NCBI GenBank assembly: GCA_900321605.1
Contig: ONWR01000009.1
Span: 1-63,281, forward strand
Origin: an uncultured Bacteroidales bacterium
Lineage (GTDB): Bacteria > Bacteroidota > Bacteroidia > Bacteroidales > Paludibacteraceae
DNA length: 63,281 bases
Direction of reading: 5' to 3'
Positions 1-63,281 of this stretch are shown here, piece by piece (positions within the stretch are counted from its first letter, which is position 1; every line of letters starts with the position of its first letter). Under the pieces are notes generated by a model, which was not told the DNA's origin, made no database searches, and saw nothing but the letters and a program-made list of their open reading frames with translations. A program made the position numbers and the translations under genes.

Positions 1-1
1 T

Positions 2-358
2 ATTGATCATGTGTCCGGCGCATTGAGTAAGCCGGGTAAGAACCCGCAACACAGCTGCAACAAGATGCTGCTTGGCACGCACCGAACGGCAGCTACCACC
101 AACCCTAATTGTAACCGCTTGTTCCTGCGCAAGAAAGTGGAGCGCTCCACTCCGGTAACCACCAACGAGACGAGACAGCGTAACCGCTTCTCGGCTGTCG
201 CAGCAGCAGTAGCCGCTCGTGCCAAAGACCTCTCGAAGATGTCAGCCGACCAAGCTGCTTTCGCAGCTCAGAAGGATCAGCCGAACGGCAAAAAGACCAT
301 GAAATCCTTCCTCTGGAAGCTGGAGAAAGAGGCTTACGACGCGGAGCATCAGGGCTAA
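2..358 (+). CDS. Small conserved Bacteroidales-type protein, 5' end outside window
   Basis: The reading frame is open to the left edge (the first visible codons read IDHVSG), so the GTG at 11 is probably internal and the true start lies outside the window. The visible ~118 residues are basic, with an ISG/VSG-type N-terminal motif followed by an Ala-rich helix and a Trp/Glu-containing end. I recall a similar pattern (N-terminal SG...K motif, then an LVSKAV/FSAVAAAV-like helix) in short hypothetical proteins that recur in Bacteroidales next to small lipoproteins and DNA-binding proteins. No function can be assigned. The next gene, 195 bp downstream on the same strand, is a small lipoprotein of the kind that often accompanies it. 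Confidence 0.5.
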   Translation: MDHVSGALSKPGKNPQHSCNKMLLGTHRTAATTNPNCNRLFLRKKVERSTPVTTNETRQRNRFSAVAAAVAARAKDLSKMSADQAAFAAQKDQPNGKKTMKSFLWKLEKEAYDAEHQG

Positions 359-363
359 AAGCC

Positions 364-545
364 CGTTAAAATGTTAAAATGGTCACTGCGTGACGTTAAA
401 TAGTTAAAATGGTTCGATTGCATCGAAACGTTATGAAATGAACGTTACGACACGAAAATGACGACATAAGCGACACACCTTTTAACGTTCACGCAGTGAA
501 CCATTTTAACTATTTAACGTTTTTGTAAAAAACCATTTTAACGTT
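364..545. repeat. Nested inverted repeats built of GTTAAAATGG-type units
   Basis: A 22-bp perfect inverted repeat pairs 393-414 with 499-520. A second pair (about 384-400 with 481-498, carrying CACTGCGTGA and its complement) is interleaved with it, and GTTAAAATG units recur at 364-381 and 531-545. The arms enclose about 85 bp. It fills the gap between two small genes and could form a long hairpin in the transcript or be a remnant of a short palindromic repeat element. Confidence 0.6.
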
Positions 546-553
546 TTAAAATT

Positions 554-763
554 ATGAGCAATCAACAGATTTACAAGATCATTGAGACGATCGTGTTAGC
601 GTTGCTGACGTGCTGCGCAGTAGCGCTGGGCATGACGAGCTGTAAGGCTTGGCGAACCATCAGCACTACTGCAACGTACACACAAGCGTGTGACTCCACC
701 AAAACCACAACCACTATCACCTCGAAGACAGTAGAGGAATACCAAGGAGCCAAGAAGAAGTAA
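554..763 (+). CDS. Small membrane/lipoprotein (69 aa)
   Basis: The protein begins with a short polar segment, then a hydrophobic stretch at about residues 9-29 ending in MTSC at Cys30, which resembles a lipoprotein cleavage site. The remainder is Thr/Ser/Lys-rich with a lysine tail. The size and LGxTSC ending resemble the tiny lipoproteins (of the 'smalltalk' kind) that sit in Bacteroidales loci with HU-like DNA-binding proteins and amidases. No function is known for those and none is visible here. The start is the first ATG after the inverted-repeat block, which probably provides its leader. Confidence 0.55.
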   Translation: MSNQQIYKIIETIVLALLTCCAVALGMTSCKAWRTISTTATYTQACDSTKTTTTITSKTVEEYQGAKKK

Positions 764-777
764 AGAAGGACTCATCG

Positions 778-2625
778 TTAATGACGGAACGATTGTGTGC
801 GGACATGGATGTTTCGGCGGATACAGTCGCTATAGAGCCAAGGTTCGCAGCTATGGATGTCGCCCACATTGATGAATCCGGCAAAAGGCGGATATTCCGA
901 CCCACTATAACCGCTGACGACCAGCACATGTTCGGGTACCACGGAGACGGTAATGGAGTCGTGGAGCGTAGCAGGAGTGGCATCGGTTCGCCAGTTGACG
1001 GGATTGATGCAGACACAGGAAGCGGCTATGACGGGTTGGATAAACCGCACGTCCTTGACGGTGTTATAACAGATGGTGACGTGCGTGTCCGTTTCGCCTT
1101 GCGCAGGACGGATATGCGGACAGAGGGTGTCTTGCGGAGTGAGCTTATAGCCCATGACATATGCCGCTACCAGCTGGTTGAAGGTCTCGTCAGACATGTG
1201 TTTGAGCAGTTCGACCACCGCCAAACCGCCTTGGCTGAAACCGGCTATGACGAGCGGACGTGAGTTATCACGCTGTGTGATGAACGTGTCAAACGCCCGG
1301 CAGACATCGTCCATAGACAGACGCGTACGATGATAGATCGTGTCCTCGTTACGCGTGACCCATCCGTCGATTGTCGTGTGACGGTAAAAAGGCGCATAGA
1401 AGCGGTTTCCGGGAGACATATACGCTGCTGCACGGCGAATCTCTATCGCCATGTGCGCACGATGTTCGGGATTCCAGACGTCGGCATAATGGCAGACGAG
1501 GCTGTCGTGCTTCCAGTCTTGTTCCCACGTAGAGACGACATAGAAGATGTCCGCTCCTGTTCCTGCGGTATCGCCGTCGAGCGTGATCCACATGGTAGTG
1601 TCCTGATAGTCAGGAGGAGCTGGGATGAAATTCTCAGCCGGACGGTTACATGCCACCAAAAGAAGCATGGCGAGAAAGACCAATACGACCGGTTTGCGGA
1701 CTGTCGCTTGGCGCGAATAGATACGAGCGATGATAGCGCCGCTGATGTTATGCCAGACGCTGAAGACAGCTCCGGGAATAGTGGCTAAGGGAAATGCCGC
1801 AAAATGCATCACCGCCAGCGAGGTAGCCAAACCGGAGTTCTGCATACCGACTTCGATACTGAGTGCCACGCTTTTCGGACGTTGTAAACGCAACAGTTGT
1901 CCGACCAGATAACCGATACCGAGTCCGAAGAGGTTATGCAACATCACCACGAGCACCACGAGCAGTCCTGCGGTCATCAGCCGATCGGCGTTATGCGACA
2001 CGACGATACCGACAGTAAGCGCCACCGCAAGGGATGAGAACGCAGGCAGGTAAGGCGTGACGCGTTGCGTAATCTTCGGGATGAAACGCTGGCAGAGCAA
2101 ACCGCATACAATAGGCAGGATGACGATATAGACGATACTCATTAACATCCTCGTGGTATGCACATCAACCATCGTGCCTGCCAAGAGCCAAACGAGAAGC
2201 GGCGTCAGTAGAGGCGCAAGCAAAGTGGATGCAGCAGTCATGCCCACAGAAAGAGCCAAGTCGCCTTTTGCCAGATAAGTGATTACATTCGAAGCCGTTC
2301 CTCCGGGACAACAGCCGACGAGGATGACGCCTATCGCTATTTCTTGCGGGAGCGAGAAAGTCTTGGTCAGAGCCCATGCTAACAGCGGCATGACGGTAAA
2401 CTGCGTGAGGCAACCGATGAAGATATCGCGCGGACGGCTCAGCACTATCTTGAGGTCATTCGCCGAAAGGGTCAACCCCATGCCGAACATGATGACGCCC
2501 AACATCGGATTGATGACCCAAGTGCCGATCCACGCGAGCGAAGAAGGCACAATAAGACTTAGTGCGGCTACCAGCAGCACAATCACGCCCATCCATTTGG
2601 CTATAAAATCACAGATACGTTGCAT
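778..2625 (-). CDS. BASS-family Na+ symporter-like domain fused to DUF3089 lipoprotein hydrolase
   Basis: Residues 1-305 have the hydrophobic pattern of bile acid:sodium symporter (BASS/SBF) proteins, including the CCPGGTASN segment near 105-113 and the later VGMQNSGLA motif typical of the ion-binding crossover region. At 310-326 a basic RK, a hydrophobic run and LLVAC form what looks exactly like a lipoprotein signal peptide (Cys326) with no ATG before it. Residues 327-615 look like DUF3089, an alpha/beta-hydrolase-like family, with the nucleophile elbow GFSQGG (Ser464). The two domains are normally separate genes, so this is a fusion or a lost stop/start junction. Basic residues before the internal segment would place the hydrolase in the periplasm. 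It is the last gene of a three-gene minus-strand operon, 15 bp after the deiminase-like gene. Confidence 0.8.
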   Translation of the reverse strand: MQRICDFIAKWMGVIVLLVAALSLIVPSSLAWIGTWVINPMLGVIMFGMGLTLSANDLKIVLSRPRDIFIGCLTQFTVMPLLAWALTKTFSLPQEIAIGVILVGCCPGGTASNVITYLAKGDLALSVGMTAASTLLAPLLTPLLVWLLAGTMVDVHTTRMLMSIVYIVILPIVCGLLCQRFIPKITQRVTPYLPAFSSLAVALTVGIVVSHNADRLMTAGLLVVLVVMLHNLFGLGIGYLVGQLLRLQRPKSVALSIEVGMQNSGLATSLAVMHFAAFPLATIPGAVFSVWHNISGAIIARIYSRQATVRKPVVLVFLAMLLLVACNRPAENFIPAPPDYQDTTMWITLDGDTAGTGADIFYVVSTWEQDWKHDSLVCHYADVWNPEHRAHMAIEIRRAAAYMSPGNRFYAPFYRHTTIDGWVTRNEDTIYHRTRLSMDDVCRAFDTFITQRDNSRPLVIAGFSQGGLAVVELLKHMSDETFNQLVAAYVMGYKLTPQDTLCPHIRPAQGETDTHVTICYNTVKDVRFIQPVIAASCVCINPVNWRTDATPATLHDSITVSVVPEHVLVVSGYSGSEYPPFAGFINVGDIHSCEPWLYSDCIRRNIHVRTQSFRH

Positions 2626-2640
2626 TTATCTAAAATTCGT

Positions 2641-3903
2641 TTATTGCTTCGCGGAAGCACGTTTAAGTACTTGCGTCATACAATGGGCAGCTCCATAGCC
2701 GTCAATAAGACTCTCCAAGGGCACCCATTCCACGGTCACACCGGCATCCGCCAGACGCTGTTGAAGCGCTTTGCTCTGTCCTGCTACCGCCATAATATGC
2801 CGGGGTGCGATAGTGAGATAGTTATTGGCATAGTGCATCTCATCCTCATGATCAATAGGAATGATCTCAAACCCTCGTCCGCGCATGTACTCAACGAACG
2901 GCAGGTCTTTCTGCAGCAAGCTGTACGACTTCGTGCCGGGTTCGCGTGCATAGATGTCGCAGGTGTTAAACTCCGGCTCTCCGTGTTTGGCATTCAGACG
3001 ACTGCTGACCATGGTACACAGGTCGCGGTCAATGATGTTAAAATGCGTGTCAAGGTGCATCTGCATCTGCCAGCGTTTATGGTCATGTACCACCACGATC
3101 GTGTCATGCTCGAAAGCGTCCGCTTCCATGATCTGCCGGATTCCCTCTTCGTTGGTACGCATACCGCAGCCGATAAACGCTACTGTTCCTGCAGGAATAT
3201 AATCGCCGCCTTCGAGTCGTCCGTCACCTTCTATATGCAGCACAGGCGTCAGTCCTAAATGCCGATAGCACAGGTCGATGACCGATGTCTCCACCGCCCT
3301 TTGCGGGGAGTTCATGCGACAGATGATGTGTCCGCGAGGCGTGGTGATACTCTGGTCACGCGTGAAATAGAGGTTCATCAACGGGTCATGGACATACTCC
3401 GCATCCACGCCGGTGTTGTTATCCGCAGGCAGGAGTCTGACCGAAGGACGGTATAATATACAGCGAATCAGGTCTGCGCGGCTCATTTGCGACAACACCT
3501 CCTGCCGATAAGCCTCAGCAGCAGCTTTCTCTTCATCCGGCATAGCGTTGAGTTCGTATAGCAGTTCTTGGTCAGCCAACATCCGCAAGGTGTCCACCGA
3601 CACTTCGTTCAGGATTTCCGTCACGGTATAGACTTGGATGCCGTTCGCCTCCAACAAGCGGATATAAGTACGATGTTCCTCGGCTGCTTTGTCCACATCG
3701 AAATAGTGCTCAAACAGACCTGCCGAGGGATGAATGACGCCATCGAACAACTCCGGTCCGGGTGTGTGCATCAGAATCACTCCTGCTCTATCCCACTCTG
3801 CCCGAGGATAATCCATGGATACTTGTTCTTGCCGGTTATGCTTCGTGCATCCGGTCAGGATCAGCGAGGCACACACAAGTGCCGATAAAAAATGCTTTGT
3901 CAT
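2641..3903 (-). CDS. Exported arginine-deiminase-like lipoprotein
   Basis: A lipoprotein signal peptide ends in LTGC (Cys19). The rest follows the arginine deiminase/amidinotransferase fold: FTRD at 180-183, EGDGRLEGGD near 225-234, HLDTH at 283-287 and a C-terminal AHC with the presumed nucleophile Cys408. The spacing and motif set match ArcA-type guanidine-modifying enzymes, which hydrolyse arginine to citrulline and ammonia. Unlike classical cytoplasmic ArcA, this copy should be anchored in the cell envelope, and no ornithine carbamoyltransferase or carbamate kinase lies nearby, so an extracellular or alternative guanidine substrate is plausible. It is the middle gene of the operon with the EFR1 flavoprotein and the transporter-hydrolase fusion. 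Confidence 0.8.
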   Translation of the reverse strand: MTKHFLSALVCASLILTGCTKHNRQEQVSMDYPRAEWDRAGVILMHTPGPELFDGVIHPSAGLFEHYFDVDKAAEEHRTYIRLLEANGIQVYTVTEILNEVSVDTLRMLADQELLYELNAMPDEEKAAAEAYRQEVLSQMSRADLIRCILYRPSVRLLPADNNTGVDAEYVHDPLMNLYFTRDQSITTPRGHIICRMNSPQRAVETSVIDLCYRHLGLTPVLHIEGDGRLEGGDYIPAGTVAFIGCGMRTNEEGIRQIMEADAFEHDTIVVVHDHKRWQMQMHLDTHFNIIDRDLCTMVSSRLNAKHGEPEFNTCDIYAREPGTKSYSLLQKDLPFVEYMRGRGFEIIPIDHEDEMHYANNYLTIAPRHIMAVAGQSKALQQRLADAGVTVEWVPLESLIDGYGAAHCMTQVLKRASAKQ

Positions 3904-3926
3904 ATATACGTTTGTTTATTGGTTAT

Positions 3927-4685
3927 CTATCTCAGCAACAGGTCTTTCAGTTTGATCTGAGGATGGCGGTATTGACGATCTTTGCGTGCCTGCTGACCGT
4001 TCGTGCTGATGGCTTGTTGCGCACAAGCATGAACGCACGCGAGACACACGGTACAATGGTCGCCGATGAGAGCTTTGTTGTCCGCCAAGCGGATGTTCTC
4101 CATCGGGCAGACACGCACGCAAGTACCACAGCCGGTACACTTGTCGGCATTCACTTTCGGACCCAAGAAATGGATCATGCCTCTCGTCACAGCCGGACGA
4201 CCAAGGAGCCATGAGAGGAGACCAAACCAACTATAGTGCAAGGTGTGGCTTTCCGCTTGCAGTTCGCGGATGATCAGTTCCATACGAGCCGGCACACGGT
4301 CGAACTTACCCAACTGTTTATTGGGATTACGCCCAAAAGCCAGCGCGCTGTTATCGGGCATACTGACCTTATGGCTGTATGCCAGTTCGATACCTTTCTC
4401 GCGAAGAAGACGACGCAGCGTCCAGATGCAGTTTCCTGCCGCGCTGCCACACGTGACGACCGTGAAGACATAGGATTGCGGACTGATCTTCAATCGCGCA
4501 ATCATATCGGGCAAAGCCGGTGGCAGGTTAAAGTCATAGGACGGAAAGACCAGACCGATACGTTTCTCGGCTGTCCAATCCTGCTGCACGGCTTCGGTCA
4601 GCAGTATCAGTCGTTCGTTCAGCCGTTCTGCTAACAGTCGTGCAACGGCAAGGCTGTTTCCTGTTGCTGAAAAATAAAGAATCAT
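3927..4685 (-). CDS. EFR1-type flavodoxin/4Fe-4S ferredoxin fusion
   Basis: The N-terminus (MILYFSATGNS) is the phosphate-binding loop of flavodoxins, followed by a flavodoxin-like domain. The C-terminal third carries two 4Fe-4S cluster motifs, CTGCGTCVRVCP and CTVCLACVHAC, as in EFR1-family proteins. It is probably a cytoplasmic electron carrier or FMN-dependent reductase. The start was placed at 4685 rather than at an upstream in-frame ATG (4727) because that extension would overlap the promoter (TACCTTTGC on the minus strand at 4704-4712). It heads the operon with the deiminase-like lipoprotein 23 bp downstream. Confidence 0.85.
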   Translation of the reverse strand: MILYFSATGNSLAVARLLAERLNERLILLTEAVQQDWTAEKRIGLVFPSYDFNLPPALPDMIARLKISPQSYVFTVVTCGSAAGNCIWTLRRLLREKGIELAYSHKVSMPDNSALAFGRNPNKQLGKFDRVPARMELIIRELQAESHTLHYSWFGLLSWLLGRPAVTRGMIHFLGPKVNADKCTGCGTCVRVCPMENIRLADNKALIGDHCTVCLACVHACAQQAISTNGQQARKDRQYRHPQIKLKDLLLR

Positions 4686-4703
4686 ATATATGCGATTTTG
4701 CGT

Positions 4704-4735
4704 GCAAAGGTACAAAAAAAATCCCACATACGCAA
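4704..4735 (-). promoter_or_regulatory. Bacteroidetes-type promoter for the EFR1 operon
   Basis: On the minus strand TTGCGTATG lies upstream of TACCTTTGC, matching the -33/-7 pair seen through this window, with the -7 element about 20 bp before the chosen start at 4685. Confidence 0.65.
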
Positions 4736-4755
4736 GGATAAGTGGGATTTTTTTG
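4713..4755. terminator. Bidirectional terminator hairpin overlapping a promoter
   Basis: AAAAAATCCCAC and GTGGGATTTTTT form a stem with A/T tracts on both sides, between the minus-strand acetyltransferase (ends 4776) and the EFR1 gene. The promoter of the EFR1 gene is embedded in the same element. Confidence 0.7.
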
Positions 4756-4775
4756 TTTATTAAGGATGATTTTTA

Positions 4776-5309
4776 CTATTCTATCATCTTAATCAGCTTG
4801 GCTGGATTGCCGCCGACGATGGCATTGGCAGGCACATCTTTGGTGACTACAGCCGCAGCAGCTACGACCGCATTCTCGCCAACTGTCACACCAGGCAGGA
4901 TAGTGGCACCGGCTCCGATCCACGCGTTCTTACCGATATGCACCGGCTTGCAAATAAGGATCTGACGGTCGTGGAGGTCGTGGTTATTGCTGATGAGCTG
5001 CACGTTCGCCGCAATCATCGCGCCGTCCTCAATGGTGATTCCGCCGCGCGACATCATCAGACAATCCGGCATGATCATGACGTTTATGCCGATGTGTACC
5101 ATGTCAAAACACACACCTTTCAAAGGCGGTTGCACGATGGCTCCTTCGTCGAGATTGTCGCCAAAGAGTGCTTTCGTCGCTGCGATATTCTCCGGCGTGA
5201 AAGGGATTGTTTGATTGAACGCAAAGAGCTTGCGTCCCTGCTCAATATACATTGCTTGCGCTTCGGGTGTCGTCACCCGCGGGTCAACTCTAAATCCTTC
5301 CATATTCAT
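4776..5309 (-). CDS. Left-handed beta-helix (hexapeptide) acetyltransferase
   Basis: The second half shows the hexapeptide-repeat pattern (IGxxxxIG/A type, for example [19 protein letters not shown]) and the conserved end [23 protein letters not shown] of the LacA/NodL/Maa branch of acyltransferases. These use acetyl-CoA to acetylate sugars or other small acceptors; the acceptor cannot be read from the sequence. Length (177 aa) is usual. The N-terminus is not the canonical Mac domain. Its ATG shares one base with the TGA of the upstream flavodoxin lipoprotein (TGATG), so the two are probably translationally coupled. Confidence 0.8.
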
Positions 5310-5908
5310 CAGAGATTAAGTCCTTTAATCCATTTTTCCACTTTTGCTTTGTTCGTGCGCACCTCATGTCCGTAGATGCTGAAACCGGGCTTCACGTCGG
5401 CATTCGGGTACGCTTTGCGGACGTCGCTCATCACATTGCCAAGACCGCTTCCCTCGTGGGTCGAGAACGGATAAATGGTCTTGCCGTTCAGGTCGTACGT
5501 GTCGAAGAACGTGAACATCACTTGCGGGTAAGTGCCCCACCAGATCGGTCCTCCGATGAAGATGATGTCGTACTGGTCGAGGTTCTCCAGTTTACCTTCA
5601 AACGCCGGACGTTCGTCATTGCGGGCTTCCTCTTGCGCCAGTTCGGTCAACGGCGTATAAGCCATTCCGTCGTATTTGTGCGTCACGATCTCAAACTGGT
5701 CGGCTCCGGTCAGTTCGCTGATGTAGTCCGCCACGATTTTGGTGTTACCCACTTGGATGTTTCCCACCGAGTAGTTCTCTCCGGCATGAGAGAAGAATAC
5801 TACAAGACATTTTTTCATTTGTTCATTTACCATTTTCTCATTTTTGTTTTGTGCGTTGCAGCCTGTTAATGTAAGTGCCGCAAGCAAGGTGAATAAAATC
5901 TTTTTCAT
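5309..5908 (-). CDS. Flavodoxin-fold lipoprotein
   Basis: The start MKKILF (5908) gives a clean lipoprotein signal peptide ending LTGC (Cys17). The remainder is a flavodoxin-like domain ([15 protein letters not shown] phosphate loop, [13 protein letters not shown], then STHEGSGLG), so it should bind FMN on the outside of the cytoplasmic membrane. The linker between signal peptide and domain ([13 protein letters not shown]) is encoded by a 7-8 bp repeat around 5808-5845. A -7 element TAATTTTGCACC lies at 5928-5939 on the minus strand. The 311-codon open frame extending further upstream is ignored because it passes through the promoter and has no family-like sequence. Confidence 0.85.
5808..5845. 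repeat. 7-8 bp A/T-rich tandem repeat inside the flavodoxin gene
   Basis: CAT-containing units (CATTTTTT, CATTTGTT, CATTTAC, CATTTTCT) recur at 8, 8, 7 and 8 bp spacing and encode the hydrophilic linker after the lipid-anchor cysteine. It belongs to the class of short tandem repeats seen elsewhere in the window. Confidence 0.5.
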
Positions 5909-5927
5909 AACCATCATTTTGAATTGC

Positions 5928-5939
5928 GGTGCAAAATTA
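5928..5939 (-). promoter_or_regulatory. -7 promoter element of the flavodoxin lipoprotein
   Basis: TAATTTTGCACC on the minus strand, about 20 bp before the start at 5908, matches the TAnnTTTG consensus. Confidence 0.6.
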
Positions 5940-6094
5940 CTGCTTTTTTGCGAATTATCCCTTACACAATTTACGGCATTTTTTACACATTTCGCAGAAA
6001 AAGCACTTTTCAGTCCATTTTTCTGCCGGCAAATGAGCGTGAGACGACCGAGAGAAGACCGAGAGACGAAAAATCGTACAAATTGCATAATATA

Positions 6095-6142
6095 TTTGCA
6101 TATGTCAAAAAAAAGTTGTAACTTTGCAACCGATTTGCAAAG
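6095..6142 (+). promoter_or_regulatory. Promoter with flanking inverted repeat, DUF1016 gene
   Basis: TTTGCATATGT (6095-6105) and TAACTTTGC (6119-6127) form the promoter. CTTTGCA (6122-6128) is repeated in reverse as TTGCAAAG (6135-6142), just before the start codon at 6153. The same arrangement recurs at 20811 and 27796, suggesting a shared operator. Confidence 0.65.
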
Positions 6143-6152
6143 ATTAGCCAGT

Positions 6153-7196
6153 ATGAGTAACATCAAACCACATATTCGCATTTCCCCCACGGCTGTCAGC
6201 ACGACATTTGTTGATGATGTCCGTACTATTATAGAGCAGGGCAAACAGCAGGCTTATATGTCTGTAAATGCGTCGATGATAGAGACATACTGGCATATCG
6301 GAGAACGCATTGTAAAAGAAGAACAGCAGGGTTCAAAACGTGCTGAATATGGCGCACAAATAATTGATTTTCTCGCTGAAAAATTGGCAGATGAGTACGG
6401 CGAAAGTTACTCTCCGCGTTACCTTCGTTCCTTCCGGCAGTTCTATGCTCTTTTCCCGGATTTTGACATTTGGAAATCGCGGTTTCCAAATCTGACTTGG
6501 ACACATATCTACCGTACATTGCGTGTCGGAGACGATACAGCTATCCGTTGGTATCTGGGCGAGGCGTCCGCGCAAATGTGGAGTGTGCGTACATTGGACA
6601 GGAATATCAGTACGCAGTATTTTGAACGGCATCTTTCTGCTCCGCAACTACCGGAGACGGACGCAGTGGTGACGCATATCAAACAGACGGAACTGATTAA
6701 GAATCCTGTTATGGCTGAGTTCTTGGGTTTTAAGCGTGACCAAACGTATTCAGAGACAGATCTTGAGAATGCAATAATCTCTCATTTGCAAGAGTTCTTA
6801 ATGGAACTCGGCAAGGGTTTCGCTTTTATGGGGAGACAACAACTGATACGTACCGCTTCGCAGGATTATTATATTGACCTTGTGTTTTATAATGTCATTC
6901 TCAAGTGCTATGTGCTTATAGATCTCAAAATCGGGAAGGTGACACACCAGGATGTCGGGCAAATGGATATGTATGTGCGTATGTTTGACGAGTTAAAACG
7001 TACAGAAACAGACAATCCCACTATTGGTATTTTGCTTTGTAGTGAAACGGATGAAGATATTGCCCGCTATTCAGTTTTGAAAGGCAACGAACAGCTCTTT
7101 GCAACAAAATACAAATTGTTTCTGCCAACCCCGGATGAATTGCGTCGTGAGATCGAGCGGCAAAAGGAAATATATCGCTTACAACAAGAGAACTAA
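6153..7196 (+). CDS. DUF1016 / YhcG-type PD-(D/E)XK nuclease
   Basis: The 347-aa protein has the two-part layout of DUF1016 (YhcG) proteins: an N-terminal helical DUF1016_N region with YWxIGERIVxEEQxG and SPRYLRSFRQFY, followed by a nuclease domain with YYIDLVFYN and LIDLKIGKV (Asp and the DLK core of a PD-(D/E)XK site) and DVGQMDMYV. The family is common near restriction and defence genes; a nuclease role is expected, but the substrate is not established. The start ATG at 6153 follows a promoter ending at about 6130; the longer open frame upstream overlaps the divergent flavodoxin gene and is not used. Confidence 0.88.
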   Translation: MSNIKPHIRISPTAVSTTFVDDVRTIIEQGKQQAYMSVNASMIETYWHIGERIVKEEQQGSKRAEYGAQIIDFLAEKLADEYGESYSPRYLRSFRQFYALFPDFDIWKSRFPNLTWTHIYRTLRVGDDTAIRWYLGEASAQMWSVRTLDRNISTQYFERHLSAPQLPETDAVVTHIKQTELIKNPVMAEFLGFKRDQTYSETDLENAIISHLQEFLMELGKGFAFMGRQQLIRTASQDYYIDLVFYNVILKCYVLIDLKIGKVTHQDVGQMDMYVRMFDELKRTETDNPTIGILLCSETDEDIARYSVLKGNEQLFATKYKLFLPTPDELRREIERQKEIYRLQQEN

Positions 7197-7288
7197 ACAA
7201 CCGTCCCTCTCCAAGACGTAAAAAATGGAGAAAGACAAGCGCAAAGCGTTGCGCACAAAACATATAATTAATAATTCGCTATTATTCC

Positions 7289-7396
7289 AAAATTGTCAAC
7301 TACCACAAAACGACTAAATGAAACGGAATAAGTTGTGAAGCACTCTTTGAGTGTGGATAACTTGTGTTTCATTAGGTGTGGTAGCCTGACAATTTG
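7289..7396. other. Long imperfect inverted repeat / structured RNA candidate
   Basis: The left arm (about 7289-7345) and right arm (about 7349-7396) are imperfect complements over ~48 bp: AAATTGTCA...CTACCACA...AATGAAAC...AAGTT...CACTC on the left is mirrored on the right, with a TTTG loop. It is followed by GGAGTCCGCAC and a T tract. It lies between DUF1016 and the AT-rich lipoprotein in a 291-bp gap with no credible ORF. It could be a non-coding RNA, a transposon-derived palindrome or a terminator-like element. Confidence 0.5.
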
Positions 7397-7487
7397 CAAG
7401 GAGTCCGCACTTTTTGTATATATCAATAAACTAACTATAATCCATTAAAACCGATGCTCAACGGGATATAAATGAGCAACTAATAAA

Positions 7488-8483
7488 ATGAAAACAAAGT
7501 ATTTAATTGTAGCAGCGCTATGTTGCATCGTAATGGTTGCATGCCAGAGTAATGACCCAGACAAAAATACGGGTAACGACAACAAGACGAACAATGAAGT
7601 GATAGAAGGATTGAATGATTTAATAGATGGAATAGGAAATGTTGTTGATACCAAAACTTTAGAGGATGGTTCAATCGTTATGACTGATGACAAAGGAAAC
7701 ACCATTACTAAAGATAAAGAAGGTAATATTACTATTGTCTCCAAAGAAGGTGAGACCATTCTTATTGACAATTCTATCAAAGAAGATCCTTCAGCAGCAA
7801 AAGACAAATGGTATAATTCTACTTGGAAGAGTGCTAAATATAATGAACCTATTCCTGATATGAATTATAGGAAAAGACAATTTGTTGCAACACTGAAAGA
7901 GTATGGTTTTGTTGTTGAAGAGGTCAATGTAAATAAAGATTCAATAGAAATAAATATCGATGATTCAGATGAATATACCATACATTTCCGAAACACGACC
8001 GCTTCCCTTCAGAAAGTATCAACATCTACTCATCACACATATAACGGAACGTATCATTTCAAACGATATGATGTTATGCAGAAAACTATCGGTGATGGTG
8101 AGATAAGGTACAGATTTGAGATTACAAATAACGATTGGGGCAATTATAGTGCAGATTTATTTGAGGATATTTACGAATATAACTACGATTCGGAATCATA
8201 TATCTTTGTAGAATCAAGAGGGATAGATGGTGTTGGGTTAGAAAAAGATGATGCTATTTATACATACGAAGGATATGACAATAACAGTACAAAAGAAGAA
8301 GTAGTATCAAAAGATGTTACTACCACGTACTTTAACTATCGCCGTTTGAGCAATACACAAATTGCCGCAAGTAACAATTCTGTATCGTATATATTAAAGG
8401 AAGATGATGGTTCTACTCCTGAATTAGACGTTTATGATTTGCAAGGAAATAGATTGATATCATTAGAGTTAGTTTCATTATAA
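7488..8483 (+). CDS. AT-rich hypothetical lipoprotein (331 aa)
   Basis: A signal peptide ends MVAC (Cys19), so the protein is predicted to be lipid-anchored. After a Asn/Asp/Lys-rich linker come short repeats of the form DGSIVMTDDKGNTITKDKEG, resembling DKEGN-type beta repeats, then a globular C-terminal part without a motif I recognise. The gene is clearly more A/T-rich than its neighbours, which suggests acquisition. Upstream lies the long hairpin; downstream a terminator at 8502-8536. No function assigned. Confidence 0.75.
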   Translation: MKTKYLIVAALCCIVMVACQSNDPDKNTGNDNKTNNEVIEGLNDLIDGIGNVVDTKTLEDGSIVMTDDKGNTITKDKEGNITIVSKEGETILIDNSIKEDPSAAKDKWYNSTWKSAKYNEPIPDMNYRKRQFVATLKEYGFVVEEVNVNKDSIEINIDDSDEYTIHFRNTTASLQKVSTSTHHTYNGTYHFKRYDVMQKTIGDGEIRYRFEITNNDWGNYSADLFEDIYEYNYDSESYIFVESRGIDGVGLEKDDAIYTYEGYDNNSTKEEVVSKDVTTTYFNYRRLSNTQIAASNNSVSYILKEDDGSTPELDVYDLQGNRLISLELVSL

Positions 8484-8501
8484 CTATAGTTCAAAAATAT
8501 G

Positions 8502-8540
8502 CAAAAGCAGGTGGTCCAAATGATCATCTGCTTTTGGTAT
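8502..8540 (+). terminator. Intrinsic terminator after AT-rich lipoprotein
   Basis: CAAAAGCAGGTG (8502-8513) pairs with CATCTGCTTTTG (8525-8536), followed by a weak T/A region, 19 bp after the stop codon. Confidence 0.75.
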
Positions 8541-8674
8541 ATGGTATCTTAACAATCAAATACTTTTCAACTACCTTCTAAAAACCTTCCAAATAGCATA
8601 TCTCGCGCCTCTCTTGCGCGTCTATTAGGTGGATGCCGGGAAAGTGGAAAATCTTAATAATCGCACATTTCAGA

Positions 8675-8836
8675 TTACTTCTCTCCACCTCTTATTTCTG
8701 AGGCGGAGATGCCGAGGTTTTGGCGGATGTAACGGCTGAGATGAGCCGGGGAAGAGAAATCAAAACGATATGCGATGTCGGTTAAAGTCAGAGAACGGTA
8801 AATCCGTGGATAATATGTCAGCAAACTCAATGGGTT
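8675..8836 (-). pseudogene. AraC-family regulator, C-terminal remnant
   Basis: The minus strand encodes about 50 residues with a clear AraC/XylS second helix-turn-helix: LTLTDIAYRFDFSSPAHLSRYI, then QNLGISASEIR, ending at a TAA (8675-8677). In frame there is a stop at the 5' side (about 8839) and no N-terminal half or start codon, so only the last part of the DNA-binding domain remains. It lies just downstream of the 8865-9392 gene on the same strand. It is probably a relic of a deleted regulator. Confidence 0.65.
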
Positions 8837-8864
8837 GCATTTTTATTGTGTTCTCGATGAGAGC

Positions 8865-9392
8865 TTATAATTGCGTCATGTGATAGCCAAGACGTTTGAG
8901 TTGGACGGCGATGCCAAAGAGGTACAACTGATGCAGACAAGCGACGTAAGCAAGGAATGCCTCTTTCGTGCCCGGCTCGATGGACTGACGCATCAAGGTG
9001 TGATGCACACGCGAGGCACACTCGCTGACAAGTTCTTCGGTTGCCGCAAAATCCTTGGCAGACAGTTTGAGGAAGTCCCGACGGATATACTCGTCCATCG
9101 CGTCATAGCCTCGTTTGTCCCGCAGATACACGTACAGATCTTCTTTCGCAGCATAGTACTGCCAGTTATCGTCCCACATCTTCGCAACCGCCATGCCTAT
9201 ATACATCATCCATCCGAGCGAAGCAAGGGGATAGTTCTGAAACTCGCGCACGCCGTCAGGGATATACGCATTCGCAATCGATTCCCATCTGTCCTCCACA
9301 TCGGGACACTCCGGCAGTTGTTCATCTATTTCGTTCACGTTCAGCAAATACTGCTGTAAGTCGCTGTGTATCAGTTCTTCCAATGAATCCAT
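8865..9392 (-). CDS. Conserved all-helical protein of unknown function
   Basis: The 175-aa protein has no signal peptide and reads as mostly alpha-helical, acidic in its first half and with aromatic-rich segments (LGWMMYIGMAVAKMWDDNW). I do not recognise a named family, although the pattern looks like a conserved Bacteroidales cytoplasmic protein. It is the fourth gene of an operon-like minus-strand run (xpt, yjbR-like, acetyltransferase, this gene), separated from the acetyltransferase by one base, which supports co-expression. Confidence 0.7.
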   Translation of the reverse strand: MDSLEELIHSDLQQYLLNVNEIDEQLPECPDVEDRWESIANAYIPDGVREFQNYPLASLGWMMYIGMAVAKMWDDNWQYYAAKEDLYVYLRDKRGYDAMDEYIRRDFLKLSAKDFAATEELVSECASRVHHTLMRQSIEPGTKEAFLAYVACLHQLYLFGIAVQLKRLGYHMTQL

Positions 9393-9393
9393 A

Positions 9394-9948
9394 TTATTGT
9401 ATCGTTTTAATGACTTTCGCGGGATTACCGACGGCGATGGAGTTAGCGGGGATGTCGTGCGTGACGACGGAACCGGCTCCTATGGTACAATTATCGCCGA
9501 TGGTGACACCGGGCAGGATGGTGACGTTGCCGCCGATCCAGACATCATTACCGATGGTCACGGGTTCCGCCCATTCATGACGTGTCCTGCGCTCACGCGG
9601 GTCGGTACTATGGCACGCACAGTAGATATGCACGCTCGGTCCTATAAAACAATCGTCGCCGATGGTCACATAGGCTTCGTCCAAGACGGTAAAGCCGAAG
9701 TTCGCAAAGAACCGTTTACCGACGCGGATATGCTTGCCGTAGTCGCAATAGAAAGGCTGGTTGACGAACGTGTCTTCATCCGCCTGACCTAAGATCTCGC
9801 GGATCATCTTGTTACGCGCCGCAAAGTCCGTTGGCAGCAGGTTGTTATACTGCTGACATAGCACTTTCACGCGGTTGAGGTCTTCCAACAAATCCGGGGC
9901 ACAGGCGTCATACACTTCGCCGGCTAACATTTTTTCTCGTTCTGTCAT
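9394..9948 (-). CDS. Maltose/galactoside O-acetyltransferase-like protein
   Basis: The N-terminus (MTEREKMLAGEVYDA...LNRVKVLCQQYN) is the Mac domain found in maltose and galactoside O-acetyltransferases. It is followed by hexapeptide repeats (HIRVGKRFFANF, VTIGDDCFIGPSVHIY, VTIGNDVWIGGNVTILPGVTIG) and the end AGSVVTHDIPANSIAVGNPAKVIK. The His in the CACHSTD segment corresponds to the catalytic His of the family. It acetylates a sugar-like acceptor with acetyl-CoA. Its ATG shares one base with the stop of the YjbR-like gene, pointing to translational coupling. Confidence 0.88.
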   Translation of the reverse strand: MTEREKMLAGEVYDACAPDLLEDLNRVKVLCQQYNNLLPTDFAARNKMIREILGQADEDTFVNQPFYCDYGKHIRVGKRFFANFGFTVLDEAYVTIGDDCFIGPSVHIYCACHSTDPRERRTRHEWAEPVTIGNDVWIGGNVTILPGVTIGDNCTIGAGSVVTHDIPANSIAVGNPAKVIKTIQ

Positions 9949-10295
9949 TATTTTTTCTTGGTGTATTTGGCTTTGACAATCTCGTATGAATTGCGGATGA
10001 GATCTTGCGTCAAGTCATCCGGCGAGGTATGCGGATCAAGACCGATCCAGTGTTTGGGCGACTCGTTGTACGGGTTCCCGACACAGTCGTATTGGGCTTT
10101 CAGTTCATCTATCCGTTCAGGCTGGCACTTGAGCGAAATGACCTGAAAATCATTCAAATCAAAGAAACAGAACATGTGTCCGCAGACATAGAAAACCAGC
10201 ACTCCCTCGCCGTTCTTGAACATGACGAAAGGCAGTTTTTCTTCCACGTCCGAGCCTAAAGAAAGGCAATACTCGCGAATTTCTTCTACGTTCAT
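9948..10295 (-). CDS. MmcQ/YjbR-family protein
   Basis: A 115-aa protein with the MmcQ/YjbR (DUF419) pattern: MNVEEIREYCLSLG, the KLPFVMFKNGEG segment, a central FCFFDLN strand, and the HWIGLDPH motif with a terminal helix (LIRNSYEIVKAKYTKK). The family adopts a CyaY-like or double-wing DNA-binding fold, but its role is not established. It lies 12 bp after xpt and overlaps the acetyltransferase start. Confidence 0.85.
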   Translation of the reverse strand: MNVEEIREYCLSLGSDVEEKLPFVMFKNGEGVLVFYVCGHMFCFFDLNDFQVISLKCQPERIDELKAQYDCVGNPYNESPKHWIGLDPHTSPDDLTQDLIRNSYEIVKAKYTKKK

Positions 10296-10307
10296 ACAAT
10301 GTCCTTA

Positions 10308-10880
10308 TTACTCCACCATCATGGTGTTGTCGTCGTTGATCTGCCGAACGGTAGCTAACGCGTGGTAACGGATGCCATGGTCACGAAGAAACTGACCGCC
10401 TTTCGTAAAACCTTTCTCTACGAGAAAGCCCATTCCTGCAATCTGCGCGCCCGACTGACGACAAAGATCGATGATAGAGCCGGAAGCGTGACCATCCGCC
10501 AAGAAATCATCAACGAACAAGATGCGGTCTTTGTCCGTCAAGAACCGGCGATCGATACACACGGTCGTCTCATCGTTTCGCGTAAACGACCACACCCACG
10601 ATTTCCACGAGTCATCGACCGTCTTCGGGATTTTCTTCTTCACAAACACCACAGGCAGGTGCATAATATAGCCCAAGAGGATAGCCGGAGCTATACCGGA
10701 CGCCTCAATGGTAACGATCTTATTGACACCTTGACCTTCAAATAAACGTGCGAACTCCTGCGCACAATGCATCATCAACTCGGGGTCTAACTGGTGGTTT
10801 AGAAAACTACTAACCAACACTACTCCACCCTCTTTTCTGGCTACGCCGTCTTTTAAAATCCGCTGCTTCAATTCGTCCAT
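10308..10880 (-). CDS. xpt: Xanthine phosphoribosyltransferase
   Basis: The 190-aa protein starts MDELKQRILKDGV and carries the PRPP-binding loop ILFVDDFLADGHAS and the upstream VTIEASGIAPA segment characteristic of Xpt. It converts xanthine and PRPP to XMP in purine salvage, in the cytoplasm. The start was set at 10880 because the 19-codon upstream extension crosses the promoter (TACCTTTGCACC at 10903-10914, minus strand). No purine riboswitch-like leader is visible in the ~20-nt untranslated region. Confidence 0.92.
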   Translation of the reverse strand: MDELKQRILKDGVARKEGGVVLVSSFLNHQLDPELMMHCAQEFARLFEGQGVNKIVTIEASGIAPAILLGYIMHLPVVFVKKKIPKTVDDSWKSWVWSFTRNDETTVCIDRRFLTDKDRILFVDDFLADGHASGSIIDLCRQSGAQIAGMGFLVEKGFTKGGQFLRDHGIRYHALATVRQINDDNTMMVE

Positions 10881-10902
10881 AATGATTGATTTAAAAAAAA
10901 CA

Positions 10903-10914
10903 GGTGCAAAGGTA
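10903..10914 (-). promoter_or_regulatory. -7 promoter element of xpt operon
   Basis: TACCTTTGCACC on the minus strand, about 22 bp before the xpt start. Confidence 0.6.
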
Positions 10915-11019
10915 CAAAAATATTCCGATACCGACAAGTTTTATAGCAAAATAATGTGATTTTTATGCACTTTTTTGTACAAATCTTACTTTTGGTTAAT
11001 AAGTTCCTAAAAATGGGTA

Positions 11020-11054
11020 ACGCGTATGTGCGTAATTTTTTGTAATTTTGCGCC
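11020..11054 (+). promoter_or_regulatory. Promoter of small secreted protein gene
   Basis: GCGTATGTG upstream of TAATTTTGCGCC (11043-11054), 34 bp before the start at 11088. Confidence 0.6.
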
Positions 11055-11087
11055 TAAATTCGTATTAACCAAAAAATAGTATAAGGT

Positions 11088-11495
11088 ATGAAAAAGATTT
11101 TGGTATTGGTGGTAGCGGTTGTCTGCGCAGGGATTGCGCAGGCAGTTGACTATCCCTATTTAGTGTTTGTGAATCAGAGTAACGACACTACAGCTTTGTC
11201 GGTGACCGGCATGACGCTTAAAGTCAATGAGAACAGCCTGATGGTGACAAACACCGAAGGCTCGGTGAACTTCACGCTGACGGACTTGCAGTTTATGCAG
11301 TTCATGACCGAAGACGGACAGCTGGCACAACGATTAGACAATATCTTGGATGCCAATGCACCGATAGATGTCTATACGATTTTGGGCGTGAAGGTTGGAC
11401 ACTACAACAGTCTGCCTCAAGCAGCAGGCGTGCTCAGTAAGGGCAGTTATGTGATTACAAATGGGAGAATTTCACAAACGATTGTTGTGAAATAG
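11088..11495 (+). CDS. Small secreted protein with T9SS-like C-terminal strand pattern
   Basis: A signal peptide (MKKILVLVVAVVCAGIAQA) precedes a ~115-residue mature protein. The last ~45 residues (IDVYTILGVKVG...LSKGSYVITNGRISQTIVVK) have the beta-strand layout of type A T9SS C-terminal sorting domains (xVYxxxGxxV...L..G.Y.V). The middle resembles the short domain found at the N-terminus of the next gene product (VNQSNDTTALSVTG versus its own strand-rich start). The pair is separated by 47 bp of 7-bp repeats and is probably co-transcribed. The biological role is unknown. Confidence 0.7.
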   Translation: MKKILVLVVAVVCAGIAQAVDYPYLVFVNQSNDTTALSVTGMTLKVNENSLMVTNTEGSVNFTLTDLQFMQFMTEDGQLAQRLDNILDANAPIDVYTILGVKVGHYNSLPQAAGVLSKGSYVITNGRISQTIVVK

Positions 11496-11501
11496 TTGAG
11501 C

Positions 11502-11542
11502 GTTTAGAGTTTAGTGTTTAGTGTAGTTAAAAGTTAAAAGTT
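11502..11542. repeat. Heptamer tandem repeat between two secreted-protein genes
   Basis: GTTTAGA, GTTTAGT, GTTTAGT, then GTTAAAA twice, with strict 7-bp periodicity in the first three and last two units. It supplies the entire leader of the downstream gene. Confidence 0.7.
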
Positions 11543-13504
11543 ATGAAAAGAATAATTGGATTAGTGGCTAGCGGATTAGCATTTAGCGGTCTGTTAACAG
11601 CTCAGACGCTGAATGTGCAAGTGGGAAATGTACGGTATCTGTTCCCTGCAGCACAGACTGCTCAGATGCCATATGAGAATGGTTCGACCTTGACCGTCAT
11701 GGGCAAAGTGTTTAACCTGAGTGAGATAGACAGTATATACGTCGATGAGACGGCAGTGACGGACAACACGGTGACGGTAGCGTACAGCGATGAAAGTGCG
11801 GACATCACGGTAGCAGGCAACATCGCGCGTCTCCTTACTATTACGCAAACAGGCGCGCACGTGAGCATCATCCAGAGTGCCGATGTGGCAGAAGAGATCA
11901 CCTATACCCTCTCGGGTACTTCGTCCGACGGCGGGTTCTATAACGAGGGCGCATTCAAAGCAACGGTGGAGTTAAATAACCTTAACTTGACCAATATATC
12001 AGCTGTTTATTCCGGAGCGGCAGTACACATCCAGAACAGCAAGCGAATCAAAGTGAAACCGCTCAACGGCACAACGAACACGCTTGTGGATGCAGCAGGC
12101 GGTAAGCAGAAAGGATGTCTCTATATCAAGGGTCATGCGGAGTTTGCGCAGAAAGGTACGCTGAACGTAACGGGTAACGTCAAACACGGTATTAAGACCG
12201 GCGAGTATTTTTCGATCAAGAACTCCACCATCAACATCCTCTCGGCAGTGGGTGATGGTATCAACTGCGAGCAGTTCTTCCTTATGGAGAGCGGTACGAT
12301 CGTTATCAACAACGTAGCCGATGATGGTCTGCAATGCGACATCGAGGACACGACCGTTGGTTCGACAGGCGAGACTGCGGATCACGAAGAGGAAGACTCC
12401 GGTAATATCTATATCTCCGACGGCACGCTGACGATGAACATCACCGGTGTGGCTTGCAAAGGTATCAAATCCGAGGGCAACATCGCTATCTCCGGCGGAG
12501 AGTTCACTATCACCACTTCCGGCATCGGAATGTGGGACACGGAGGACTTGGAGACCAAGGCAGCGGCTTGTATCAGCAGCGATGCGAACATCACCATCAG
12601 CGGCGGAACGCTCAACCTCACGTCCACCGGTTCCGGCGGTAAGGGACTCAAATGCGACAGCCTGCTGACCTTCACCGGCGGCACGATGGCAATCAAGACC
12701 ACCGGCGCACTCTATTACAACAACGGCACGACCGAGAACACCAACTATACCGGTAATACCGATAATATCGACAGCAAGTATTACTCTTCGCCGAAAGGTA
12801 TCAAAGCCGGCACGAAGACCGAGTCGGGCAGCGGATGGTATGTGACTTATACGTACGCAGGCGGTATCGTCATCAGCGGCGGTAAGATCTCCGTCAGCAC
12901 GTCGGGACGCAACGCCGAGGGTATCGAGAGTAAGAGCACGTTCGTCATCAACGACGGCGAAGTGGTGGTCAATGCGTACGATGACGGTATCAATGCCGCT
13001 TCCGACCTCACCATCAACGGCGGACTCGTCTATTCGCGTTCAACCAATAACGACGGTATCGATGCGAACGGAAACGTCTATCTCAAGGGCGGTCTGGTCT
13101 ATGCTATCGGTGCTTCTTCGCCGGAAGTGGCGATTGATGCCAACAGCGAGGAGCAGAAGAAACTGTATGTACAAGGCGGCACGATCGTAGCTATCGGTGG
13201 TTTGGAGAGCGGCGCAAGTCTTACGCAGAGTTGTTACAAAGCTTCCTCATGGAGCAAAAACACATGGTATGCCTTGACGGTCGGCAGCAATGTCTTTGCA
13301 TTCAAGACCCCGAGCAGCGGAGGTTCGACGATGGTGGTTTCCGGAGCTTCTACACCGACGCTCAAATCCGGTGTTACCGCTTCCGGAACAGAGATCTTCG
13401 ACGGCGTTGGCTATTATCCCGCTACAGCGACAGGCGGCTCGTCTGTATCGCTCAGTTCGTACACCGGTGGTGGAGGTCCCGGCGGAGGCGGCGGCAGATG
13501 GTAA
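11543..13504 (+). CDS. DUF4353 carbohydrate-binding-domain secreted protein
   Basis: After a signal peptide (to about residue 20, LLTAQ) and a ~100-residue N-terminal domain, the protein consists of tandem short repeats with ISGGxxxIxxxGxGI and DGINAxxDLTINGG patterns, the hallmark of DUF4353 beta-helix-like proteins of Bacteroidales that are annotated as carbohydrate-binding. It ends in a Gly-rich tail (GGGGPGGGGGRW) rather than a standard T9SS sorting domain. It is expected to be surface-exposed or secreted. A calcium-rich, polysaccharide-binding role is inferred only from family annotation. Confidence 0.8.
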   Translation: MKRIIGLVASGLAFSGLLTAQTLNVQVGNVRYLFPAAQTAQMPYENGSTLTVMGKVFNLSEIDSIYVDETAVTDNTVTVAYSDESADITVAGNIARLLTITQTGAHVSIIQSADVAEEITYTLSGTSSDGGFYNEGAFKATVELNNLNLTNISAVYSGAAVHIQNSKRIKVKPLNGTTNTLVDAAGGKQKGCLYIKGHAEFAQKGTLNVTGNVKHGIKTGEYFSIKNSTINILSAVGDGINCEQFFLMESGTIVINNVADDGLQCDIEDTTVGSTGETADHEEEDSGNIYISDGTLTMNITGVACKGIKSEGNIAISGGEFTITTSGIGMWDTEDLETKAAACISSDANITISGGTLNLTSTGSGGKGLKCDSLLTFTGGTMAIKTTGALYYNNGTTENTNYTGNTDNIDSKYYSSPKGIKAGTKTESGSGWYVTYTYAGGIVISGGKISVSTSGRNAEGIESKSTFVINDGEVVVNAYDDGINAASDLTINGGLVYSRSTNNDGIDANGNVYLKGGLVYAIGASSPEVAIDANSEEQKKLYVQGGTIVAIGGLESGASLTQSCYKASSWSKNTWYALTVGSNVFAFKTPSSGGSTMVVSGASTPTLKSGVTASGTEIFDGVGYYPATATGGSSVSLSSYTGGGGPGGGGGRW

Positions 13505-13520
13505 ATCTTACAATAAAATC

Positions 13521-13556
13521 CTGCGTATGCTTGCATATGTGGGATTTTTTTTGTAA
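13521..13556 (+). terminator. Terminator-like hairpin carrying the umuD promoter -33 region
   Basis: AAAATCC...GCGTATGC pairs with GCATATGT.GGGATTTT, followed by a T run. The 3' arm contains TTGCATATGT, the upstream element of the next promoter, so termination and initiation signals overlap. Confidence 0.6.
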
Positions 13557-13566
13557 TTTTGCAGCC
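13531..13566 (+). promoter_or_regulatory. Promoter of umuDC
   Basis: TTGCATATGT (13531-13540) and TAATTTTGCAGCC (13554-13566) fit the window-wide promoter pattern; start codon at 13597. No LexA box of a known type is recognisable. Confidence 0.65.
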
Positions 13567-13596
13567 GTTTTTGGAAATGACGCTAATTTTATATAG

Positions 13597-14031
13597 ATGG
13601 CAAAGTTAACAGACATAACGGACTCGGAAGCGCAGGAGTTGGCGCTTGAGTTTGCAGAGAATATCCATGCGGGTTTTCCTTCGCCTGCGGCAGATCATGC
13701 CGGAGAGCGGATTGATTTGGCAAGGGAGATGACTCCTCATCCGGAGACCACTTTCTATGCACATGTGCAAGGCGATTCGATGCGGGATGCCGGTATCCTT
13801 GATGGCGATATAGTGGTGGTCGATCGCAGTTTGGAACCCAATAACGGGGATTTTATTGTGGCATATATCGATGGTGAGTACACGATCAAGGAGTTTAAGA
13901 AAGACGAGTCGGGGCAATGCGCTTGGCTTATTCCTCATAATCCTGATTTTCAGCCTATTCGTGTGACTGCGGAGAGTAATTTCATCGTCTGGGGTGTGAT
14001 CACTTATGCGGTACACAAAACCCGCCTATAA
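13597..14031 (+). CDS. umuD: UmuD-like S24 peptidase (SOS mutagenesis)
   Basis: The 144-aa protein is the size of UmuD. It has an Ala25-Gly26 self-cleavage site (NIHAGFPSP), the catalytic Ser61 in GDSMRDAG and the catalytic Lys98 in EYTIKEF. RecA-stimulated self-cleavage would give UmuD', which joins UmuC to form a translesion polymerase. umuC follows after 61 bp of 7-bp repeats. The lack of an N-terminal DNA-binding domain separates it from LexA. Confidence 0.92.
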   Translation: MAKLTDITDSEAQELALEFAENIHAGFPSPAADHAGERIDLAREMTPHPETTFYAHVQGDSMRDAGILDGDIVVVDRSLEPNNGDFIVAYIDGEYTIKEFKKDESGQCAWLIPHNPDFQPIRVTAESNFIVWGVITYAVHKTRL

Positions 14032-14035
14032 ACTC

Positions 14036-14085
14036 CTATCAACTATCAACTATCAACTATCAACTATCAACTATCAACTATCAAC
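14036..14085. repeat. AACTATC heptamer array between umuD and umuC
   Basis: Five perfect AACTATC units (14041-14075) flanked by partial units at both ends make a ~50-bp, strictly 7-bp array that fills the umuD-umuC gap and ends 8 bp before the umuC start. Copy number changes would alter the spacing between the coupled genes. Confidence 0.9.
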
Positions 14086-14092
14086 TAATATC

Positions 14093-15361
14093 ATGTACGC
14101 TTTAGCTGATTGCAATAATTTCTTCGTTTCCTGCGAGCGAGTCTTCCGTCCGGATCTGGAGGGCAAACCCGTTGTGGTTCTTTCCGGCAACGACGGTTGT
14201 GTCGTCTCGCGTAGCAACGAAGCAAAAGCGATCGGCATCAAGATGGGTGTGCCGCTCTATCAGATCAAGGCCTTGGTGGAGAAAGAGGGAGTCGTCTGTT
14301 TCTCCTCGAACTTCTCGCTCTACGGCGACCTGTCTGACCGCGTCATGACAATCATCCGCAAACACACCTCACGTTTTGAGCAATACTCCATTGACGAGTG
14401 TTTCTTCAATATCGATCATATTCCTGCTCAGCAGCAGAAACCGTTTTGCGAGCAGTTGGTCAAGGACATCCGCAAAGGAGTTGGCATTCCTATTTCGATC
14501 GGTATTGCGTCTTCCAAGACGCTTGCAAAAGTGGCATCCAAGTACGCCAAGAAATACCCGGGTTACCATGGTGTCTGTGAGATCAGGACAGAGGAACAAC
14601 GGCTCAAAGCGCTTTCTACTTTCGAGATCGGCGATGTGTGGGGCATCGGTCGGCGAGCGAAAGCCAAATTGGCTTCGGCGGGTATCACGACAGCCCTTCA
14701 GTTCACGGAGAGATCATCCACTTTTGCCCGTAACATGCTCAATAAACCCGGTCTGCTGACGTGGCAGGAGTTGCGCGGACAAGATGCGATAGACATCACC
14801 CAGTTGCCTATGAAACAGTCGATTACCACTTCGCGCACTTTTGCTTCGGCTATCACCGACCAAGCGCTTTTGGAGGAACAGATCGCTAATTTCTGTGCGC
14901 ATTGTGCACGGCAGTTACGTACGCAGAAATCCGTAGCGCAGCAGGTCTATGTCTATGCCCATACTTCGGCTTTCCGCACGGATATCGAGCAGCACTATCT
15001 GTCCGAACTGGTCAATCTGCCGGTAGCCACATCCAACAGTCAGGAGCTGATCTCGTACGCCTTGACGGCGTTCCGGCGTGCGTTCCGAAAGGGTGTGCTC
15101 TATAAGAAAGCCGGTGTGGTATTGCTTAAGATTATCCCCGAGAGTGCTGTTGTGCCGGATCTGTTCGACGAGAAAGACCGTGACAAAGACAGCCGTCTCC
15201 AACGCGTCTTGGATCATATAGACGACCGTCATGGCAAACGAGCTATCATCCTTGGTTCGCAGATGCGTTCCGGCGACTCAACAACTGTCTATCGCAACGA
15301 ACACAAGAGTCCGCTCTACACCACGGATCTCCGAGATATACTAACCGTAAAAACCAACTAA
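14093..15361 (+). CDS. umuC: UmuC-like Y-family DNA polymerase
   Basis: The protein (422 aa, full length) begins MYALADCNNFFVSCERVF, the Y-family motif I with catalytic Asp6, and contains YSIDECF (second acidic site) and IGIASSKTLAKVASKYAKK. The UmuC-specific C-terminal region with DKDSRLQRVLDHID follows. It performs error-prone translesion synthesis with UmuD'. Start at 14093 was chosen because the ORF upstream is only translated heptamer repeat. Confidence 0.94.
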   Translation: MYALADCNNFFVSCERVFRPDLEGKPVVVLSGNDGCVVSRSNEAKAIGIKMGVPLYQIKALVEKEGVVCFSSNFSLYGDLSDRVMTIIRKHTSRFEQYSIDECFFNIDHIPAQQQKPFCEQLVKDIRKGVGIPISIGIASSKTLAKVASKYAKKYPGYHGVCEIRTEEQRLKALSTFEIGDVWGIGRRAKAKLASAGITTALQFTERSSTFARNMLNKPGLLTWQELRGQDAIDITQLPMKQSITTSRTFASAITDQALLEEQIANFCAHCARQLRTQKSVAQQVYVYAHTSAFRTDIEQHYLSELVNLPVATSNSQELISYALTAFRRAFRKGVLYKKAGVVLLKIIPESAVVPDLFDEKDRDKDSRLQRVLDHIDDRHGKRAIILGSQMRSGDSTTVYRNEHKSPLYTTDLRDILTVKTN

Positions 15362-15367
15362 TAGAAA

Positions 15368-15934
15368 ATGGAAAATAGGATGAACCCTTTTGATTTGATA
15401 GATGCCAAAGGCTCTGTTCGTAAAAGCGAACCCGGTATGCCCGAGGTGGAGGCGGAGATGATACGAAGTCACGCTTTGTGCCTGCAAATATCTGCCAAGA
15501 AACCGACTGACCCTGATTATAAATCCCTGTTAGAAGAGCTCTTCCAGCATGAGATAGACGACACCGTAGCGGTTGTCTCGCCTTTCTATTGTGATTGCGG
15601 ATGTCGGGTCTCCATCGGCAAAAATGTCATCATCAACAAAGGTGCCACGTTCATTTCTCCCGGCAGGATTGAGATAGAGGACCATGTGCTGATCGGACCC
15701 GAAGTGAAGATCGCGACCGTCAATCATGATCTCAAGGACCGGCATAATCTGCTCCATTTTGCCAAGGTCACCATTAAGGAGAATGCGTGGATCGGTATCG
15801 GCGCTATCCTTTGTCCCGGCGTCACTATCGGTCGCAATGCCGTTGTTGCCGCCGGATCGGTCGTCACGCGCGACGTTCCCGACAACGCCCTCGTTGGCGG
15901 CAATCCCGCCAAACTCATTAAGATGATTGAATAG
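15368..15934 (+). CDS. Hexapeptide-repeat acetyltransferase
   Basis: 188 aa, with a short non-Mac N-terminus, then left-handed beta-helix repeats (VSIGKNVIINKGATF, VTIKENAWIGIGAILCPGVTIG) and the end [27 protein letters not shown]. The ATVNHD segment carries the likely catalytic His. It ends in the same [14 protein letters not shown] motif as the protein encoded at 4776-5309, so the two are probably paralogues. It begins 6 bp after umuC, so read-through expression is likely. Acceptor unknown. Confidence 0.82.
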   Translation: MENRMNPFDLIDAKGSVRKSEPGMPEVEAEMIRSHALCLQISAKKPTDPDYKSLLEELFQHEIDDTVAVVSPFYCDCGCRVSIGKNVIINKGATFISPGRIEIEDHVLIGPEVKIATVNHDLKDRHNLLHFAKVTIKENAWIGIGAILCPGVTIGRNAVVAAGSVVTRDVPDNALVGGNPAKLIKMIE

Positions 15935-16015
15935 CAAATCACCCGTTCAGGATTCTAAAAAACACGGTAAAAGTGGATGCCGATTAACAATCGGCAGAAG
16001 GTGAAGAAGAAAGAG

Positions 16016-16056
16016 ACTCCTGCCTGCTTGGAAGATGAGCAGGCAGGAGTTTTGAT
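16016..16056 (+). terminator. Intrinsic terminator
   Basis: ACTCCTGCCTGCT and AGCAGGCAGGAGT form a 13-bp perfect stem with an 9-base loop (16016-16050), followed by TTTTG. Confidence 0.85.
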
Positions 16057-16136
16057 AAAATTATTCGAAAGGGACGGAAAAAGGGGTGAGATGGTATTGG
16101 GATGTTCACGATGGTCGGTCGATGATATGCGGAATT

Positions 16137-16191
16137 ACCTACTAATCACCTACTAATTACCTACTAAGAACATACTAATATCATACTATGA
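16137..16191. repeat. 11-bp tandem repeat (5 units)
   Basis: Units ACCTACTAATC, ACCTACTAATT, ACCTACTAAGA, ACATACTAATA, TCATACTATGA run head to tail with exact 11-bp period, decaying toward the 3' side. Confidence 0.8.
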
Positions 16192-16280
16192 TATGGTATA
16201 AAGCACACGGGAGATTTTTATCGAAATGGATGTTGGGGGGACAATTTCTGCAAAAATGGTAAATATTTGTCTCATTTATG

Positions 16281-16317
16281 TTTGCATATATCGCAAAAAA
16301 ATTGTACCTTTGCACCC
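16281..16317 (+). promoter_or_regulatory. Promoter of flavodoxin-thioesterase pair
   Basis: TTTGCATATAT (16281-16291) and TACCTTTGCACCC (16305-16317), 58 bp before the start codon. Confidence 0.7.
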
Positions 16318-16374
16318 AATTTCAAATGCGAAAATAAGGAAATGAGAAAATAAGTAAATAAAATTGGGAAGAAT

Positions 16375-16908
16375 ATGAAAGTAGTTGTTATTTCGACGAG
16401 TCTCCGTGGGGGATCGAACAGTCATCTGTTGGCGGAGAAGTTTGCAGAAGGCGCCAAGAGTGCCGGACATGAAGTGGAGTTGATCTCGCTCAGAGGCAAG
16501 GAGATCAAGTTCTGTATCGGTTGTCTCAAATGTCAGGAGACAGGTGCGTGCGTCTTCAAGGACGACGTGCCGGCAATCATGGAGAGCGTGCTGAACGCGG
16601 ATGTCGTTTGCTGGGCAACGCCTATTTATTACTATGAGATGTCGGGTCAGATGAAGACCCTTATTGACCGAATGAACGCCATGTATCCGAAGGATTACAA
16701 GTTCCGCGACATCTACCTGCTGACTACCGCAGCCGAGGACGAGGAGTTTACGCCCAAACGTGCAGAGAGCGGTTTGCAAGGATGGATTGACTGTTATGAG
16801 AAATGCACGCTCAAAGGGCATTTGTTCTGTGGTGGTGTGAATGACCCGAAGGAGATTTCCGGCAACGCCAAACTGCAAGAGGCGTACGAATTAGGCAAAA
16901 ACATTTGA
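16375..16908 (+). CDS. NADPH-dependent FMN reductase / iron-sulfur flavoprotein-like
   Basis: Begins MKVVVISTSLRGGSNS, a flavodoxin-like phosphate loop, with FCIGCLKCQETGAC (a CxxC...C cluster seen in iron-sulfur flavoprotein-type reductases) and ATPIYYYEMSGQMKTLIDR, the FMN-binding region. 177 aa matches the family. It is expected to be a cytoplasmic flavin oxidoreductase. It overlaps or abuts the following thioesterase gene, so the two form a unit behind one promoter. Confidence 0.86.
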   Translation: MKVVVISTSLRGGSNSHLLAEKFAEGAKSAGHEVELISLRGKEIKFCIGCLKCQETGACVFKDDVPAIMESVLNADVVCWATPIYYYEMSGQMKTLIDRMNAMYPKDYKFRDIYLLTTAAEDEEFTPKRAESGLQGWIDCYEKCTLKGHLFCGGVNDPKEISGNAKLQEAYELGKNI

Positions 16909-16913
16909 AAGCG

Positions 16914-17717
16914 ATGAAAGAGCTTGATCAATACACCCATCGGTATTCGCTCACAGCAGCGGATATGGATACACGTTACCGGATGACGCCGAACGCTGTG
17001 CTGCTTTATTATCAGGACTGTTGGGCACGTTTTATGGCTTGTTTGCATCTGGCGGCTTTTGATATCGTCAAACAAAATCGCATCTGGGTCATAACGGAGT
17101 TTAACGCGTGGTTTGAAGAGCAGACTGCTTTGTGGTCGGACGATATTGATGTGACCGTTTGGAACAGCGAAGTGAGCACATTGCGGCTCTATGCCGAGTT
17201 TCGTGTGCGTCGGTCGGACGGAGTTGAGGTGGCACATGGTTACGGATGTTGGACGCTGTTAGACACAGAGGCACATCGTTTGGCACCGAAGACACCTTTT
17301 CAAGCGCAGCTACCTGTGTTGCCGGAAGTCACTTCGGAAAACCATAAGAAACGTCGTTTTTTAGCAGAAGGCACGCCGCTTCAGCAGATTGAGCATCGGG
17401 TCAATCCTATAAACCTTGATTTCAACGGACATGTCAATAACCGGACGTACCTCTCGATCGCAATGCAGTCGGCGGATGAGGCGTTCATGGACGCACACGC
17501 GATTCGTTGTTTGACGATTCATTGGCTCAAGGAGACATTCCTTGGCGACACACTCTTATGCCGTTTGAGTCTGTTGCCCAACGAGACGGACGAAACCATC
17601 TATCACTACCTCCACACGATAAGTCGCAACGATGCCGAGACAGCTGCTCAGGTCTATTCCGAATGGATTCCGCGTACGGAGCAGATAGATGTGTCTGTTC
17701 ATGCGTCGAGGAAATAA
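16914..17717 (+). CDS. Acyl-ACP thioesterase (FatA/FatB-like)
   Basis: Two hot-dog-fold halves are visible: the N-terminal half with YRMTPNAVLLYYQD and the WVITEFNAWFEE segment, and the second half with INLDFNGHVNNRTYL, where Asp/Asn/His correspond to the catalytic residues of plant-type and bacterial acyl-ACP thioesterases. It releases fatty acids from acyl carrier protein. The ORF could begin at a TTG (16905) inside the stop of the previous gene; the ATG at 16914 is preferred. 267 aa is the usual bacterial length. Confidence 0.85.
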   Translation: MKELDQYTHRYSLTAADMDTRYRMTPNAVLLYYQDCWARFMACLHLAAFDIVKQNRIWVITEFNAWFEEQTALWSDDIDVTVWNSEVSTLRLYAEFRVRRSDGVEVAHGYGCWTLLDTEAHRLAPKTPFQAQLPVLPEVTSENHKKRRFLAEGTPLQQIEHRVNPINLDFNGHVNNRTYLSIAMQSADEAFMDAHAIRCLTIHWLKETFLGDTLLCRLSLLPNETDETIYHYLHTISRNDAETAAQVYSEWIPRTEQIDVSVHASRK

Positions 17718-17737
17718 TATGACATATTTGCAGGAAG

Positions 17738-17800
17738 TGGACAAATTGTCACGAAAAGTGGACAAATTGGCAGAAAATCGGACTTGGCACGCTTATTGCG
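17738..17800 (+). promoter_or_regulatory. Sigma-54 promoter with upstream direct repeats, hsp20
   Basis: TTGGCAC (17784-17790), five bases, then TTGCG (17796-17800) matches the sigma-54 -24/-12 consensus TGGCAC-N5-TTGC without mismatch. Two GTGGACAAATTG copies (17738-17749 and 17759-17770) lie upstream and could bind an enhancer-binding protein. No TAnnTTTG element is seen before hsp20. Confidence 0.75.
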
Positions 17801-17820
17801 AGTATTAGGGTGAATACGCA

Positions 17821-17865
17821 ACTACGCATACTACGCAAAACACGTAAACTACGCAAACTACGTTA
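17821..17865. repeat. 9-bp tandem repeat in the hsp20 leader
   Basis: Five units of ACTACGCAA-type sequence (ACTACGCAT, ACTACGCAA, AACACGTAA, ACTACGCAA, ACTACGTTA) lie between the sigma-54 promoter and the ribosome-binding site. Confidence 0.8.
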
Positions 17866-17897
17866 AACATCGTTTAACTTAATTTGGAGGAATGATT

Positions 17898-18344
17898 ATG
17901 AAAAATGCAATGTGTCGTAGAAACAGTTGGCTGCCGACTAACGGATGGTTCCCAACAGTATTTGATGAGTTTTTGGACAATGACATGCTGAACACGGCAA
18001 GCAATGTGGCGCCTTCGGTTAACGTCAAAGAGAACGAGAACGGCTATGTAGTCGAACTGGCTGCTCCGGGCGTTAAGAAAGAGTACTGCCGAGTACACGT
18101 CGATGAGGATCACAACCTGTGTGTAGCCATCGAGAACAAGTTCGAACACAAGGAAGAAGACAAACATGCGCACTACTTGAGACGCGAGTTTGCATACACC
18201 AACTTCGAACAGAAGTACACCTTGCCGGACAATGTGGATGAAGAGAAGATTAGCGCAAAAGTTGAAGATGGTATCTTGACCATCGACCTTCCGAAGACCA
18301 AACGCGAAGAAGGTAAGACCGGACGCCAAATCGCCATCTCATAA
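17898..18344 (+). CDS. Hsp20/alpha-crystallin small heat-shock protein
   Basis: 148 aa with an alpha-crystallin domain (about residues 40-140): PSVNVKENENGYVVELAAPGV, then the conserved AKVEDGILTIDLPK signature. It is an ATP-independent chaperone that holds unfolded proteins. The start ATG at 17898 was chosen over 17892 because a canonical GGAGG (17886-17890) lies 7 bases before it; such a strong Shine-Dalgarno is uncommon here. It stands alone, with its own terminator at 18367 and the sigma-54 promoter upstream. Confidence 0.93.
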   Translation: MKNAMCRRNSWLPTNGWFPTVFDEFLDNDMLNTASNVAPSVNVKENENGYVVELAAPGVKKEYCRVHVDEDHNLCVAIENKFEHKEEDKHAHYLRREFAYTNFEQKYTLPDNVDEEKISAKVEDGILTIDLPKTKREEGKTGRQIAIS

Positions 18345-18366
18345 CGAGGCATGTTTTCTAAAAACC

Positions 18367-18398
18367 AGAGCACTCCAAGAGCGAGTGCTCTTTTTTTG
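18367..18398 (+). terminator. Intrinsic terminator after hsp20
   Basis: AGAGCACTC and GAGTGCTCT form a 9-bp stem followed by TTTTTTT. Confidence 0.9.
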
Positions 18399-18440
18399 TT
18401 GTGTTTTTCGGTTTTTACACATTTTTCGGTAATTAATGTA

Positions 18441-18475
18441 CAAGCGTCTGCAAAAAAAGCACTACCTTTGCAGCA
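18441..18475 (+). promoter_or_regulatory. Promoter of PL9-like lyase
   Basis: TACCTTTGCAGC (18463-18474), 25 bp before the start codon; the upstream element is weaker than elsewhere. Confidence 0.55.
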
Positions 18476-18498
18476 TCAATTCAAAAACTTGACTGAAC

Positions 18499-20730
18499 AT
18501 GAAAAAGGTAACACTTCTTGCTCTTTTTAGCCTGATAACTCTCGGAGTTCGGGCTGATCTTTCGGAGGATTTTAACTCTCTTAGTTCCGGTTCGTGGTCC
18601 TCGGAGACGAATGTAGATCTTCATTCGGGTACATGGTCGTTTGGCGGCGGGGCTCAGTATAACAAGTCCAGTAATGTCATCGCCATTAAGTTCAACAACT
18701 CGGGTGCATACATGATCTCGCCTGCGATGGACAGCCTTGCTACCATCGAGTTCAAGTATCGTTCCGGCGGTAGTAACAAGAAAGTGGAGATTGCATACCA
18801 GATCGGTTCAGAGGCATGGCAAGTGATAGACACTCTTTCCATTCCCTCTTCTTCCTCGTCGTTCTCCTCGTATTCTCATGCTGTTCCTGCGGACTCCTCT
18901 TTAAATGTGCGCGTACGTATAAAAGGCCTTGCAAGCAGTATATTTATTGATGATGTTCTCCTCAAAAACCCTGTGCAGGGTCAAGGTCAAGGTGGCGGAA
19001 CGGTTGTGCCCGGCGAACCGGATCCGGAATTTACCCGTCCGGAATATGTAGCTACACATGCTACCTATTATATCTCTCCGGAGGGTAACGACGAGACAGG
19101 TAATGGTTCGTTTGAAAATCCGTGGTATAACCTCGGCAAAGCTATCTCTGTAGCACAGGCAGGCGATGTGATCTATTGTCGAGGCGGACGTTATATGATG
19201 TCATGGCGGGGAACAGACGGAAAACTGACGGTTCGTCTCTCGCAGTCCGGAACTGCAGCTGAGCCGATTGTCATTTCCGCCTATGAGAACGAAGCTCCGA
19301 TCTTTGATTTCGAGCAACAGTTATTGGATTGTAATCGCAATAAGAACAATGTGGGAGACCGTGGTATGCTCATTACCGGTAATTACTGGATCCTCTTCGG
19401 TCTGCATCTCATGCACGCTGCCGACAATGCCATCAAACTGGAAGGATCGCACAACCGTATTGAGCGTTGCGAGTTCTCGTATAACCTCGATACCGGCATC
19501 CAACTCGGTTTCGGGCATAAGTTCTCCGATACATTCCCCGGCATAAGTAAGAATGACGGCAGTTATTGTGCCTATAACGATATCGTTGATTGTGACTCGC
19601 ATCATAACTGCGATTACGATGCTAACTACGGTTCCGATGCCGATGGTTTTGCCTGCAAGATGCACAATGGTATCGGCAACCGTTTCATCCGCTGTCGCGC
19701 ATGGCGTAACTCTGATGACGCATGGGATCTTTTTGAGACCGATTACGATGTGATCCTTGCAGAATGCTGGGCATGGGAATCCGGCAACGCTTCTGACCAT
19801 CTCTGGGTAAAGCAGTATTTTGATGGCTCGGCTTCCTTCTCCGGCAACGGTAATGGTATCAAGTTGGGCGGCAACGGAACCGGTGGCAGCAGTCAGGGTA
19901 TTCACTATGCGTACCGCTGTGTGGCTTTCGGATGCGACATCTCCAGTTCCGTCAAGGGTTTTGACTGTAACAGCCACAAAGGCGGACATGTGCTCATCGG
20001 ATGTCTCGCTTTCGATAACTCCTATGACTACATGTTCGAGTCCGGTGGCTCTGATGCCAATACGTATTACTATAATAATGTCTGCTTCGGTCGTCAGGAG
20101 ATTTCCGTGGGAACAGACGACTATAACGCCTTGGCAACCTCCCATAGCAAATTAGCTTGGACGAACCATCTGGTGACTTCTTTCTCGCGTTCGGATTATG
20201 TCTCGCTCAGCGAAGCAGACGCTATAGCTCCTCGTCGTGGAGACGGATCGATGCCTTCCCGTTTTGCACGCCTTCTGCCGGGTTCTAATCTCGTTGATGC
20301 AGGCTGTGAAGTGCCCTCGTCCGTTACGCCTAATCTGGCTCAGATGCTTGCTGACTTCCCCTTCTTGGCGGTGAATGTTAGCGGCACAGCACGTGATCTG
20401 GGTCCGTATGAGTTACCCCAAATAGATGATGACACCACCACCTCGCTTGCTCAGGTGATCGTTAATCCGGAAAAGCAAGGCTCTATGGATGTCATCGCCG
20501 GTAACTCGGCTAACGAGCGGATTGTTCGTTTCTCTGTTCCCAATGCTGTTGCAGAGGCAGAACTTGCGCTCTTTGATCTCAGCGGACGCATGGTTCAACG
20601 TATCCCGCTGTCGCATCTGAGTTATGGAGCCGAGTACTATCAGCCTCTCGAAATGCCCGAAGGAAACGGTCTGTATGTCGTACGTCTTACTGCCGGAACG
20701 TACTCTGCGTCTGCTAAGTTTACGCGGTAA
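18499..20730 (+). CDS. PL9-like pectate lyase with T9SS sorting domain
   Basis: The protein has a signal peptide (1-19), a ~140-residue N-terminal beta-sandwich-like module, a Gly/Pro linker near 160-180, and a right-handed beta-helix. The PL9 calcium site is visible as Asp382 (ADGFA) and Asp406, Asp407 and Asp410 (NSDDAWDLFE) with spacing equal to that of Pel9A; Lys455 in GIKLGG is the candidate catalytic base. The last ~75 residues (ALFDLSGRMVQ...GLYVVRLTAGTYSASAKFTR) form a type A T9SS C-terminal domain. It should cleave polygalacturonate at the cell surface or outside the cell. 743 aa is typical. Confidence 0.88.
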   Translation: MKKVTLLALFSLITLGVRADLSEDFNSLSSGSWSSETNVDLHSGTWSFGGGAQYNKSSNVIAIKFNNSGAYMISPAMDSLATIEFKYRSGGSNKKVEIAYQIGSEAWQVIDTLSIPSSSSSFSSYSHAVPADSSLNVRVRIKGLASSIFIDDVLLKNPVQGQGQGGGTVVPGEPDPEFTRPEYVATHATYYISPEGNDETGNGSFENPWYNLGKAISVAQAGDVIYCRGGRYMMSWRGTDGKLTVRLSQSGTAAEPIVISAYENEAPIFDFEQQLLDCNRNKNNVGDRGMLITGNYWILFGLHLMHAADNAIKLEGSHNRIERCEFSYNLDTGIQLGFGHKFSDTFPGISKNDGSYCAYNDIVDCDSHHNCDYDANYGSDADGFACKMHNGIGNRFIRCRAWRNSDDAWDLFETDYDVILAECWAWESGNASDHLWVKQYFDGSASFSGNGNGIKLGGNGTGGSSQGIHYAYRCVAFGCDISSSVKGFDCNSHKGGHVLIGCLAFDNSYDYMFESGGSDANTYYYNNVCFGRQEISVGTDDYNALATSHSKLAWTNHLVTSFSRSDYVSLSEADAIAPRRGDGSMPSRFARLLPGSNLVDAGCEVPSSVTPNLAQMLADFPFLAVNVSGTARDLGPYELPQIDDDTTTSLAQVIVNPEKQGSMDVIAGNSANERIVRFSVPNAVAEAELALFDLSGRMVQRIPLSHLSYGAEYYQPLEMPEGNGLYVVRLTAGTYSASAKFTR

Positions 20731-20783
20731 ACGCTTCTGCCCAAGGGTAAATAACAAAAATTCCAAAGAAAATGGCATACAAA

Positions 20784-20833
20784 TTTGCGTATGTCATTTT
20801 TTTTGTGTAACTTTGCAGCCGGAAGTTGCAAAG
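20784..20833 (+). promoter_or_regulatory. Promoter with flanking inverted repeat, DUF3791 gene
   Basis: TTTGCGTATGT (20784-20794), TAACTTTGC (20808-20816) and the inverted repeat CTTTGCA (20811-20817) / TTGCAAAG (20826-20833), as before DUF1016 and the AraC gene. Confidence 0.65.
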
Positions 20834-20843
20834 ATTACAAAAT

Positions 20844-21068
20844 ATGGCATATAACAAGTATGACAAATTGGAATGGACGCTGATTTTCGTAAGCGAGTTC
20901 GGTAAGCGTTTCGGGCTGTCACTCAAGCAGGCATTTAACTACTTGAGCCGCTACCAAGGTATCGCGTTTGTGGACAGCCATTATGATTACGTGCATACGC
21001 AATCCTTTTCATCTATGGTCAACGATATGGCGGAGTATTGCCATAAAAACGGAGGAGCACTTGTATGA
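20844..21068 (+). CDS. DUF3791 protein
   Basis: A 74-aa protein (MAYNKYDKLEWTLIFVSEFG...) with the DUF3791 pattern: aromatic-rich helix, FGLSLKQAFNYLSRY, then a C-terminal helix. In Bacteroidetes and Firmicutes DUF3791 genes sit directly before DUF3990 genes, as here, where the ATG of the next frame overlaps the stop codon (ATGA). The pair is suspected to act as a toxin-antitoxin-like unit; that role is inference. The 5' extension from 20826 is not used because it overlaps the promoter leader. Confidence 0.78.
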   Translation: MAYNKYDKLEWTLIFVSEFGKRFGLSLKQAFNYLSRYQGIAFVDSHYDYVHTQSFSSMVNDMAEYCHKNGGALV

Positions 21069-21226
21069 TTCTATATCACGGCACTAACAAAGCGTTCGAC
21101 ACGATTGATCTGACCAAGTCCAAGCCTAACAAGGATTTCGGTCAGGGTTTCTATTTGTCGCGTGAGTACAGCCAAGCCATGAAAACCAGATATCTATCGG
21201 CCAATCTTGACCGATTAAAAATATAG
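21065..21226 (+). pseudogene. DUF3990 N-terminal fragment, truncated
   Basis: The frame starts MILYHGTNKAFDTIDL and continues to GQGFYLSREYSQA, the N-terminal signature of DUF3990 (an ADP-ribosyltransferase-like fold). Similarity appears to stop near 21184 and the frame ends 13 codons later, giving 53 residues where about 150 are expected. The likely cause is a deletion or insertion that brought in the segment preceding the KilA-N gene. DUF3791 remains intact, so if the pair is a toxin-antitoxin unit only the partner survives. Confidence 0.7.
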
Positions 21227-21294
21227 CAACAAAAACAAATCCGCCTATGGCATAAAACAACCAATAGGCAAAAAATGTATATGATTAGAAAATA

Positions 21295-22119
21295 ATGGCA
21301 GTACGCAAAATCAATATTGACGACTCGGAAATATCGGTTATCTTCGGTTTGCACGATGAGGATTATATTTGCCTGACGGACATGGTGAAGGCCGGTGACA
21401 ACAGCGATAGAACAAATATCGTTATTCAGAACTGGATGCGCCGCAAAGATACCATTTCGTACCTCGGTGTATGGGAAAATCTGCACAACCCTAATTTTAA
21501 AAGCATCGAATTCGATGCAATTAAGAATGCCTCCGGTACCAACCGTTTTATCTTGACTGCCAAAGAATGGATAGAACGCACAGGAGCTATCGGTATTATC
21601 GCTAAATCGGGTCGTTATGGCGGTACATACGCTCACAAAGATATAGCATACCACTTTGGTATGTGGCTGTCACCGGAGTTTAACTTGCTTGTCGTCAAGG
21701 AATTCCAGCGTCTCAAAGAGGAGGAACAAAAGGCACTTGGCTGGTCGGCAAAGCGTGAGTTGGCGAAGATCAACTATCATATCCATACGGACGCCATCAA
21801 AGCAAACCTTGTGCCGGAAGAGATAAGTCAATACCATCGTTCGCTGATTTATGCTAACGAAGCTGACGTACTCAATGTGGCTTTGTTTGGAATGACAGCA
21901 AAAGAGTGGCGCGATGCGCATCCTGAGGATAAAGGTAATATACGCGATTATGCGACGATAAACCAACTGATTTGTCTGAGCAATATGGAGAACCTCAATG
22001 CGGTCTTTATCCATGAAGGTATGCCGCAAGGCGAGCGTCTTCAGAAACTCAACCAAATAGCGATCCAACAAATGACCGTGCTGGAGAACGTTGAAAGCAA
22101 GCGTATTTTGAAAGGATAA
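21295..22119 (+). CDS. KilA-N domain protein
   Basis: The N-terminal ~110 residues match the KilA-N DNA-binding domain: ICLTDMVKAGDN, IQNWMRRKDTISYLGVWE, and the later WIERTGAIGIIAKSGRYGGTYAHKDIAYHFGMWLSPEF. The C-terminal half is helical and probably regulatory or for oligomerisation. KilA-N proteins occur in phages, large DNA viruses and bacterial defence or mobile regions. It directly follows the truncated DUF3990 gene and is followed by a short hairpin at 22123-22144. Function unknown beyond DNA binding. Confidence 0.87.
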   Translation: MAVRKINIDDSEISVIFGLHDEDYICLTDMVKAGDNSDRTNIVIQNWMRRKDTISYLGVWENLHNPNFKSIEFDAIKNASGTNRFILTAKEWIERTGAIGIIAKSGRYGGTYAHKDIAYHFGMWLSPEFNLLVVKEFQRLKEEEQKALGWSAKRELAKINYHIHTDAIKANLVPEEISQYHRSLIYANEADVLNVALFGMTAKEWRDAHPEDKGNIRDYATINQLICLSNMENLNAVFIHEGMPQGERLQKLNQIAIQQMTVLENVESKRILKG

Positions 22120-22122
22120 AAT

Positions 22123-22144
22123 ACCGTCCCCTCTCCGAGACGGT
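22123..22144 (+). terminator. Hairpin after KilA-N gene
   Basis: ACCGTC and GACGGT form a short stem 3 bp after the stop codon. A near-identical CCGTCCCTCTCCAAGACG lies at the same place after DUF1016 (7200-7218). Confidence 0.5.
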
Positions 22145-22350
22145 GCATTCAATCACTTTGGGAAACATAGAGCCAATGCCGTCTCCGGCTCGGCTGTAGT
22201 TATTGACCAAAAACCACACGATTATTAAGAATCTATTATCATTTATTTGGAAAACGCACCTCTTACTAATTATTTTACCCCCCTTGTTACGTATATATAT
22301 AATAAAGGTGAATAATATGCCTGTATTGTATAATTTAAAAACGTAACAAA

Positions 22351-23370
22351 ATGAAAGGACAGATTACAGTCTATTATGACTTGCCAAATTTGGCGCTCTA
22401 TTTTGAGAGAGTTGGAAACAAGGTTAAGGAAGAACATGTGCAAGACATTATTGCTGAAATGCTCAAACAAGCAGTAGCACTTCACATGAATGAAGAAGCG
22501 GATACTATTTCGGGTACGCTTATGGAGATGTTTGTCAGTTCTTTAGATAAGACGCATACCTTCGAAAATCTTCCAACTGATGCGCTTCGCGTGTACTTTG
22601 GAGAGAACGAAACGGAACTCGCGAAACAAGGAGAAAGAACCCTGCAGCGAACAATAAAATATCTTCAACGCTCTGCAAGTCTTGATTCTGCATCGAAGAA
22701 AGATGCAGCAGAACTACATCGGGAAAATATTGAGCATCTGGTGTTGCTTCGCCAAAATAAAGAAAAGGTAAATCAATTGATAGCTGACGCATTGGGAATC
22801 ATATATGAGAGAATGAATGATGCGGAAGAAGCATGTACTGACAGATTAGCAGAAGATGACAAACTCGTTTTTCTTGATTTTGATGGAGTGCTGAATAGTA
22901 GTGAGTTTGCGGCTCATCTGTATCGAAATAACGAGCCGGCGCAAGATGAAAAAGGTCTTGATCTTTTTGATCCGAAAACTGTAGATTGCATGAATCGCAT
23001 AGTGGATGCAACCGGAGCCAAGATTGTGGTTACTTCTTCATGGAGATACTTGGGCTTGGCAAAGTTGCAAGAATTATGGAAAGAGCGAGGTCTGCATGGC
23101 GAAATAATAGGCATGACGTCATTGCATGTGGTAGATGAACTGATACTGGAGAAAGGGCTTGAATGGTTAGAGGAAGAGATGAACGGCTCTCCGCGTAGTG
23201 AGGAAATAGCACACTGGTTGAAATCTTATAACATAAACGCCAACTATGTTATTCTGGACGACCTTCCAATGCCCAAAGACTTCCAACCGCACGCAGTACA
23301 GGTCAATCCCAAAGTGGGATTAACAGACATAGAGATAAAACAAGCAATAGAAATTTTAAATTCAAAATGA
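22351..23370 (+). CDS. HAD_SAK-like phosphatase-domain protein with helical N-terminus
   Basis: Residues 1-165 are helical and not recognised. From residue 171 a HAD-type domain begins with FLDFDGVLN (Asp176, Asp178), followed by VTSSWR near 238 and YVILDDL near 302, the arrangement of the HAD domain described in 'Swiss army knife' RNA-repair proteins. A phosphatase acting on nucleic-acid or nucleotide phosphate is a plausible inference. The gene is AT-rich, lacks the usual promoter element and starts a four-gene collinear set, with one base separating it from the next gene. Confidence 0.75.
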   Translation: MKGQITVYYDLPNLALYFERVGNKVKEEHVQDIIAEMLKQAVALHMNEEADTISGTLMEMFVSSLDKTHTFENLPTDALRVYFGENETELAKQGERTLQRTIKYLQRSASLDSASKKDAAELHRENIEHLVLLRQNKEKVNQLIADALGIIYERMNDAEEACTDRLAEDDKLVFLDFDGVLNSSEFAAHLYRNNEPAQDEKGLDLFDPKTVDCMNRIVDATGAKIVVTSSWRYLGLAKLQELWKERGLHGEIIGMTSLHVVDELILEKGLEWLEEEMNGSPRSEEIAHWLKSYNINANYVILDDLPMPKDFQPHAVQVNPKVGLTDIEIKQAIEILNSK

Positions 23371-23371
23371 T

Positions 23372-25168
23372 ATGAGACAACTATCATGCAGTTTGTTTAG
23401 AGAACTGAAAGAAGGCGCTTTGCATGTACTTTTAGAGTTCATTAAGAGGGATTCCTCTTTGGATTTCCAGATCAGAGAGAATTATGCCAATATGTATTAT
23501 AAAGGTGGCAATATATTGAAAATCAAGCCGAAGAGTTTTGATATTGATAAGATGTACTTTCATACTGCAAAAGACAAAAACAGTACTGAGGTAAAACAAG
23601 ATAAAACAAGGCTTTCCGAACTATCAGAAAAACGTAAACAATTACTTGCGCTTTTACCGGAAAATCCGCAGGAGTATTTTGCAAGGGCCAAAGAAATAAT
23701 GGACAAATGGGATGAGGCACTTTCAGAAAGAGTGCAGCATAATGAAAAGAAAGAGCAACAACAAATTGCGATTGCTAATCGAAACGATACGGATTATGTG
23801 GTACTCGATTTGGAATATGCCGTTAGTACAAATTCTGCTTTTGCATACAACGGAAAAGAAAGCAAATATGTTCCTCGCTTTGATATTATAGCTATACACG
23901 ATGGACGCTTAGTGGTTATTGAATTAAAGAAAGGCCTTGGAGCTGTTTCCGGAACTTCAGGAGTCAGACCTCATATAGATTGTTTTAATCATACCATCGG
24001 TAGAGATTCCGCAGGTCTATTCGTCTCAGAAATGCGCGAACTACTTAAGCAAAAACAACAACTTGGATTGTTAGACGAATCTTTGAGAATAAGAGAGATT
24101 AAGCCGGCCTTTGTTTTTGCGTACGCAGACAAGAATGAGAAAGAAAATGAGTTTTTTTCATTTATAGCTGCTTGTATTCGTGAAGGGTATAGAGGCGATT
24201 TTATATATTTGAATAGCAGCCATAAACTAAGTCGCGCGATGAATAGGGATTATTACTATGATGAGCAAAAAAGGCAATCAGTTAACTTGCAAAAGTATAA
24301 TTCTCTCCTATTTGAAAGTGCGCAAAGTATCGGGTACGACCCAAAGAGAAAGAAAAGAAGTGGTTTCGTTTTAAGAACTCAAGACAAAGATAAAAATCTT
24401 TTTCATGCTATCCGTCAAGAAACAATCGACTACTTCAGAGAATATAATATCTCATGGTGGCAATATGAAAATAATCCTGATTCTCCAACCGGGCATTTAG
24501 TATCATCGCAAATCCATTGTTTAAATCATTTGTTCGCTTTGCGCAAAGACAAAGAGGCACTCAAAACAGTCTTGTCTGCTGCGAGCGGTTTGACAATTAA
24601 AGAGATTCTTCCGTCTCCATTAGACAAAGACGACTATTTGACCTTTGAGTTTGTTTACAAAAATAAGAGTTTATTGGGTGAAAAGTACGAAACACGCGGG
24701 GCAAAATGCACATCCATAGACGCGTTAGTGTATGCACAACTTGAAGATGAGAGAAAGATTCTTTTCCCTATTGAATGGAAATATACTGAGACATATTATG
24801 GAAAAGAGGCTACTCCAGAAAGTTGGAAACGCTATCCAAACTTGATTAGTTTAGAAGACAGCAATCTTAAAGAAGTCAGCGACTTATACAAAGCAGATCC
24901 TTATTATGAATTGATGCGCCAAACATTATTATGTGAGCAAATCATTAGGCTTAAAGATTGTGAAATTATAGCGGATTGTTATTTCCACATAATGGTCATA
25001 CCCAACGCACACACAGAATTAAAAACTGCCATAGAGAGTAAGTATATTCCAACCCTCAAAGACAAATCCAAATTTCGAATCATAGACCCGCAGGAACTTC
25101 TTGCGCCGCTTGAAGGAAATGAGAAATACTCTAAATTACTGGAATACCCCAGAAAGCGTTATTGGTAA
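23372..25168 (+). CDS. Protein with two PD-(D/E)XK nuclease cores
   Basis: The first core lies at 165-190: PRFDIIAIHDGRLVVIELKKG gives Asp171, Glu184 and Lys186, a textbook PD-ExK site. A second core lies near 445-475: SIDALVYAQL followed by FPIEWKYTE gives Asp450, Glu468 and Lys470, resembling PGN_0703-like restriction endonuclease domains. Basic helices connect them. This looks like a restriction- or defence-type nuclease, cytoplasmic, with no signal peptide. It is AT-rich and coupled to the HAD-domain gene upstream (1-bp gap) and the DnaE-like gene downstream (TAATG overlap). The second domain assignment is from motif pattern only. Confidence 0.75.
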   Translation: MRQLSCSLFRELKEGALHVLLEFIKRDSSLDFQIRENYANMYYKGGNILKIKPKSFDIDKMYFHTAKDKNSTEVKQDKTRLSELSEKRKQLLALLPENPQEYFARAKEIMDKWDEALSERVQHNEKKEQQQIAIANRNDTDYVVLDLEYAVSTNSAFAYNGKESKYVPRFDIIAIHDGRLVVIELKKGLGAVSGTSGVRPHIDCFNHTIGRDSAGLFVSEMRELLKQKQQLGLLDESLRIREIKPAFVFAYADKNEKENEFFSFIAACIREGYRGDFIYLNSSHKLSRAMNRDYYYDEQKRQSVNLQKYNSLLFESAQSIGYDPKRKKRSGFVLRTQDKDKNLFHAIRQETIDYFREYNISWWQYENNPDSPTGHLVSSQIHCLNHLFALRKDKEALKTVLSAASGLTIKEILPSPLDKDDYLTFEFVYKNKSLLGEKYETRGAKCTSIDALVYAQLEDERKILFPIEWKYTETYYGKEATPESWKRYPNLISLEDSNLKEVSDLYKADPYYELMRQTLLCEQIIRLKDCEIIADCYFHIMVIPNAHTELKTAIESKYIPTLKDKSKFRIIDPQELLAPLEGNEKYSKLLEYPRKRYW

Positions 25169-25647
25169 TGGAAAAGGTTTATATGTTTGAAGGATTTAAA
25201 AAGTACTTAAATGAAATAAGTTCGCCAACTCATGAAGATTTTATTGCTCTGTGTGCGATGTATCATCCCGGAACATTAGAAAAGATTCCGCATTACATTG
25301 CACGCAAGCAAGGTAAAGAGCCTATAGAATACATCCATCCGGTGGTTGAGAAATACCTCAAAGAGACTTATGGAGTTCTTGTATATAAAGAACAAATAAT
25401 ATCGCTTTTCCAAGAGATTGCAAACTTTACTACAAAAGAGTGTGATGAACTATGCACAAAGATATGTCAGTTGATGCAATCTACACTTATTTGGGAGTAT
25501 CATAAGAAATTTGTTAATCAAGGAGTTTTAAATGGATATGACGAGCAAATCTTAGAACGTATTTGGTATTTTATTGAACGCAATGCTATTTATATAGGTT
25601 CAAAAGCAGAAACTGAGGCTAACTTACCAAGACGTTTAGAACGTTAA
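25168..25647 (+). CDS. Stand-alone DnaE finger-subdomain-like protein
   Basis: The 159-aa protein follows the finger region of DNA polymerase III alpha in order: GFKKYLNE...DFIALCAMYHPGTLEKIP, IARKQGKEPIEYIHP, TYGVLVYKEQI, then KFVNQGVLNGYDE and RIWYFIERNA. These correspond to family motifs such as YRPGP, RKHGREPIEY, TYGVxVYQEQ and NGYDExxAxKIW. The PHP, palm (catalytic aspartates), tau-binding and OB domains are all absent, so it cannot polymerise alone. ATG at 25168 overlaps the nuclease stop codon. It could be a decoy or sensor of replication, or a decaying fragment; the intact frame and operon position favour a retained function. Confidence 0.7.
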   Translation: MEKVYMFEGFKKYLNEISSPTHEDFIALCAMYHPGTLEKIPHYIARKQGKEPIEYIHPVVEKYLKETYGVLVYKEQIISLFQEIANFTTKECDELCTKICQLMQSTLIWEYHKKFVNQGVLNGYDEQILERIWYFIERNAIYIGSKAETEANLPRRLER

Positions 25648-25649
25648 AA

Positions 25650-26006
25650 ATGTATAAGAATATGATGAAACGCTTTTTCTCCATATTAATTTGTTCATTT
25701 TTTGTTACTTTCGCGGTCGCTTCTGATGTCAAGATAGACAAAGACAACTGCACGATTACCAAAGACGGCAAGACATACAATCTGTACGGCAAGGTAAAGA
25801 TTGTGGATTCGTTTGAAGACATCAAAGTCAAAATCGTAGATGCCTTTGAAGATGCAGACATCAAAATTGTGGATGCCTTTGAGGACTCATGCGACAAAGT
25901 GAAAATAGTTGAGCATTTTGAAGATGTCAAAGTGAAAATAGTGGATTCCTTCGAAGATATAAAAATCAAGATAGTAGATTCTTTCGAAGGAGTAAAGAAA
26001 AAATAA
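25650..26006 (+). CDS. Exported 11-residue-repeat protein (KIVDSFED type)
   Basis: A signal peptide (ending about SDV; start may be 25650, 25662 or 25665) is followed by a short strand region and then six units of the form VKIVDSFEDIK, one with a 2-residue insertion (DSCDK), ending in KKK. The alternating hydrophobic pattern suggests stacked beta-strands. Similar VDSFPD-type repeats occur in small Bacteroidales proteins. It begins 2 bp after the DnaE-like gene and closes the AT-rich cassette. No function known; an exported protein in what otherwise looks like a defence operon is odd. Confidence 0.65.
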   Translation: MYKNMMKRFFSILICSFFVTFAVASDVKIDKDNCTITKDGKTYNLYGKVKIVDSFEDIKVKIVDAFEDADIKIVDAFEDSCDKVKIVEHFEDVKVKIVDSFEDIKIKIVDSFEGVKKK

Positions 26007-26424
26007 CCCCTTTCGATCTATCGATAACCCGAAAAACCGATCTATCGGACTCCTGCATGCTCCGCCACCGAGCAGGCAGGTTCTTTCTTCGTCTGTTTCG
26101 TTCGAAATAATCGTGCCCTTACGGCTAAGAATTGTATCGGACACGGCTTTGCCGTTTCTTCTTCGTATTACAGGTGTCTAGTTGACACTGCTCCACACCC
26201 GCAGTCGATGTTTTCCATTTCGCAATCATCCCGAACGTGACCGTACGATGCCTGAACGTAAGTACTCAAAAGGTAAAAATCATATACCTTTCTTCCTTCA
26301 AATAGTGTAGAAACTTACCAAAAATGCGCACTCAAACGTGCAAAAATGCATAAAAATTGCTCACTCTATTGCGCAATTCAAAAAAAAATAGTACCTTTGC
26401 AGCGATTTTTAAAAGTACAGCACT
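26007..26424. other. 418-bp gap, promoter at its 3' end
   Basis: A weak hairpin (CCTGC...GCAGG near 26050-26082) follows the repeat-protein gene; the rest has no credible ORF or RNA that I can see until the promoter at 26366-26404. Confidence 0.6.
26366..26404 (+). promoter_or_regulatory. Promoter of DUF4143 ATPase
   Basis: TACCTTTGCAGC (26392-26403), 21 bp before the start codon. Confidence 0.6.
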
Positions 26425-27603
26425 ATGGAAGAATTGTTATTGTCCTTCAGAGACTTAATCGACAAAGTAGATACGCGCTTTGTTCGCTATCTGCACGACG
26501 AGATCGACTGGAATAGCCGCTTGATTGCCATTTTAGGAACTCGAGGCGTGGGAAAAACCACGCTGCTTTTACAGCACATAAAGCTGACCGATACTATAAC
26601 ATCTTCATTGTATGTCACCGCTGACGATTTGTATTTTTCGCGAAACACCTTAGTCGGTCTGGCGCAACAATTCTATCAACAGGGCGGCAAATATCTCTAC
26701 ATTGACGAAATCCATAAATACAAAGGATGGTCACAGGAAATCAAAAATATCTATGACAAATTCCCGGAATTGCACGTAGTCTATACCGGCTCTTCTATCT
26801 TGGATTTGGAGAAAGGCGGAGCGGATCTTTCACGCAGAAAAATTGAGTACAAACTGCCCGGACTTTCGTTCCGTGAATATGTCAATATATCGCAAGGTTT
26901 GAATATTCCGGCATATAGTTTGGAAGATATTTTGGCAGGCAAAGTGCAGTTCCCGTACAAAGATCTACGTCCTTTGCAGCTATTCTCGCAGTATTTACAT
27001 GCAGGCTATTTCCCGTTCTTCCAAGAAGATCATTATAACCTCAGAGTACAAGGAATAATCAAACAAACGATAGAAGTGGATATCCCTGTTTTTGCAGAGA
27101 TGGAAATCGCTTCGGTCCAAAAATTGCGTAAACTGATGTATGTGCTCTCCCAAAGTGTGCCCTTCAAACCGAACTACTCAAAGTTAGCCGCAGATTTGGA
27201 TATTCGACGTAATACCTTGCCGCAATACATGTTGTACTTAGAGAAAGCAGGACTGATTTCTACCTTACGCGAGAAAGTTGCCGGTATGAAGATTTTGGAA
27301 AAAGTCGAAAAGATTTACCTCCAAAACCCTAATTTTGCTTACGCTCTCTCGCCTAATAACGCAGATATAGGCAATATTCGCGAAACAATTTTCTTTGCTT
27401 GGTTACAAGAGAGATATTTCATCTCATCTTCCAAAGTAGCAGATTTTGAGGTGGAAGAATATGTCTTTGAGGTTGGCGGAAGAAAAAAGGGGCAAGCACA
27501 AATCGCCTCGGTTCCGCAAGGGAAAGGTTTTATTGTGAAGGATGATGTAGAACGTGCAATAGGCAACATCATTCCGTTATGGATGTTCGGTTTCGTATAT
27601 TAG
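26425..27603 (+). CDS. AAA+ ATPase with DUF4143 C-terminus
   Basis: Walker A GTRGVGKTT near residue 38-46 and Walker B YLYIDEIHK near 91-99, followed by YTGSSILDLEKGGADLSRR, the sensor region of the AAA_14/DUF4143 family. The C-terminal half carries a winged-helix-like segment (LDIRRNTLPQYMLYLEKAGLI) and a degenerate nuclease-fold DUF4143 region. Proteins of this family are very common in Bacteroidales; their role is unknown, although some are linked to mobile or defence loci. 392 aa is the usual length. Confidence 0.87.
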   Translation: MEELLLSFRDLIDKVDTRFVRYLHDEIDWNSRLIAILGTRGVGKTTLLLQHIKLTDTITSSLYVTADDLYFSRNTLVGLAQQFYQQGGKYLYIDEIHKYKGWSQEIKNIYDKFPELHVVYTGSSILDLEKGGADLSRRKIEYKLPGLSFREYVNISQGLNIPAYSLEDILAGKVQFPYKDLRPLQLFSQYLHAGYFPFFQEDHYNLRVQGIIKQTIEVDIPVFAEMEIASVQKLRKLMYVLSQSVPFKPNYSKLAADLDIRRNTLPQYMLYLEKAGLISTLREKVAGMKILEKVEKIYLQNPNFAYALSPNNADIGNIRETIFFAWLQERYFISSSKVADFEVEEYVFEVGGRKKGQAQIASVPQGKGFIVKDDVERAIGNIIPLWMFGFVY

Positions 27604-27730
27604 ACTAAAAATCCGTATCTCCCTTTTAACTTTTCCCCTTTTGGTGCATCTTATAGGAAAAGGCACTACGTGCAATGGTACAATTTTTGTAGCAGAATAA
27701 TCAAAATTTAACGGTTTAACCGTTTAACGT

Positions 27731-27758
27731 AAAAAAGCGCTCACGAAAGCGCTTTTTT
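27731..27758 (+). terminator. Intrinsic terminator after DUF4143 ATPase
   Basis: AAAAAAGCGCT and AGCGCTTTTTT form a stem with a CACGAA loop followed by T residues. Confidence 0.85.
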
Positions 27759-27769
27759 GCTGCATTTCC

Positions 27770-27818
27770 TTGCATATGTCATTATTTTTGTGTACCTTTG
27801 CAGCCGAAAGTTGCAAAG
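27770..27818 (+). promoter_or_regulatory. Promoter with flanking inverted repeat, AraC gene
   Basis: TTGCATATGT (27770-27779), TACCTTTGC (27793-27801) and the inverted repeat CTTTGCA (27796-27802) / TTGCAAAG (27811-27818). The leader then holds short ORFs (ATGGCAAAATCG..., MTNDIVWIED) that resemble the beginnings of DUF3791-type genes. Confidence 0.6.
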
Positions 27819-27878
27819 AGAGTAAAACAACATGGCAAAATCGGTCATAGAATAGAATACTATGACAAATGATATCGT

Positions 27879-28736
27879 ATGGATAGAGGACTAGTGTTTG
27901 AAGAGATGTACCGGACGATAGATCGCAATGAAATGGCAGTGTTGCGGAATGTGAATCGTTTTCCGGTGTACGGCAAGGATGTGATCTCGCCTTGTATGAT
28001 GGTGTGTATCAATCATTCCGGTGTCGCGCGGGCATTGTACGACTTGCAGGAAGTGGTGTTCCGACCGAACGAGATAGCTGTCGTTATGCCGAATCATATA
28101 CTGCGTCCCCTCGAAAGCAGCCCTGATTATAACGTGACGATATTGGTTCACTCCCCTGCCCTATGCGAGGAACTCAAGACAAAGCGTCTGACCCACGATT
28201 ATCATAAGTTTCACCGGCAACCGACTTGTCTGCTGACGGACGAAGAAATGACGCAGTATATGCGTGCGGTTGATCTGTTAGAGCATATATGCCAGACCTC
28301 TACGCAACGCTATCCGCTTCGTCACGAGATGATCATCGAACTGACGAATGTGATGTCGGAGATGCACAATGCTTTTCGGTGCGAGATGGACGAAAAGATG
28401 CTGAAAGATGATAACAAATACGCGGTTTTCAATGCGTTCTGCGACGCCTTAGCGAGGAACTACCACGAGCAGCATGAGGTAGCTTTCTATGCCGAAAAGG
28501 CGCATCTTACGACGCGCCATTTCTCGGTGAAAATCAAAGAAGTAGTGGGTATTTCCGCCAGCGATTATATCGAGCAATACCTTGCTACGCAGGCGAAGAA
28601 ACTGCTGACTTCCCGTCCGGACTTATCCGTGCAGCAGATCAGCGATCATTTGGGCTATGCCGATTCGCCTTCTTTCTGCCGTTTTTTCAAACGTCACACA
28701 GGTATCACTCCAAACGATTTTCGTCAACAAGGCTGA
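27879..28736 (+). CDS. AraC-family transcriptional regulator
   Basis: 285 aa. The N-terminal ~170 residues look like a cupin-type sensor domain (VISPCMMVCINHSG, FRPNEIAVVMPNH). The C-terminal ~100 residues carry two AraC helix-turn-helices (EVAFYAEKAHLTTRHFSVKIKEVVG; SVQQISDHLGYADSPSFCRFFKRHTGITPNDFR). Its stop codon touches that of the convergent flavodoxin gene, an arrangement often found for a regulator and its oxidoreductase target. The ligand is unknown. Confidence 0.88.
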   Translation: MDRGLVFEEMYRTIDRNEMAVLRNVNRFPVYGKDVISPCMMVCINHSGVARALYDLQEVVFRPNEIAVVMPNHILRPLESSPDYNVTILVHSPALCEELKTKRLTHDYHKFHRQPTCLLTDEEMTQYMRAVDLLEHICQTSTQRYPLRHEMIIELTNVMSEMHNAFRCEMDEKMLKDDNKYAVFNAFCDALARNYHEQHEVAFYAEKAHLTTRHFSVKIKEVVGISASDYIEQYLATQAKKLLTSRPDLSVQQISDHLGYADSPSFCRFFKRHTGITPNDFRQQG

Positions 28737-29225
28737 TTAGTGCTTGTTCATCAACAGGCCTTTCTGCCAGTTGAGGGAATGATACGTTTTCTTGAGATAA
28801 GCCTCAGCGTCTGCAATACCGCTGGAACCACTGGTAGCAAAGGGAATGAGGGTTTTGCCTTCCAACTGCGGGAGGTTGTTATCGAGCCACGAATTGATGA
28901 TTCGCGGACAGATGCCCCACCAAATCGGGAAACCGACATAGATGGTGTCGTACGGCGTGACATCGGTGCAACGCTTGATAGCCGGACGTTCCTCCGGGTC
29001 TTTCATCTCCAAGGACGAACGGGACTTGTCGTTACGCCAATTGAGGTCGGCAGCGGTGTAAGGTTCCGCCGGTTCGATCTCCCAAAGACGAGCATCATGC
29101 TGTTTAGCAAGCCGCTCAGCAGCAGCTTTTGTAGTACCGGTGGCAGAGAAATAAGCCACTAATGTTTTTGCTTCCATAGCAGTCATGGTTGCGGCACATA
29201 AGAGTGCCAAAAAGAATCGTTTCAT
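28737..29225 (-). CDS. Exported flavodoxin-fold protein
   Basis: A signal peptide (MKRFFLALLCAATMTAMEA) is followed by TLVAYFSATGTTKAAA, the FMN phosphate loop, and YVGFPIWWGICPRIINSW, the second flavin-binding loop. With ~143 mature residues it is a short-chain flavodoxin that should act outside the cytoplasm. It lacks a lipobox, unlike the 5309-5908 paralogue. It is convergent with the AraC gene with no bases between the two stop codons. Confidence 0.85.
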   Translation of the reverse strand: MKRFFLALLCAATMTAMEAKTLVAYFSATGTTKAAAERLAKQHDARLWEIEPAEPYTAADLNWRNDKSRSSLEMKDPEERPAIKRCTDVTPYDTIYVGFPIWWGICPRIINSWLDNNLPQLEGKTLIPFATSGSSGIADAEAYLKKTYHSLNWQKGLLMNKH

Positions 29226-29308
29226 ATCTGTTTAAATGTTTAATTATACCTATTTTTGTTCAAATAACATGACAAAATGAACTTTTTTTGATTTTTTTTG
29301 CCAAAATA

Positions 29309-29345
29309 TTTGGTCATATCAAAAAAATGTAGTACCTTTGCACCC
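29309..29345 (+). promoter_or_regulatory. Promoter of tRNA-Arg
   Basis: TTTGGTCATATC (29309-29320) and TACCTTTGCACCC (29333-29345), 15 bp before the tRNA. Confidence 0.65.
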
Positions 29346-29359
29346 GCTTTTGAAAAAAT

Positions 29360-29433
29360 GGTCCATTAGCTCAACTGAATAGAGTACCACACTACGGATG
29401 TGGGGGTTGCAGGTTTGAATCCTGCATGGATCA
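29360..29433 (+). tRNA. tRNA-Arg (anticodon ACG)
   Basis: The 74-nt sequence folds into a full cloverleaf: acceptor GGTCCAT/ATGGATC (one G-U pair), D stem GCTC/GAGT, anticodon stem CCACA/TGTGG with loop CTACGGA, and T stem GCAGG/CCTGC with loop TTTGAAT. The discriminator base is A and CCA is not encoded. The wobble A34 is expected to become inosine and read CGU, CGC and CGA. It stands alone between a promoter and a terminator. Confidence 0.93.
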
Positions 29434-29434
29434 C

Positions 29435-29466
29435 GAAGAGATGTCAAATAGGACATCTCTTTTTTG
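29435..29466. terminator. Terminator after tRNA-Arg, shared with convergent gene
   Basis: AGAGATGTC and GACATCTCT form a 9-bp stem followed by TTTTTT on the plus strand; the minus-strand DUF4886 gene stops inside it (29444). Confidence 0.88.
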
Positions 29467-30259
29467 TTGCTTTATGGGCAGCTTTCTGGGTTAGTTTGCG
29501 TTGGGTTTTGGTCATCTGCGGGTTCATATAGCGGTTCTTACGAACGTCTTTTCCGGTTACGATCTCGTACCACACGCAGGCTGCCGTATAACGACCGTAG
29601 ATATAGTTCAAATGATAACCATCTCGGCAAAGAGTGTCTCCTAATTTCGTTTGGCGTGCGTTTTGGACAGCCAAACCACAGGGGATAATTTGACATTTGA
29701 CATTTGACATTTGACATTTTTGCTGCACGTAACACGTGCAAGCTTGGATAGAATCCCACATCTCCTGCTGGTTGTTATGATAGCGAGGATAAGCCGGATG
29801 TTTGGCGTCTTGGCTATACGCCCAAGTCTGCATCCAACAGAGTTGCGCCTCCGGCTGATACGCGCGGACGGTATCGATGAGCATGGATAGCCAAGGTTCG
29901 TACGAAGACTTGATACCGGAGTCATGGCTTGCCTGCTGCAGGGAAATGTAGTCGTATTTGCCGTCCATGAGCGCCTTGCGTAGCGAAATCGTGTCTCGGA
30001 TTTCGCGAATTTGAGGATTTGAAGATTTGAGGATTTGAGGATTTGTGCAGACACGATGAGAATAGGCGGCAGTGTCTTTGAGCAGGAACTCTGCGTGTTG
30101 GGCTAAGGAACAACCGCCGTAATAGAGGTTATGCACCTCGATCTCTATGTTCTTGGCATCGCAGAGCGGCACGAGTTCCTGCTCGACAGCGTCCCAAGAA
30201 AAGCTATTTCCGATACAGAGTATACGGATAAGCATCAATATGGATAAGATGGTTTTCAT
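29444..30259 (-). CDS. DUF4886 SGNH-hydrolase-like protein
   Basis: Near its start the protein has ILCIGNSFSWD, the nucleophile block of SGNH/DUF4886 esterase-like proteins, then YGGCSLAQH, and near the C-terminus DGYHLN, the Asp-His block. The start MKTILSILMLIR at 30259 may provide a weak signal peptide that merges into block I. Two segments are encoded by tandem repeats (29688-29715 and 30008-30045), producing Asn/Gln/Ser/Lys-rich inserts (QILKSSNPQI; KCQMSNVKCQ) not expected in the family. The 59-codon upstream extension is dismissed because it runs through an 11-bp repeat array. Confidence 0.78.
   Translation of the reverse strand: MKTILSILMLIRILCIGNSFSWDAVEQELVPLCDAKNIEIEVHNLYYGGCSLAQHAEFLLKDTAAYSHRVCTNPQILKSSNPQIREIRDTISLRKALMDGKYDYISLQQASHDSGIKSSYEPWLSMLIDTVRAYQPEAQLCWMQTWAYSQDAKHPAYPRYHNNQQEMWDSIQACTCYVQQKCQMSNVKCQIIPCGLAVQNARQTKLGDTLCRDGYHLNYIYGRYTAACVWYEIVTGKDVRKNRYMNPQMTKTQRKLTQKAAHKATKKRCPI
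29688..29715. repeat. ATTTGAC heptamer array inside DUF4886 gene
   Basis: Four perfect ATTTGAC units in tandem, in the coding sequence; the same unit (TGTCAAA on the other strand) is found at 36298-36325. Confidence 0.9.
30008..30045. repeat. 8-bp tandem repeat inside DUF4886 gene
   Basis: GAATTTGA, GGATTTGA, AGATTTGA, GGATTTGA, GGATTTG in tandem, translated on the minus strand as a polar insert. Confidence 0.8.
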
Positions 30260-30311
30260 TATGCTAATACGTCCGTGATTGTTACACGATAATAAGGGCA
30301 AAGGTCTAGGA

Positions 30312-30355
30312 TTGGTCCGATATTGGACCGATATTGGACCGATGTTGGACCGATG
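30312..30355. repeat. 11-bp tandem repeat between polA and DUF4886 gene
   Basis: Four units of TTGGACCGATA/G (30312-30322, 30323-30333, 30334-30344, 30345-30355), ending 10 bp before the polA stop codon. Confidence 0.85.
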
Positions 30356-30365
30356 AAGGTGAGGA

Positions 30366-32693
30366 TTAGTGGGCTTCAAGCCAGTTATGGCCGACTCCAC
30401 ATTCGGCGATGAGCGGAACGGAGAGTTGGACGGCATTCTGCATCTCGGAGACGACTATCTCACGCACACGATCGACTTCTTGGACAGGGACGTTGAAATT
30501 GAGTTCGTCGTGAACCTGCATCGTCATCTGGGCTTGCAGTTTCTCCTCTTTTAAACGGCGGTGGATAGAGACCATCGCCATTTTGATGATGTCGGCAGCG
30601 GTTCCTTGAATAGGCGCGTTAACTGCGTTGCGCTCGGCAAACGAACGAACGGTAGCGTTCTGGGAATGAATATCCGGCAAGTATCGCTTGCGTCCGAAGA
30701 GCGTTTCGGCATAGCCTTTCTGACGGGCGAGTTCCTTCTGAGACTCAATATATTCTATCACACGCGGGAAAGCGGCGAAGTAGTCGTCAATCAGCTGTTT
30801 AGCTTCCGTACGGCTGCAATCGAGCTGCTGCGAGAGACCGAAAGCGGAGATACCATAGATGATACCGAAGTTCGCCGTTTTGGCTTTGCGACGCTGGTCT
30901 TTGGAGACCTGTTCAATAGGGAGACCGAAGATCTTAGCAGCCGTAGCGGCGTGGATATCCTGACCGTTGCGGAAAGCCGCAAGGAGATGTTCGTCCTGCG
31001 AGAAATGCGCCATGAGACGAAGCTCAATCTGGCTGTAATCGGCAGAAAGGAAGAGACATCCGTCATCGGGGATAACCGCCTCTCGGATGAACCGTCCGCG
31101 CTCGGAACGAATAGGCAAGTTCTGCAAGTTCGGGTTCGAGGAAGAGAGACGTCCGGTAGCCGTAACGGTCTGATTATAAGTCGTGTGGATCTTTCCGTCA
31201 GCTGCTATATAGCCCGGCAAAGCGGAAATATAGGTGGTGATCAGTTTGCTCAAGGCTCTGTAATCCAAGATCAGTCCGACGATCTCATGTCGGTCTTTGA
31301 GCGCCACTAACACCTCTTCGGAAGTGGAGTACTGCCCGGTCTTCAATTTCTTAGCTTTGCTGTCCAGTTTGAGTTTGTCAAAGAGCAGTTCGCCCACTTG
31401 TTTCGGGCTGTTGATATTGAACGGTCCATCTGAGAGGGAGTAGATACGTTGCTCTATCGTATTCAGTTCTTCGGTCAAGGCTGTCTCCGCCTCTTTGAGT
31501 TTGGCGACGTCAATACGGACACCGGCAGCCTCCATCTCGCGCAGGACTTCCACCAGCGGCAACTCGACGTTGTTATACAGATTCCATAAGTTGGCATCGG
31601 CTTTGAGGGCTTCCCAGTTCGGCTCCTTATAAGGATTGAACGCCACCTCGGGGTTGAGGAGATATTGACAGAGGCGGGCTTCGATGGTGTCAAAAGAATT
31701 TACCGTTTGGTCATTTACCATTTGGTCATTTTGCTCTTCGGGTTCGGCGAAGAGATCGAGCTGATTCGGGTCAACGGTTTTGGCTTTCTTGGAAGGCTGT
31801 TTATCCGCCAAAATTGGCGGATTGATGGACGAGGGTGCGAGTTTCTTGAGAAGGGTGTTGAACTCCAAGTCCTGATAGAGTTTTGTGAGGGCTTCGATGT
31901 TGGGGTCTTTCTTCGCCAGTTGGTTTTCGTCCAAGGCAATCGGCACATCGGTACGAATGGTAGCCAAGAACCGCGAGAAACGGATCTCGTCCATCTGGGT
32001 CTCCACTTTTGTACGGAGCGCACCTTTGATCTCGTCCGTATGGGCAAGCATATTGTCGATGTCTCCGAACTGCTGCAAGAGAGCTACAGCTGTTTTCTCC
32101 CCCACACCTTTGCAGCCCGGGATATTATCGCTGGCATCGCCCATGAGTCCGAGCAGGTCGATGACTTGTTCTTTGCGTTGCAGACCGTATTTATCGCACA
32201 CTTCTTTCGGTCCCATCAGTTCGAAGCCGCCCGTATGACGGGGACGATACATGAACACATGGTCGGAGACGAGCTGTCCGTAGTCCTTATCGGGCGTAGC
32301 CATATAGACCTCAAAACCAGCTTGTTCGCCTTGTTGAGAGAGCGTGCCGATGACGTCATCCGCTTCAAAACCGGGTACTTCCAGCACGGGTATATTCATG
32401 GCTTCCAAAATCTGCTTGATCACAGGCACCGCCTTGCGGATGTCTTCAGGCGTCTCGGGACGCTGCGCTTTGTACTGCTCGTACGCCTCATGACGGAACG
32501 TGCCGCCTTTCGGATCAAAAGCCACACCAACATGTGTGGGGTTGATTTTCTTGAGCAAGTCCTCCAGCGTGACGCAAAAACCAAAGATAGCAGAGGTGTT
32601 TTCCCCCTTGCTGTTCATGCGCGGCGCGCGGATGAATGCGTAGTATGCGCGAAAGATCATCGCATAGGCATCAACTAACAGTAATTTTTTCAT
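30366..32693 (-). CDS. polA: DNA polymerase I lacking the 3'-5' exonuclease domain
   Basis: Residues 1-290 form the 5' nuclease (LLVDAYAMIFRAYYAF, GFEADDVIGTL, GDASDNIPGCKGVGEKTA). The polymerase domain has motif A DYSQIELR, motif B RRKAKTANFGIIYG and motif C QVHDE. Between them are only ~85 residues instead of the ~200-residue 3'-5' exonuclease domain: a Lys/Pro/Asp linker, NDQMVNDQTVNS encoded by a repeat at 31699-31735, and what looks like the last part of the exonuclease domain (EARLCQYLLNPE). At 775 aa it is ~150 shorter than usual Bacteroidales PolA. It acts in Okazaki-fragment processing and repair. Start at 32693 is preferred; 12 further codons (from 32729) are also open. Confidence 0.92.
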   Translation of the reverse strand: MKKLLLVDAYAMIFRAYYAFIRAPRMNSKGENTSAIFGFCVTLEDLLKKINPTHVGVAFDPKGGTFRHEAYEQYKAQRPETPEDIRKAVPVIKQILEAMNIPVLEVPGFEADDVIGTLSQQGEQAGFEVYMATPDKDYGQLVSDHVFMYRPRHTGGFELMGPKEVCDKYGLQRKEQVIDLLGLMGDASDNIPGCKGVGEKTAVALLQQFGDIDNMLAHTDEIKGALRTKVETQMDEIRFSRFLATIRTDVPIALDENQLAKKDPNIEALTKLYQDLEFNTLLKKLAPSSINPPILADKQPSKKAKTVDPNQLDLFAEPEEQNDQMVNDQTVNSFDTIEARLCQYLLNPEVAFNPYKEPNWEALKADANLWNLYNNVELPLVEVLREMEAAGVRIDVAKLKEAETALTEELNTIEQRIYSLSDGPFNINSPKQVGELLFDKLKLDSKAKKLKTGQYSTSEEVLVALKDRHEIVGLILDYRALSKLITTYISALPGYIAADGKIHTTYNQTVTATGRLSSSNPNLQNLPIRSERGRFIREAVIPDDGCLFLSADYSQIELRLMAHFSQDEHLLAAFRNGQDIHAATAAKIFGLPIEQVSKDQRRKAKTANFGIIYGISAFGLSQQLDCSRTEAKQLIDDYFAAFPRVIEYIESQKELARQKGYAETLFGRKRYLPDIHSQNATVRSFAERNAVNAPIQGTAADIIKMAMVSIHRRLKEEKLQAQMTMQVHDELNFNVPVQEVDRVREIVVSEMQNAVQLSVPLIAECGVGHNWLEAH
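31699..31735. repeat. 7/14-bp repeat inside polA linker
   Basis: TTTGGTCATTTACCA is followed by TTTGGTCATTTT, preceded by TTTACCG; units fall on a 7-bp register and lie exactly where the exonuclease domain would be. Confidence 0.75.
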
Positions 32694-32768
32694 TTGGGCA
32701 TTTACAATTTCTTTATTCACTTCGTTCATACGATCTGCTTTGCCGTATGGTTCATTTATTGAACCATT

Positions 32769-33431
32769 TTACCAATTGATGGGCTCCAAGCCGTTCTTAA
32801 TCAGATAGTTATTAGCTGCAGAGAAATGTCCGCAGCCATCAAAACCTCGATAGACAGACAAGGGTGACGGGTGCGAAGTTTGGAGCACTAAGTGTTTCTT
32901 TCGGTCGATGAACTGACCTTTGCGTTGGGCGTATGATCCCCAGAGCATGAAGACCAGATGTTCGCGTTCGTTATTTAGCGCTGTTATCGCAGCGTCCGTC
33001 AGTTCTTCCCAGCCTTTGCCTTGGTGGCTACCGGCTTTATGCGCCTCCACCGTCAGGGTCGCGTTAAGGAGCAAGACACCCTGCTCCGCCCACCGGCGTA
33101 AGTCTCCGCTCTGCGGAATAGGCGTTCCTAAATCCCGATGGATCTCTTTGTAGATATTCATGAGCGAAGGAGGAATCTGGACTCCGTCGGGCACGGAGAA
33201 AGAGAGTCCCATAGCTTGTCCGGGCTCGTGATACGGGTCTTGACCGATGATGACGACCCGCACTTTCTCAAAAGGACAGGAGTCGAACGCATTAAAAATC
33301 AAACCCGCCGGAGGAAAACACCGGCAGGTCTGGTATTGCTGGCGCACATATTGAGTGAGGAGTTCGAAATAAGGCTTGTCAAACTCCGTCTGCAACACGC
33401 GCTGCCAAGATGGATCTATTCGTACTTGCAT
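32769..33431 (-). CDS. ung: Uracil-DNA glycosylase (family 1)
   Basis: 220 aa with GQDPYH (catalytic water-activating Asp), FSVPDGVQIPPSLMNIYKE, LLLNATLTV and HPSPLSVYRG (catalytic His loop), all hallmarks of family 1 Ung. It removes uracil from DNA in base excision repair. ATG at 33431 overlaps the queA stop codon by one base (TGATG), so it is the last gene of the long T9SS-ftsX-queA run. Confidence 0.96.
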   Translation of the reverse strand: MQVRIDPSWQRVLQTEFDKPYFELLTQYVRQQYQTCRCFPPAGLIFNAFDSCPFEKVRVVIIGQDPYHEPGQAMGLSFSVPDGVQIPPSLMNIYKEIHRDLGTPIPQSGDLRRWAEQGVLLLNATLTVEAHKAGSHQGKGWEELTDAAITALNNEREHLVFMLWGSYAQRKGQFIDRKKHLVLQTSHPSPLSVYRGFDGCGHFSAANNYLIKNGLEPINW

Positions 33432-34534
33432 CAATCTACCACTAACATTGCGTCTCCATAGTCACCAAAACGATAGCCTTCCTTCACCGCCTCTTCGTAA
33501 GCGTGCATGGTCTCTTCGTAGCCTGCGAACGCCGCAACCATCAGCAACTGGCTCGACATCGGCATATAGAGGTTCGTGAAGAAACTATTTGCTACCGTGA
33601 AGGTATAAGGCGGATAGATGAACTTATTCGTCCAACCGTCATATTCCTTGAGCTGACCGTTCGTTCCTGCCACATGCTCCATTGCACGCATGATCTCTGT
33701 TCCCACCGCACAGACACGTTTCTGACGCTCATGGGCGTTGTTAACAGCCTCTGCCATGTTTGCCGGAAGGATGATCTGCTCAGACTCCATCTTATTCTTG
33801 GTCAAGTCCTCCACATCGATCTCCTTGAAGATACCGAGCGATATGTGGCTCGTCATAAAGGTCGTCTCAATACCGCGGATCTCCATTCGTTTGAGGAGCT
33901 GTTTGGAGAAATGCAGACCGGATGCCGGAGCTGCGACAGCTCCGATCTTGCTGGCAAAAATGGTCTGGTAACGATCGATATCCATCTCGCGCACAGGCAG
34001 ATCGTGGAAGGTCTCCTCGTACTGCTGCTGGGTCTGCGCATCCATCGGACGACGGATATACTTAGGCAGCGGAGCGCTACCCAAAGCATAGAGATGCGGT
34101 ACAAACTCCTCGTTCTCGTAGTCCGTCAGGAAACGGAACGTACGTCCGCGGCTTGTGGTGTTATCTATCACCTCCGCCACGATCGAAGGATCGTCATCGA
34201 AGGTCAGTTTATTACCAATACGGATCTTACGCGCCGGATCAACCAGCACGTCCCAATAACGCGATCTATGATTCAACTCACGGAGGAGGAAGACCTCAAT
34301 GAGCGCGTTCGTCTTCTCCTTGTGTCCCCAGAGCCGAGCCGGAAAGACCTTCGAATCATTGAAAACGAACAAGTCGCCTTCATCAAAATATTGCACCGTA
34401 TCGGTGACCATCTTATGCTCCACCTCACCGGTCTTGCGGTGCAACACCAACAGACGCGCATCATCGCGATACGCAGCCGGGAATTGAGCAATCAGTTCTT
34501 CAGGCAGTTTAAACTTAAACTGGCTGAGTTTCAT
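33431..34534 (-). CDS. queA: S-adenosylmethionine:tRNA ribosyltransferase-isomerase
   Basis: Starts MKLSQFKFKLPEELIAQFPA and continues DARLLVLHRKTGEVEHKMV, FNDSKVFPARLWG, with AAPASGLHFSKQLL and the C-terminal TVANSFFTNLYMPMSSQLLM. Full length (367 aa). It transfers the ribosyl part of SAM to preQ1 at tRNA position 34, making epoxyqueuosine. The start at 34534 is preferred to 34552 on family grounds. It lies 22 bp after truB. Confidence 0.96.
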   Translation of the reverse strand: MKLSQFKFKLPEELIAQFPAAYRDDARLLVLHRKTGEVEHKMVTDTVQYFDEGDLFVFNDSKVFPARLWGHKEKTNALIEVFLLRELNHRSRYWDVLVDPARKIRIGNKLTFDDDPSIVAEVIDNTTSRGRTFRFLTDYENEEFVPHLYALGSAPLPKYIRRPMDAQTQQQYEETFHDLPVREMDIDRYQTIFASKIGAVAAPASGLHFSKQLLKRMEIRGIETTFMTSHISLGIFKEIDVEDLTKNKMESEQIILPANMAEAVNNAHERQKRVCAVGTEIMRAMEHVAGTNGQLKEYDGWTNKFIYPPYTFTVANSFFTNLYMPMSSQLLMVAAFAGYEETMHAYEEAVKEGYRFGDYGDAMLVVD

Positions 34535-34556
34535 ATCGTTAGCTTTGTACATATTC

Positions 34557-35276
34557 TTATTTATCGTCGTTTAGACTATTCGGTTCGTAATGATTCAGTT
34601 CATCCAAAAAGGTCTCAATTGAGAGACAATCCTCCACACGCGTGTCACCAACTCGTGTTCGTCTCAGAGCGATGAGGTGTGCGCCGGAGTGCAGACGTTC
34701 TCCTATATCCCTTGCCAACGCGCGGATATACGTGCCCTTGGAGCACACAACACGGATAGTCAGCTGCATCTTCTCTTCGTCAAACGCCAAGACTTCTATC
34801 TCATCGATGACCAAGAGCCGCGGTTTGAGTTCCACCTCTTCTCCTTTGCGGGCAAACTCATACGCCCGTTTGCCGTTGATCTGGATAGCCGAGAAAACCG
34901 GCGGTACTTGCCACTGTTCACCAAGGAAAGTCGGAATAGTCTCATCAATCAACTCGCGCATGATATGCGCCGTCGGATACGTGGCATCGATCGCTTTCTC
35001 CAAGTCATAACTCGGTGTAGTGGCTCCTAACTGGAGCGTAGCTACGTATTCCTTGACATCGTATTGGAGTTGGTCAATGAGCTTGGTTTTCTTGCCCGTA
35101 CAGACAATCACCACACCTGTTGCCAGAGGATCCAAGGTTCCCGAATGACCGACTTTCAGTTTCTTTTTACCTAATTTACGACAGAGGTTATACCGTATTT
35201 TTGCCACCAGATCGAACGATGTCCAATGCAGCGGCTTATCGAACGCCAATACCTCGCCTTGCTCAAAATCCCACAT
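34557..35276 (-). CDS. truB: tRNA pseudouridine(55) synthase
   Basis: Begins MWDFEQGEVLAFDKPLHWTSFDLV and contains VGHSGTLDPLATGV with the catalytic Asp, YDLEKAIDATYP and the RVVCSKGTYIRALARDIG segment. 239 aa. It converts U55 in the T loop of tRNAs to pseudouridine. One base separates it from uppP upstream. The 30 codons before this ATG overlap uppP and are not used. Confidence 0.96.
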   Translation of the reverse strand: MWDFEQGEVLAFDKPLHWTSFDLVAKIRYNLCRKLGKKKLKVGHSGTLDPLATGVVIVCTGKKTKLIDQLQYDVKEYVATLQLGATTPSYDLEKAIDATYPTAHIMRELIDETIPTFLGEQWQVPPVFSAIQINGKRAYEFARKGEEVELKPRLLVIDEIEVLAFDEEKMQLTIRVVCSKGTYIRALARDIGERLHSGAHLIALRRTRVGDTRVEDCLSIETFLDELNHYEPNSLNDDK

Positions 35277-35277
35277 A

Positions 35278-36084
35278 TCAGCAAACAGTTGCAATAATAG
35301 CGGTAGAACCGATGATTGCGCAGTAGATCGCAAACCAGATGAGGCGTTGACGGCGAACAATCTCAATCATGAAACGGCAGGCAAAACAGCCGGTGACGAA
35401 AGCAGCCACAAATCCCACCAAGGCAGGAACCATGCCTAACTCGCTGGTCATCTCGCCTTTTAGCAGTTTGAGCAGATCGAGGAAAGCTTCTCCTAAAATA
35501 GGGATAAGTACCATCAAAAAAGAGAACTGCGCTACACTCTCTTTCTTCACACCGCATAGCAAACCGGTAGCAATCGTTGAACCAGAACGGCTCAGACCCG
35601 GCAGTACAGCACATGCTTGCGCGATGCCGATGATGATAGCATCCTTGTAGCCCACTTCATGACCTGCTCCTTGGCGTTTTTTCTGCAACCATTCGCTGAG
35701 CGCCAACAGCAGAGCCGTGATCAACAAGCATATACCGACCAGCAAAAGACCGTTACCAAAGAAAGCTTCTACTTGGTCTTTGAAGAACATCCCAACGATG
35801 AAGACAGGGATCATGGAGACTAATATCTTCGCCACATAGTCTTTCTCTTTGTTCCATTTTGGGGTAGTGAACGTGCCGCCAAACAGCTGCAATACCTCAC
35901 GCCAAAGCACTACAAGCGTAGAGAGCACCGTAGCAACATGCACTACGATAGCGAACGTGAGGTTCTCTTCTCCGGAAGTACCCAATAAGACCTGACCGAT
36001 CTCCAGATGTCCCGAAGACGAAACCGGCAGGAACTCCGTCAAGCCCTGCAGTATGCCTAATATCAATGCTTCTAACCAACTCAT
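35278..36084 (-). CDS. uppP: Undecaprenyl-diphosphatase
   Basis: 268 aa polytopic membrane protein starting [27 protein letters not shown], the BacA/UppP signature with its catalytic Glu, and a second motif [15 protein letters not shown] near 160-175. It recycles the peptidoglycan lipid carrier. It overlaps the DUF3098 gene by 4 bases (ATGA). Confidence 0.96.
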
Positions 36085-36293
36085 TTCTTTGCGCGGAATA
36101 AGATAGCAAAAATCATACTCACAAAGCCGAAGAGTGAGATCATCGGACCCAACGTGATACGGCGGAAGGAGAAAATATCGGGATTATAGACCTCACCGGA
36201 CGGTTCGCCCACCATGAGGCAGAAACCAAGCACGATGATAGCAAACGAGACGGCTATCAGGATGAGGTTCAATTTAGGTAATGTCTGTTTCAT
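36081..36293 (-). CDS. DUF3098 small membrane protein
   Basis: 70 aa with two hydrophobic segments (about 9-27 and 50-66) separated by a loop with [10 protein letters not shown], the DUF3098 pattern. In Bacteroidetes this gene is regularly found between ftsX and uppP, as here. Function unknown; an inner-membrane accessory to FtsX or cell wall synthesis is a guess from position. Confidence 0.85.
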
Positions 36294-36297
36294 AAAA

Positions 36298-36335
36298 TGT
36301 CAAATCTCAAATATCAAATGTCAAATCATCAAATC
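36298..36335. repeat. Heptamer array between ftsX and DUF3098
   Basis: TGTCAAA, TCTCAAA, TATCAAA, TGTCAAA in strict 7-bp register, then TCATCAAATC. Occupies essentially the whole gap. Confidence 0.9.
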
Positions 36336-37189
36336 TCGTAGAGCGAGTTATTATCCATGCGGATGTAGCGACCTGTGGCGATGAGAGAAGCAAAGAGCGT
36401 GATCAGCAAACCACTGCCAAGCACCACGGCGCATACAAAGGATATATTCTGCCACGTGATCGGGAAGAGGAACAAGCCCATTTCGTACTCCACATAATAG
36501 ACCAATCCGCTCAGCACGATCAGCGCTACTATTCCGGCAATCAGCCCCATCAACATATTGCGCAACACAAACGGACGACGTGTCACCCAAGACGTGGCAC
36601 CCACCAGCGTCATTGTGTTGATGATAAAGCGTTTGGAATAAATCTGCAAACGGATAGTATTGACAATCAACACCATGGACACTAACAGTAGCAGCAAAGC
36701 CACACCTAACAGGATATACGAGAAATCATGTACGTTACGGTTTATCAGATCGGTCAAATCCCGCGGATAGAGCACCTCAGAAATATACGGCAGCGACTCC
36801 AAACGCTCTGCTTCTTGCGCTAAACTGTCCGGATTGCTATAAAGCTCGGACGGATGAATCTCATAACTGGCAGAAAGAGGATTGTATCCCAAGAACGCCG
36901 TTGGATCTTCTCCCAACGAGACAATATGCTCCTGCAAGGCTTCTTCTTTGGATACATAGCGGAAACTGCTATATCCTTCGCTTGCCTCCAACATACGCTC
37001 CAAACGGGCACACTGCGTGCTATCCGCCTCTTGAGACAAGACGGCTGTGATGGTCACGTTCTCGCGCATACGCGTAAGAAGCGCTCCTGCCGACAGCAGG
37101 AGCACACATTCTATTCCTATCAGGCAAAGCACCAGCGATACGCTGACGCCTGCCGTCATATAGGAGTTTCTAAAGCGATGCTTACGCAT
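36329..37189 (-). CDS. ftsX: Cell division protein FtsX
   Basis: 286 aa with one transmembrane helix near the N-terminus, a periplasmic domain of ~130 residues (with YVSKEEALQEH and the ISEVLYPRDLTDLI end), and three C-terminal helices; the FtsX permease signature is visible in VLIVNTIRLQIYSKRFIINTMTLVGAT. With FtsE it would regulate peptidoglycan hydrolysis at division; ftsE is not in this window. Its ATG shares a base with the gldN stop codon, tying cell division to the T9SS operon. Confidence 0.93.
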   Translation of the reverse strand: MRKHRFRNSYMTAGVSVSLVLCLIGIECVLLLSAGALLTRMRENVTITAVLSQEADSTQCARLERMLEASEGYSSFRYVSKEEALQEHIVSLGEDPTAFLGYNPLSASYEIHPSELYSNPDSLAQEAERLESLPYISEVLYPRDLTDLINRNVHDFSYILLGVALLLLLVSMVLIVNTIRLQIYSKRFIINTMTLVGATSWVTRRPFVLRNMLMGLIAGIVALIVLSGLVYYVEYEMGLFLFPITWQNISFVCAVVLGSGLLITLFASLIATGRYIRMDNNSLYEI

Positions 37190-38151
37190 TAATATTCCCA
37201 AAGGTCTTGTTCGAAATTCAGCAATTCGGTAGCAATACGATCTTGCTCCTGACGAATGCCGGTAATATCGTTGTGTTTATAATCCGGAATCCAACGGTTG
37301 TACATATTGCCCTCACCGACGATATAGGACGTATAGAGACGTTTCTGGAAGAACTCATCAAACGTCACACGTTTCACCTCGTTGCGGTTAGGAATAGCAT
37401 ACTGCATTGCCAAATATGGACGCAAGTTATCAAACGGAATCCAGAACATGATCGACTCACGGAGCGAAGACATAATCTTCGCACTATCCTGCGTACTGAT
37501 CAATACCGGATGCAGCGGTGCAATTGCCATGATCTTCTGGTGCATACGGCTTGTGTGCTTATCGAAGAACACAACCTCCTGAATCAAATATTTCAATTGG
37601 TTTCTGACTGCATCTTGGAATGAATAAGGCTGCGCACGCAACTCATCGGTGATACTATCGTAGTTAACGAGCATAGCCGTAGAACGACTGATATCAAAAT
37701 AGGTATCGTCATCCGAGTGATCTTCGGTCTTATCCACCGGCATGAATGCATCCATAGGAATCTGCTGCTTGGTAAACGGCGGCTGATTCTTAAAGCTCGG
37801 CTTGATTGTCTCTGGATCACGCGGATAGATTTGCAAACCATCTACTACTGCATCCAAAATCACCTTAAACAAGTTACGATAGTCCGGATCATCCACACGT
37901 GTCGGGAAATAGAGCTGATAGTTCTGCTTATAACGCATATCGATGATACGATATACGTAACGCGCCCAAATCACGTCATCTATACGGTGATCCACCATGA
38001 CGATAGTATCATGAGCCTCAGAATACTCCTCCGTTTGGATACGCGCTGTACCCAACTCATCGAAGAACGAGATGACCTGATGCTGCGCTTGAGCCGTTAC
38101 AACGCCCAACAGCAAACATGCGACAAAACTTAATTTCTTTATCATAATCAT
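37189..38151 (-). CDS. gldN: Type IX secretion protein GldN/PorN
   Basis: 320 aa with a signal peptide (MIMIKKLSFVACLLLGVVTAQA) and a GldN-type domain: DDVIWARYVYRIIDMRYKQNYQLYFPT, YPRDPETI, WIPFDNLRPYLAMQYAIPNRNEVKRVTFDEFFQ. It is a periplasmic component that forms a ring with GldK/PorK under the outer membrane. It follows gldM by 6 bp and overlaps ftsX by one base. Confidence 0.94.
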   Translation of the reverse strand: MIMIKKLSFVACLLLGVVTAQAQHQVISFFDELGTARIQTEEYSEAHDTIVMVDHRIDDVIWARYVYRIIDMRYKQNYQLYFPTRVDDPDYRNLFKVILDAVVDGLQIYPRDPETIKPSFKNQPPFTKQQIPMDAFMPVDKTEDHSDDDTYFDISRSTAMLVNYDSITDELRAQPYSFQDAVRNQLKYLIQEVVFFDKHTSRMHQKIMAIAPLHPVLISTQDSAKIMSSLRESIMFWIPFDNLRPYLAMQYAIPNRNEVKRVTFDEFFQKRLYTSYIVGEGNMYNRWIPDYKHNDITGIRQEQDRIATELLNFEQDLWEY

Positions 38152-38157
38152 ATGGTA

Positions 38158-39726
38158 TTAATTCAATGTGAATACAAGCGGAGCCAGACGCATTTCCTGA
38201 CCACCCGGGCCCACTGCACGAGCATCTTGGATAATCACGACACCACCTTTTTTCAGTTTACCAATCTGTTTCAACTGATCTGGGGTGAACTTGTTTCCGT
38301 TGGATTGCGAAGTCATTCCGTTGATAATAGCACGGAAGCTGGTTACCTTAAACGGCAGGTTGAGCAGACCGTCAGGACCATACGAGGCGGTAATAGCACC
38401 GGAAGAGTGAGTCAGCGTGCTAAGCGCGATATTACCCGTAGTGTACTCTTTCTCTTTAGCAGAGAACCAAGCCTGCGGGTTCGGTAGCGCTTTCACACGA
38501 TATTCCCTGCTGCCCATTGGTTGCATCTTACCGTCCAATTCAGCGGATACGTTAATGGTGACGCTCTTGGCGTTCTCACCCGGTACAATAACCCATAAAC
38601 CGCCTTGCTGTTTAACCTGCGCACCACTGACACTTACCTTCACTTTATCATTAGATACACCCGGTACCGAGATCGAGAACTTGTTCTCATACTTACGGTA
38701 CATGATGTTGAGGTCGGTATTCGAAATCGTCACAGCCGGTTCGCCAACGCTATATTCGCTCTGGAAATTCAAGTTCTCCATAGCACCCGTCAGCGGGTTC
38801 TGATAAGCGATATAACCCGAGTATTTCTTGAGACCCACACCGGTAGCAGCAACCTCGTAAATACCCTGATCGTTAATACGCTGACCCTCGATATAGTACT
38901 CCGGACGCTGCGTTGAATCGACAGCCGCAAGAATAATCTGCGCAGTATATTTACCACCACGGATGACATAGTTCGAGTTCGGGATCACGTATGCGTTCAG
39001 TTTGTTTACACGCAAGTCACCTGCATCGGTACGATCCATCAAATACTGGATCAACTGACCCTCGGTTGTACGTACATCGTTCTGCATCTTGGTCAAGATA
39101 GTGATCGAAGCGCCGACAGGCATACCGTCAAACACAGCTACTTCCCAGTCGCAGGAGTCTTTCTCATGCGCGTTATATCCACGCTCGGTTGCCAAAGCAG
39201 TCTGAATAGCGTTACGCAACTCAGCATCATTCTCTGCCAACTCAGAAGCATAATCACGGTAGTAAGCCACTATCTGTTTGAGGATAGTACCATTACCTTG
39301 CACGATAGCATACTGACCTGTCACATCCAAGTTAGAGTTACTCTCGATATGCATAGTCGGGTCAATACCCTGTGCTTTAAAATTGTCCACGCGTTTCTGG
39401 CCATCTGCCAAAATAGCGATGTGCTCCTTAAAATTCTGAATATAGTTATAGAGCGAGTCTGCACGTTTCTGAACCTCAGCTGCCTTGTCGAACCACTCTT
39501 GCGTTTTCTCGGGGTTAGCTTCATTAGCCGCCTTGAAATCGCGATAAAGCTTCTCGTTTCGAGTGTCCGTAGCAGCGATAGAGGAGTGCAAACTATTGTC
39601 TACCAATGTAAAACCATTGAGGATATCCGTACTTACGTTCAACGCCAACATGGCGGTGAGCACCAAGTACATCATACCAATCATTCGTTGTCTCGGGGTT
39701 TCCGGACAGTTTTTTGCTCCACCCAT
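38158..39726 (-). CDS. gldM: Type IX secretion protein GldM/PorM
   Basis: 522 aa; starts MGGAKNCPETPRQRMIGMMYLVLTAMLALNVS, the single transmembrane segment of GldM, followed by a helical region and periplasmic beta domains (YIAYQNPLTGAMENLNFQSEYSVGEPAVTIS; the C-terminal GGVVIIQDARAVGPGGQ). With GldL it forms the proton-driven motor that energises type IX secretion across the periplasm. Full length and intact. Confidence 0.95.
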   Translation of the reverse strand: MGGAKNCPETPRQRMIGMMYLVLTAMLALNVSTDILNGFTLVDNSLHSSIAATDTRNEKLYRDFKAANEANPEKTQEWFDKAAEVQKRADSLYNYIQNFKEHIAILADGQKRVDNFKAQGIDPTMHIESNSNLDVTGQYAIVQGNGTILKQIVAYYRDYASELAENDAELRNAIQTALATERGYNAHEKDSCDWEVAVFDGMPVGASITILTKMQNDVRTTEGQLIQYLMDRTDAGDLRVNKLNAYVIPNSNYVIRGGKYTAQIILAAVDSTQRPEYYIEGQRINDQGIYEVAATGVGLKKYSGYIAYQNPLTGAMENLNFQSEYSVGEPAVTISNTDLNIMYRKYENKFSISVPGVSNDKVKVSVSGAQVKQQGGLWVIVPGENAKSVTINVSAELDGKMQPMGSREYRVKALPNPQAWFSAKEKEYTTGNIALSTLTHSSGAITASYGPDGLLNLPFKVTSFRAIINGMTSQSNGNKFTPDQLKQIGKLKKGGVVIIQDARAVGPGGQEMRLAPLVFTLN

Positions 39727-39773
39727 TGCTGAAGTGTTTTATTTGTTTTTACTTAGTTTGCTGTTATGAATGC

Positions 39774-40673
39774 TTATGCCAAAGCGTTAAGCATATTTCC
39801 GTAGATACCATTGAGGTCAGCTACCTGTTTCTGTAACTGTTTGGTGCTTGCAGCGAAAGCTACCTGAGCCTCTGCAGCCTCTTTAGCAGCTGCTGCTGCG
39901 CCCTTCTGAGCCTCCATCTGAGCGTTAACCGACTGCAACTGCAACTCATAAACCGAATTCAGAGAAGCCAGTTTCTGACCCATAGCGAGAACGCTTTCTT
40001 TGTAAGCCTTAGTCTCGTCAGCAACGTGCTGCATATCACCACTAACCTGTGCGTAGCTTTGTGCCAAAGTAGAGGTAGCTGCGGTATAAGAAGCGGTAGC
40101 TACTTCAGCAGCTGCCAGTTTCTCATTCAGTTTAACACCGGTCTCAGCCACTTTGCTCAACTCGCTGAACTGCGTAGCTGTCTTAGCCAAATCAGCAATA
40201 CCGTCTTTGAGAGCTTTCAAATCCTCATCTTTGAGCGTCGGCACCTTACCAACAGCAGCGCCCTCAGCAGCAGGAGCGGCAGCAGCAGGAGCAGCAACAC
40301 TCATTCCGGCGGTAGCTACCTGACCGGCAACACCTGCGCCCAACAAAGTCGGACGAGCCTGTTTTGATTTGATTTCCAACAACTCCGGATCAGTTCCGTA
40401 TTCGAGCAACTGCGGGAACACATTCTCCCAATGGAACTCAGGATGCGGGTGATCCAATGCACCGATGATGAACAAGAATGCCTCGGTAAACATACCAATC
40501 ATAAGTACTTGGCTGGCACCCGGCCAGTGCAAAATTTTAAACAATGCACCGATAATTACGACGGATGCACCCACCGAATACACGATGTTGACGATGTTCT
40601 TACCCTGGTATGAACCATACCAATGCATAAAACCTGCCCAAAGGCCTTGTTTTCCAGCTTTTTCTGTAGCCAT
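39774..40673 (-). CDS. gldL: Type IX secretion protein GldL/PorL
   Basis: 299 aa; two transmembrane helices in the first ~75 residues (YGSYQGKNIVNIVYSVGASVVIIGALFKILHWPGA; VLMIGMFTEAFLFIIGAL, including the key membrane Glu), then a cytoplasmic part with an Ala/Pro linker (AAPAAAAPAAEG) and a long Ala-rich coiled coil. GldL is the proton-conducting partner of GldM. It is 47 bp upstream of gldM in the same run. Confidence 0.95.
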   Translation of the reverse strand: MATEKAGKQGLWAGFMHWYGSYQGKNIVNIVYSVGASVVIIGALFKILHWPGASQVLMIGMFTEAFLFIIGALDHPHPEFHWENVFPQLLEYGTDPELLEIKSKQARPTLLGAGVAGQVATAGMSVAAPAAAAPAAEGAAVGKVPTLKDEDLKALKDGIADLAKTATQFSELSKVAETGVKLNEKLAAAEVATASYTAATSTLAQSYAQVSGDMQHVADETKAYKESVLAMGQKLASLNSVYELQLQSVNAQMEAQKGAAAAAKEAAEAQVAFAASTKQLQKQVADLNGIYGNMLNALA

Positions 40674-40733
40674 AATTGTATTTTATTTTTTTTGTTATTC
40701 TTTTATTTTGTCTTTCGACACCTTATTTATATA

Positions 40734-42080
40734 TTAATCGCCTATGTACGCGCGAACGCAACGGAATCCGATGTACGGACGGCTCTCATACTGATACTCA
40801 TACGTACGCACACCGCACTGCATGAAGTAACTGATATCCTTCCAGCTACCACCCTTAACCACCTTGCGTTTCAAGATGTCCGGATCGGCTTTACGAGCCA
40901 TGTAGCAAAAATCCGGGTTAAGGTCATGAATATGCGTATTAGCGGCACTCTGATAAGCCGAGTTGGTCCACTCTGCTACGTTACCCGCCATATCAAACAG
41001 ACCGAAGTCATTCGGACGGAACTGAGCAACTTTCATAGTCGTAGTACCGGTATCATCGTTGTAAGCACCACGATACGGCTTGAAGTTTGCAAAGAAACAA
41101 CCCTTGCCGTCACGAGCGTAGTTACCGCCCCACGGATACATAGCCATCTTACGACCACCACGGGCTGCATACTCCCACTGAGACTCCGTCGGCAGACGGT
41201 AGTCGTTTGCCTCGGTCGGAGAATACTTATTAAACAACTTGGTACGCCAGTTGCAGAAAGCATGTGCCTGCTCCCATGTAACACCCACTACAGGATACTC
41301 CGCATAACCCGGATGCTTGAAATACATCTGGAGCAACGGATCGTTGTACGAGAACTGGAAGTCACGCGCCCAAACAAGCGTATCCGGATATACGCAGATA
41401 ATCTTCAGCGTAAGCAAGTCTTTCGGCTCACGCAACGGACGGAGAATGGTCGAGTCTTTGATCTCGCCCAACTCGTTTACCCAGAAGGTATCTACACGTG
41501 CCGTAGCTCCGGGAGGATAGGTACTCGTAGCCACGTCGAATTTATTACGTTGAGGCAACGCCTGATCCATATTCACCCAGCTATAACGATAGTGCATGAA
41601 ATTGGTCTTGAAAGTACCATCGGAATAGTACATCGAAGACAATGCATCCACTACGTCCTCTTCCTTGCTGTTCCAAGGAATTTTCTTACGCCAGTCAATA
41701 CGGAAGTTCTCCTCGTCGAAGTCTTCATCTTTCGGCTGAATAGCATAATCGGTCAAACCGGCCGCCACCAAGTTGGTGAGCGCAATGGAGTCACGCACCC
41801 AGTTGACGAACTGGCGGTACTCATTGTTGGTAATCTCGGTCTCATCCATCCAGAACGCATCAACAGTTACCATCACCACATTGTCCGGCTGCTCGAAAAC
41901 AGCAGACTGAGTGTTGGCACCCATCATGAAGGAACCCTTCTTGATAAATAACATACCATAAGGATTAGCCTCCTTGAAATTTGTGCTTTTGTACGCACCT
42001 ACCAGTTCTCCGGCAGGTTTGTTACAACTCGCCAAGGCTACTGCCAAAGCGATGACAGGCAAAATCTTTGTTACTTTCAT
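40734..42080 (-). CDS. gldK: Type IX secretion lipoprotein GldK/PorK
   Basis: 448 aa; lipoprotein signal peptide ending LASC (Cys19), then a formylglycine-generating-enzyme-like domain (FMMGAN, VDAFWMDETEITNNEYRQFV, VTWEQAHAFCNWRTK, RLPTESQWEYAARGG, AGNVAEWTNSAY, GFRCVRAYIGD). In GldK the fold is structural: it forms the periplasmic ring with GldN. 60 bp before gldL and 32 bp after porP. Confidence 0.95.
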   Translation of the reverse strand: MKVTKILPVIALAVALASCNKPAGELVGAYKSTNFKEANPYGMLFIKKGSFMMGANTQSAVFEQPDNVVMVTVDAFWMDETEITNNEYRQFVNWVRDSIALTNLVAAGLTDYAIQPKDEDFDEENFRIDWRKKIPWNSKEEDVVDALSSMYYSDGTFKTNFMHYRYSWVNMDQALPQRNKFDVATSTYPPGATARVDTFWVNELGEIKDSTILRPLREPKDLLTLKIICVYPDTLVWARDFQFSYNDPLLQMYFKHPGYAEYPVVGVTWEQAHAFCNWRTKLFNKYSPTEANDYRLPTESQWEYAARGGRKMAMYPWGGNYARDGKGCFFANFKPYRGAYNDDTGTTTMKVAQFRPNDFGLFDMAGNVAEWTNSAYQSAANTHIHDLNPDFCYMARKADPDILKRKVVKGGSWKDISYFMQCGVRTYEYQYESRPYIGFRCVRAYIGD

Positions 42081-42112
42081 ATTAGTATAAATCGATTTAT
42101 TTTCTATTTATA

Positions 42113-43063
42113 TTACAAGTACCTTATAGACTTGTATTTGTTCGTTCTTTTTGGTTTGAGGATGTCAAAACCGTATGACAGGTAGAGCTCGTGGCTACCA
42201 TAGGATTCCAACATCAGCTTGTTAGTCGGCAGTTCGCAACTGTATCCCAACTGCAGCCCTGCGATGATATCTACACCTAATAATATATTTACACTTCCGT
42301 CAATTCGGTATCCGAGTCCCCATCGGTAGCGATCTTTGTAGTCGCACATCAGGGTGAGGTTCACGTCCCAACTCACAAAATCACTCATCACCATGGCGCT
42401 CGGGGTCAACATCCACTCTCGGTTGTTCTTCAGCCTGAAATGGTATCCTCCGGTGACGTACATCGTTCCGACCAACTTAACATCGGAATAGTCGTCCCAG
42501 TCCACTTTCGGTCTTGTCAGGTGATTATAACTGGCTCCGACCCACCAAATGGGAGTGCTATACCAGATACCCAACGCCATATCGAACTTCATGCCGGACT
42601 TGCTACCCTGCGGTATTGCATCGTCATCCGCATCGTGGTACTCATCCTCCATCTCCTTGAGGTTGACCGAGTCACCTCGGAAACCCACGTTCACGAATCC
42701 TAAGTCCACACCCACACTCAGATAACCTTTCCCGAGTTTCTGGCGATAAGCGTACTGCCCATAGAATGCTTGGTTTGTAAACAAACCGAACCGATCATTC
42801 AAGAATCGCACGCCCGCGCCATGACGCGTTTTACCTATCACAAACGGCGAACAGAAAGTAAACCATGTGCTCATCGGAGCGTTGGTAATGTCCACATACT
42901 GCATGCGGTGCATTCCTGCTACTTTCAGCAAATCGCCTTCTCCCACCGCTGCGGGATTATAGGCTGTAGGCATATACATATATTGCCCCATTTGCGGGTC
43001 GAACTGCGCACGAGCAGTCACAACGGCAATAAGCCCCAATAACAGAACAATATAACGTTTCAA
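42113..43063 (-). CDS. porP: PorP/SprF-family outer membrane protein
   Basis: 316 aa; signal peptide (MKRYIVLLLGLIAVVTARA) and the PorP/SprF start FDPQMGQYMYMPTAYNPAAVG, followed by outer-membrane beta-barrel strands. Proteins of this family bind the GldK-GldN ring or anchor type B cargo. It is the first T9SS gene in the usual porP-K-L-M-N order. Its leader consists of heptamers (43073-43103). Confidence 0.93.
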   Translation of the reverse strand: MKRYIVLLLGLIAVVTARAQFDPQMGQYMYMPTAYNPAAVGEGDLLKVAGMHRMQYVDITNAPMSTWFTFCSPFVIGKTRHGAGVRFLNDRFGLFTNQAFYGQYAYRQKLGKGYLSVGVDLGFVNVGFRGDSVNLKEMEDEYHDADDDAIPQGSKSGMKFDMALGIWYSTPIWWVGASYNHLTRPKVDWDDYSDVKLVGTMYVTGGYHFRLKNNREWMLTPSAMVMSDFVSWDVNLTLMCDYKDRYRWGLGYRIDGSVNILLGVDIIAGLQLGYSCELPTNKLMLESYGSHELYLSYGFDILKPKRTNKYKSIRYL

Positions 43064-43072
43064 TTTTCAATA

Positions 43073-43103
43073 TCTTTTGTCTTTTGTCTTTCGACTTTCG
43101 ACT
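43073..43103. repeat. Heptamer array between DUF2795 gene and porP
   Basis: TCTTTTG, TCTTTTG, TCTTTCG, ACTTTCG, ACT in strict 7-bp register, immediately upstream of porP. Confidence 0.88.
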
Positions 43104-43105
43104 AA

Positions 43106-43336
43106 TTAATACTCTTCTTCGTCAAAGAAGAAATCTTCATCCCGAGTAGGATAATCCGGCCAAATATCCAAGATACTCTCGTACTGCTCCTCATCGTCAT
43201 CGTCATCCAATTCTTGCAAGTTCTCAATGACCTCGGCAGGAGCTCCGATACGATTGGCGTAATCCAATAACTCTTCCTTGGTTGCAGGCCATGGAGCGTC
43301 CTCTAATTTTGATGCTAATTCAAGTGTCCAATACAT
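43106..43336 (-). CDS. DUF2795 acidic small protein
   Basis: 76 aa; MYWTLELASKLEDAPWPATKEELLDYANRIGAPAEVIENL is the DUF2795 pattern (short helical domain), followed by a strongly acidic tail (DDDDDEE). The family is widespread and of unknown function. It starts the T9SS run 42 bp upstream of porP; a -7 element TACTTTTGC lies at 43392-43400 on the minus strand. Confidence 0.85.
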   Translation of the reverse strand: MYWTLELASKLEDAPWPATKEELLDYANRIGAPAEVIENLQELDDDDDEEQYESILDIWPDYPTRDEDFFFDEEEY

Positions 43337-43389
43337 AGTTTTAATCTATCACAAATTGACCCAATACGGGCATAGTGTTTCAAAATATC

Positions 43390-43403
43390 GTGCAAAAGTA
43401 GTA
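43390..43403 (-). promoter_or_regulatory. Promoter of the DUF2795-porP-gldKLMN run
   Basis: TACTTTTGCACG on the minus strand, about 54 bp before the DUF2795 start. No other TAnnTTTG element of similar quality is visible inside the run, so it may drive most of it. Confidence 0.55.
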
Positions 43404-43498
43404 AAAACTTTCCAAACGTGCAAATATTTTTTAGAATATTTTACATTTTTTGGCATTTTTTACACAAAACGCGCCTTTTTTGTCAATTTTTCCACCTT

Positions 43499-44062
43499 TT
43501 ACCCCTGCTTCCACGCTTCTTCCGGCTCCTCAAGCAGGTGACCGATGTAGCGCGACAAAACGAACAAATAGTCGCTCAAACGGTTCACAAATTTCTGTTC
43601 CTCTTTTCGGGCATCATTTTCGGTATTTTGGAGTACGTCAATACGTCTTTCTGCACGTCGGCAAACCGTCCTACAAACATGACATCGGCAGACTGTCTCG
43701 CTACCTGCCGGCAGAATGAAGGCTCTTTGCTTCGGCACCTCTGTCTGCATCGCATCGATCCATTGCTCCAACTGCTGCACATCCGATTCTTGGATCCACT
43801 GACCGGGAGCATCGCTCAAAGCAGCTCCAAGATTGAACAGTTTGTTCTGGATCCATTGCAGCTGTTCGTCTGAACTCTGAACTCTGAATTCTGAATTCTG
43901 ACATCTGACATCTAAATTCTTCATTCCTGCCCTCAACAAACCGATCCAGCTGTTGAGTTCATCTACTGTTCCGTACGCCTCAATACGTGCGTCAGTCTTC
44001 GAAACCCGTTTGCCGCTGGCAAGCGAGGTCTCACCTAAATCCCCTGTCTTAGTATAAATCAT
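43499..44062 (-). CDS. PduO-type ATP:cob(I)alamin adenosyltransferase with repeat-encoded insert
   Basis: 187 aa; MIYTKTGDLGETSLASGKRVSKTDARIEAYGTVDELNSWIGLLR is the ATP-binding N-terminus of PduO-type adenosyltransferases, and FILPAGS...CRTVCRRAER is the C-terminal signature. It makes adenosylcobalamin from cob(I)alamin and ATP. Between helix 1 and the next helix is an insert, DVRCQNSEFRVQSSDEQ, encoded by seven heptamers at 43870-43918. The family normally has a short variable loop here. Trimeric active site residues appear intact. Confidence 0.9.
   Translation of the reverse strand: MIYTKTGDLGETSLASGKRVSKTDARIEAYGTVDELNSWIGLLRAGMKNLDVRCQNSEFRVQSSDEQLQWIQNKLFNLGAALSDAPGQWIQESDVQQLEQWIDAMQTEVPKQRAFILPAGSETVCRCHVCRTVCRRAERRIDVLQNTENDARKEEQKFVNRLSDYLFVLSRYIGHLLEEPEEAWKQG
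43870..43918. repeat. CTGAAYT/CTGACAT heptamer array inside cobalamin adenosyltransferase gene
   Basis: Seven tandem heptamers: CTGAACT x2, CTGAATT x2, CTGACAT x2, CTAAATT. The same units make up the array at 44361-44437 in the next gene. Confidence 0.95.
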
Positions 44063-44074
44063 AATAGTATTAAG

Positions 44075-44095
44075 ATTACAGTATTCAGATTTCAG
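44075..44095. repeat. NNTTCAG-type heptamers between two genes
   Basis: ATTACAG, TATTCAG, ATTTCAG in tandem in the 29-bp gap between the methyltransferase and adenosyltransferase genes; the same variants recur at 52423-52464. Confidence 0.85.
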
Positions 44096-44982
44096 ATTCT
44101 AATCCGGTAATGACGTTTCAAATAATGTGTATCTACAAAGAGCAGTCCCACATGGTATAGATCCATGGATGTCGTCACCCTCGGATCGGCTTTCAGTTCG
44201 CGCCATGCGCGCTCCATCTGCTCCGAATAATGAATATCATCCAACACCAGTATGCCTTTCTCCGTCAACCGATTCAGCAAGAAGTCGGCATAACGTATCG
44301 TAGCTTCATATGTATGGTTCGCATCCACAAACGCCAAATCAATCCTTTCACCTTTCGCTTCTGAACTTTGAACTCTGAACTCTGAATTCTGAACTCTGAC
44401 ATCTGAATTCTGAATTCTGACATCTGAACTCTGAACGCTATATATATTATATAAGGTGTCGTCGATATTTCCCTGAATCCACTCTATGTTCTCCAGCTTG
44501 AGCATTTTCCAAACGCCTTGCGCCACACGCAGCACAGCCTCGCTGCCCTCCATCGTCACTACCTTGTTCCGGCTGTCCACACTCGCTAAATAAGCGGTAG
44601 TGATTCCCAAAGACGTTCCTAATTCCAAGATCTGCAACGGTCGTTTCTCCTCCTCATGCAGGAAATTGACGATCCGGAACAACACCTGCCCTACTCGCGC
44701 GCTCTCTAAATGGTTCTTGGCGATGTCACACACACGACGTTGTACATGCAGTCCTTCCGGCGAACCTGCCGAACCATAATCGACCACGTCCAGACTATCC
44801 TCACACGCCAATAACAACTCCCGCCGACGTTCGATGTCCCGAAAGCAGTAATACGCATTCTCATCCCGCAGAACGAACCGAACCAGACGGAACAGATACG
44901 GCGAATGAATCGCCTCGCCGGACGTGTTCCAAGCTGTCAAAAAATGCCGGATAAAAGCTCCTATTTGATGAATTTTACTCAT
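44092..44982 (-). CDS. Class I SAM-dependent methyltransferase with repeat-encoded insert
   Basis: 296 aa; the SAM-binding core reads LQILELGTSLGITTAYLA, then VVTMEGSEAVLRVAQ, and after an insert IDLAFVDANHTYEATIRYADFLL and ILVLDDIHYSEQM, as in O-methyltransferase-like proteins. The insert (VQSSDVRIQNSDVRVQ, then NSEFRVQSSEAKG) is four 7-residue units encoded by the 44361-44437 heptamers and sits in a loop between beta-strands. The substrate is unknown. Start at 44982 is chosen because the promoter -7 box ends about 9 bp before it. Confidence 0.87.
   Translation of the reverse strand: MSKIHQIGAFIRHFLTAWNTSGEAIHSPYLFRLVRFVLRDENAYYCFRDIERRRELLLACEDSLDVVDYGSAGSPEGLHVQRRVCDIAKNHLESARVGQVLFRIVNFLHEEEKRPLQILELGTSLGITTAYLASVDSRNKVVTMEGSEAVLRVAQGVWKMLKLENIEWIQGNIDDTLYNIYSVQSSDVRIQNSDVRVQNSEFRVQSSEAKGERIDLAFVDANHTYEATIRYADFLLNRLTEKGILVLDDIHYSEQMERAWRELKADPRVTTSMDLYHVGLLFVDTHYLKRHYRIRI
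44361..44437. repeat. CTGAAYT/CTGACAT heptamer array inside methyltransferase gene
   Basis: Eleven tandem 7-bp units (CTGAACT, TTGAACT, CTGAACT, CTGAATT, CTGAACT, CTGACAT, CTGAATT, CTGAATT, CTGACAT, CTGAACT, CTGAACG), fully coding. Confidence 0.95.
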
Positions 44983-44987
44983 TCGGG

Positions 44988-45042
44988 CTGCAAAAGTACA
45001 AAAAAATTTGCATATATGCAAGAAATTTTGTAATTTTGCACC
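44988..45042. promoter_or_regulatory. Overlapping divergent promoters
   Basis: Minus strand: TTTGCATATAT (upper element) and TACTTTTGCAGCC ending 9 bp before the methyltransferase ATG. Plus strand: TTTGCATATAT (45007-45017) and TAATTTTGCACC (45031-45042), ending directly at the ATG at 45043. The TTTGCATATATGCAA core is palindromic and serves both. Both genes should have almost no leader. Confidence 0.7.
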
Positions 45043-46275
45043 ATGATTTTGAATTATATTTGGATTTCGCTCATTCTGATAGCCGTTTTGACGGGTATCA
45101 TACAGGCTATTTGCTATGGAAACGTGGATATTTTCTCCGCGATTCTCAATTCGACGTTTGACAACGCTAAAACAGGTTTTGAACTCTCTTTGGGCTTGAC
45201 CGGAGTCCTTGCTTTATGGACGGGAATCATGAAGATCGGCGAGCAAGCCGGTGCCGTCAACACCTTAGGCAAAGCCATCAATCCCTTCTTCAGCCGTATC
45301 TTCCCGGATATACCGAAAGGGCATAAAGTGTTCGGTTCGATGCTCATGAACATCGCCGCGAACATGTTAGGTTTGGACAATGCCGCTACGCCGATGGGAC
45401 TGAAAGCGATGGGCGAACTGCAGGAACTGAATAGCGACAAGACGAAAGCGTCCAACGCGATGATCATGTTCGTGGTCTTGGGAGCCAGTGGCTTGACGCT
45501 CATTCCGACGACCATCATGGCGTACCGGGCACAACTCGGAGCCGCTAACCCCGCAGACGTGTTCCTGCCTATACTGATCGCTACATATGTAGCTACGCTC
45601 GTCGGACTGCTTTGTGTCTGCGTAGCGCAGAAGATCCGCCTCAAAGATCCGGTTGTCTTAGGCACTATCATCGGCTTAACGGCCTTAGTGGGACTGCTGG
45701 TCTGGGGGGCAACCCTGCTCTCTCCGCACACCCTCTCGGTAGTGTCGGCAGCTGTAGCAGCTATCCTGCTGCTCAGCGTCATCTGCTGGTTCATCATACA
45801 AGCCATGTGCAAAGGGATCAACGTCTATGACGCTTTTATCGACGGAGCCAAAGGCGGTTTCCAAACAGCCGTAGGCATCATCCCTTACCTCATCGCTATC
45901 TTGGTGGCAGTTGGCATGTTCCGGGCCAGCGGAGCAATGGGACTTCTCGAAAACGGTCTCGCTTCGCTCTTCGCAGCTTGCGGCATCAATCCCGACATGG
46001 CAGGAGCTGTTCCGACTGCCCTCATGAAACCGCTCAGCGGAGGAGGAGCACGAGGACTGATGCTCGAAGCCATGACCACACACGGAGCCGACAGCCTCGT
46101 CGGAAGACTCTGCTGCATCCTGCAAGGCACCACGGACACCACGTTCTACGTCCTTGCCGTCTATTTCGGCTCGGTGAACATCAAAGACACCCGTCACGCT
46201 GTCGCTTGTTGCCTGTTGGCTGACCTCGCCGGAGTGATTGCTGCATTCATGATTGCGCCTATCTTTTTTGGCTAA
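45043..46275 (+). CDS. SpmA/SpmB-type (nucleoside recognition/gate domain) membrane protein
   Basis: 410 aa, ~9-10 hydrophobic segments. Two halves each contain a Gate/nucleoside-recognition-like domain: SLGLTGVLALWTGIMKIGEQAG...NMLGLDNAATPMGLKAM in the first and FQTAVGIIPYLIAILVAVGMFRASG...MKPLSGGGARGLM in the second, as in fused SpmA-SpmB 'spore maturation' proteins of non-sporulating Bacteroidetes. Role unknown; a transporter-like function is likely. The -7 promoter element directly abuts the start codon, predicting a leaderless mRNA. Confidence 0.87.
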   Translation: MILNYIWISLILIAVLTGIIQAICYGNVDIFSAILNSTFDNAKTGFELSLGLTGVLALWTGIMKIGEQAGAVNTLGKAINPFFSRIFPDIPKGHKVFGSMLMNIAANMLGLDNAATPMGLKAMGELQELNSDKTKASNAMIMFVVLGASGLTLIPTTIMAYRAQLGAANPADVFLPILIATYVATLVGLLCVCVAQKIRLKDPVVLGTIIGLTALVGLLVWGATLLSPHTLSVVSAAVAAILLLSVICWFIIQAMCKGINVYDAFIDGAKGGFQTAVGIIPYLIAILVAVGMFRASGAMGLLENGLASLFAACGINPDMAGAVPTALMKPLSGGGARGLMLEAMTTHGADSLVGRLCCILQGTTDTTFYVLAVYFGSVNIKDTRHAVACCLLADLAGVIAAFMIAPIFFG

Positions 46276-46341
46276 AAAGTGCAACATGCCAGTATTATAT
46301 ACTATGTATATAATACCAACGAAAGAAGGTGCTAAATTTAG

Positions 46342-46398
46342 TGCGTTGTTAGTGCGTCGTTAGTACGTCGTAAGTGCGAGGTTAGTACGAGGTTTTAG
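46342..46398. repeat. 11-bp tandem repeat upstream of ybeY
   Basis: Units TGCGTTGTTAG, TGCGTCGTTAG, TACGTCGTAAG, TGCGAGGTTAG and TACGAGGTTTTAG are in tandem with 11-bp period. Confidence 0.82.
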
Positions 46399-46449
46399 GT
46401 ATTGAGTCGGTGTTTTTACGGACAAAATAAGGATAAATGAATAGAACAC

Positions 46450-46863
46450 ATGATACGTTTTACAACGGATGACACAGAGATGCCTGCGTTGGATGAGCGC
46501 AAGATAGGCAAATGGATTCGCTCTGTAGCGGCGGAATACGGCTTTTCCGTCGGTAATATCAATTATATCTTCTGTTCCGACGAGCGGGAGTTGGAGGTGA
46601 ACCGTCAGTTCCTTGGTCATGACTACTACACGGATGTCATCACTTTCGACTACTCCACTCCCACCACGCTCAACGGTGACATCTTCATTTCCTTGGACAC
46701 CGTCCGCTCGAATGCCGAGATGGTCTCCACGACCTTCGACCACGAGCTGCTCCGCATCCTCATCCACGGCGTCCTGCACCTCACCGGTCAAGGCGACAAA
46801 ACCCCCGAAACCAAAGCCCAAATGACGCAAAAAGAAGAATCCGCTTTGGCTAAATGGGTATAG
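46450..46863 (+). CDS. ybeY: Endoribonuclease YbeY
   Basis: 137 aa; contains YTDVITFDYS and the metal site DHELLRILIHGVLHLTGQGD, where two His residues and a third ligand form the YbeY zinc site (the third position differs from the E. coli GYDH ending, as in other Bacteroidetes). It matures 16S rRNA 3' ends and takes part in ribosome quality control. It is preceded by an 11-bp repeat and no obvious TAnnTTTG box. Confidence 0.93.
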   Translation: MIRFTTDDTEMPALDERKIGKWIRSVAAEYGFSVGNINYIFCSDERELEVNRQFLGHDYYTDVITFDYSTPTTLNGDIFISLDTVRSNAEMVSTTFDHELLRILIHGVLHLTGQGDKTPETKAQMTQKEESALAKWV

Positions 46864-46878
46864 AAGTGTATTAATTCG

Positions 46879-46912
46879 CAATTATGTCGCTTTTTTGTTG
46901 TAATTTTGTGCG
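46879..46912 (+). promoter_or_regulatory. Promoter of PL1 pectate lyase
   Basis: TAATTTTGTGCGCC (46901-46914) with TTCGCAATTATGTC upstream; start codon at 46978. Confidence 0.5.
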
Positions 46913-46977
46913 CCGATTATGAACGATTGTATGCAACGAATCGGACGCTTTTTATGAAACTTTTAACTAAAAATACA

Positions 46978-49578
46978 ATGAAAAAATTTCTTCTTTGTGC
47001 TATTTCCTTGGTGACTTTGTCGCTCCAAGCAATCAATTACTGCGCACCGCAGAGTTGGGGTTACGCCGGTTCAAGCGTGACCGGTGGTGGTAGTGCTACG
47101 CCGACTTTGGTCACCAGCGTCAGCGAACTCAAATCCGCTATCGGCAGCAACGCGAAGAACAAAGTGGTGATCATCACCAAGAGCCTGACTTTCACCTCCA
47201 TGCTCACCATGCAAAACGCTCAGAACGTGACCATTTTGGGTCTGCCGGGCGTCAAGTTAGTGAGCACCCAGCAGAATGCCACCACTTCGGGTATTCTCTT
47301 CGTCAAGAAATCGTCCAACATCATCATCCGCAACCTGATCTTCGAGGGTCCCGGTGCTTATGACTGCGACGGAAACGACAACCTCTGCTTCGAGGGAGTC
47401 ACAAAAGCTTGGGTTGACCACTGTGAGTTCCAAGACGGCTGTGACGGTAATTTTGACAACAAGAGCACCACGGATAATGTGACGGTCAGTTGGTGCCGTT
47501 TCCGCTATCTGAAAGCGCCCAAAGCAGGCGGTTCAGGCGGTGCCGATGACCATCGGTTCACTAACTTGCTCGGTTCCTCCTCTTCCGACAAACCTTCGGA
47601 CGGCACCTATAACATCACTTGGGCTTACTGCTGGTGGGACGAGGGATGCAAGGAGCGTATGGTACGTTGCCGTAACGCGGAGTTGCATTTCCTGAACTGC
47701 TACTGGAACTCGTCCGTTGCCAATTACTATGTCGGTCCTGAGAACGTCAAAGCCTATTTCGAGGGCTGCACGTTTGAGGGCAAAGCGAATACCGCCAAGA
47801 ATATCTTCAAGTCCTATGGTGGTACGAACGCTTGTAAGTTCGTCAACTGTTCCGGCAAACTGCCGTCCAACAGCGGCACGGTCAATGCGCCTACGTACGC
47901 CTACGACCAGCTGAATCCGGCGGATTCCAAGACCTATGTCACCAACGAGACCTGCGGTGCCGGAGCTACGCTCATCATCAATACGCAAGCTCAGATAGGC
48001 TCGTCCTGCGACGGTGGCGACACGCCTACTCCCGATCCGCAAGACACCACACATGTCAATCCGCCTACTCCGGTGACAGGCGACCTGACGTGGAATTTCT
48101 CTACCGACGATTTTAACGCATTAGGATCAATCACCTCCACCACGACCGTTAACGGACTGACAATCACGGCTTCTTCCGATAAAGCAGTCACGGTAGCAAC
48201 AGGCGCCAAGACCATAGAGGGCATCGCTTTCACCCATGTGCTCAAGACCGGTGGAACGGGTTCTGCGGCAGCTCGCAGTTTGAGCTTTGCGGTAACAGGT
48301 CCGTGTACGATAGAGGTATATCTGGTTAGCGCCAACGCAACATCCGAGCGTACGCTCAATATCTATGCCGGCAGTTATAGCGGCACGCCGCTCACTACGT
48401 TCACAGCAGCTACTACGGCTTCCAAACAGAGTTATAACTACACCGGATCCGCCACTACCATCTACATGGGCAGCGCTAACAGCGGAATCAATTTCTATGC
48501 GATCAACCTCGTTTACAGCGGAGACACGCCGCAACCGGTGGAGACCTATACGCTCAGCTACGAGGAGAACGGCGGTTCGGGTACGATGGAGGAGCAGACG
48601 GCGGAGGACGGACAGTCTCTGACCGTCAAAGCAAATACATTCACAGCTCCTGCGGGATATAGCTTCAAGGAATGGAACGACAACTACAAAGGTTCGGGTA
48701 CGAAATACACCGCCGGTCAGAGCGTGACGATGCATGACGACCTGACGCTCTATGCCGTTTGGTCTCCGAACAGCTATACCATCACCCTGAACGCCAACGG
48801 CGGAACAGGCGGTACGACCAGCGTGCAGGCTGTCTTCGACGAACCGATGCCGAACATCACTATCCCGAGTCGTGAGGGCTATACGTTCGTCGGCTATTTC
48901 GATGCGCAGAACAAACAGTACTACGATAAGAACGGCAGCAGTATGAACAGCTGGGTAACGCCTTCCAACGCCACCTTGACAGCTCAGTGGCAGGAGAACG
49001 GCTCTGTGCCGCCGGAGATCACGGGAGACCTGCATTTCTGGTTCATCCACGCCGCTGATGCTGCTATGAATAACGTCACCAACGATGCCTCCGTCTTCTC
49101 CGACATGGTTTCTTCCGGCAGTTCCAAGGAAGGCAGTATCACGATTGATGGTACCAGTTATTCGGTTACTCGCCGTTCGGGTGATCCGTCGGACGGTAAG
49201 TTCGGTGCTTTCACCGTTCCGGCAGGTAAGCAGGCCATCTTCTACTCCCTCGCTATCTCGTCCGGCGGTGCTGACCGTCAGATCGACCTCATCAGCGCTA
49301 CGGACACCTTTGAACTGAGTGTACCGGGAGGAAGCAACACGTACCGGCGTCTGGAGAGCGATCCGCTACCGGCAGGTACCTACTCCATTGAGCGCGCAGC
49401 GTCCAGCGGCAATGTGCGTATCGCTGTCATCGTGCTCAAGTTCATCGATGATGATGAGCCTTCCGGCATCGAGAACCACGCTGCACAAAAGAACGCAGCA
49501 CGTAAAGTACTGCGTTCCGGTCAGGTGGTTATCTACCGTGATGGTAAAGCCTATTCGATCTTAGGTCAGAGTCTTTGA
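46978..49578 (+). CDS. PL1-like pectate lyase with InlB-type repeats
   Basis: 866 aa. Signal peptide (to ~19). Residues 20-350 form a PL1 pectate-lyase beta-helix (KAWVDHCEFQDGCDGNFD; CRFRYLK...; DEGCKERMVRCRNAELHFLNCYW with the putative catalytic Arg). A linker of Thr/Pro/Asp follows, then a beta-sandwich module (~380-520), two InlB B-repeat/Flg_new modules (SYEENGGSGTM...; TLNANGGTGGT...) and another module. The tail KVLRSGQVVIYRDGKAYSILGQSL resembles a short T9SS-associated tail found also in the convergent gene. It should degrade pectate outside the cell. 46978 is chosen as start; the 24-codon upstream extension lacks a signal peptide start. Confidence 0.87.
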   Translation: MKKFLLCAISLVTLSLQAINYCAPQSWGYAGSSVTGGGSATPTLVTSVSELKSAIGSNAKNKVVIITKSLTFTSMLTMQNAQNVTILGLPGVKLVSTQQNATTSGILFVKKSSNIIIRNLIFEGPGAYDCDGNDNLCFEGVTKAWVDHCEFQDGCDGNFDNKSTTDNVTVSWCRFRYLKAPKAGGSGGADDHRFTNLLGSSSSDKPSDGTYNITWAYCWWDEGCKERMVRCRNAELHFLNCYWNSSVANYYVGPENVKAYFEGCTFEGKANTAKNIFKSYGGTNACKFVNCSGKLPSNSGTVNAPTYAYDQLNPADSKTYVTNETCGAGATLIINTQAQIGSSCDGGDTPTPDPQDTTHVNPPTPVTGDLTWNFSTDDFNALGSITSTTTVNGLTITASSDKAVTVATGAKTIEGIAFTHVLKTGGTGSAAARSLSFAVTGPCTIEVYLVSANATSERTLNIYAGSYSGTPLTTFTAATTASKQSYNYTGSATTIYMGSANSGINFYAINLVYSGDTPQPVETYTLSYEENGGSGTMEEQTAEDGQSLTVKANTFTAPAGYSFKEWNDNYKGSGTKYTAGQSVTMHDDLTLYAVWSPNSYTITLNANGGTGGTTSVQAVFDEPMPNITIPSREGYTFVGYFDAQNKQYYDKNGSSMNSWVTPSNATLTAQWQENGSVPPEITGDLHFWFIHAADAAMNNVTNDASVFSDMVSSGSSKEGSITIDGTSYSVTRRSGDPSDGKFGAFTVPAGKQAIFYSLAISSGGADRQIDLISATDTFELSVPGGSNTYRRLESDPLPAGTYSIERAASSGNVRIAVIVLKFIDDDEPSGIENHAAQKNAARKVLRSGQVVIYRDGKAYSILGQSL

Positions 49579-51107
49579 CCCGTGACCGTGTATTCGACTC
49601 CGCTGCGGATGATGATGAGTTGTCCGTGGCGGAGTATTTTTTGTGCACTCGGCTCAGCCTGTACACTCTCCACTGCCGACTCACCGCTCTTCTCGCAAAC
49701 GGTATTGACCGTCAGATCTTTGATCTCCCATGACGGAGCATTGCTCTCTCCGATGGTATAATAGAAAGCGAAATGAACATTGTTGCGATGCATGAACTGA
49801 GTTGGGATAGCAATGCTGTTACTCATCCACTCAAAGTTCTCGGACGTGCCCCAAAGCGGAATCTGCAGTTGAGTCCATGTAGCAGCCGTTACGTCAACGG
49901 TGTAGTCATCGCTGATGAGCAGCTGACACTGCGAAGGCCAATCGGTCGAGGTGCCATAACCGACCGCATGCTGGAAAGCAATCGTACCGCTCTTCTGGTC
50001 GGTGAAATCAAAAGCCGGAGAGATCAGATAATCCTCATTAGCGCCTTTGTTATAGCCGTTCATGTTCGCGCAGGAATAGGATGAGTTCCAATACCAAGCA
50101 GCTGTACCGCTTTGATCAACAGGCGTGAACTGTCCTAAACCTTCGCTGAAACTCTCAGAGAAACGGATCGGTGTGCAGTCCTGTCCGGGCAGTTCGCCAC
50201 CAAGGTTCAGTCCTACCATATAAGGGTCATGGTCGGAATAGCGGGTTGCGGAGTTGTTTCCACCGCCACAGGAAGTATTAATATGCCAAACGGCTGCACC
50301 GGTGATCTGCTCTGCCATCGACGCATTGGCAAACGTATGGTCAATCAGCTCTCTGCTGCCCTGATAGCAGTACGAATACGCATAGGAATCGAAGCTAAGA
50401 AGCTGCTCCTCGTAGTTGTTATTGATAAGAACCTGCATAGCCTCTTCATCCATCTCCGCGTTCAGATCACCCATGATCAGAATATCCGGATCTTTGACCT
50501 TGGAGGACATATTGAGTCCGCTGATAAGCCAGTTGGCATTGTCCACACGTTTGGATTGAGAGGCAGCATCTGACTTGGCTTTGAAATGGTTCATCGAGAG
50601 GGTGAACCGTTCGCCGGTGGCTAATTCTTCCCATGCTTGTATGCGCATCGTGTTTTTGTAATATGCCACATTCGTTGCCGCATAATTGGAGCCATACGGT
50701 TTCACTTTCTCCGTACGATAGATAAAACCGGACTTGATGGCATTGTCATAGGAATCGGTCTCTTCGTAGATACCGTCGCTCACGACTGCATAGGCACCTT
50801 CGCCCATACGGGTATTGAGCGCATCTACCAGATACTCCAAGGTAATCGGTTTGGCTTCCACCTCGCAGAAAGCGAAAATATCGGCATCGGAGGCAATGAC
50901 CATGTCGGCAATACGCCGGGTTTTCTCGATCAGACCTGCCTCGTCATCGTAAGACGGACGGCTCGATTCAGCGTAGTTATAGTAATAGTTGAGCAGGTTG
51001 TTTCCTACCACACGAATACGTCCGTTTCCCACATCCGGAACGGGAGTAGCGGCCCACACCGCCATCGTGACTACTGTCAGCAAAAAAGTCAGAATATGCT
51101 TTCTCAT
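49566..51107 (-). CDS. Secreted endonuclease/exonuclease/phosphatase-fold protein
   Basis: 513 aa. Signal peptide (MRKHILTFLLTVVTMAVWA). Residues 25-300 carry the EEP motifs: NLLNYY, FCEVE (metal Glu), FKAK (in MNHFKAKSD), MGDLNAE and SDHDPYM (catalytic His). A C-terminal beta-sandwich (~310-470) and the tail KILRHGQLIIIRSGVEYTVTGQRL follow. It is an extracellular nuclease or phosphodiesterase; substrate unknown. Its last codons overlap the end of the convergent PL1 gene by 13 bp. Confidence 0.87.
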   Translation of the reverse strand: MRKHILTFLLTVVTMAVWAATPVPDVGNGRIRVVGNNLLNYYYNYAESSRPSYDDEAGLIEKTRRIADMVIASDADIFAFCEVEAKPITLEYLVDALNTRMGEGAYAVVSDGIYEETDSYDNAIKSGFIYRTEKVKPYGSNYAATNVAYYKNTMRIQAWEELATGERFTLSMNHFKAKSDAASQSKRVDNANWLISGLNMSSKVKDPDILIMGDLNAEMDEEAMQVLINNNYEEQLLSFDSYAYSYCYQGSRELIDHTFANASMAEQITGAAVWHINTSCGGGNNSATRYSDHDPYMVGLNLGGELPGQDCTPIRFSESFSEGLGQFTPVDQSGTAAWYWNSSYSCANMNGYNKGANEDYLISPAFDFTDQKSGTIAFQHAVGYGTSTDWPSQCQLLISDDYTVDVTAATWTQLQIPLWGTSENFEWMSNSIAIPTQFMHRNNVHFAFYYTIGESNAPSWEIKDLTVNTVCEKSGESAVESVQAEPSAQKILRHGQLIIIRSGVEYTVTGQRL

Positions 51108-51130
51108 GGTTTCAAAAAATTAAAATTGGC

Positions 51131-51165
51131 TGCAAATTTACTACAAAAATTGCACATATGCAAAC
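51131..51165 (-). promoter_or_regulatory. Promoter of the EEP-fold gene
   Basis: On the minus strand TTTGCATATGTGC and TAGTAAATTTGCAGCC, fitting the extended promoter pattern with a variant -7 box. Confidence 0.6.
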
Positions 51166-51364
51166 TTTCGGGCGTTTTTCGTCCAATAAAATGAATTTTT
51201 ATGTATTTTGTGCCGATATATAGCGGCATTTTGGTATAAGATGTACGATGTACAAAGGAAAGATGTCCGATCAGTTTTATCTATGGTTACGAAGGACGGA
51301 TACATCGTTTTTTCAGACAATTGGCTTACAAAAAACACAAAAAAAACATTTTATAAAGAAAAAA

Positions 51365-51401
51365 TTTGTGTATATCAGAAAATTTTTGTAATTTTGCGCC
51401 C
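51365..51401 (+). promoter_or_regulatory. Promoter of outer-membrane barrel and giant protein genes
   Basis: TTTGTGTATATC (51365-51376) and TAATTTTGCGCCC (51389-51401), 45 bp before the start at 51447. Confidence 0.65.
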
Positions 51402-51446
51402 GATTGTTTTTATATTTACGCAAACTTACAAAAACTTACAATAATT

Positions 51447-52421
51447 ATGCAGAAAATGCACACACACCCGAACGCATGGCGCACACGAATGATGATCATT
51501 CTCACCATGCTGGTTGTAACCCTTCCTTCATGGGGTCAATATCGCCGTAGAGGAGGATTGTTGGACGGTGACCATTATCACTTTGTGTATCTAAGTGGTC
51601 ATGTCGGTTATTCGATTTTAGATTCGCATGCAACAGGCGTAATGCCCTCCGGTAAAGTGGGCGGTGGATTTGGTGTCGGATATGAGTACCGTAACAGCGG
51701 CCTTTGGGCGAACGTCGGTATTCAGATGAGTTTTCATCGTTCGAGCCTCAAACTTGATCCGTACACGATAGAGCACCCGGGTAAGTACAAATTCTCGGAT
51801 CAAAAGCTCTTGAACGGAACCTTCCTGTACGATGTGGAGCAGACCGACCAGATTCAATGGAATTTCTTCGACGTGCCTATCCTGTTCGGTTACTATACCC
51901 ATGGTTTCCATATAGGAGCCGGTGTCAAGTTAAGTTATGCTTTGAGTGCAAAGTTGAACACCGTGGGATCGTACAACCTGCGATTCCTGCCTACGGACTA
52001 TCAGGTAAAAGAGCCGTATCACGACATGCCGGACAGAGGTTTGACGGTGTATGAATTTGAGGCAAACCAGAAAAACCGCATCAACGTGGGAGCCGCGCTG
52101 ATCGGAGAGATCGGTTATGACCTCTTGTCATCGATGCCGAGCAACAGCCGTTTGTGCCATGTGCTCAAACTGAGTTTCTATTTCGAATACGGATTAAACA
52201 ACTACAACAAAGGTGGAGACAAACTGCGGTACGAGATGCCGCCGTTCAACAAGGAGCACGAAGCAAGTGCTACCGAATTGGTTTTCAACCCCTTCCTGAA
52301 CACAGAAGCGAGTCCTGCTCGTACGGTTCCGTTCTTTGCTGGTGCTAAGATCACCTATATGATCGGAGGTAGCCGTACGGCTCGTTCAGGATTCCACCAC
52401 GGATGTATGTGCTATAATTAA
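51447..52421 (+). CDS. Outer-membrane beta-barrel protein (porin-like)
   Basis: 324 aa; signal peptide (to WGQ, about residue 31) and alternating amphipathic strands ending in aromatic or polar turns: HFVYLSGHVGYSI, GGGFGVGYEYRNSGLWANVGIQMSFH, FDVPILFGYYTHGFHIGAGVKLSYALS, as in OprF/PorP-like barrels of Bacteroidetes. It ends TYMIGG plus a short basic tail. The start 51447 is the first ATG followed by a signal sequence. It lies 51 bp upstream of the giant repeat protein; the pair recalls SprB-SprF-type cargo-anchor pairs, which is inference. Confidence 0.78.
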   Translation: MQKMHTHPNAWRTRMMIILTMLVVTLPSWGQYRRRGGLLDGDHYHFVYLSGHVGYSILDSHATGVMPSGKVGGGFGVGYEYRNSGLWANVGIQMSFHRSSLKLDPYTIEHPGKYKFSDQKLLNGTFLYDVEQTDQIQWNFFDVPILFGYYTHGFHIGAGVKLSYALSAKLNTVGSYNLRFLPTDYQVKEPYHDMPDRGLTVYEFEANQKNRINVGAALIGEIGYDLLSSMPSNSRLCHVLKLSFYFEYGLNNYNKGGDKLRYEMPPFNKEHEASATELVFNPFLNTEASPARTVPFFAGAKITYMIGGSRTARSGFHHGCMCYN

Positions 52422-52422
52422 G

Positions 52423-52464
52423 ATTTCAGAATTCAGATTTCAGAATTCAGTATTCAGATTACAG
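52423..52464. repeat. NNTTCAG heptamer array between barrel and giant-protein genes
   Basis: Six perfect-register heptamers: ATTTCAG, AATTCAG, ATTTCAG, AATTCAG, TATTCAG, ATTACAG. They fill the gap and form the leader of the giant gene. Confidence 0.95.
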
Positions 52465-52472
52465 GTTAGAAT

Positions 52473-55400
52473 ATGAAAAACTTTCTCTATAGATTGATTT
52501 GCTGCATGTTACTGATAGCGGCAGCAGTAGTGAATGTAAACGCGAGTATCCATTACGATACTCCGATGAAGTACAAACTCTGTATGGGAGATACCATAAT
52601 CATTGACAAGGTACGCGTAGTCAATGATACCATATGGTACGACACCATTGTGTCCTCCACTCCACCCAATGTGCCAGATACGTTGATACGTACGACGGTA
52701 GTAAACAAGTTTCCCACTTTCCTGAAGTTGGAAACGGAGCGTCGTATAGAGCGTGGAACGACGTTCAATTGGCATGGTATCGTCATCAGCAAGGCCGGCA
52801 TGTACGAGAAAGTGTACAAGTCGGTTCACGAATGTGACAGTATCTACCAGATTCGGGTGCGCGAACGTGTGGAGACGCACATAACGGACACTTTGTGTTT
52901 GGGAAGTTCAATGACCTTTGGTAATCAGACACTTACGAAGCCTGGTATATACCGTGACAGTTTGCACTATGCAGACTACGACTCGATCACTATCCTGTCG
53001 CTGTTAGGTCATATGCCGGATACGGTGACGCACGATGTTCGTATACCGGAAGGAACAAGTTTTGATTGGAACGGCAATAGTTATAGTCAGACGGGAGTCT
53101 ATGACCTTGCGTTCACCGACCGTTTTGGTTGCGATTCGTTGAGCCGCTTGGTCTTGACCGTTTATCATGTGGACACGATCGACACCGCCGTAGTGATCTG
53201 TCCGGGTGAGTCGTACACATGGCACGGCTACACCGGAAGCCAGACGATGAAGTATGAGTTCCCGGGTGTACGCGAGAATGGAGACCAAGTATGGTATCGG
53301 TTCGATCTGACAGTCAAACCGATGGTGGTTGTGGACACCACTTTCACCATCTGCGATGATGAGACCCTCTCCTTCAACGGCAAAGTGTACACTAACCCGG
53401 GTGAATACGACGATCAGTACACCTGTGACACCTTGTACAAGATCACGGTAGTCAAATATCCGACCAAACTGCATGTTCAGACGGCAGTTTTAGACCGGAC
53501 GAACCCGTATTACTGGCGTTACGTACTGGACGGTGTGCAATATGTGGACACGATCTTGGCTGCCGGAACGTATGAACACACGACTCATGATGCCGAAACG
53601 GGATGTAATGAGATATACCGCTTGATCGTAACCAAAGATGAGACGGCTTATCACTACATCACCGACACCGTAGTGTGCGAAAACGAATACTTTGAGTGGA
53701 GAGGCAAGACCGGTTTGAACCGTCAAGGTATCGGTACAACGACCCATTATTACGACCGTTACCGCACCGCTGCTGACCAAGACAGTATCTATGAATTGAT
53801 CCTTCGTGTACAACCTGTTCCACGTACCTCGCAGACCATCAAGTTCTGCGGCAGCATCGAATGGAACGGCGTAACATACACGGAATCAACGGTTGTAGTA
53901 GATACCATGATGTCAATGCAGTATCACTGCGACTCGATCGTAACCACCCTCTTATCGAAAGGTATTCCGTTCCACAAGCATGATACGGCTACTATTCGTC
54001 CGGGTGAGTCGATTACATGGCGTGGTCAGATCATCTCTACTGATGGTCAATACAAAGACAGTTATGTGACAGCAGCCGGTTGCGACAGTATCTACTCTCT
54101 TGGCGTTGGTCTGGAGGAAGTACCGGTAGCTACTCCGACTCGTACATGGTACGCTTCTATCTGTGAAGGCGACTATTACTTGTGGGAAGCAGACAACCAG
54201 AAATACTTCAACGATGGCACTTATGTAGATACCGTCTTCAACGCTGTTAACCCGCAACAAGTTGATTCTCTGAATATTCTTATCATCACCAAGAATCAGA
54301 AATATGTAACACGTGAGCGTATCACGTCGCATGTATTCCCCACTTATTACCGTGGACAAGAGTTCTACAGAGACCAAGAAGTGGAGTTCCACTACACCTC
54401 GGATAATGGTTGTGACAGCGTAGTGATCGTCAAAGCAGAATTTGAGATTTCGCATTTCGAAGAGAACGTAGTGATCTGTCCGGGCGAGTCGTACATATGG
54501 GACTGGGACGGTTTAACATACAGAGAATCAGGACGTTACTTCAAGACCATCAAAGACCGGAACGGTAACGACAGCGTAGAGCATATTCTGAATCTGACCG
54601 TTCGGTACATCCCTGACACCTATATCAAGAAGACGATTTGTAAGGGAAGCAGTTACACCTATGGAGACCGCACGTTGACCGAAGCCGGTATCTACGATTT
54701 CACATTCCACGAGACAGGTTGCGACAGCATCGTTCACTTGGCGCTCAATGTAGTGAGTCCGGATACTATCCGTTACGTACACCACATGAACGAGCACGAC
54801 TCTTACACTTGGCATGGAGAGATCTATCACGAGACCGGTGTGTACTATTTCCACGGTACTAACCGTTGGGGCTGCGACTCCTTGGAGATCCTGCAACTGA
54901 CTGTTAATCACGTAGATACCATTGACTCTACAGCCGTTATATGTCCGAATGAGATACCGTTTGTATGGCATGGTATCACGGCAAGTCAGAGCGGTAAATT
55001 CACCGGAACAGAAGAGATCGGCGGTGTCATCAACTACTACCGTTTAGACCTCACCGTTCGTGAGATGGTTTATCTCGATACGACTTTCACCATCTGCGGC
55101 GACCAGACCGTTACTTTCCATGGTGTGACATACAACGAGTCCGGCACGTATCCGAACCATATTGCATGTGATACCATCGTGAACGTACACATCGTCAATC
55201 ATCCGCAGCAGGTTTACGAGACGCATGCACGGATGACCGATGAACACGGTTACCACTGGACATACTGGGACAACGGCGTTAAACATGAGAACGTTCTGTT
55301 CAATCAACCGGGAACATATGAGTTCGAAACTCCGAACGCCGAGACCGGTTGTAGCGAGATCTGGCGACTCATCCTTACCCTTGACGAAAACTCCTATCTG

Positions 55401-58172
55401 TTCCAAGAGGCACTGACGATTTGCGAAGGTGATGACTTCACATGGCAAGGTCTGAGCGGATTGAGTAGCATCACCGGAACGAACACCTATCGCGTTGAAT
55501 ATGAGACACATGCAGGCAAAGACAGCATCTATGAACTGACGCTGACAGTAGTACCTGTAGAGCGCACGGTACGTACCATCACCTTCTGTGGCGAGACCGA
55601 ATGGAAGGGTACGACTTATACCTCTTCGGCTGTAGTGTATGACACGATTTCCTTAGCGAACGGTTGCTACCGGATTGAGCGTATCAACCTCGACAAAGCA
55701 CAGTCGTACTACTTCCGTGAGAGCAAAGAGTGGCCGCAAGGCAAGGTGCTCATCTGGCATGGTCAGAACATCACCACGGACGGTGTTTACTACGACCGTC
55801 TGACAACCGTTCAGGGTTGTGATAGCGTCTATGAGTTGACCGTAACAATCATCCCTGCAGCTCCGGAGAGCAACCAGTACGCGGAAGAGTTGTCCACTTG
55901 TGAGGGCGACACGATCGTTTGGCGAGGCAAGAACATCTGGCGTTCCGGTACTTATGTAGATACCGTTTGGGCGGAAGGCAAAGTCAAAGTGGACTCCATC
56001 TTCACTTTGAGTTTCACAGCTTGGCCTGCTCCAAAGGACACCATCTACGAACACCTCTATACCTGTAATGACGGCGGCGTCATCCGTTATAACGGCAAAG
56101 ACTACTTGAAGAATGACACCGTTATTACCAATTACCACACGATCCATGGTTGCGACAGTATCGTAAAGACCTATCTGCATTTCAACGAGGCGTTGTTCCT
56201 TCGCGACACAGCACGCGTAGCAGAGAACACCCTGCCCTATGCATGGACGCCGACCGGAACCGACACCACCATCTATCTGATGGAGCCGAGCACTTACCAA
56301 TACAAACAGAAAACCAACGGTGGTTGCGATAATGTGTGGGAATTGTTCTTCGAGGTATATCCGGTATTTATCCTGCGCGACTCGGTAGCCGTTTGTGAGA
56401 GCGAGTTGCCGTATCACTGGGAGCGCGGACCGATTGAGTACCGCTCCACCGACCTGAGTGCAGAGCCGGGAACGACACGCGAGGTATCGTACAGCTTCAT
56501 CAGCAAAATCACAGGAGCCGACAGCGTCTATATCCTGCAACTGACCGTCCTGCCGCAGATCAAGAAAGTAGAGCAACACTATTTCTGCGAAGGCGAAGAT
56601 GTCAGCATCTACGGTAAGACATACTACATGAGCAGCTCTGACAGTGTATTGCGCGACACGATCATGCGTCCGAATCCGGAGGCAGCCGGTTGCGACAGTA
56701 TCATCTATTTGGAGATCTATCAGAACCCAGTGAACCGCGTGACTGAGACCGTCATCATGCATGAAGGCGAAACCATCAATTGGCGCAGCATGACCATCAC
56801 CGAGTTGCTCACCAAGACCTATGAGGAGCGAGTGATCAACAGCACCGGTTGCGAGGATATTTACCAGTTGCGTGTCATTGCCGAGCAGCATATAGCGGAT
56901 CACGTTTGTGTAGAAAACACTCCCTATGAATGGCGTAACCAATACTTAAACACCACCGGAGTGTTCACCGATACCGTTCGCGTTAACAACGTGATCACAG
57001 AGTTCCACTCGCTGAGCTTGACCGTAGATACCGTTCCGACCCGATACGAGCGGATCTTCTTCTGCGAAGGAGACCAGATCAAGGTTGGTGACAAGCTCTA
57101 CCACAATCTCCAATCCGACAGCGTTTACCGCGATACCTTGCGCAAAGCAAACGAAGAGAACCTGTGCGACAGCGTCATCTACTACGAGATCACCCAGTAT
57201 CCGGCTAAACATACGATTGAGACCAAGATCCTGCATGTGGACAGCACAATCGTTTGGAACGGCATGACGATCACGGAACTGGTTGACCGCACCTATACCT
57301 ATGAAGGAAATACAGATCCTGCAACGGGTTGTACGATCACCGAGCAGTTGCGTATCGTAGCCGAGCAACGGGAGAACAAGACCATCTGCGTACTCGACAC
57401 TCCATACACAGCTTGGCGAGGATACCAACTCTACACAACCGGCATCTACACCGATACGGTCTTCGAGAATGGCTTCATCAAAGAATTCCATTCCTTGAAC
57501 CTCAAAGTAGATACCGTTCCGAGCATCATCCGTGAGTACTATGTTTGTGCCGGCTATCCGCAGTTCATCAATGGTAAAGAGTACGGAGCAGACGCCACGA
57601 TGCGTGACACGCTCTACCGCGATACCATCTCTGCCAAGACCAGCCCGACTTCGGCTTGCGACAGTATCATCTATCTGGAGATCCATGTATCGTCCGTTAA
57701 GAAACATACGGAAACAAGGATCCTGCCTGTCGGCGAGACGATCGATTGGAACGGCATGACCATCACCAAGGGAGGAGACTACAGCGTGACGACTCCGATA
57801 GCTACCGGTTGCGACAGCCTCAGTATCCTCCATGTAGTGGAAGAGACCCGTATGAACAAGACCATCTGTATCACTGATACACCGTTCGTCTGGACACAAA
57901 CCGGTGAGAGCTATTACACCGCAGGTATCTGGGCAGACACCACCATCGATGCATATGGACATATCAGCGCATACTACACCCTCCATCTGGCAATCGACAC
58001 TGTTCCTACGCGCACGATACGCGAGTACGTATGCGCAGGTACGCCGCGCACGATAAATAATAAGGTATATGGAGCTGATCCTGCTCAGAACGGACAAATG
58101 TTCCGAGATACTCGGCGATACGATTGTCTGGGAAGGCGATACCATCACAGAGATAGCCACCAAGACCTATAA
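52473..58172 (+). CDS. Giant GCDS-repeat surface protein, first reading frame
   Basis: A signal peptide (MKNFLYRLICCMLLIAAAVVNVNA) starts at least 1,880 residues of tandem ~70-90-residue modules with the consensus xICxGExYxWxGxxYxxxGxYxDT...GCDSIxxLxLTV, seen at least eight times here. Such repeats resemble the Cys/Trp-containing modules of large Bacteroidetes adhesins exported by T9SS. In this frame the family-like sequence ends near 58113, after which the frame reads RRYDCLGRRYHH and stops at 58172; the homology continues in another frame (next entry). A barrel protein gene precedes it. Likely an outer-surface adhesin or gliding-type protein. Confidence 0.8.
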   Translation: MKNFLYRLICCMLLIAAAVVNVNASIHYDTPMKYKLCMGDTIIIDKVRVVNDTIWYDTIVSSTPPNVPDTLIRTTVVNKFPTFLKLETERRIERGTTFNWHGIVISKAGMYEKVYKSVHECDSIYQIRVRERVETHITDTLCLGSSMTFGNQTLTKPGIYRDSLHYADYDSITILSLLGHMPDTVTHDVRIPEGTSFDWNGNSYSQTGVYDLAFTDRFGCDSLSRLVLTVYHVDTIDTAVVICPGESYTWHGYTGSQTMKYEFPGVRENGDQVWYRFDLTVKPMVVVDTTFTICDDETLSFNGKVYTNPGEYDDQYTCDTLYKITVVKYPTKLHVQTAVLDRTNPYYWRYVLDGVQYVDTILAAGTYEHTTHDAETGCNEIYRLIVTKDETAYHYITDTVVCENEYFEWRGKTGLNRQGIGTTTHYYDRYRTAADQDSIYELILRVQPVPRTSQTIKFCGSIEWNGVTYTESTVVVDTMMSMQYHCDSIVTTLLSKGIPFHKHDTATIRPGESITWRGQIISTDGQYKDSYVTAAGCDSIYSLGVGLEEVPVATPTRTWYASICEGDYYLWEADNQKYFNDGTYVDTVFNAVNPQQVDSLNILIITKNQKYVTRERITSHVFPTYYRGQEFYRDQEVEFHYTSDNGCDSVVIVKAEFEISHFEENVVICPGESYIWDWDGLTYRESGRYFKTIKDRNGNDSVEHILNLTVRYIPDTYIKKTICKGSSYTYGDRTLTEAGIYDFTFHETGCDSIVHLALNVVSPDTIRYVHHMNEHDSYTWHGEIYHETGVYYFHGTNRWGCDSLEILQLTVNHVDTIDSTAVICPNEIPFVWHGITASQSGKFTGTEEIGGVINYYRLDLTVREMVYLDTTFTICGDQTVTFHGVTYNESGTYPNHIACDTIVNVHIVNHPQQVYETHARMTDEHGYHWTYWDNGVKHENVLFNQPGTYEFETPNAETGCSEIWRLILTLDENSYLFQEALTICEGDDFTWQGLSGLSSITGTNTYRVEYETHAGKDSIYELTLTVVPVERTVRTITFCGETEWKGTTYTSSAVVYDTISLANGCYRIERINLDKAQSYYFRESKEWPQGKVLIWHGQNITTDGVYYDRLTTVQGCDSVYELTVTIIPAAPESNQYAEELSTCEGDTIVWRGKNIWRSGTYVDTVWAEGKVKVDSIFTLSFTAWPAPKDTIYEHLYTCNDGGVIRYNGKDYLKNDTVITNYHTIHGCDSIVKTYLHFNEALFLRDTARVAENTLPYAWTPTGTDTTIYLMEPSTYQYKQKTNGGCDNVWELFFEVYPVFILRDSVAVCESELPYHWERGPIEYRSTDLSAEPGTTREVSYSFISKITGADSVYILQLTVLPQIKKVEQHYFCEGEDVSIYGKTYYMSSSDSVLRDTIMRPNPEAAGCDSIIYLEIYQNPVNRVTETVIMHEGETINWRSMTITELLTKTYEERVINSTGCEDIYQLRVIAEQHIADHVCVENTPYEWRNQYLNTTGVFTDTVRVNNVITEFHSLSLTVDTVPTRYERIFFCEGDQIKVGDKLYHNLQSDSVYRDTLRKANEENLCDSVIYYEITQYPAKHTIETKILHVDSTIVWNGMTITELVDRTYTYEGNTDPATGCTITEQLRIVAEQRENKTICVLDTPYTAWRGYQLYTTGIYTDTVFENGFIKEFHSLNLKVDTVPSIIREYYVCAGYPQFINGKEYGADATMRDTLYRDTISAKTSPTSACDSIIYLEIHVSSVKKHTETRILPVGETIDWNGMTITKGGDYSVTTPIATGCDSLSILHVVEETRMNKTICITDTPFVWTQTGESYYTAGIWADTTIDAYGHISAYYTLHLAIDTVPTRTIREYVCAGTPRTINNKVYGADPAQNGQMFRDTRRYDCLGRRYHHRDSHQDL

Positions 58173-61100
58173 GCACATCACGAACGACCCTGTAACCAAT
58201 TGTGAAATAACTCATTACCTGAATGTTATAGCAGAAGACCGATTAGTCATCAATGACTTCTGCGCACTGGATACACCGTACGTTTGGAGTTATAATAACG
58301 AGAAATACTACACCACCGGTGTATATACGGACACGACCTTTGAGAACGGCTTTATCACCCGTTTCTACACCCTCGACCTGACCATCAAGAATCCGGAGGA
58401 GAAGACTATCTTCTTAGAGGGCTGTATCGAAAAGGGAGGTGTCACTTTCTTAGACCAAGTGTATCTGAACGATACGATTGTCAGCGACACCCTCGATTGC
58501 GACACGATCTACAAGATTCATGTCACGATTCACCGTGTCGATACGGTTTATCTCAATGACACCATCTGCGAGAATGACCTGCCGTATATCTTAGGTCGTC
58601 AGAATCCGGATACTATCTGGACGGAAGATGCGAACCCGTATTATCACTCTGACACCACCGCTTATGGTTGTGACTCGACCGTTGTGCTGACTCTGCATAT
58701 CACTCCGACACTCGGCAAGAACGACTCCACCTTCATCTGCGAGGACGAGATAGCCGAGCATCCGGTCGTTTTGGGTAACCTGACTAACCCGTGGTTCGAT
58801 ACCAGAGAAAACGGTAAATACCACGGCAAATGGGAAGGCAAATGGACCGGTGTCAAGTACACGACAGACACCATCGTCTGGGATTGCAACCATGAGTATT
58901 TCCATCATATTATCGTTCGTCCGCGTCAGAAGACGATACAGGAGGTAGAATACAGCATCTGTAGAGGCGACTCCGTTCAACCCTTCTGGCCGTACAACCC
59001 GATTTGGATAAAGACCGATACCGTCATCTATGACACGATTCCGAACATCAATCCATTCGAGGACACCAAACATGGTGGAACGGTTCATAACGACCGGGCA
59101 TATGTATGCGACAGCATCACGAAATGGACATTCCATCTGACGGATACCGTTCATAAACACTTATACGAACATATTCGCGAAGGCGAGACCTATGTCTTCA
59201 ACGACAGTATCCTTGCTACCACAGGCGTTTACGACTCTATCGGCGACTACACTACGATGGACTCGGCGCACAACTACTGCAAAGCATACTATCACTTGCA
59301 CCTGACAGTAGATCCTGTTTACCGCACAACGGATACGATTGACATCTGTTTCCGCGCTAACCGCGAATACACCTATGTAATGAGATCTCAGGATGACTCA
59401 ACGTACACCTTCAAGTTCCAGACACCGGATAAAGATACCGCTCTGCTGCACTTTGAGGACTCGTTGATGCACCCGTCATATCAACATTACGACCACTACT
59501 TCAACTTGGTAGTTTACTACCGTCAGGAGTACTTCAAACAATACTACGACACGATTTGCGAAGGTGACTCGTTGCGGTTCGATATCCATCACCGCAACAA
59601 TACATTGGAACAACGGTTCTTGAAAGTCAAAGGTATCTACTACGATACGATCCCTGCATTGAACGGTTGCGACAGCATCATTGAACTCTATCTGGAGACC
59701 CGCGACAGTATCAAAACGACATACATTGAGAAGACCGTTACCGACCGTGAGTTGCCGTACATATGGACCAACACATGGTACGAAGGAAACGTTCCCCAAG
59801 ACTCCACGATGGAGCTCCGCTCATCCGGTATCTACCAGATCACGATGCCGAGCGTACATGGTTGCGACAGTACGATCGTAATGAACTTCACGGTTCATCA
59901 GACCCATGTATTCATGGATACGATCGACGTATGCGACGCTATCAACAAGACACTTTCGCACACATGGTTCACCGGTTATGAGCAAAAGTACACTACTCCA
60001 CTCGCGGACGACACCATCTACGTCAAAGACACGCTGCAGACACGCATCAAACTGGATAGCATCTATGTACTATGTGTCAACTTCCATCAGACCTATCGCA
60101 AGCAAGTCTTTGAGAAGATATGTGAGGGAGACTCATTACGATTCGACAGACATCATATCGAGGAAGAGAGCAACCTCATCACGGAGCGCTACGTCAAAGT
60201 ACCGGGTGTATATTCCGATACCTTAAAGACGCTCTTCGGATGCGACAGCATCATTGAGTTGCATCTCTCATGGTACGAACGTATTCCGGTAGTTTACCAA
60301 GAAGTGACCGTCACCGACCGTGAGTTGCCGTACATTTGGCATCACACATGGCATCAAGGCGCTGAAGACTCGACCTTTGTACTGCGTGAGACCGGTGAAT
60401 ACACCATCACGATGCCAAGTGAGACCGGATGCGACAGTACGATCGTATTGAACTTCACGGTACATCAGACGCACGTCTTCCGCGACACGATCACGATCTG
60501 TGCTCCGGAGAACAGAACACTGTCTCATATCTGGGATTTCGAGCCGAACTATGAGCAGTTCTTCACCGTACCGGATCACGACGTAGATACCACGTACGAA
60601 GACACTCTGGTGACACGTATCGTTAATGACAGCATCTATCATCTGTATGTACACTACCATGTAGAGGATTCGACGATCATTAACGCGACTATCTGCGAAG
60701 GCGACTCGATGCGGTTCGGTCTGACGCGACTGAATATGCCACGTTACCTCAAAGATCCGGGTACCTACCGCGATACGCTGGTACGTCATGACAACAGTTG
60801 CGACAGTATCATCGTACTGCGACTCAATGTTTACCCGCGTTACTTCAACGACTCGACCAAACACATCGCAGACATTGATACACCATACATCTGGATCCAC
60901 AAGCAAGGCGGACAAGAGATAGCACGCGACTCGCTATACACCGCAGGCGATTATGAATACCGCTATAAGAGCCAATTCGGATGCGACAGCATAGACAGCT
61001 TACACCTCTTTATCCACAAGACCTATTACATACACGAAGACACCATTAATATTTGTTACAGCGAGACGCCGTTCACCTGGCGAGAGTTGAACAACATCAC

Positions 61101-63216
61101 AGAAACAGGCGATTACGAGAACCGCAGAAAGACCACAGAGGGTTACGACAGTATCTATTACGTACATATCAACGTTTGGAAGCAGGTATATGACACTATC
61201 CAAGCATCCATTTGCGAAGGCGACTCGATGCGCTGGGGTCTGACAAAGACCAACCATCCGCGATTCGTTTACAACGCAGGCCTGTACAATGATACGCTTG
61301 TTTCCAGCCGTGGTTGCGACAGTATCCTCGTGCTGAACCTGAATATCTTCCCGCGTTACTTCAACGACTCGACCAAGCACATCGCTGATGTCGATACGCC
61401 GTACGTATGGATTCATAAGCAAGGCGGACAAGAGATCGCTCGTGACTCGCTGTATGCAGCAGGAAGATACGGATACCGCTACGAGTCAACTCTCGGATGC
61501 GACAGTATCGACAGCCTGACCCTTGTGATCCATCCGACCTATCTATTCAAAGACACCGTCACCATCTGCTACGACCAAACACCGTACACATGGTACAACG
61601 CAGATCATACACAGATATTCCAAGAAGGCATCTACGAGACAGGCACCTATATCAAACGTCTCCAGACGCATGACCTATATGATAGCACGTACGTACGCTA
61701 CGTACGCGTGATACCGGTGATCCATGATACCGTTCGTCATGCTATGTGCGAGGGAACAGACTATCTGTTCAACGGAGTACGCTATACCGAAGGAGGCACC
61801 TATACCGACACACTCGTATCCAACTACGGCTGTGACAGTATAGTGACCTTGATCCTGACCGTCAACAAATCAATCTTCGTACGTATCCCTGCCGATATCT
61901 ACGAAGGCGAGACTTATATGTTCTACGGTCAGCCGTACACCACCTCGGGTACCTATCGTCATTACGGTCATACGCCGGAAGGCTGTGATTCGATTGCCGA
62001 ACTGTTCCTAACCGTTCATCCGCAGATAGATACGATAGTGACCATCTGTAAGAGCGAGTTGCCGTACACATGGGTTCATAAGTGGAGCGGACAGGAACGC
62101 TTACTCTACTCGCAGGGTATCTACCGAGACGACACGACCGTAGTCAATGATCAACGCACCTTCTACACCTTACAACTCGTAGTCAACGAACCGCTATACG
62201 ACACTATCCGTGCTTCGATCTGTCAAGAAGAGAATGACTTCTACGAATTCCGTGGACAACGATTGACTACCACCGGTATTTACCACGACACCATAACAGG
62301 CTCTAACGGATGCGACAGCATCACCACCTTGTACCTCACGGTCAACAAGCCGTACTACAACTATATTGAGCGTCATATTGTGGAAGGTCAATCAGTCGAA
62401 GTACTCGGTCAAACCTATAGCAATGATACATTGGCTACGTTCAGAGGATTAACACCTGCCGGCTGTGACAGCATCACCGATGTACGTATCATCATGCATC
62501 CGTTAGTTGACACGACCGTCGTAGTCTGCTCCGATGATCTGCCTTATCGCTGGATCAACAAGTGGAACGGTCAGGAGACCTTGCTCTTCGCTGCCGGTCT
62601 CTACCGCAATGATACCACGATGGTAAACGGCAAGCCGATGTACTACGGATTGAAACTCATCGTTAACGATCCTATACAAGACACCATCCGTCACGCGATG
62701 TGCGAGGGTGCAAGCTATGAGTTCAAGGGCAACACCTACGACGAGGCAGGCATCTATCGTGACACCCTCACGGCGGCTAATGGTTGTGACAGCATCGTCA
62801 CATTGATACTGACCGTTAACAAACCGTACTACAACATCATCAAGGAGAATATCCTTGAGGGTCAGTACTACGTCTTCTACGGTGATACAATCCGTGAGAG
62901 CACAACGGTTAACCATAGCGCACGCACTCCGGAAGGATGCGACAGCACGACCGTTCTCCAACTCACTGTTCATCCGCTGGTAGATACCGTCATCAACGTC
63001 TGCGACAATGACCTGCCGGTGATCTGGAACAACAGATGGAGCGGTAAACAAGAGAGCTACTACACCTACAGATCAACGTTAACCATCAGGTATTCGACAC
63101 GATCCGTCACGCGATGTGCGAGGGTGCAAGCTACGAGTTCAAGGGTAATACCTATACCGAGGCGGGCATCTATCGTGACACTCTCCGTGCAGCTAACGGT
63201 TGCGACAGTATTGTGA
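58069..63216 (+). CDS. Giant GCDS-repeat surface protein, continuation in second frame
   Basis: Same modules as the preceding frame, resuming at about 58113 with GDTIVWEGDTITEIATKTY; the first ~15 codons of this ORF are out-of-frame translation of the earlier sequence. At least fifteen GCDS-type modules are seen, some repeated in pairs with high protein identity (TVTDRELPYIW at 59737 and 60310; RYFNDSTKHIAD at 60838 and 61352). Near 63069 family-like sequence switches frame again, so the end at 63216 is artificial. The two frames are likely one original gene disrupted by a ~100-bp loss, or one gene whose repeats were collapsed in assembly. Confidence 0.72.
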   Translation: MELILLRTDKCSEILGDTIVWEGDTITEIATKTYKHITNDPVTNCEITHYLNVIAEDRLVINDFCALDTPYVWSYNNEKYYTTGVYTDTTFENGFITRFYTLDLTIKNPEEKTIFLEGCIEKGGVTFLDQVYLNDTIVSDTLDCDTIYKIHVTIHRVDTVYLNDTICENDLPYILGRQNPDTIWTEDANPYYHSDTTAYGCDSTVVLTLHITPTLGKNDSTFICEDEIAEHPVVLGNLTNPWFDTRENGKYHGKWEGKWTGVKYTTDTIVWDCNHEYFHHIIVRPRQKTIQEVEYSICRGDSVQPFWPYNPIWIKTDTVIYDTIPNINPFEDTKHGGTVHNDRAYVCDSITKWTFHLTDTVHKHLYEHIREGETYVFNDSILATTGVYDSIGDYTTMDSAHNYCKAYYHLHLTVDPVYRTTDTIDICFRANREYTYVMRSQDDSTYTFKFQTPDKDTALLHFEDSLMHPSYQHYDHYFNLVVYYRQEYFKQYYDTICEGDSLRFDIHHRNNTLEQRFLKVKGIYYDTIPALNGCDSIIELYLETRDSIKTTYIEKTVTDRELPYIWTNTWYEGNVPQDSTMELRSSGIYQITMPSVHGCDSTIVMNFTVHQTHVFMDTIDVCDAINKTLSHTWFTGYEQKYTTPLADDTIYVKDTLQTRIKLDSIYVLCVNFHQTYRKQVFEKICEGDSLRFDRHHIEEESNLITERYVKVPGVYSDTLKTLFGCDSIIELHLSWYERIPVVYQEVTVTDRELPYIWHHTWHQGAEDSTFVLRETGEYTITMPSETGCDSTIVLNFTVHQTHVFRDTITICAPENRTLSHIWDFEPNYEQFFTVPDHDVDTTYEDTLVTRIVNDSIYHLYVHYHVEDSTIINATICEGDSMRFGLTRLNMPRYLKDPGTYRDTLVRHDNSCDSIIVLRLNVYPRYFNDSTKHIADIDTPYIWIHKQGGQEIARDSLYTAGDYEYRYKSQFGCDSIDSLHLFIHKTYYIHEDTINICYSETPFTWRELNNITETGDYENRRKTTEGYDSIYYVHINVWKQVYDTIQASICEGDSMRWGLTKTNHPRFVYNAGLYNDTLVSSRGCDSILVLNLNIFPRYFNDSTKHIADVDTPYVWIHKQGGQEIARDSLYAAGRYGYRYESTLGCDSIDSLTLVIHPTYLFKDTVTICYDQTPYTWYNADHTQIFQEGIYETGTYIKRLQTHDLYDSTYVRYVRVIPVIHDTVRHAMCEGTDYLFNGVRYTEGGTYTDTLVSNYGCDSIVTLILTVNKSIFVRIPADIYEGETYMFYGQPYTTSGTYRHYGHTPEGCDSIAELFLTVHPQIDTIVTICKSELPYTWVHKWSGQERLLYSQGIYRDDTTVVNDQRTFYTLQLVVNEPLYDTIRASICQEENDFYEFRGQRLTTTGIYHDTITGSNGCDSITTLYLTVNKPYYNYIERHIVEGQSVEVLGQTYSNDTLATFRGLTPAGCDSITDVRIIMHPLVDTTVVVCSDDLPYRWINKWNGQETLLFAAGLYRNDTTMVNGKPMYYGLKLIVNDPIQDTIRHAMCEGASYEFKGNTYDEAGIYRDTLTAANGCDSIVTLILTVNKPYYNIIKENILEGQYYVFYGDTIRESTTVNHSARTPEGCDSTTVLQLTVHPLVDTVINVCDNDLPVIWNNRWSGKQESYYTYRSTLTIRYSTRSVTRCARVQATSSRVIPIPRRASIVTLSVQLTVATVL

Positions 63217-63281
63217 CATTGATCCTCACAGTCAACAAGCCGTACTACAACATCATCAAGGAGAATATCCTCGAAGGCAAC
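63069..63281 (+). CDS. Giant GCDS-repeat protein, third segment (back in first frame), runs off window
   Basis: From 63069 the frame reads QINVNHQVFDTIRHAMCEG, continues through AGIYRDTLRAANGCDSIVTLILTVNKPYY and is open to the window end. It is in the same register as 52473-58113. It repeats the unit at about 62680-62870 almost exactly at the protein level, with many synonymous base differences. It has no start of its own and cannot be a separate gene. Confidence 0.6.

Follow-up and report, generated by a model that had tools for sequence, protein, structure and literature searches.

The window, that is, the whole stretch of 63,281 nucleotides analysed here, sits on contig C58 of a 2.3 Mb genome and carries side by side the genes of two unrelated enzymes, a PduO-type cob(I)yrinic acid a,c-diamide adenosyltransferase and a SAM-dependent methyltransferase, the start of the latter having been picked by a custom gene caller (table 1). 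The sequence-only reading had placed an in-frame array of heptamers in each of the two adjoining genes, and both arrays are real; a third set, claimed for the gap between the genes, is also present, though its extent is slightly longer than first described. The seventh unit of the array in the PduO gene is imperfect. Direct translation yields the repeat-derived peptides DVRCQNSEFRVQSSDE and VQSSDVRIQNSDVRVQNSEFRVQSSE, so that the 7-residue repeats of both proteins can be read straight from the DNA. Because seven is not a multiple of three, all three frames give the same heptapeptide, and unrelated proteins with the same DNA unit therefore have a peptide in common. Both arrays fall at putative loops, placed by the position of the repeats in alignments. 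With up to two mismatches allowed, TCTGAAYTCTGAA has 24 matches in the window where 3.6 are expected (maximum of 100 shuffles, 11), and a three-unit pattern matches 126 times in the 2.3 Mb genome against none for the reversed control. Two arrays of period 11 also lie in the window, at 30311-30355 and 46338-46394.

Table 1. Genes and period-7 arrays of the window, numbered from its first base
Feature	Position	Strand	Remarks
PduO-type cob(I)yrinic acid a,c-diamide adenosyltransferase gene	43499..44062	-	PF01923 (E 3.4e-58), TIGR00636
SAM-dependent methyltransferase gene	44092..44982	-	PF13578 (E 8e-13)
Heptamer array 1, TCTGANN x7	43869..43917		in PduO gene; coding strand reads TTCAGAN
Heptamer array 2, 11 units, 77 bp	44360..44436		in methyltransferase gene
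Junction array between the two genes	~44066..44098		overlaps methyltransferase stop
Intergenic array CTATCAA x7.4	14036..14087		CTTTCAA at the same site in sister genome
Period-7 array ATTTGAC	29688..29719		within a weakly supported gene call
Period-7 array AAATGTC/AAATCTC	36295..36326		
Period-7 array TCTTTTG/CTTTCGA	43073..43103		identical in sister genome
Intergenic array, TCTGANN family	52418..52468		8 bp shorter in sister genome

Named relatives of the genus are mostly rumen and gut Paludibacteraceae. Of 61 genomes, 58 have a PduO relative and 54 a methyltransferase relative. Among 81 loci (the analysed genome and 80 related ones) the PduO gene was resolved by pattern in 73, and these genes hold 12 period-7 arrays in the loop, which makes up 4944 of their 38622 bases, and none elsewhere. 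The loop units belong to eight families: TTCAGAR in the analysed genome and its sister, GCCAACA in four loci, two of them identical, and GTTACGG, ATTACGA, ATGACCA, GGACGGC, AGTACAG and AACGAAT in one locus each. Fifty-five methyltransferase genes contain four arrays in the loop, each of a different unit, and none elsewhere. At the junction, 80 loci show period 7 in 13, period 11 in five and period 8 in one, the others being 27 overlaps, 27 array-free spacers and seven unresolved cases. From species to species, the heptamers at these same spots (PduO loop, methyltransferase loop and junction) are unrelated. Aligned orthologues have either a shorter loop or other sequence in its place, and the two solved PduO homologues with alignments shown have a gap at the position of the array. 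The peptide common to the two enzymes, ascribed in the sequence-only reading to repeat spread at the DNA level, does have the same in-frame DNA repeat behind it and is absent from aligned orthologues outside the sister; spread between the two neighbours is, however, unsupported, since units differ between spots in three relatives that have arrays at two of the three spots, with GCCAACA in PduO and AAACGAC in the methyltransferase (L114), AGCCAAG in the methyltransferase and AATAATG at the junction (L115), and ATTACGA in PduO and AAAAATG at the junction (L139). The contrary pattern named by that reading, an old loop with diverged codons, was not observed in the alignments.

The sister genome RUG454 (locus L111, genome G061) is close, gene flanks next to spacers having group medians of 96 to 98% identity, and differs from the analysed genome at all of these spots. 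Unit number, which was compared between the two close genomes, is 11 in the methyltransferase array here and two in RUG454, a difference of exactly 63 bp or 21 codons, whereas the PduO array has equal length in RUG454 and other unit letters. The junction array is absent there, and the methyltransferase stop and the next start overlap as a 4-bp ATGA. Since such overlaps are found in 27 of 80 related loci as well, the junction array probably arose in the lineage of the analysed genome. Fusion of the two genes in RUG454 was ruled out, the methyltransferase ending RHYRIRI with the ATGA overlap. At ~44090-44105 of the window, the methyltransferase end RIRI is the same as in RUG454 while all four codons differ and the nearby DNA is almost identical; the end looks as if it had been rewritten beside the new junction array.

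It has been confirmed that the arrays are part of a genome-wide system reaching beyond the two enzyme genes. A sample of 773 kb, scanned with a looser score, contains 161 period-7 arrays, about one per 5 kb, of which 79 are intergenic, 25 lie at gene edges and 57 are coding, the coding share of the sample being 83.5% by a custom simple gene caller. The same sample has 54 arrays of period 8 and 42 of period 11, 41 of the latter intergenic, against 15 arrays of periods 2-6 (10 of them of period 6, all coding). Exact runs, defined by at least 12 matching positions, number 59 for period 7 in 400 kb, with 14 for period 8, six for period 9, four for period 11 and two for periods 2-6 together; two shuffled sets contained no period-7 exact runs. 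Coding period-7 arrays occur in 36 of 463 genes with a good coding score, and the array-bearing genes identified by family models include ribBA, pheT, miaB, an LptF/LptG-like permease and, with period 8, a GH32 enzyme, with tsaB and aroQ among those of weaker coding score. Arrays often occupy stop-to-start spacers. The units fall into families including TCTGAAN, GTCGTTR, ATTTGAN and AATTAAN, and an identical unit is found in 70 pairs among 61 arrays at least 1 kb apart, compared with 10.6 on average and at most 21 in a GC-matched null (200 draws of heptamers from array-free spacers); with the commonest A+T unit left out, 34 identical pairs stand against a null mean of 3.3 and maximum of 10. 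Such sharing above the null is suggestive of copying among arrays as an additional process, or of a constraint common to the units. The idea that units consist of a constant core plus one wobble column was rejected: three of six unit families hinted at it, but the column had been chosen on the same data and one family gave 0 of 31.

Beyond the analysed genome, the TCTGAAY pattern is patchy: 18 of 36 genus relatives have at least one match, as do 106 of 395 genomes sampled across the phylum, the analysed genome included, and it is dense in few. The densest are G449, G062, G414 and G433 with 117, 99, 49 and 32 matches; these belong to other families of the phylum and are dense in the same TCTGAA-type arrays. 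Samples of 100 kb gave two exact period-7 runs each in G449 and G062 and none in G227, so the array density of the analysed genome is unusual. In 524 kb of related loci, period 7 accounts for 28 runs, period 11 for 43 and periods 2-6 for one.

Mapping to RUG454 covered 101 array sites of period 7, 8 or 11, a slightly different scan of the same 463 kb giving 155. At the 72 mapped period-7 sites, unit and length are the same in 21, length differs by whole units in 17, 13 show other changes, 17 carry another array and four carry none. The script scored C23:964, in a 5'-nucleotidase-domain gene, as having the same unit, although its letters and peptides differ (TMDNGQWTK here, TMNDVQSTK in RUG454). 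Whole-unit changes within coding sequence are -42, +21 and +63, all three being multiples of 21 bp, while none of the 14 at gene edges or between genes is. Fifteen of 23 coding sites have equal length in both genomes, and seven of the other eight differ by a multiple of three, the exception (+64) spanning a gene end. Eleven mapped sites have a strong array of an unrelated unit in RUG454 between flanks that are 85-100% identical. The period is kept at eight of these swapped sites (six 7-to-7, one 8-to-8 and one 11-to-11) and not at the other three; as seven is the commonest period anyway, this retention was set aside as an argument. One swapped site has unrelated 11-mers in the two genomes. The miaB gene encodes KSRKSKVESQK here and KQRQAKSSDGKQ in RUG454, where it has ordinary sequence of nearly equal length, and PheT with its array is little longer at that place than its E. 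coli counterpart; arrays can therefore overwrite as well as insert. Identity below 70% was seen in 19 of 58 spacers with an array in either genome and in nine of 74 without one (Fisher p 0.005), and since array-free spacers are also replaced, turnover is not special to arrays. The comparison covers two genomes and distant outgroups, and both genomes are draft assemblies with genes from the custom simple caller.

Stop codons differ in their distribution between coding and intergenic arrays. In one count of 62 coding arrays, stops are confined to the non-coding strand in 29 and to the coding strand in six, lie on both strands in four and are absent from 23, so that ten carry a stop on the coding strand in the consensus unit. 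Intergenic arrays have stops on both strands in 24 of 69 cases and in at least one orientation in 54 of 69.

Several dispersed modules were noticed in the course of the scans. A module of ~100 bp, CACAAAGCGTC ... GGCTTTTGTACAAA ... GTACC ... CCCTTTGTG, gives nine pattern matches in the analysed genome, of which three are clear copies by eye with heptamer arrays on both sides; it is found on C29 at ~36987-37032, 69861-69906 and 71284-71329, and also between the two genes in L140, L143 and L157. Another consists of GTTAAANNGTTAAAATGG and, after it, a short stem-loop with a stem that varies in sequence between copies; it lies at C50:92528-92643, at 373-412 of the window and at C28:53550 and 70112, and it is present in the sister at the sites of the analysed genome's C29:27759 and 69817; none of its ten matches is near a period-7 array. 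Hairpin-rich modules AATAATCGTTC...GATAAGAA occur at C29:27217-27329 and C29:36275-36438, one of them inside a heptamer array that is unbroken in the sister.

The arrays are probably heptanucleotide minisatellites that expand in place and are filtered by reading frame and stop codons, with no inserted element involved. Graded array lengths, steps of whole units and units altered at constant length would be expected of strand slippage, or of short-range template switching, while DNA is being copied, by which arrays would be born and resized in steps of 7 nt or more, shorter loops perhaps being cleared by mismatch repair. Selection would set where arrays stay: spacers would accept any unit number, and genes would keep arrays only where the protein tolerates them, in a stop-free orientation and with length changes that preserve the frame. 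Loss of mismatch repair was considered as a cause and rejected, as MutS is present in the analysed genome, one of 39 of 41 genomes in which it scores above the cut-off; its presence fits a lower bound on loop size, without proving it. A second MutS-like match, which we take to be MutS2, occurs in 22 of 24 genus relatives and is missing from the analysed genome. The genes that stand beside it in a relative are found on a contig of the analysed genome (C31:12919-16281) without it, an absence that could be an assembly gap, and relatives that have the second gene carry arrays too. The search for reverse transcriptases, confined to the PF00078 type, found none in the analysed genome. Three features are beyond slippage alone: the unit vocabulary that arrays have in common, the abrupt onset at period 7 and the complete swaps. 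The vocabulary would be covered if arrays copied from each other or if the units had a constraint in common.

Other explanations have to be weighed against this one. Delivery of heptamers into genes and spacers by a short insertion element akin to the Rickettsia palindromic elements would account for unrelated genes with the same peptide, missing from aligned orthologues, for a junction array present here and not in the sister, and for the three clear copies of the ~100 bp module with arrays on both flanks. Yet such an element is quite improbable, as ends and length are not constant, unit number is graded at one site, relatives hold unrelated units at the same spots and, in the sister sample, all four matches to the module pattern lie away from arrays. 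It is somewhat easier to imagine, though still unlikely, that the arrays have a selected function as protein-binding sites or as unstructured spacers that stop translation, those in coding sequence being by-products. One stop per unit suffices to give stops in all frames, and this reading is in keeping with the enrichment between genes, the many arrays that occupy the space from a stop to the next start, the frequency of stops in at least one orientation of intergenic arrays and the excess of unit sharing over the GC-matched null; against it stand the 57 coding arrays and, where a fixed binding site is concerned, the swapping of units at the same site between close genomes and the many unit families found side by side.

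Changes in unit number might also act as phase-variation switches turning genes on or off, as heptanucleotide repeats are reported to do in the hmw promoters of Haemophilus influenzae (PMC8262952, PMC2424069), and changes of 7 bp are frequent in spacers and at gene edges. A switching role is nevertheless very improbable here, given that the frame is kept in seven of the eight coding length differences (a small sample from two genomes) and that the named array-bearing genes encode housekeeping enzymes. Assembly artefacts are extremely unlikely to have produced the arrays: short-read metagenome assemblies are drafts and tandem repeats are error-prone in them, but unit and length agree at 21 of 72 period-7 sites in two separately named assemblies, reading frames are preserved and most arrays are shorter than 80 bp. 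A bolder idea, which is doubtful though the least so of these alternatives, is that an active process writes period-locked arrays of no fixed sequence at exposed spots, in steps of 7 nt (also 8 and 11), overwriting units while keeping the period. If it were true, spacers and protein loops would be continually rewritten by some enzyme or combination of enzymes, seven would be a physical step of the machinery and not a property of sequence, and ~8% of well-supported sampled genes would carry the output of that machinery as peptides.

The genus amounts to a natural experiment: it has close genomes with many mapped sites and unit sequences and one dominant period, so that step length can be separated from sequence. 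Period 7 persists at its spots while the spelling of the unit changes between related species. The arrays also constitute a route from DNA repeat to protein sequence within conserved enzymes of cobalamin, riboflavin and tRNA modification pathways, in which the filter imposed by the reading frame is visible. Annotators of such genomes should be aware that peptides such as VQNSEFR, PTTNDQR and KSKVESQ may stem from DNA repeats rather than from homology.

Rickettsia palindromic elements are defined palindromic elements that lie in-frame in unrelated genes and give them similar peptides. The arrays described here resemble them in placing a repeat-derived peptide in unrelated proteins that has no counterpart in aligned orthologues, and differ in having variable tandem units and undefined ends. 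The likeness to an inserted element of this type, drawn by the sequence-only reading, is not supported, given the lack of any fixed length or end and the two units in the sister against 11 here; for the arrays themselves, insertion of an element was rejected on graded unit number and on unrelated units at the same spot. By structure they are members of the recognised class of heptanucleotide repeats. Their 7-bp units run head to tail above chance, as in heptanucleotide simple sequence repeats, and array length differs by whole units between close relatives at 17 of 72 mapped period-7 sites. The frame shifts that mark contingency repeats are by contrast nearly lacking, seven of eight coding length differences being multiples of three in a small sample from two genomes. 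A literature search, with subscription journals mostly beyond its reach, yielded no account of Bacteroidales with heptamer arrays inside coding genes and no published description of the coding load, the mixed vocabulary or the unit turnover at fixed spots.

The closest parallel comes from the TAACTGA heptamer direct repeats of marine Beggiatoaceae, Cyanobacteria and five Bacteroidetes, which the accessible text of MacGregor 2015 (PMC4679880) describes as having period 7, lying mostly between genes, taking a stop-free orientation in ORFs, mixing with other heptamers and differing by indels mostly of 7-nt steps, there between two Cyanothece strains, all of them features in which the present arrays are alike. 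In the same portion of that paper, however, one unit is favoured in the main genome, where many families are found here; the repeats are mostly upstream of start codons in 2-6 copies, with up to 43 elsewhere; and those in ORFs affect mostly hypothetical proteins or protein ends, whereas the present arrays lie within conserved enzymes. Unit swapping at fixed sites sets the present arrays apart from the TAACTGA repeats as described there, and TAACTGA itself is not among the consensus units of 101 period-7 arrays. According to the citations of their work in PMC4679880 and PMC4692102, Mrazek et al. 2007 identified seven as the favoured unit of long simple sequence repeats, and slippage involving a 7-nt polymerase contact was proposed as the cause; by the same citations, coding repeats favour multiples of three, in contrast to the 7-mers common in genes here. 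The GGGAATC and GGGGA(C/T)T repeats of Xanthomonas and Nostoc, to judge from the accessible text of PMC4692102, likewise form heptamer arrays at numerous sites, which in close relatives mostly lie between the same genes and vary in both length and sequence; the repeats are G-rich and proposed to form quadruplexes, whereas the arrays of the analysed genome are A+T-rich and comprise many unit families.
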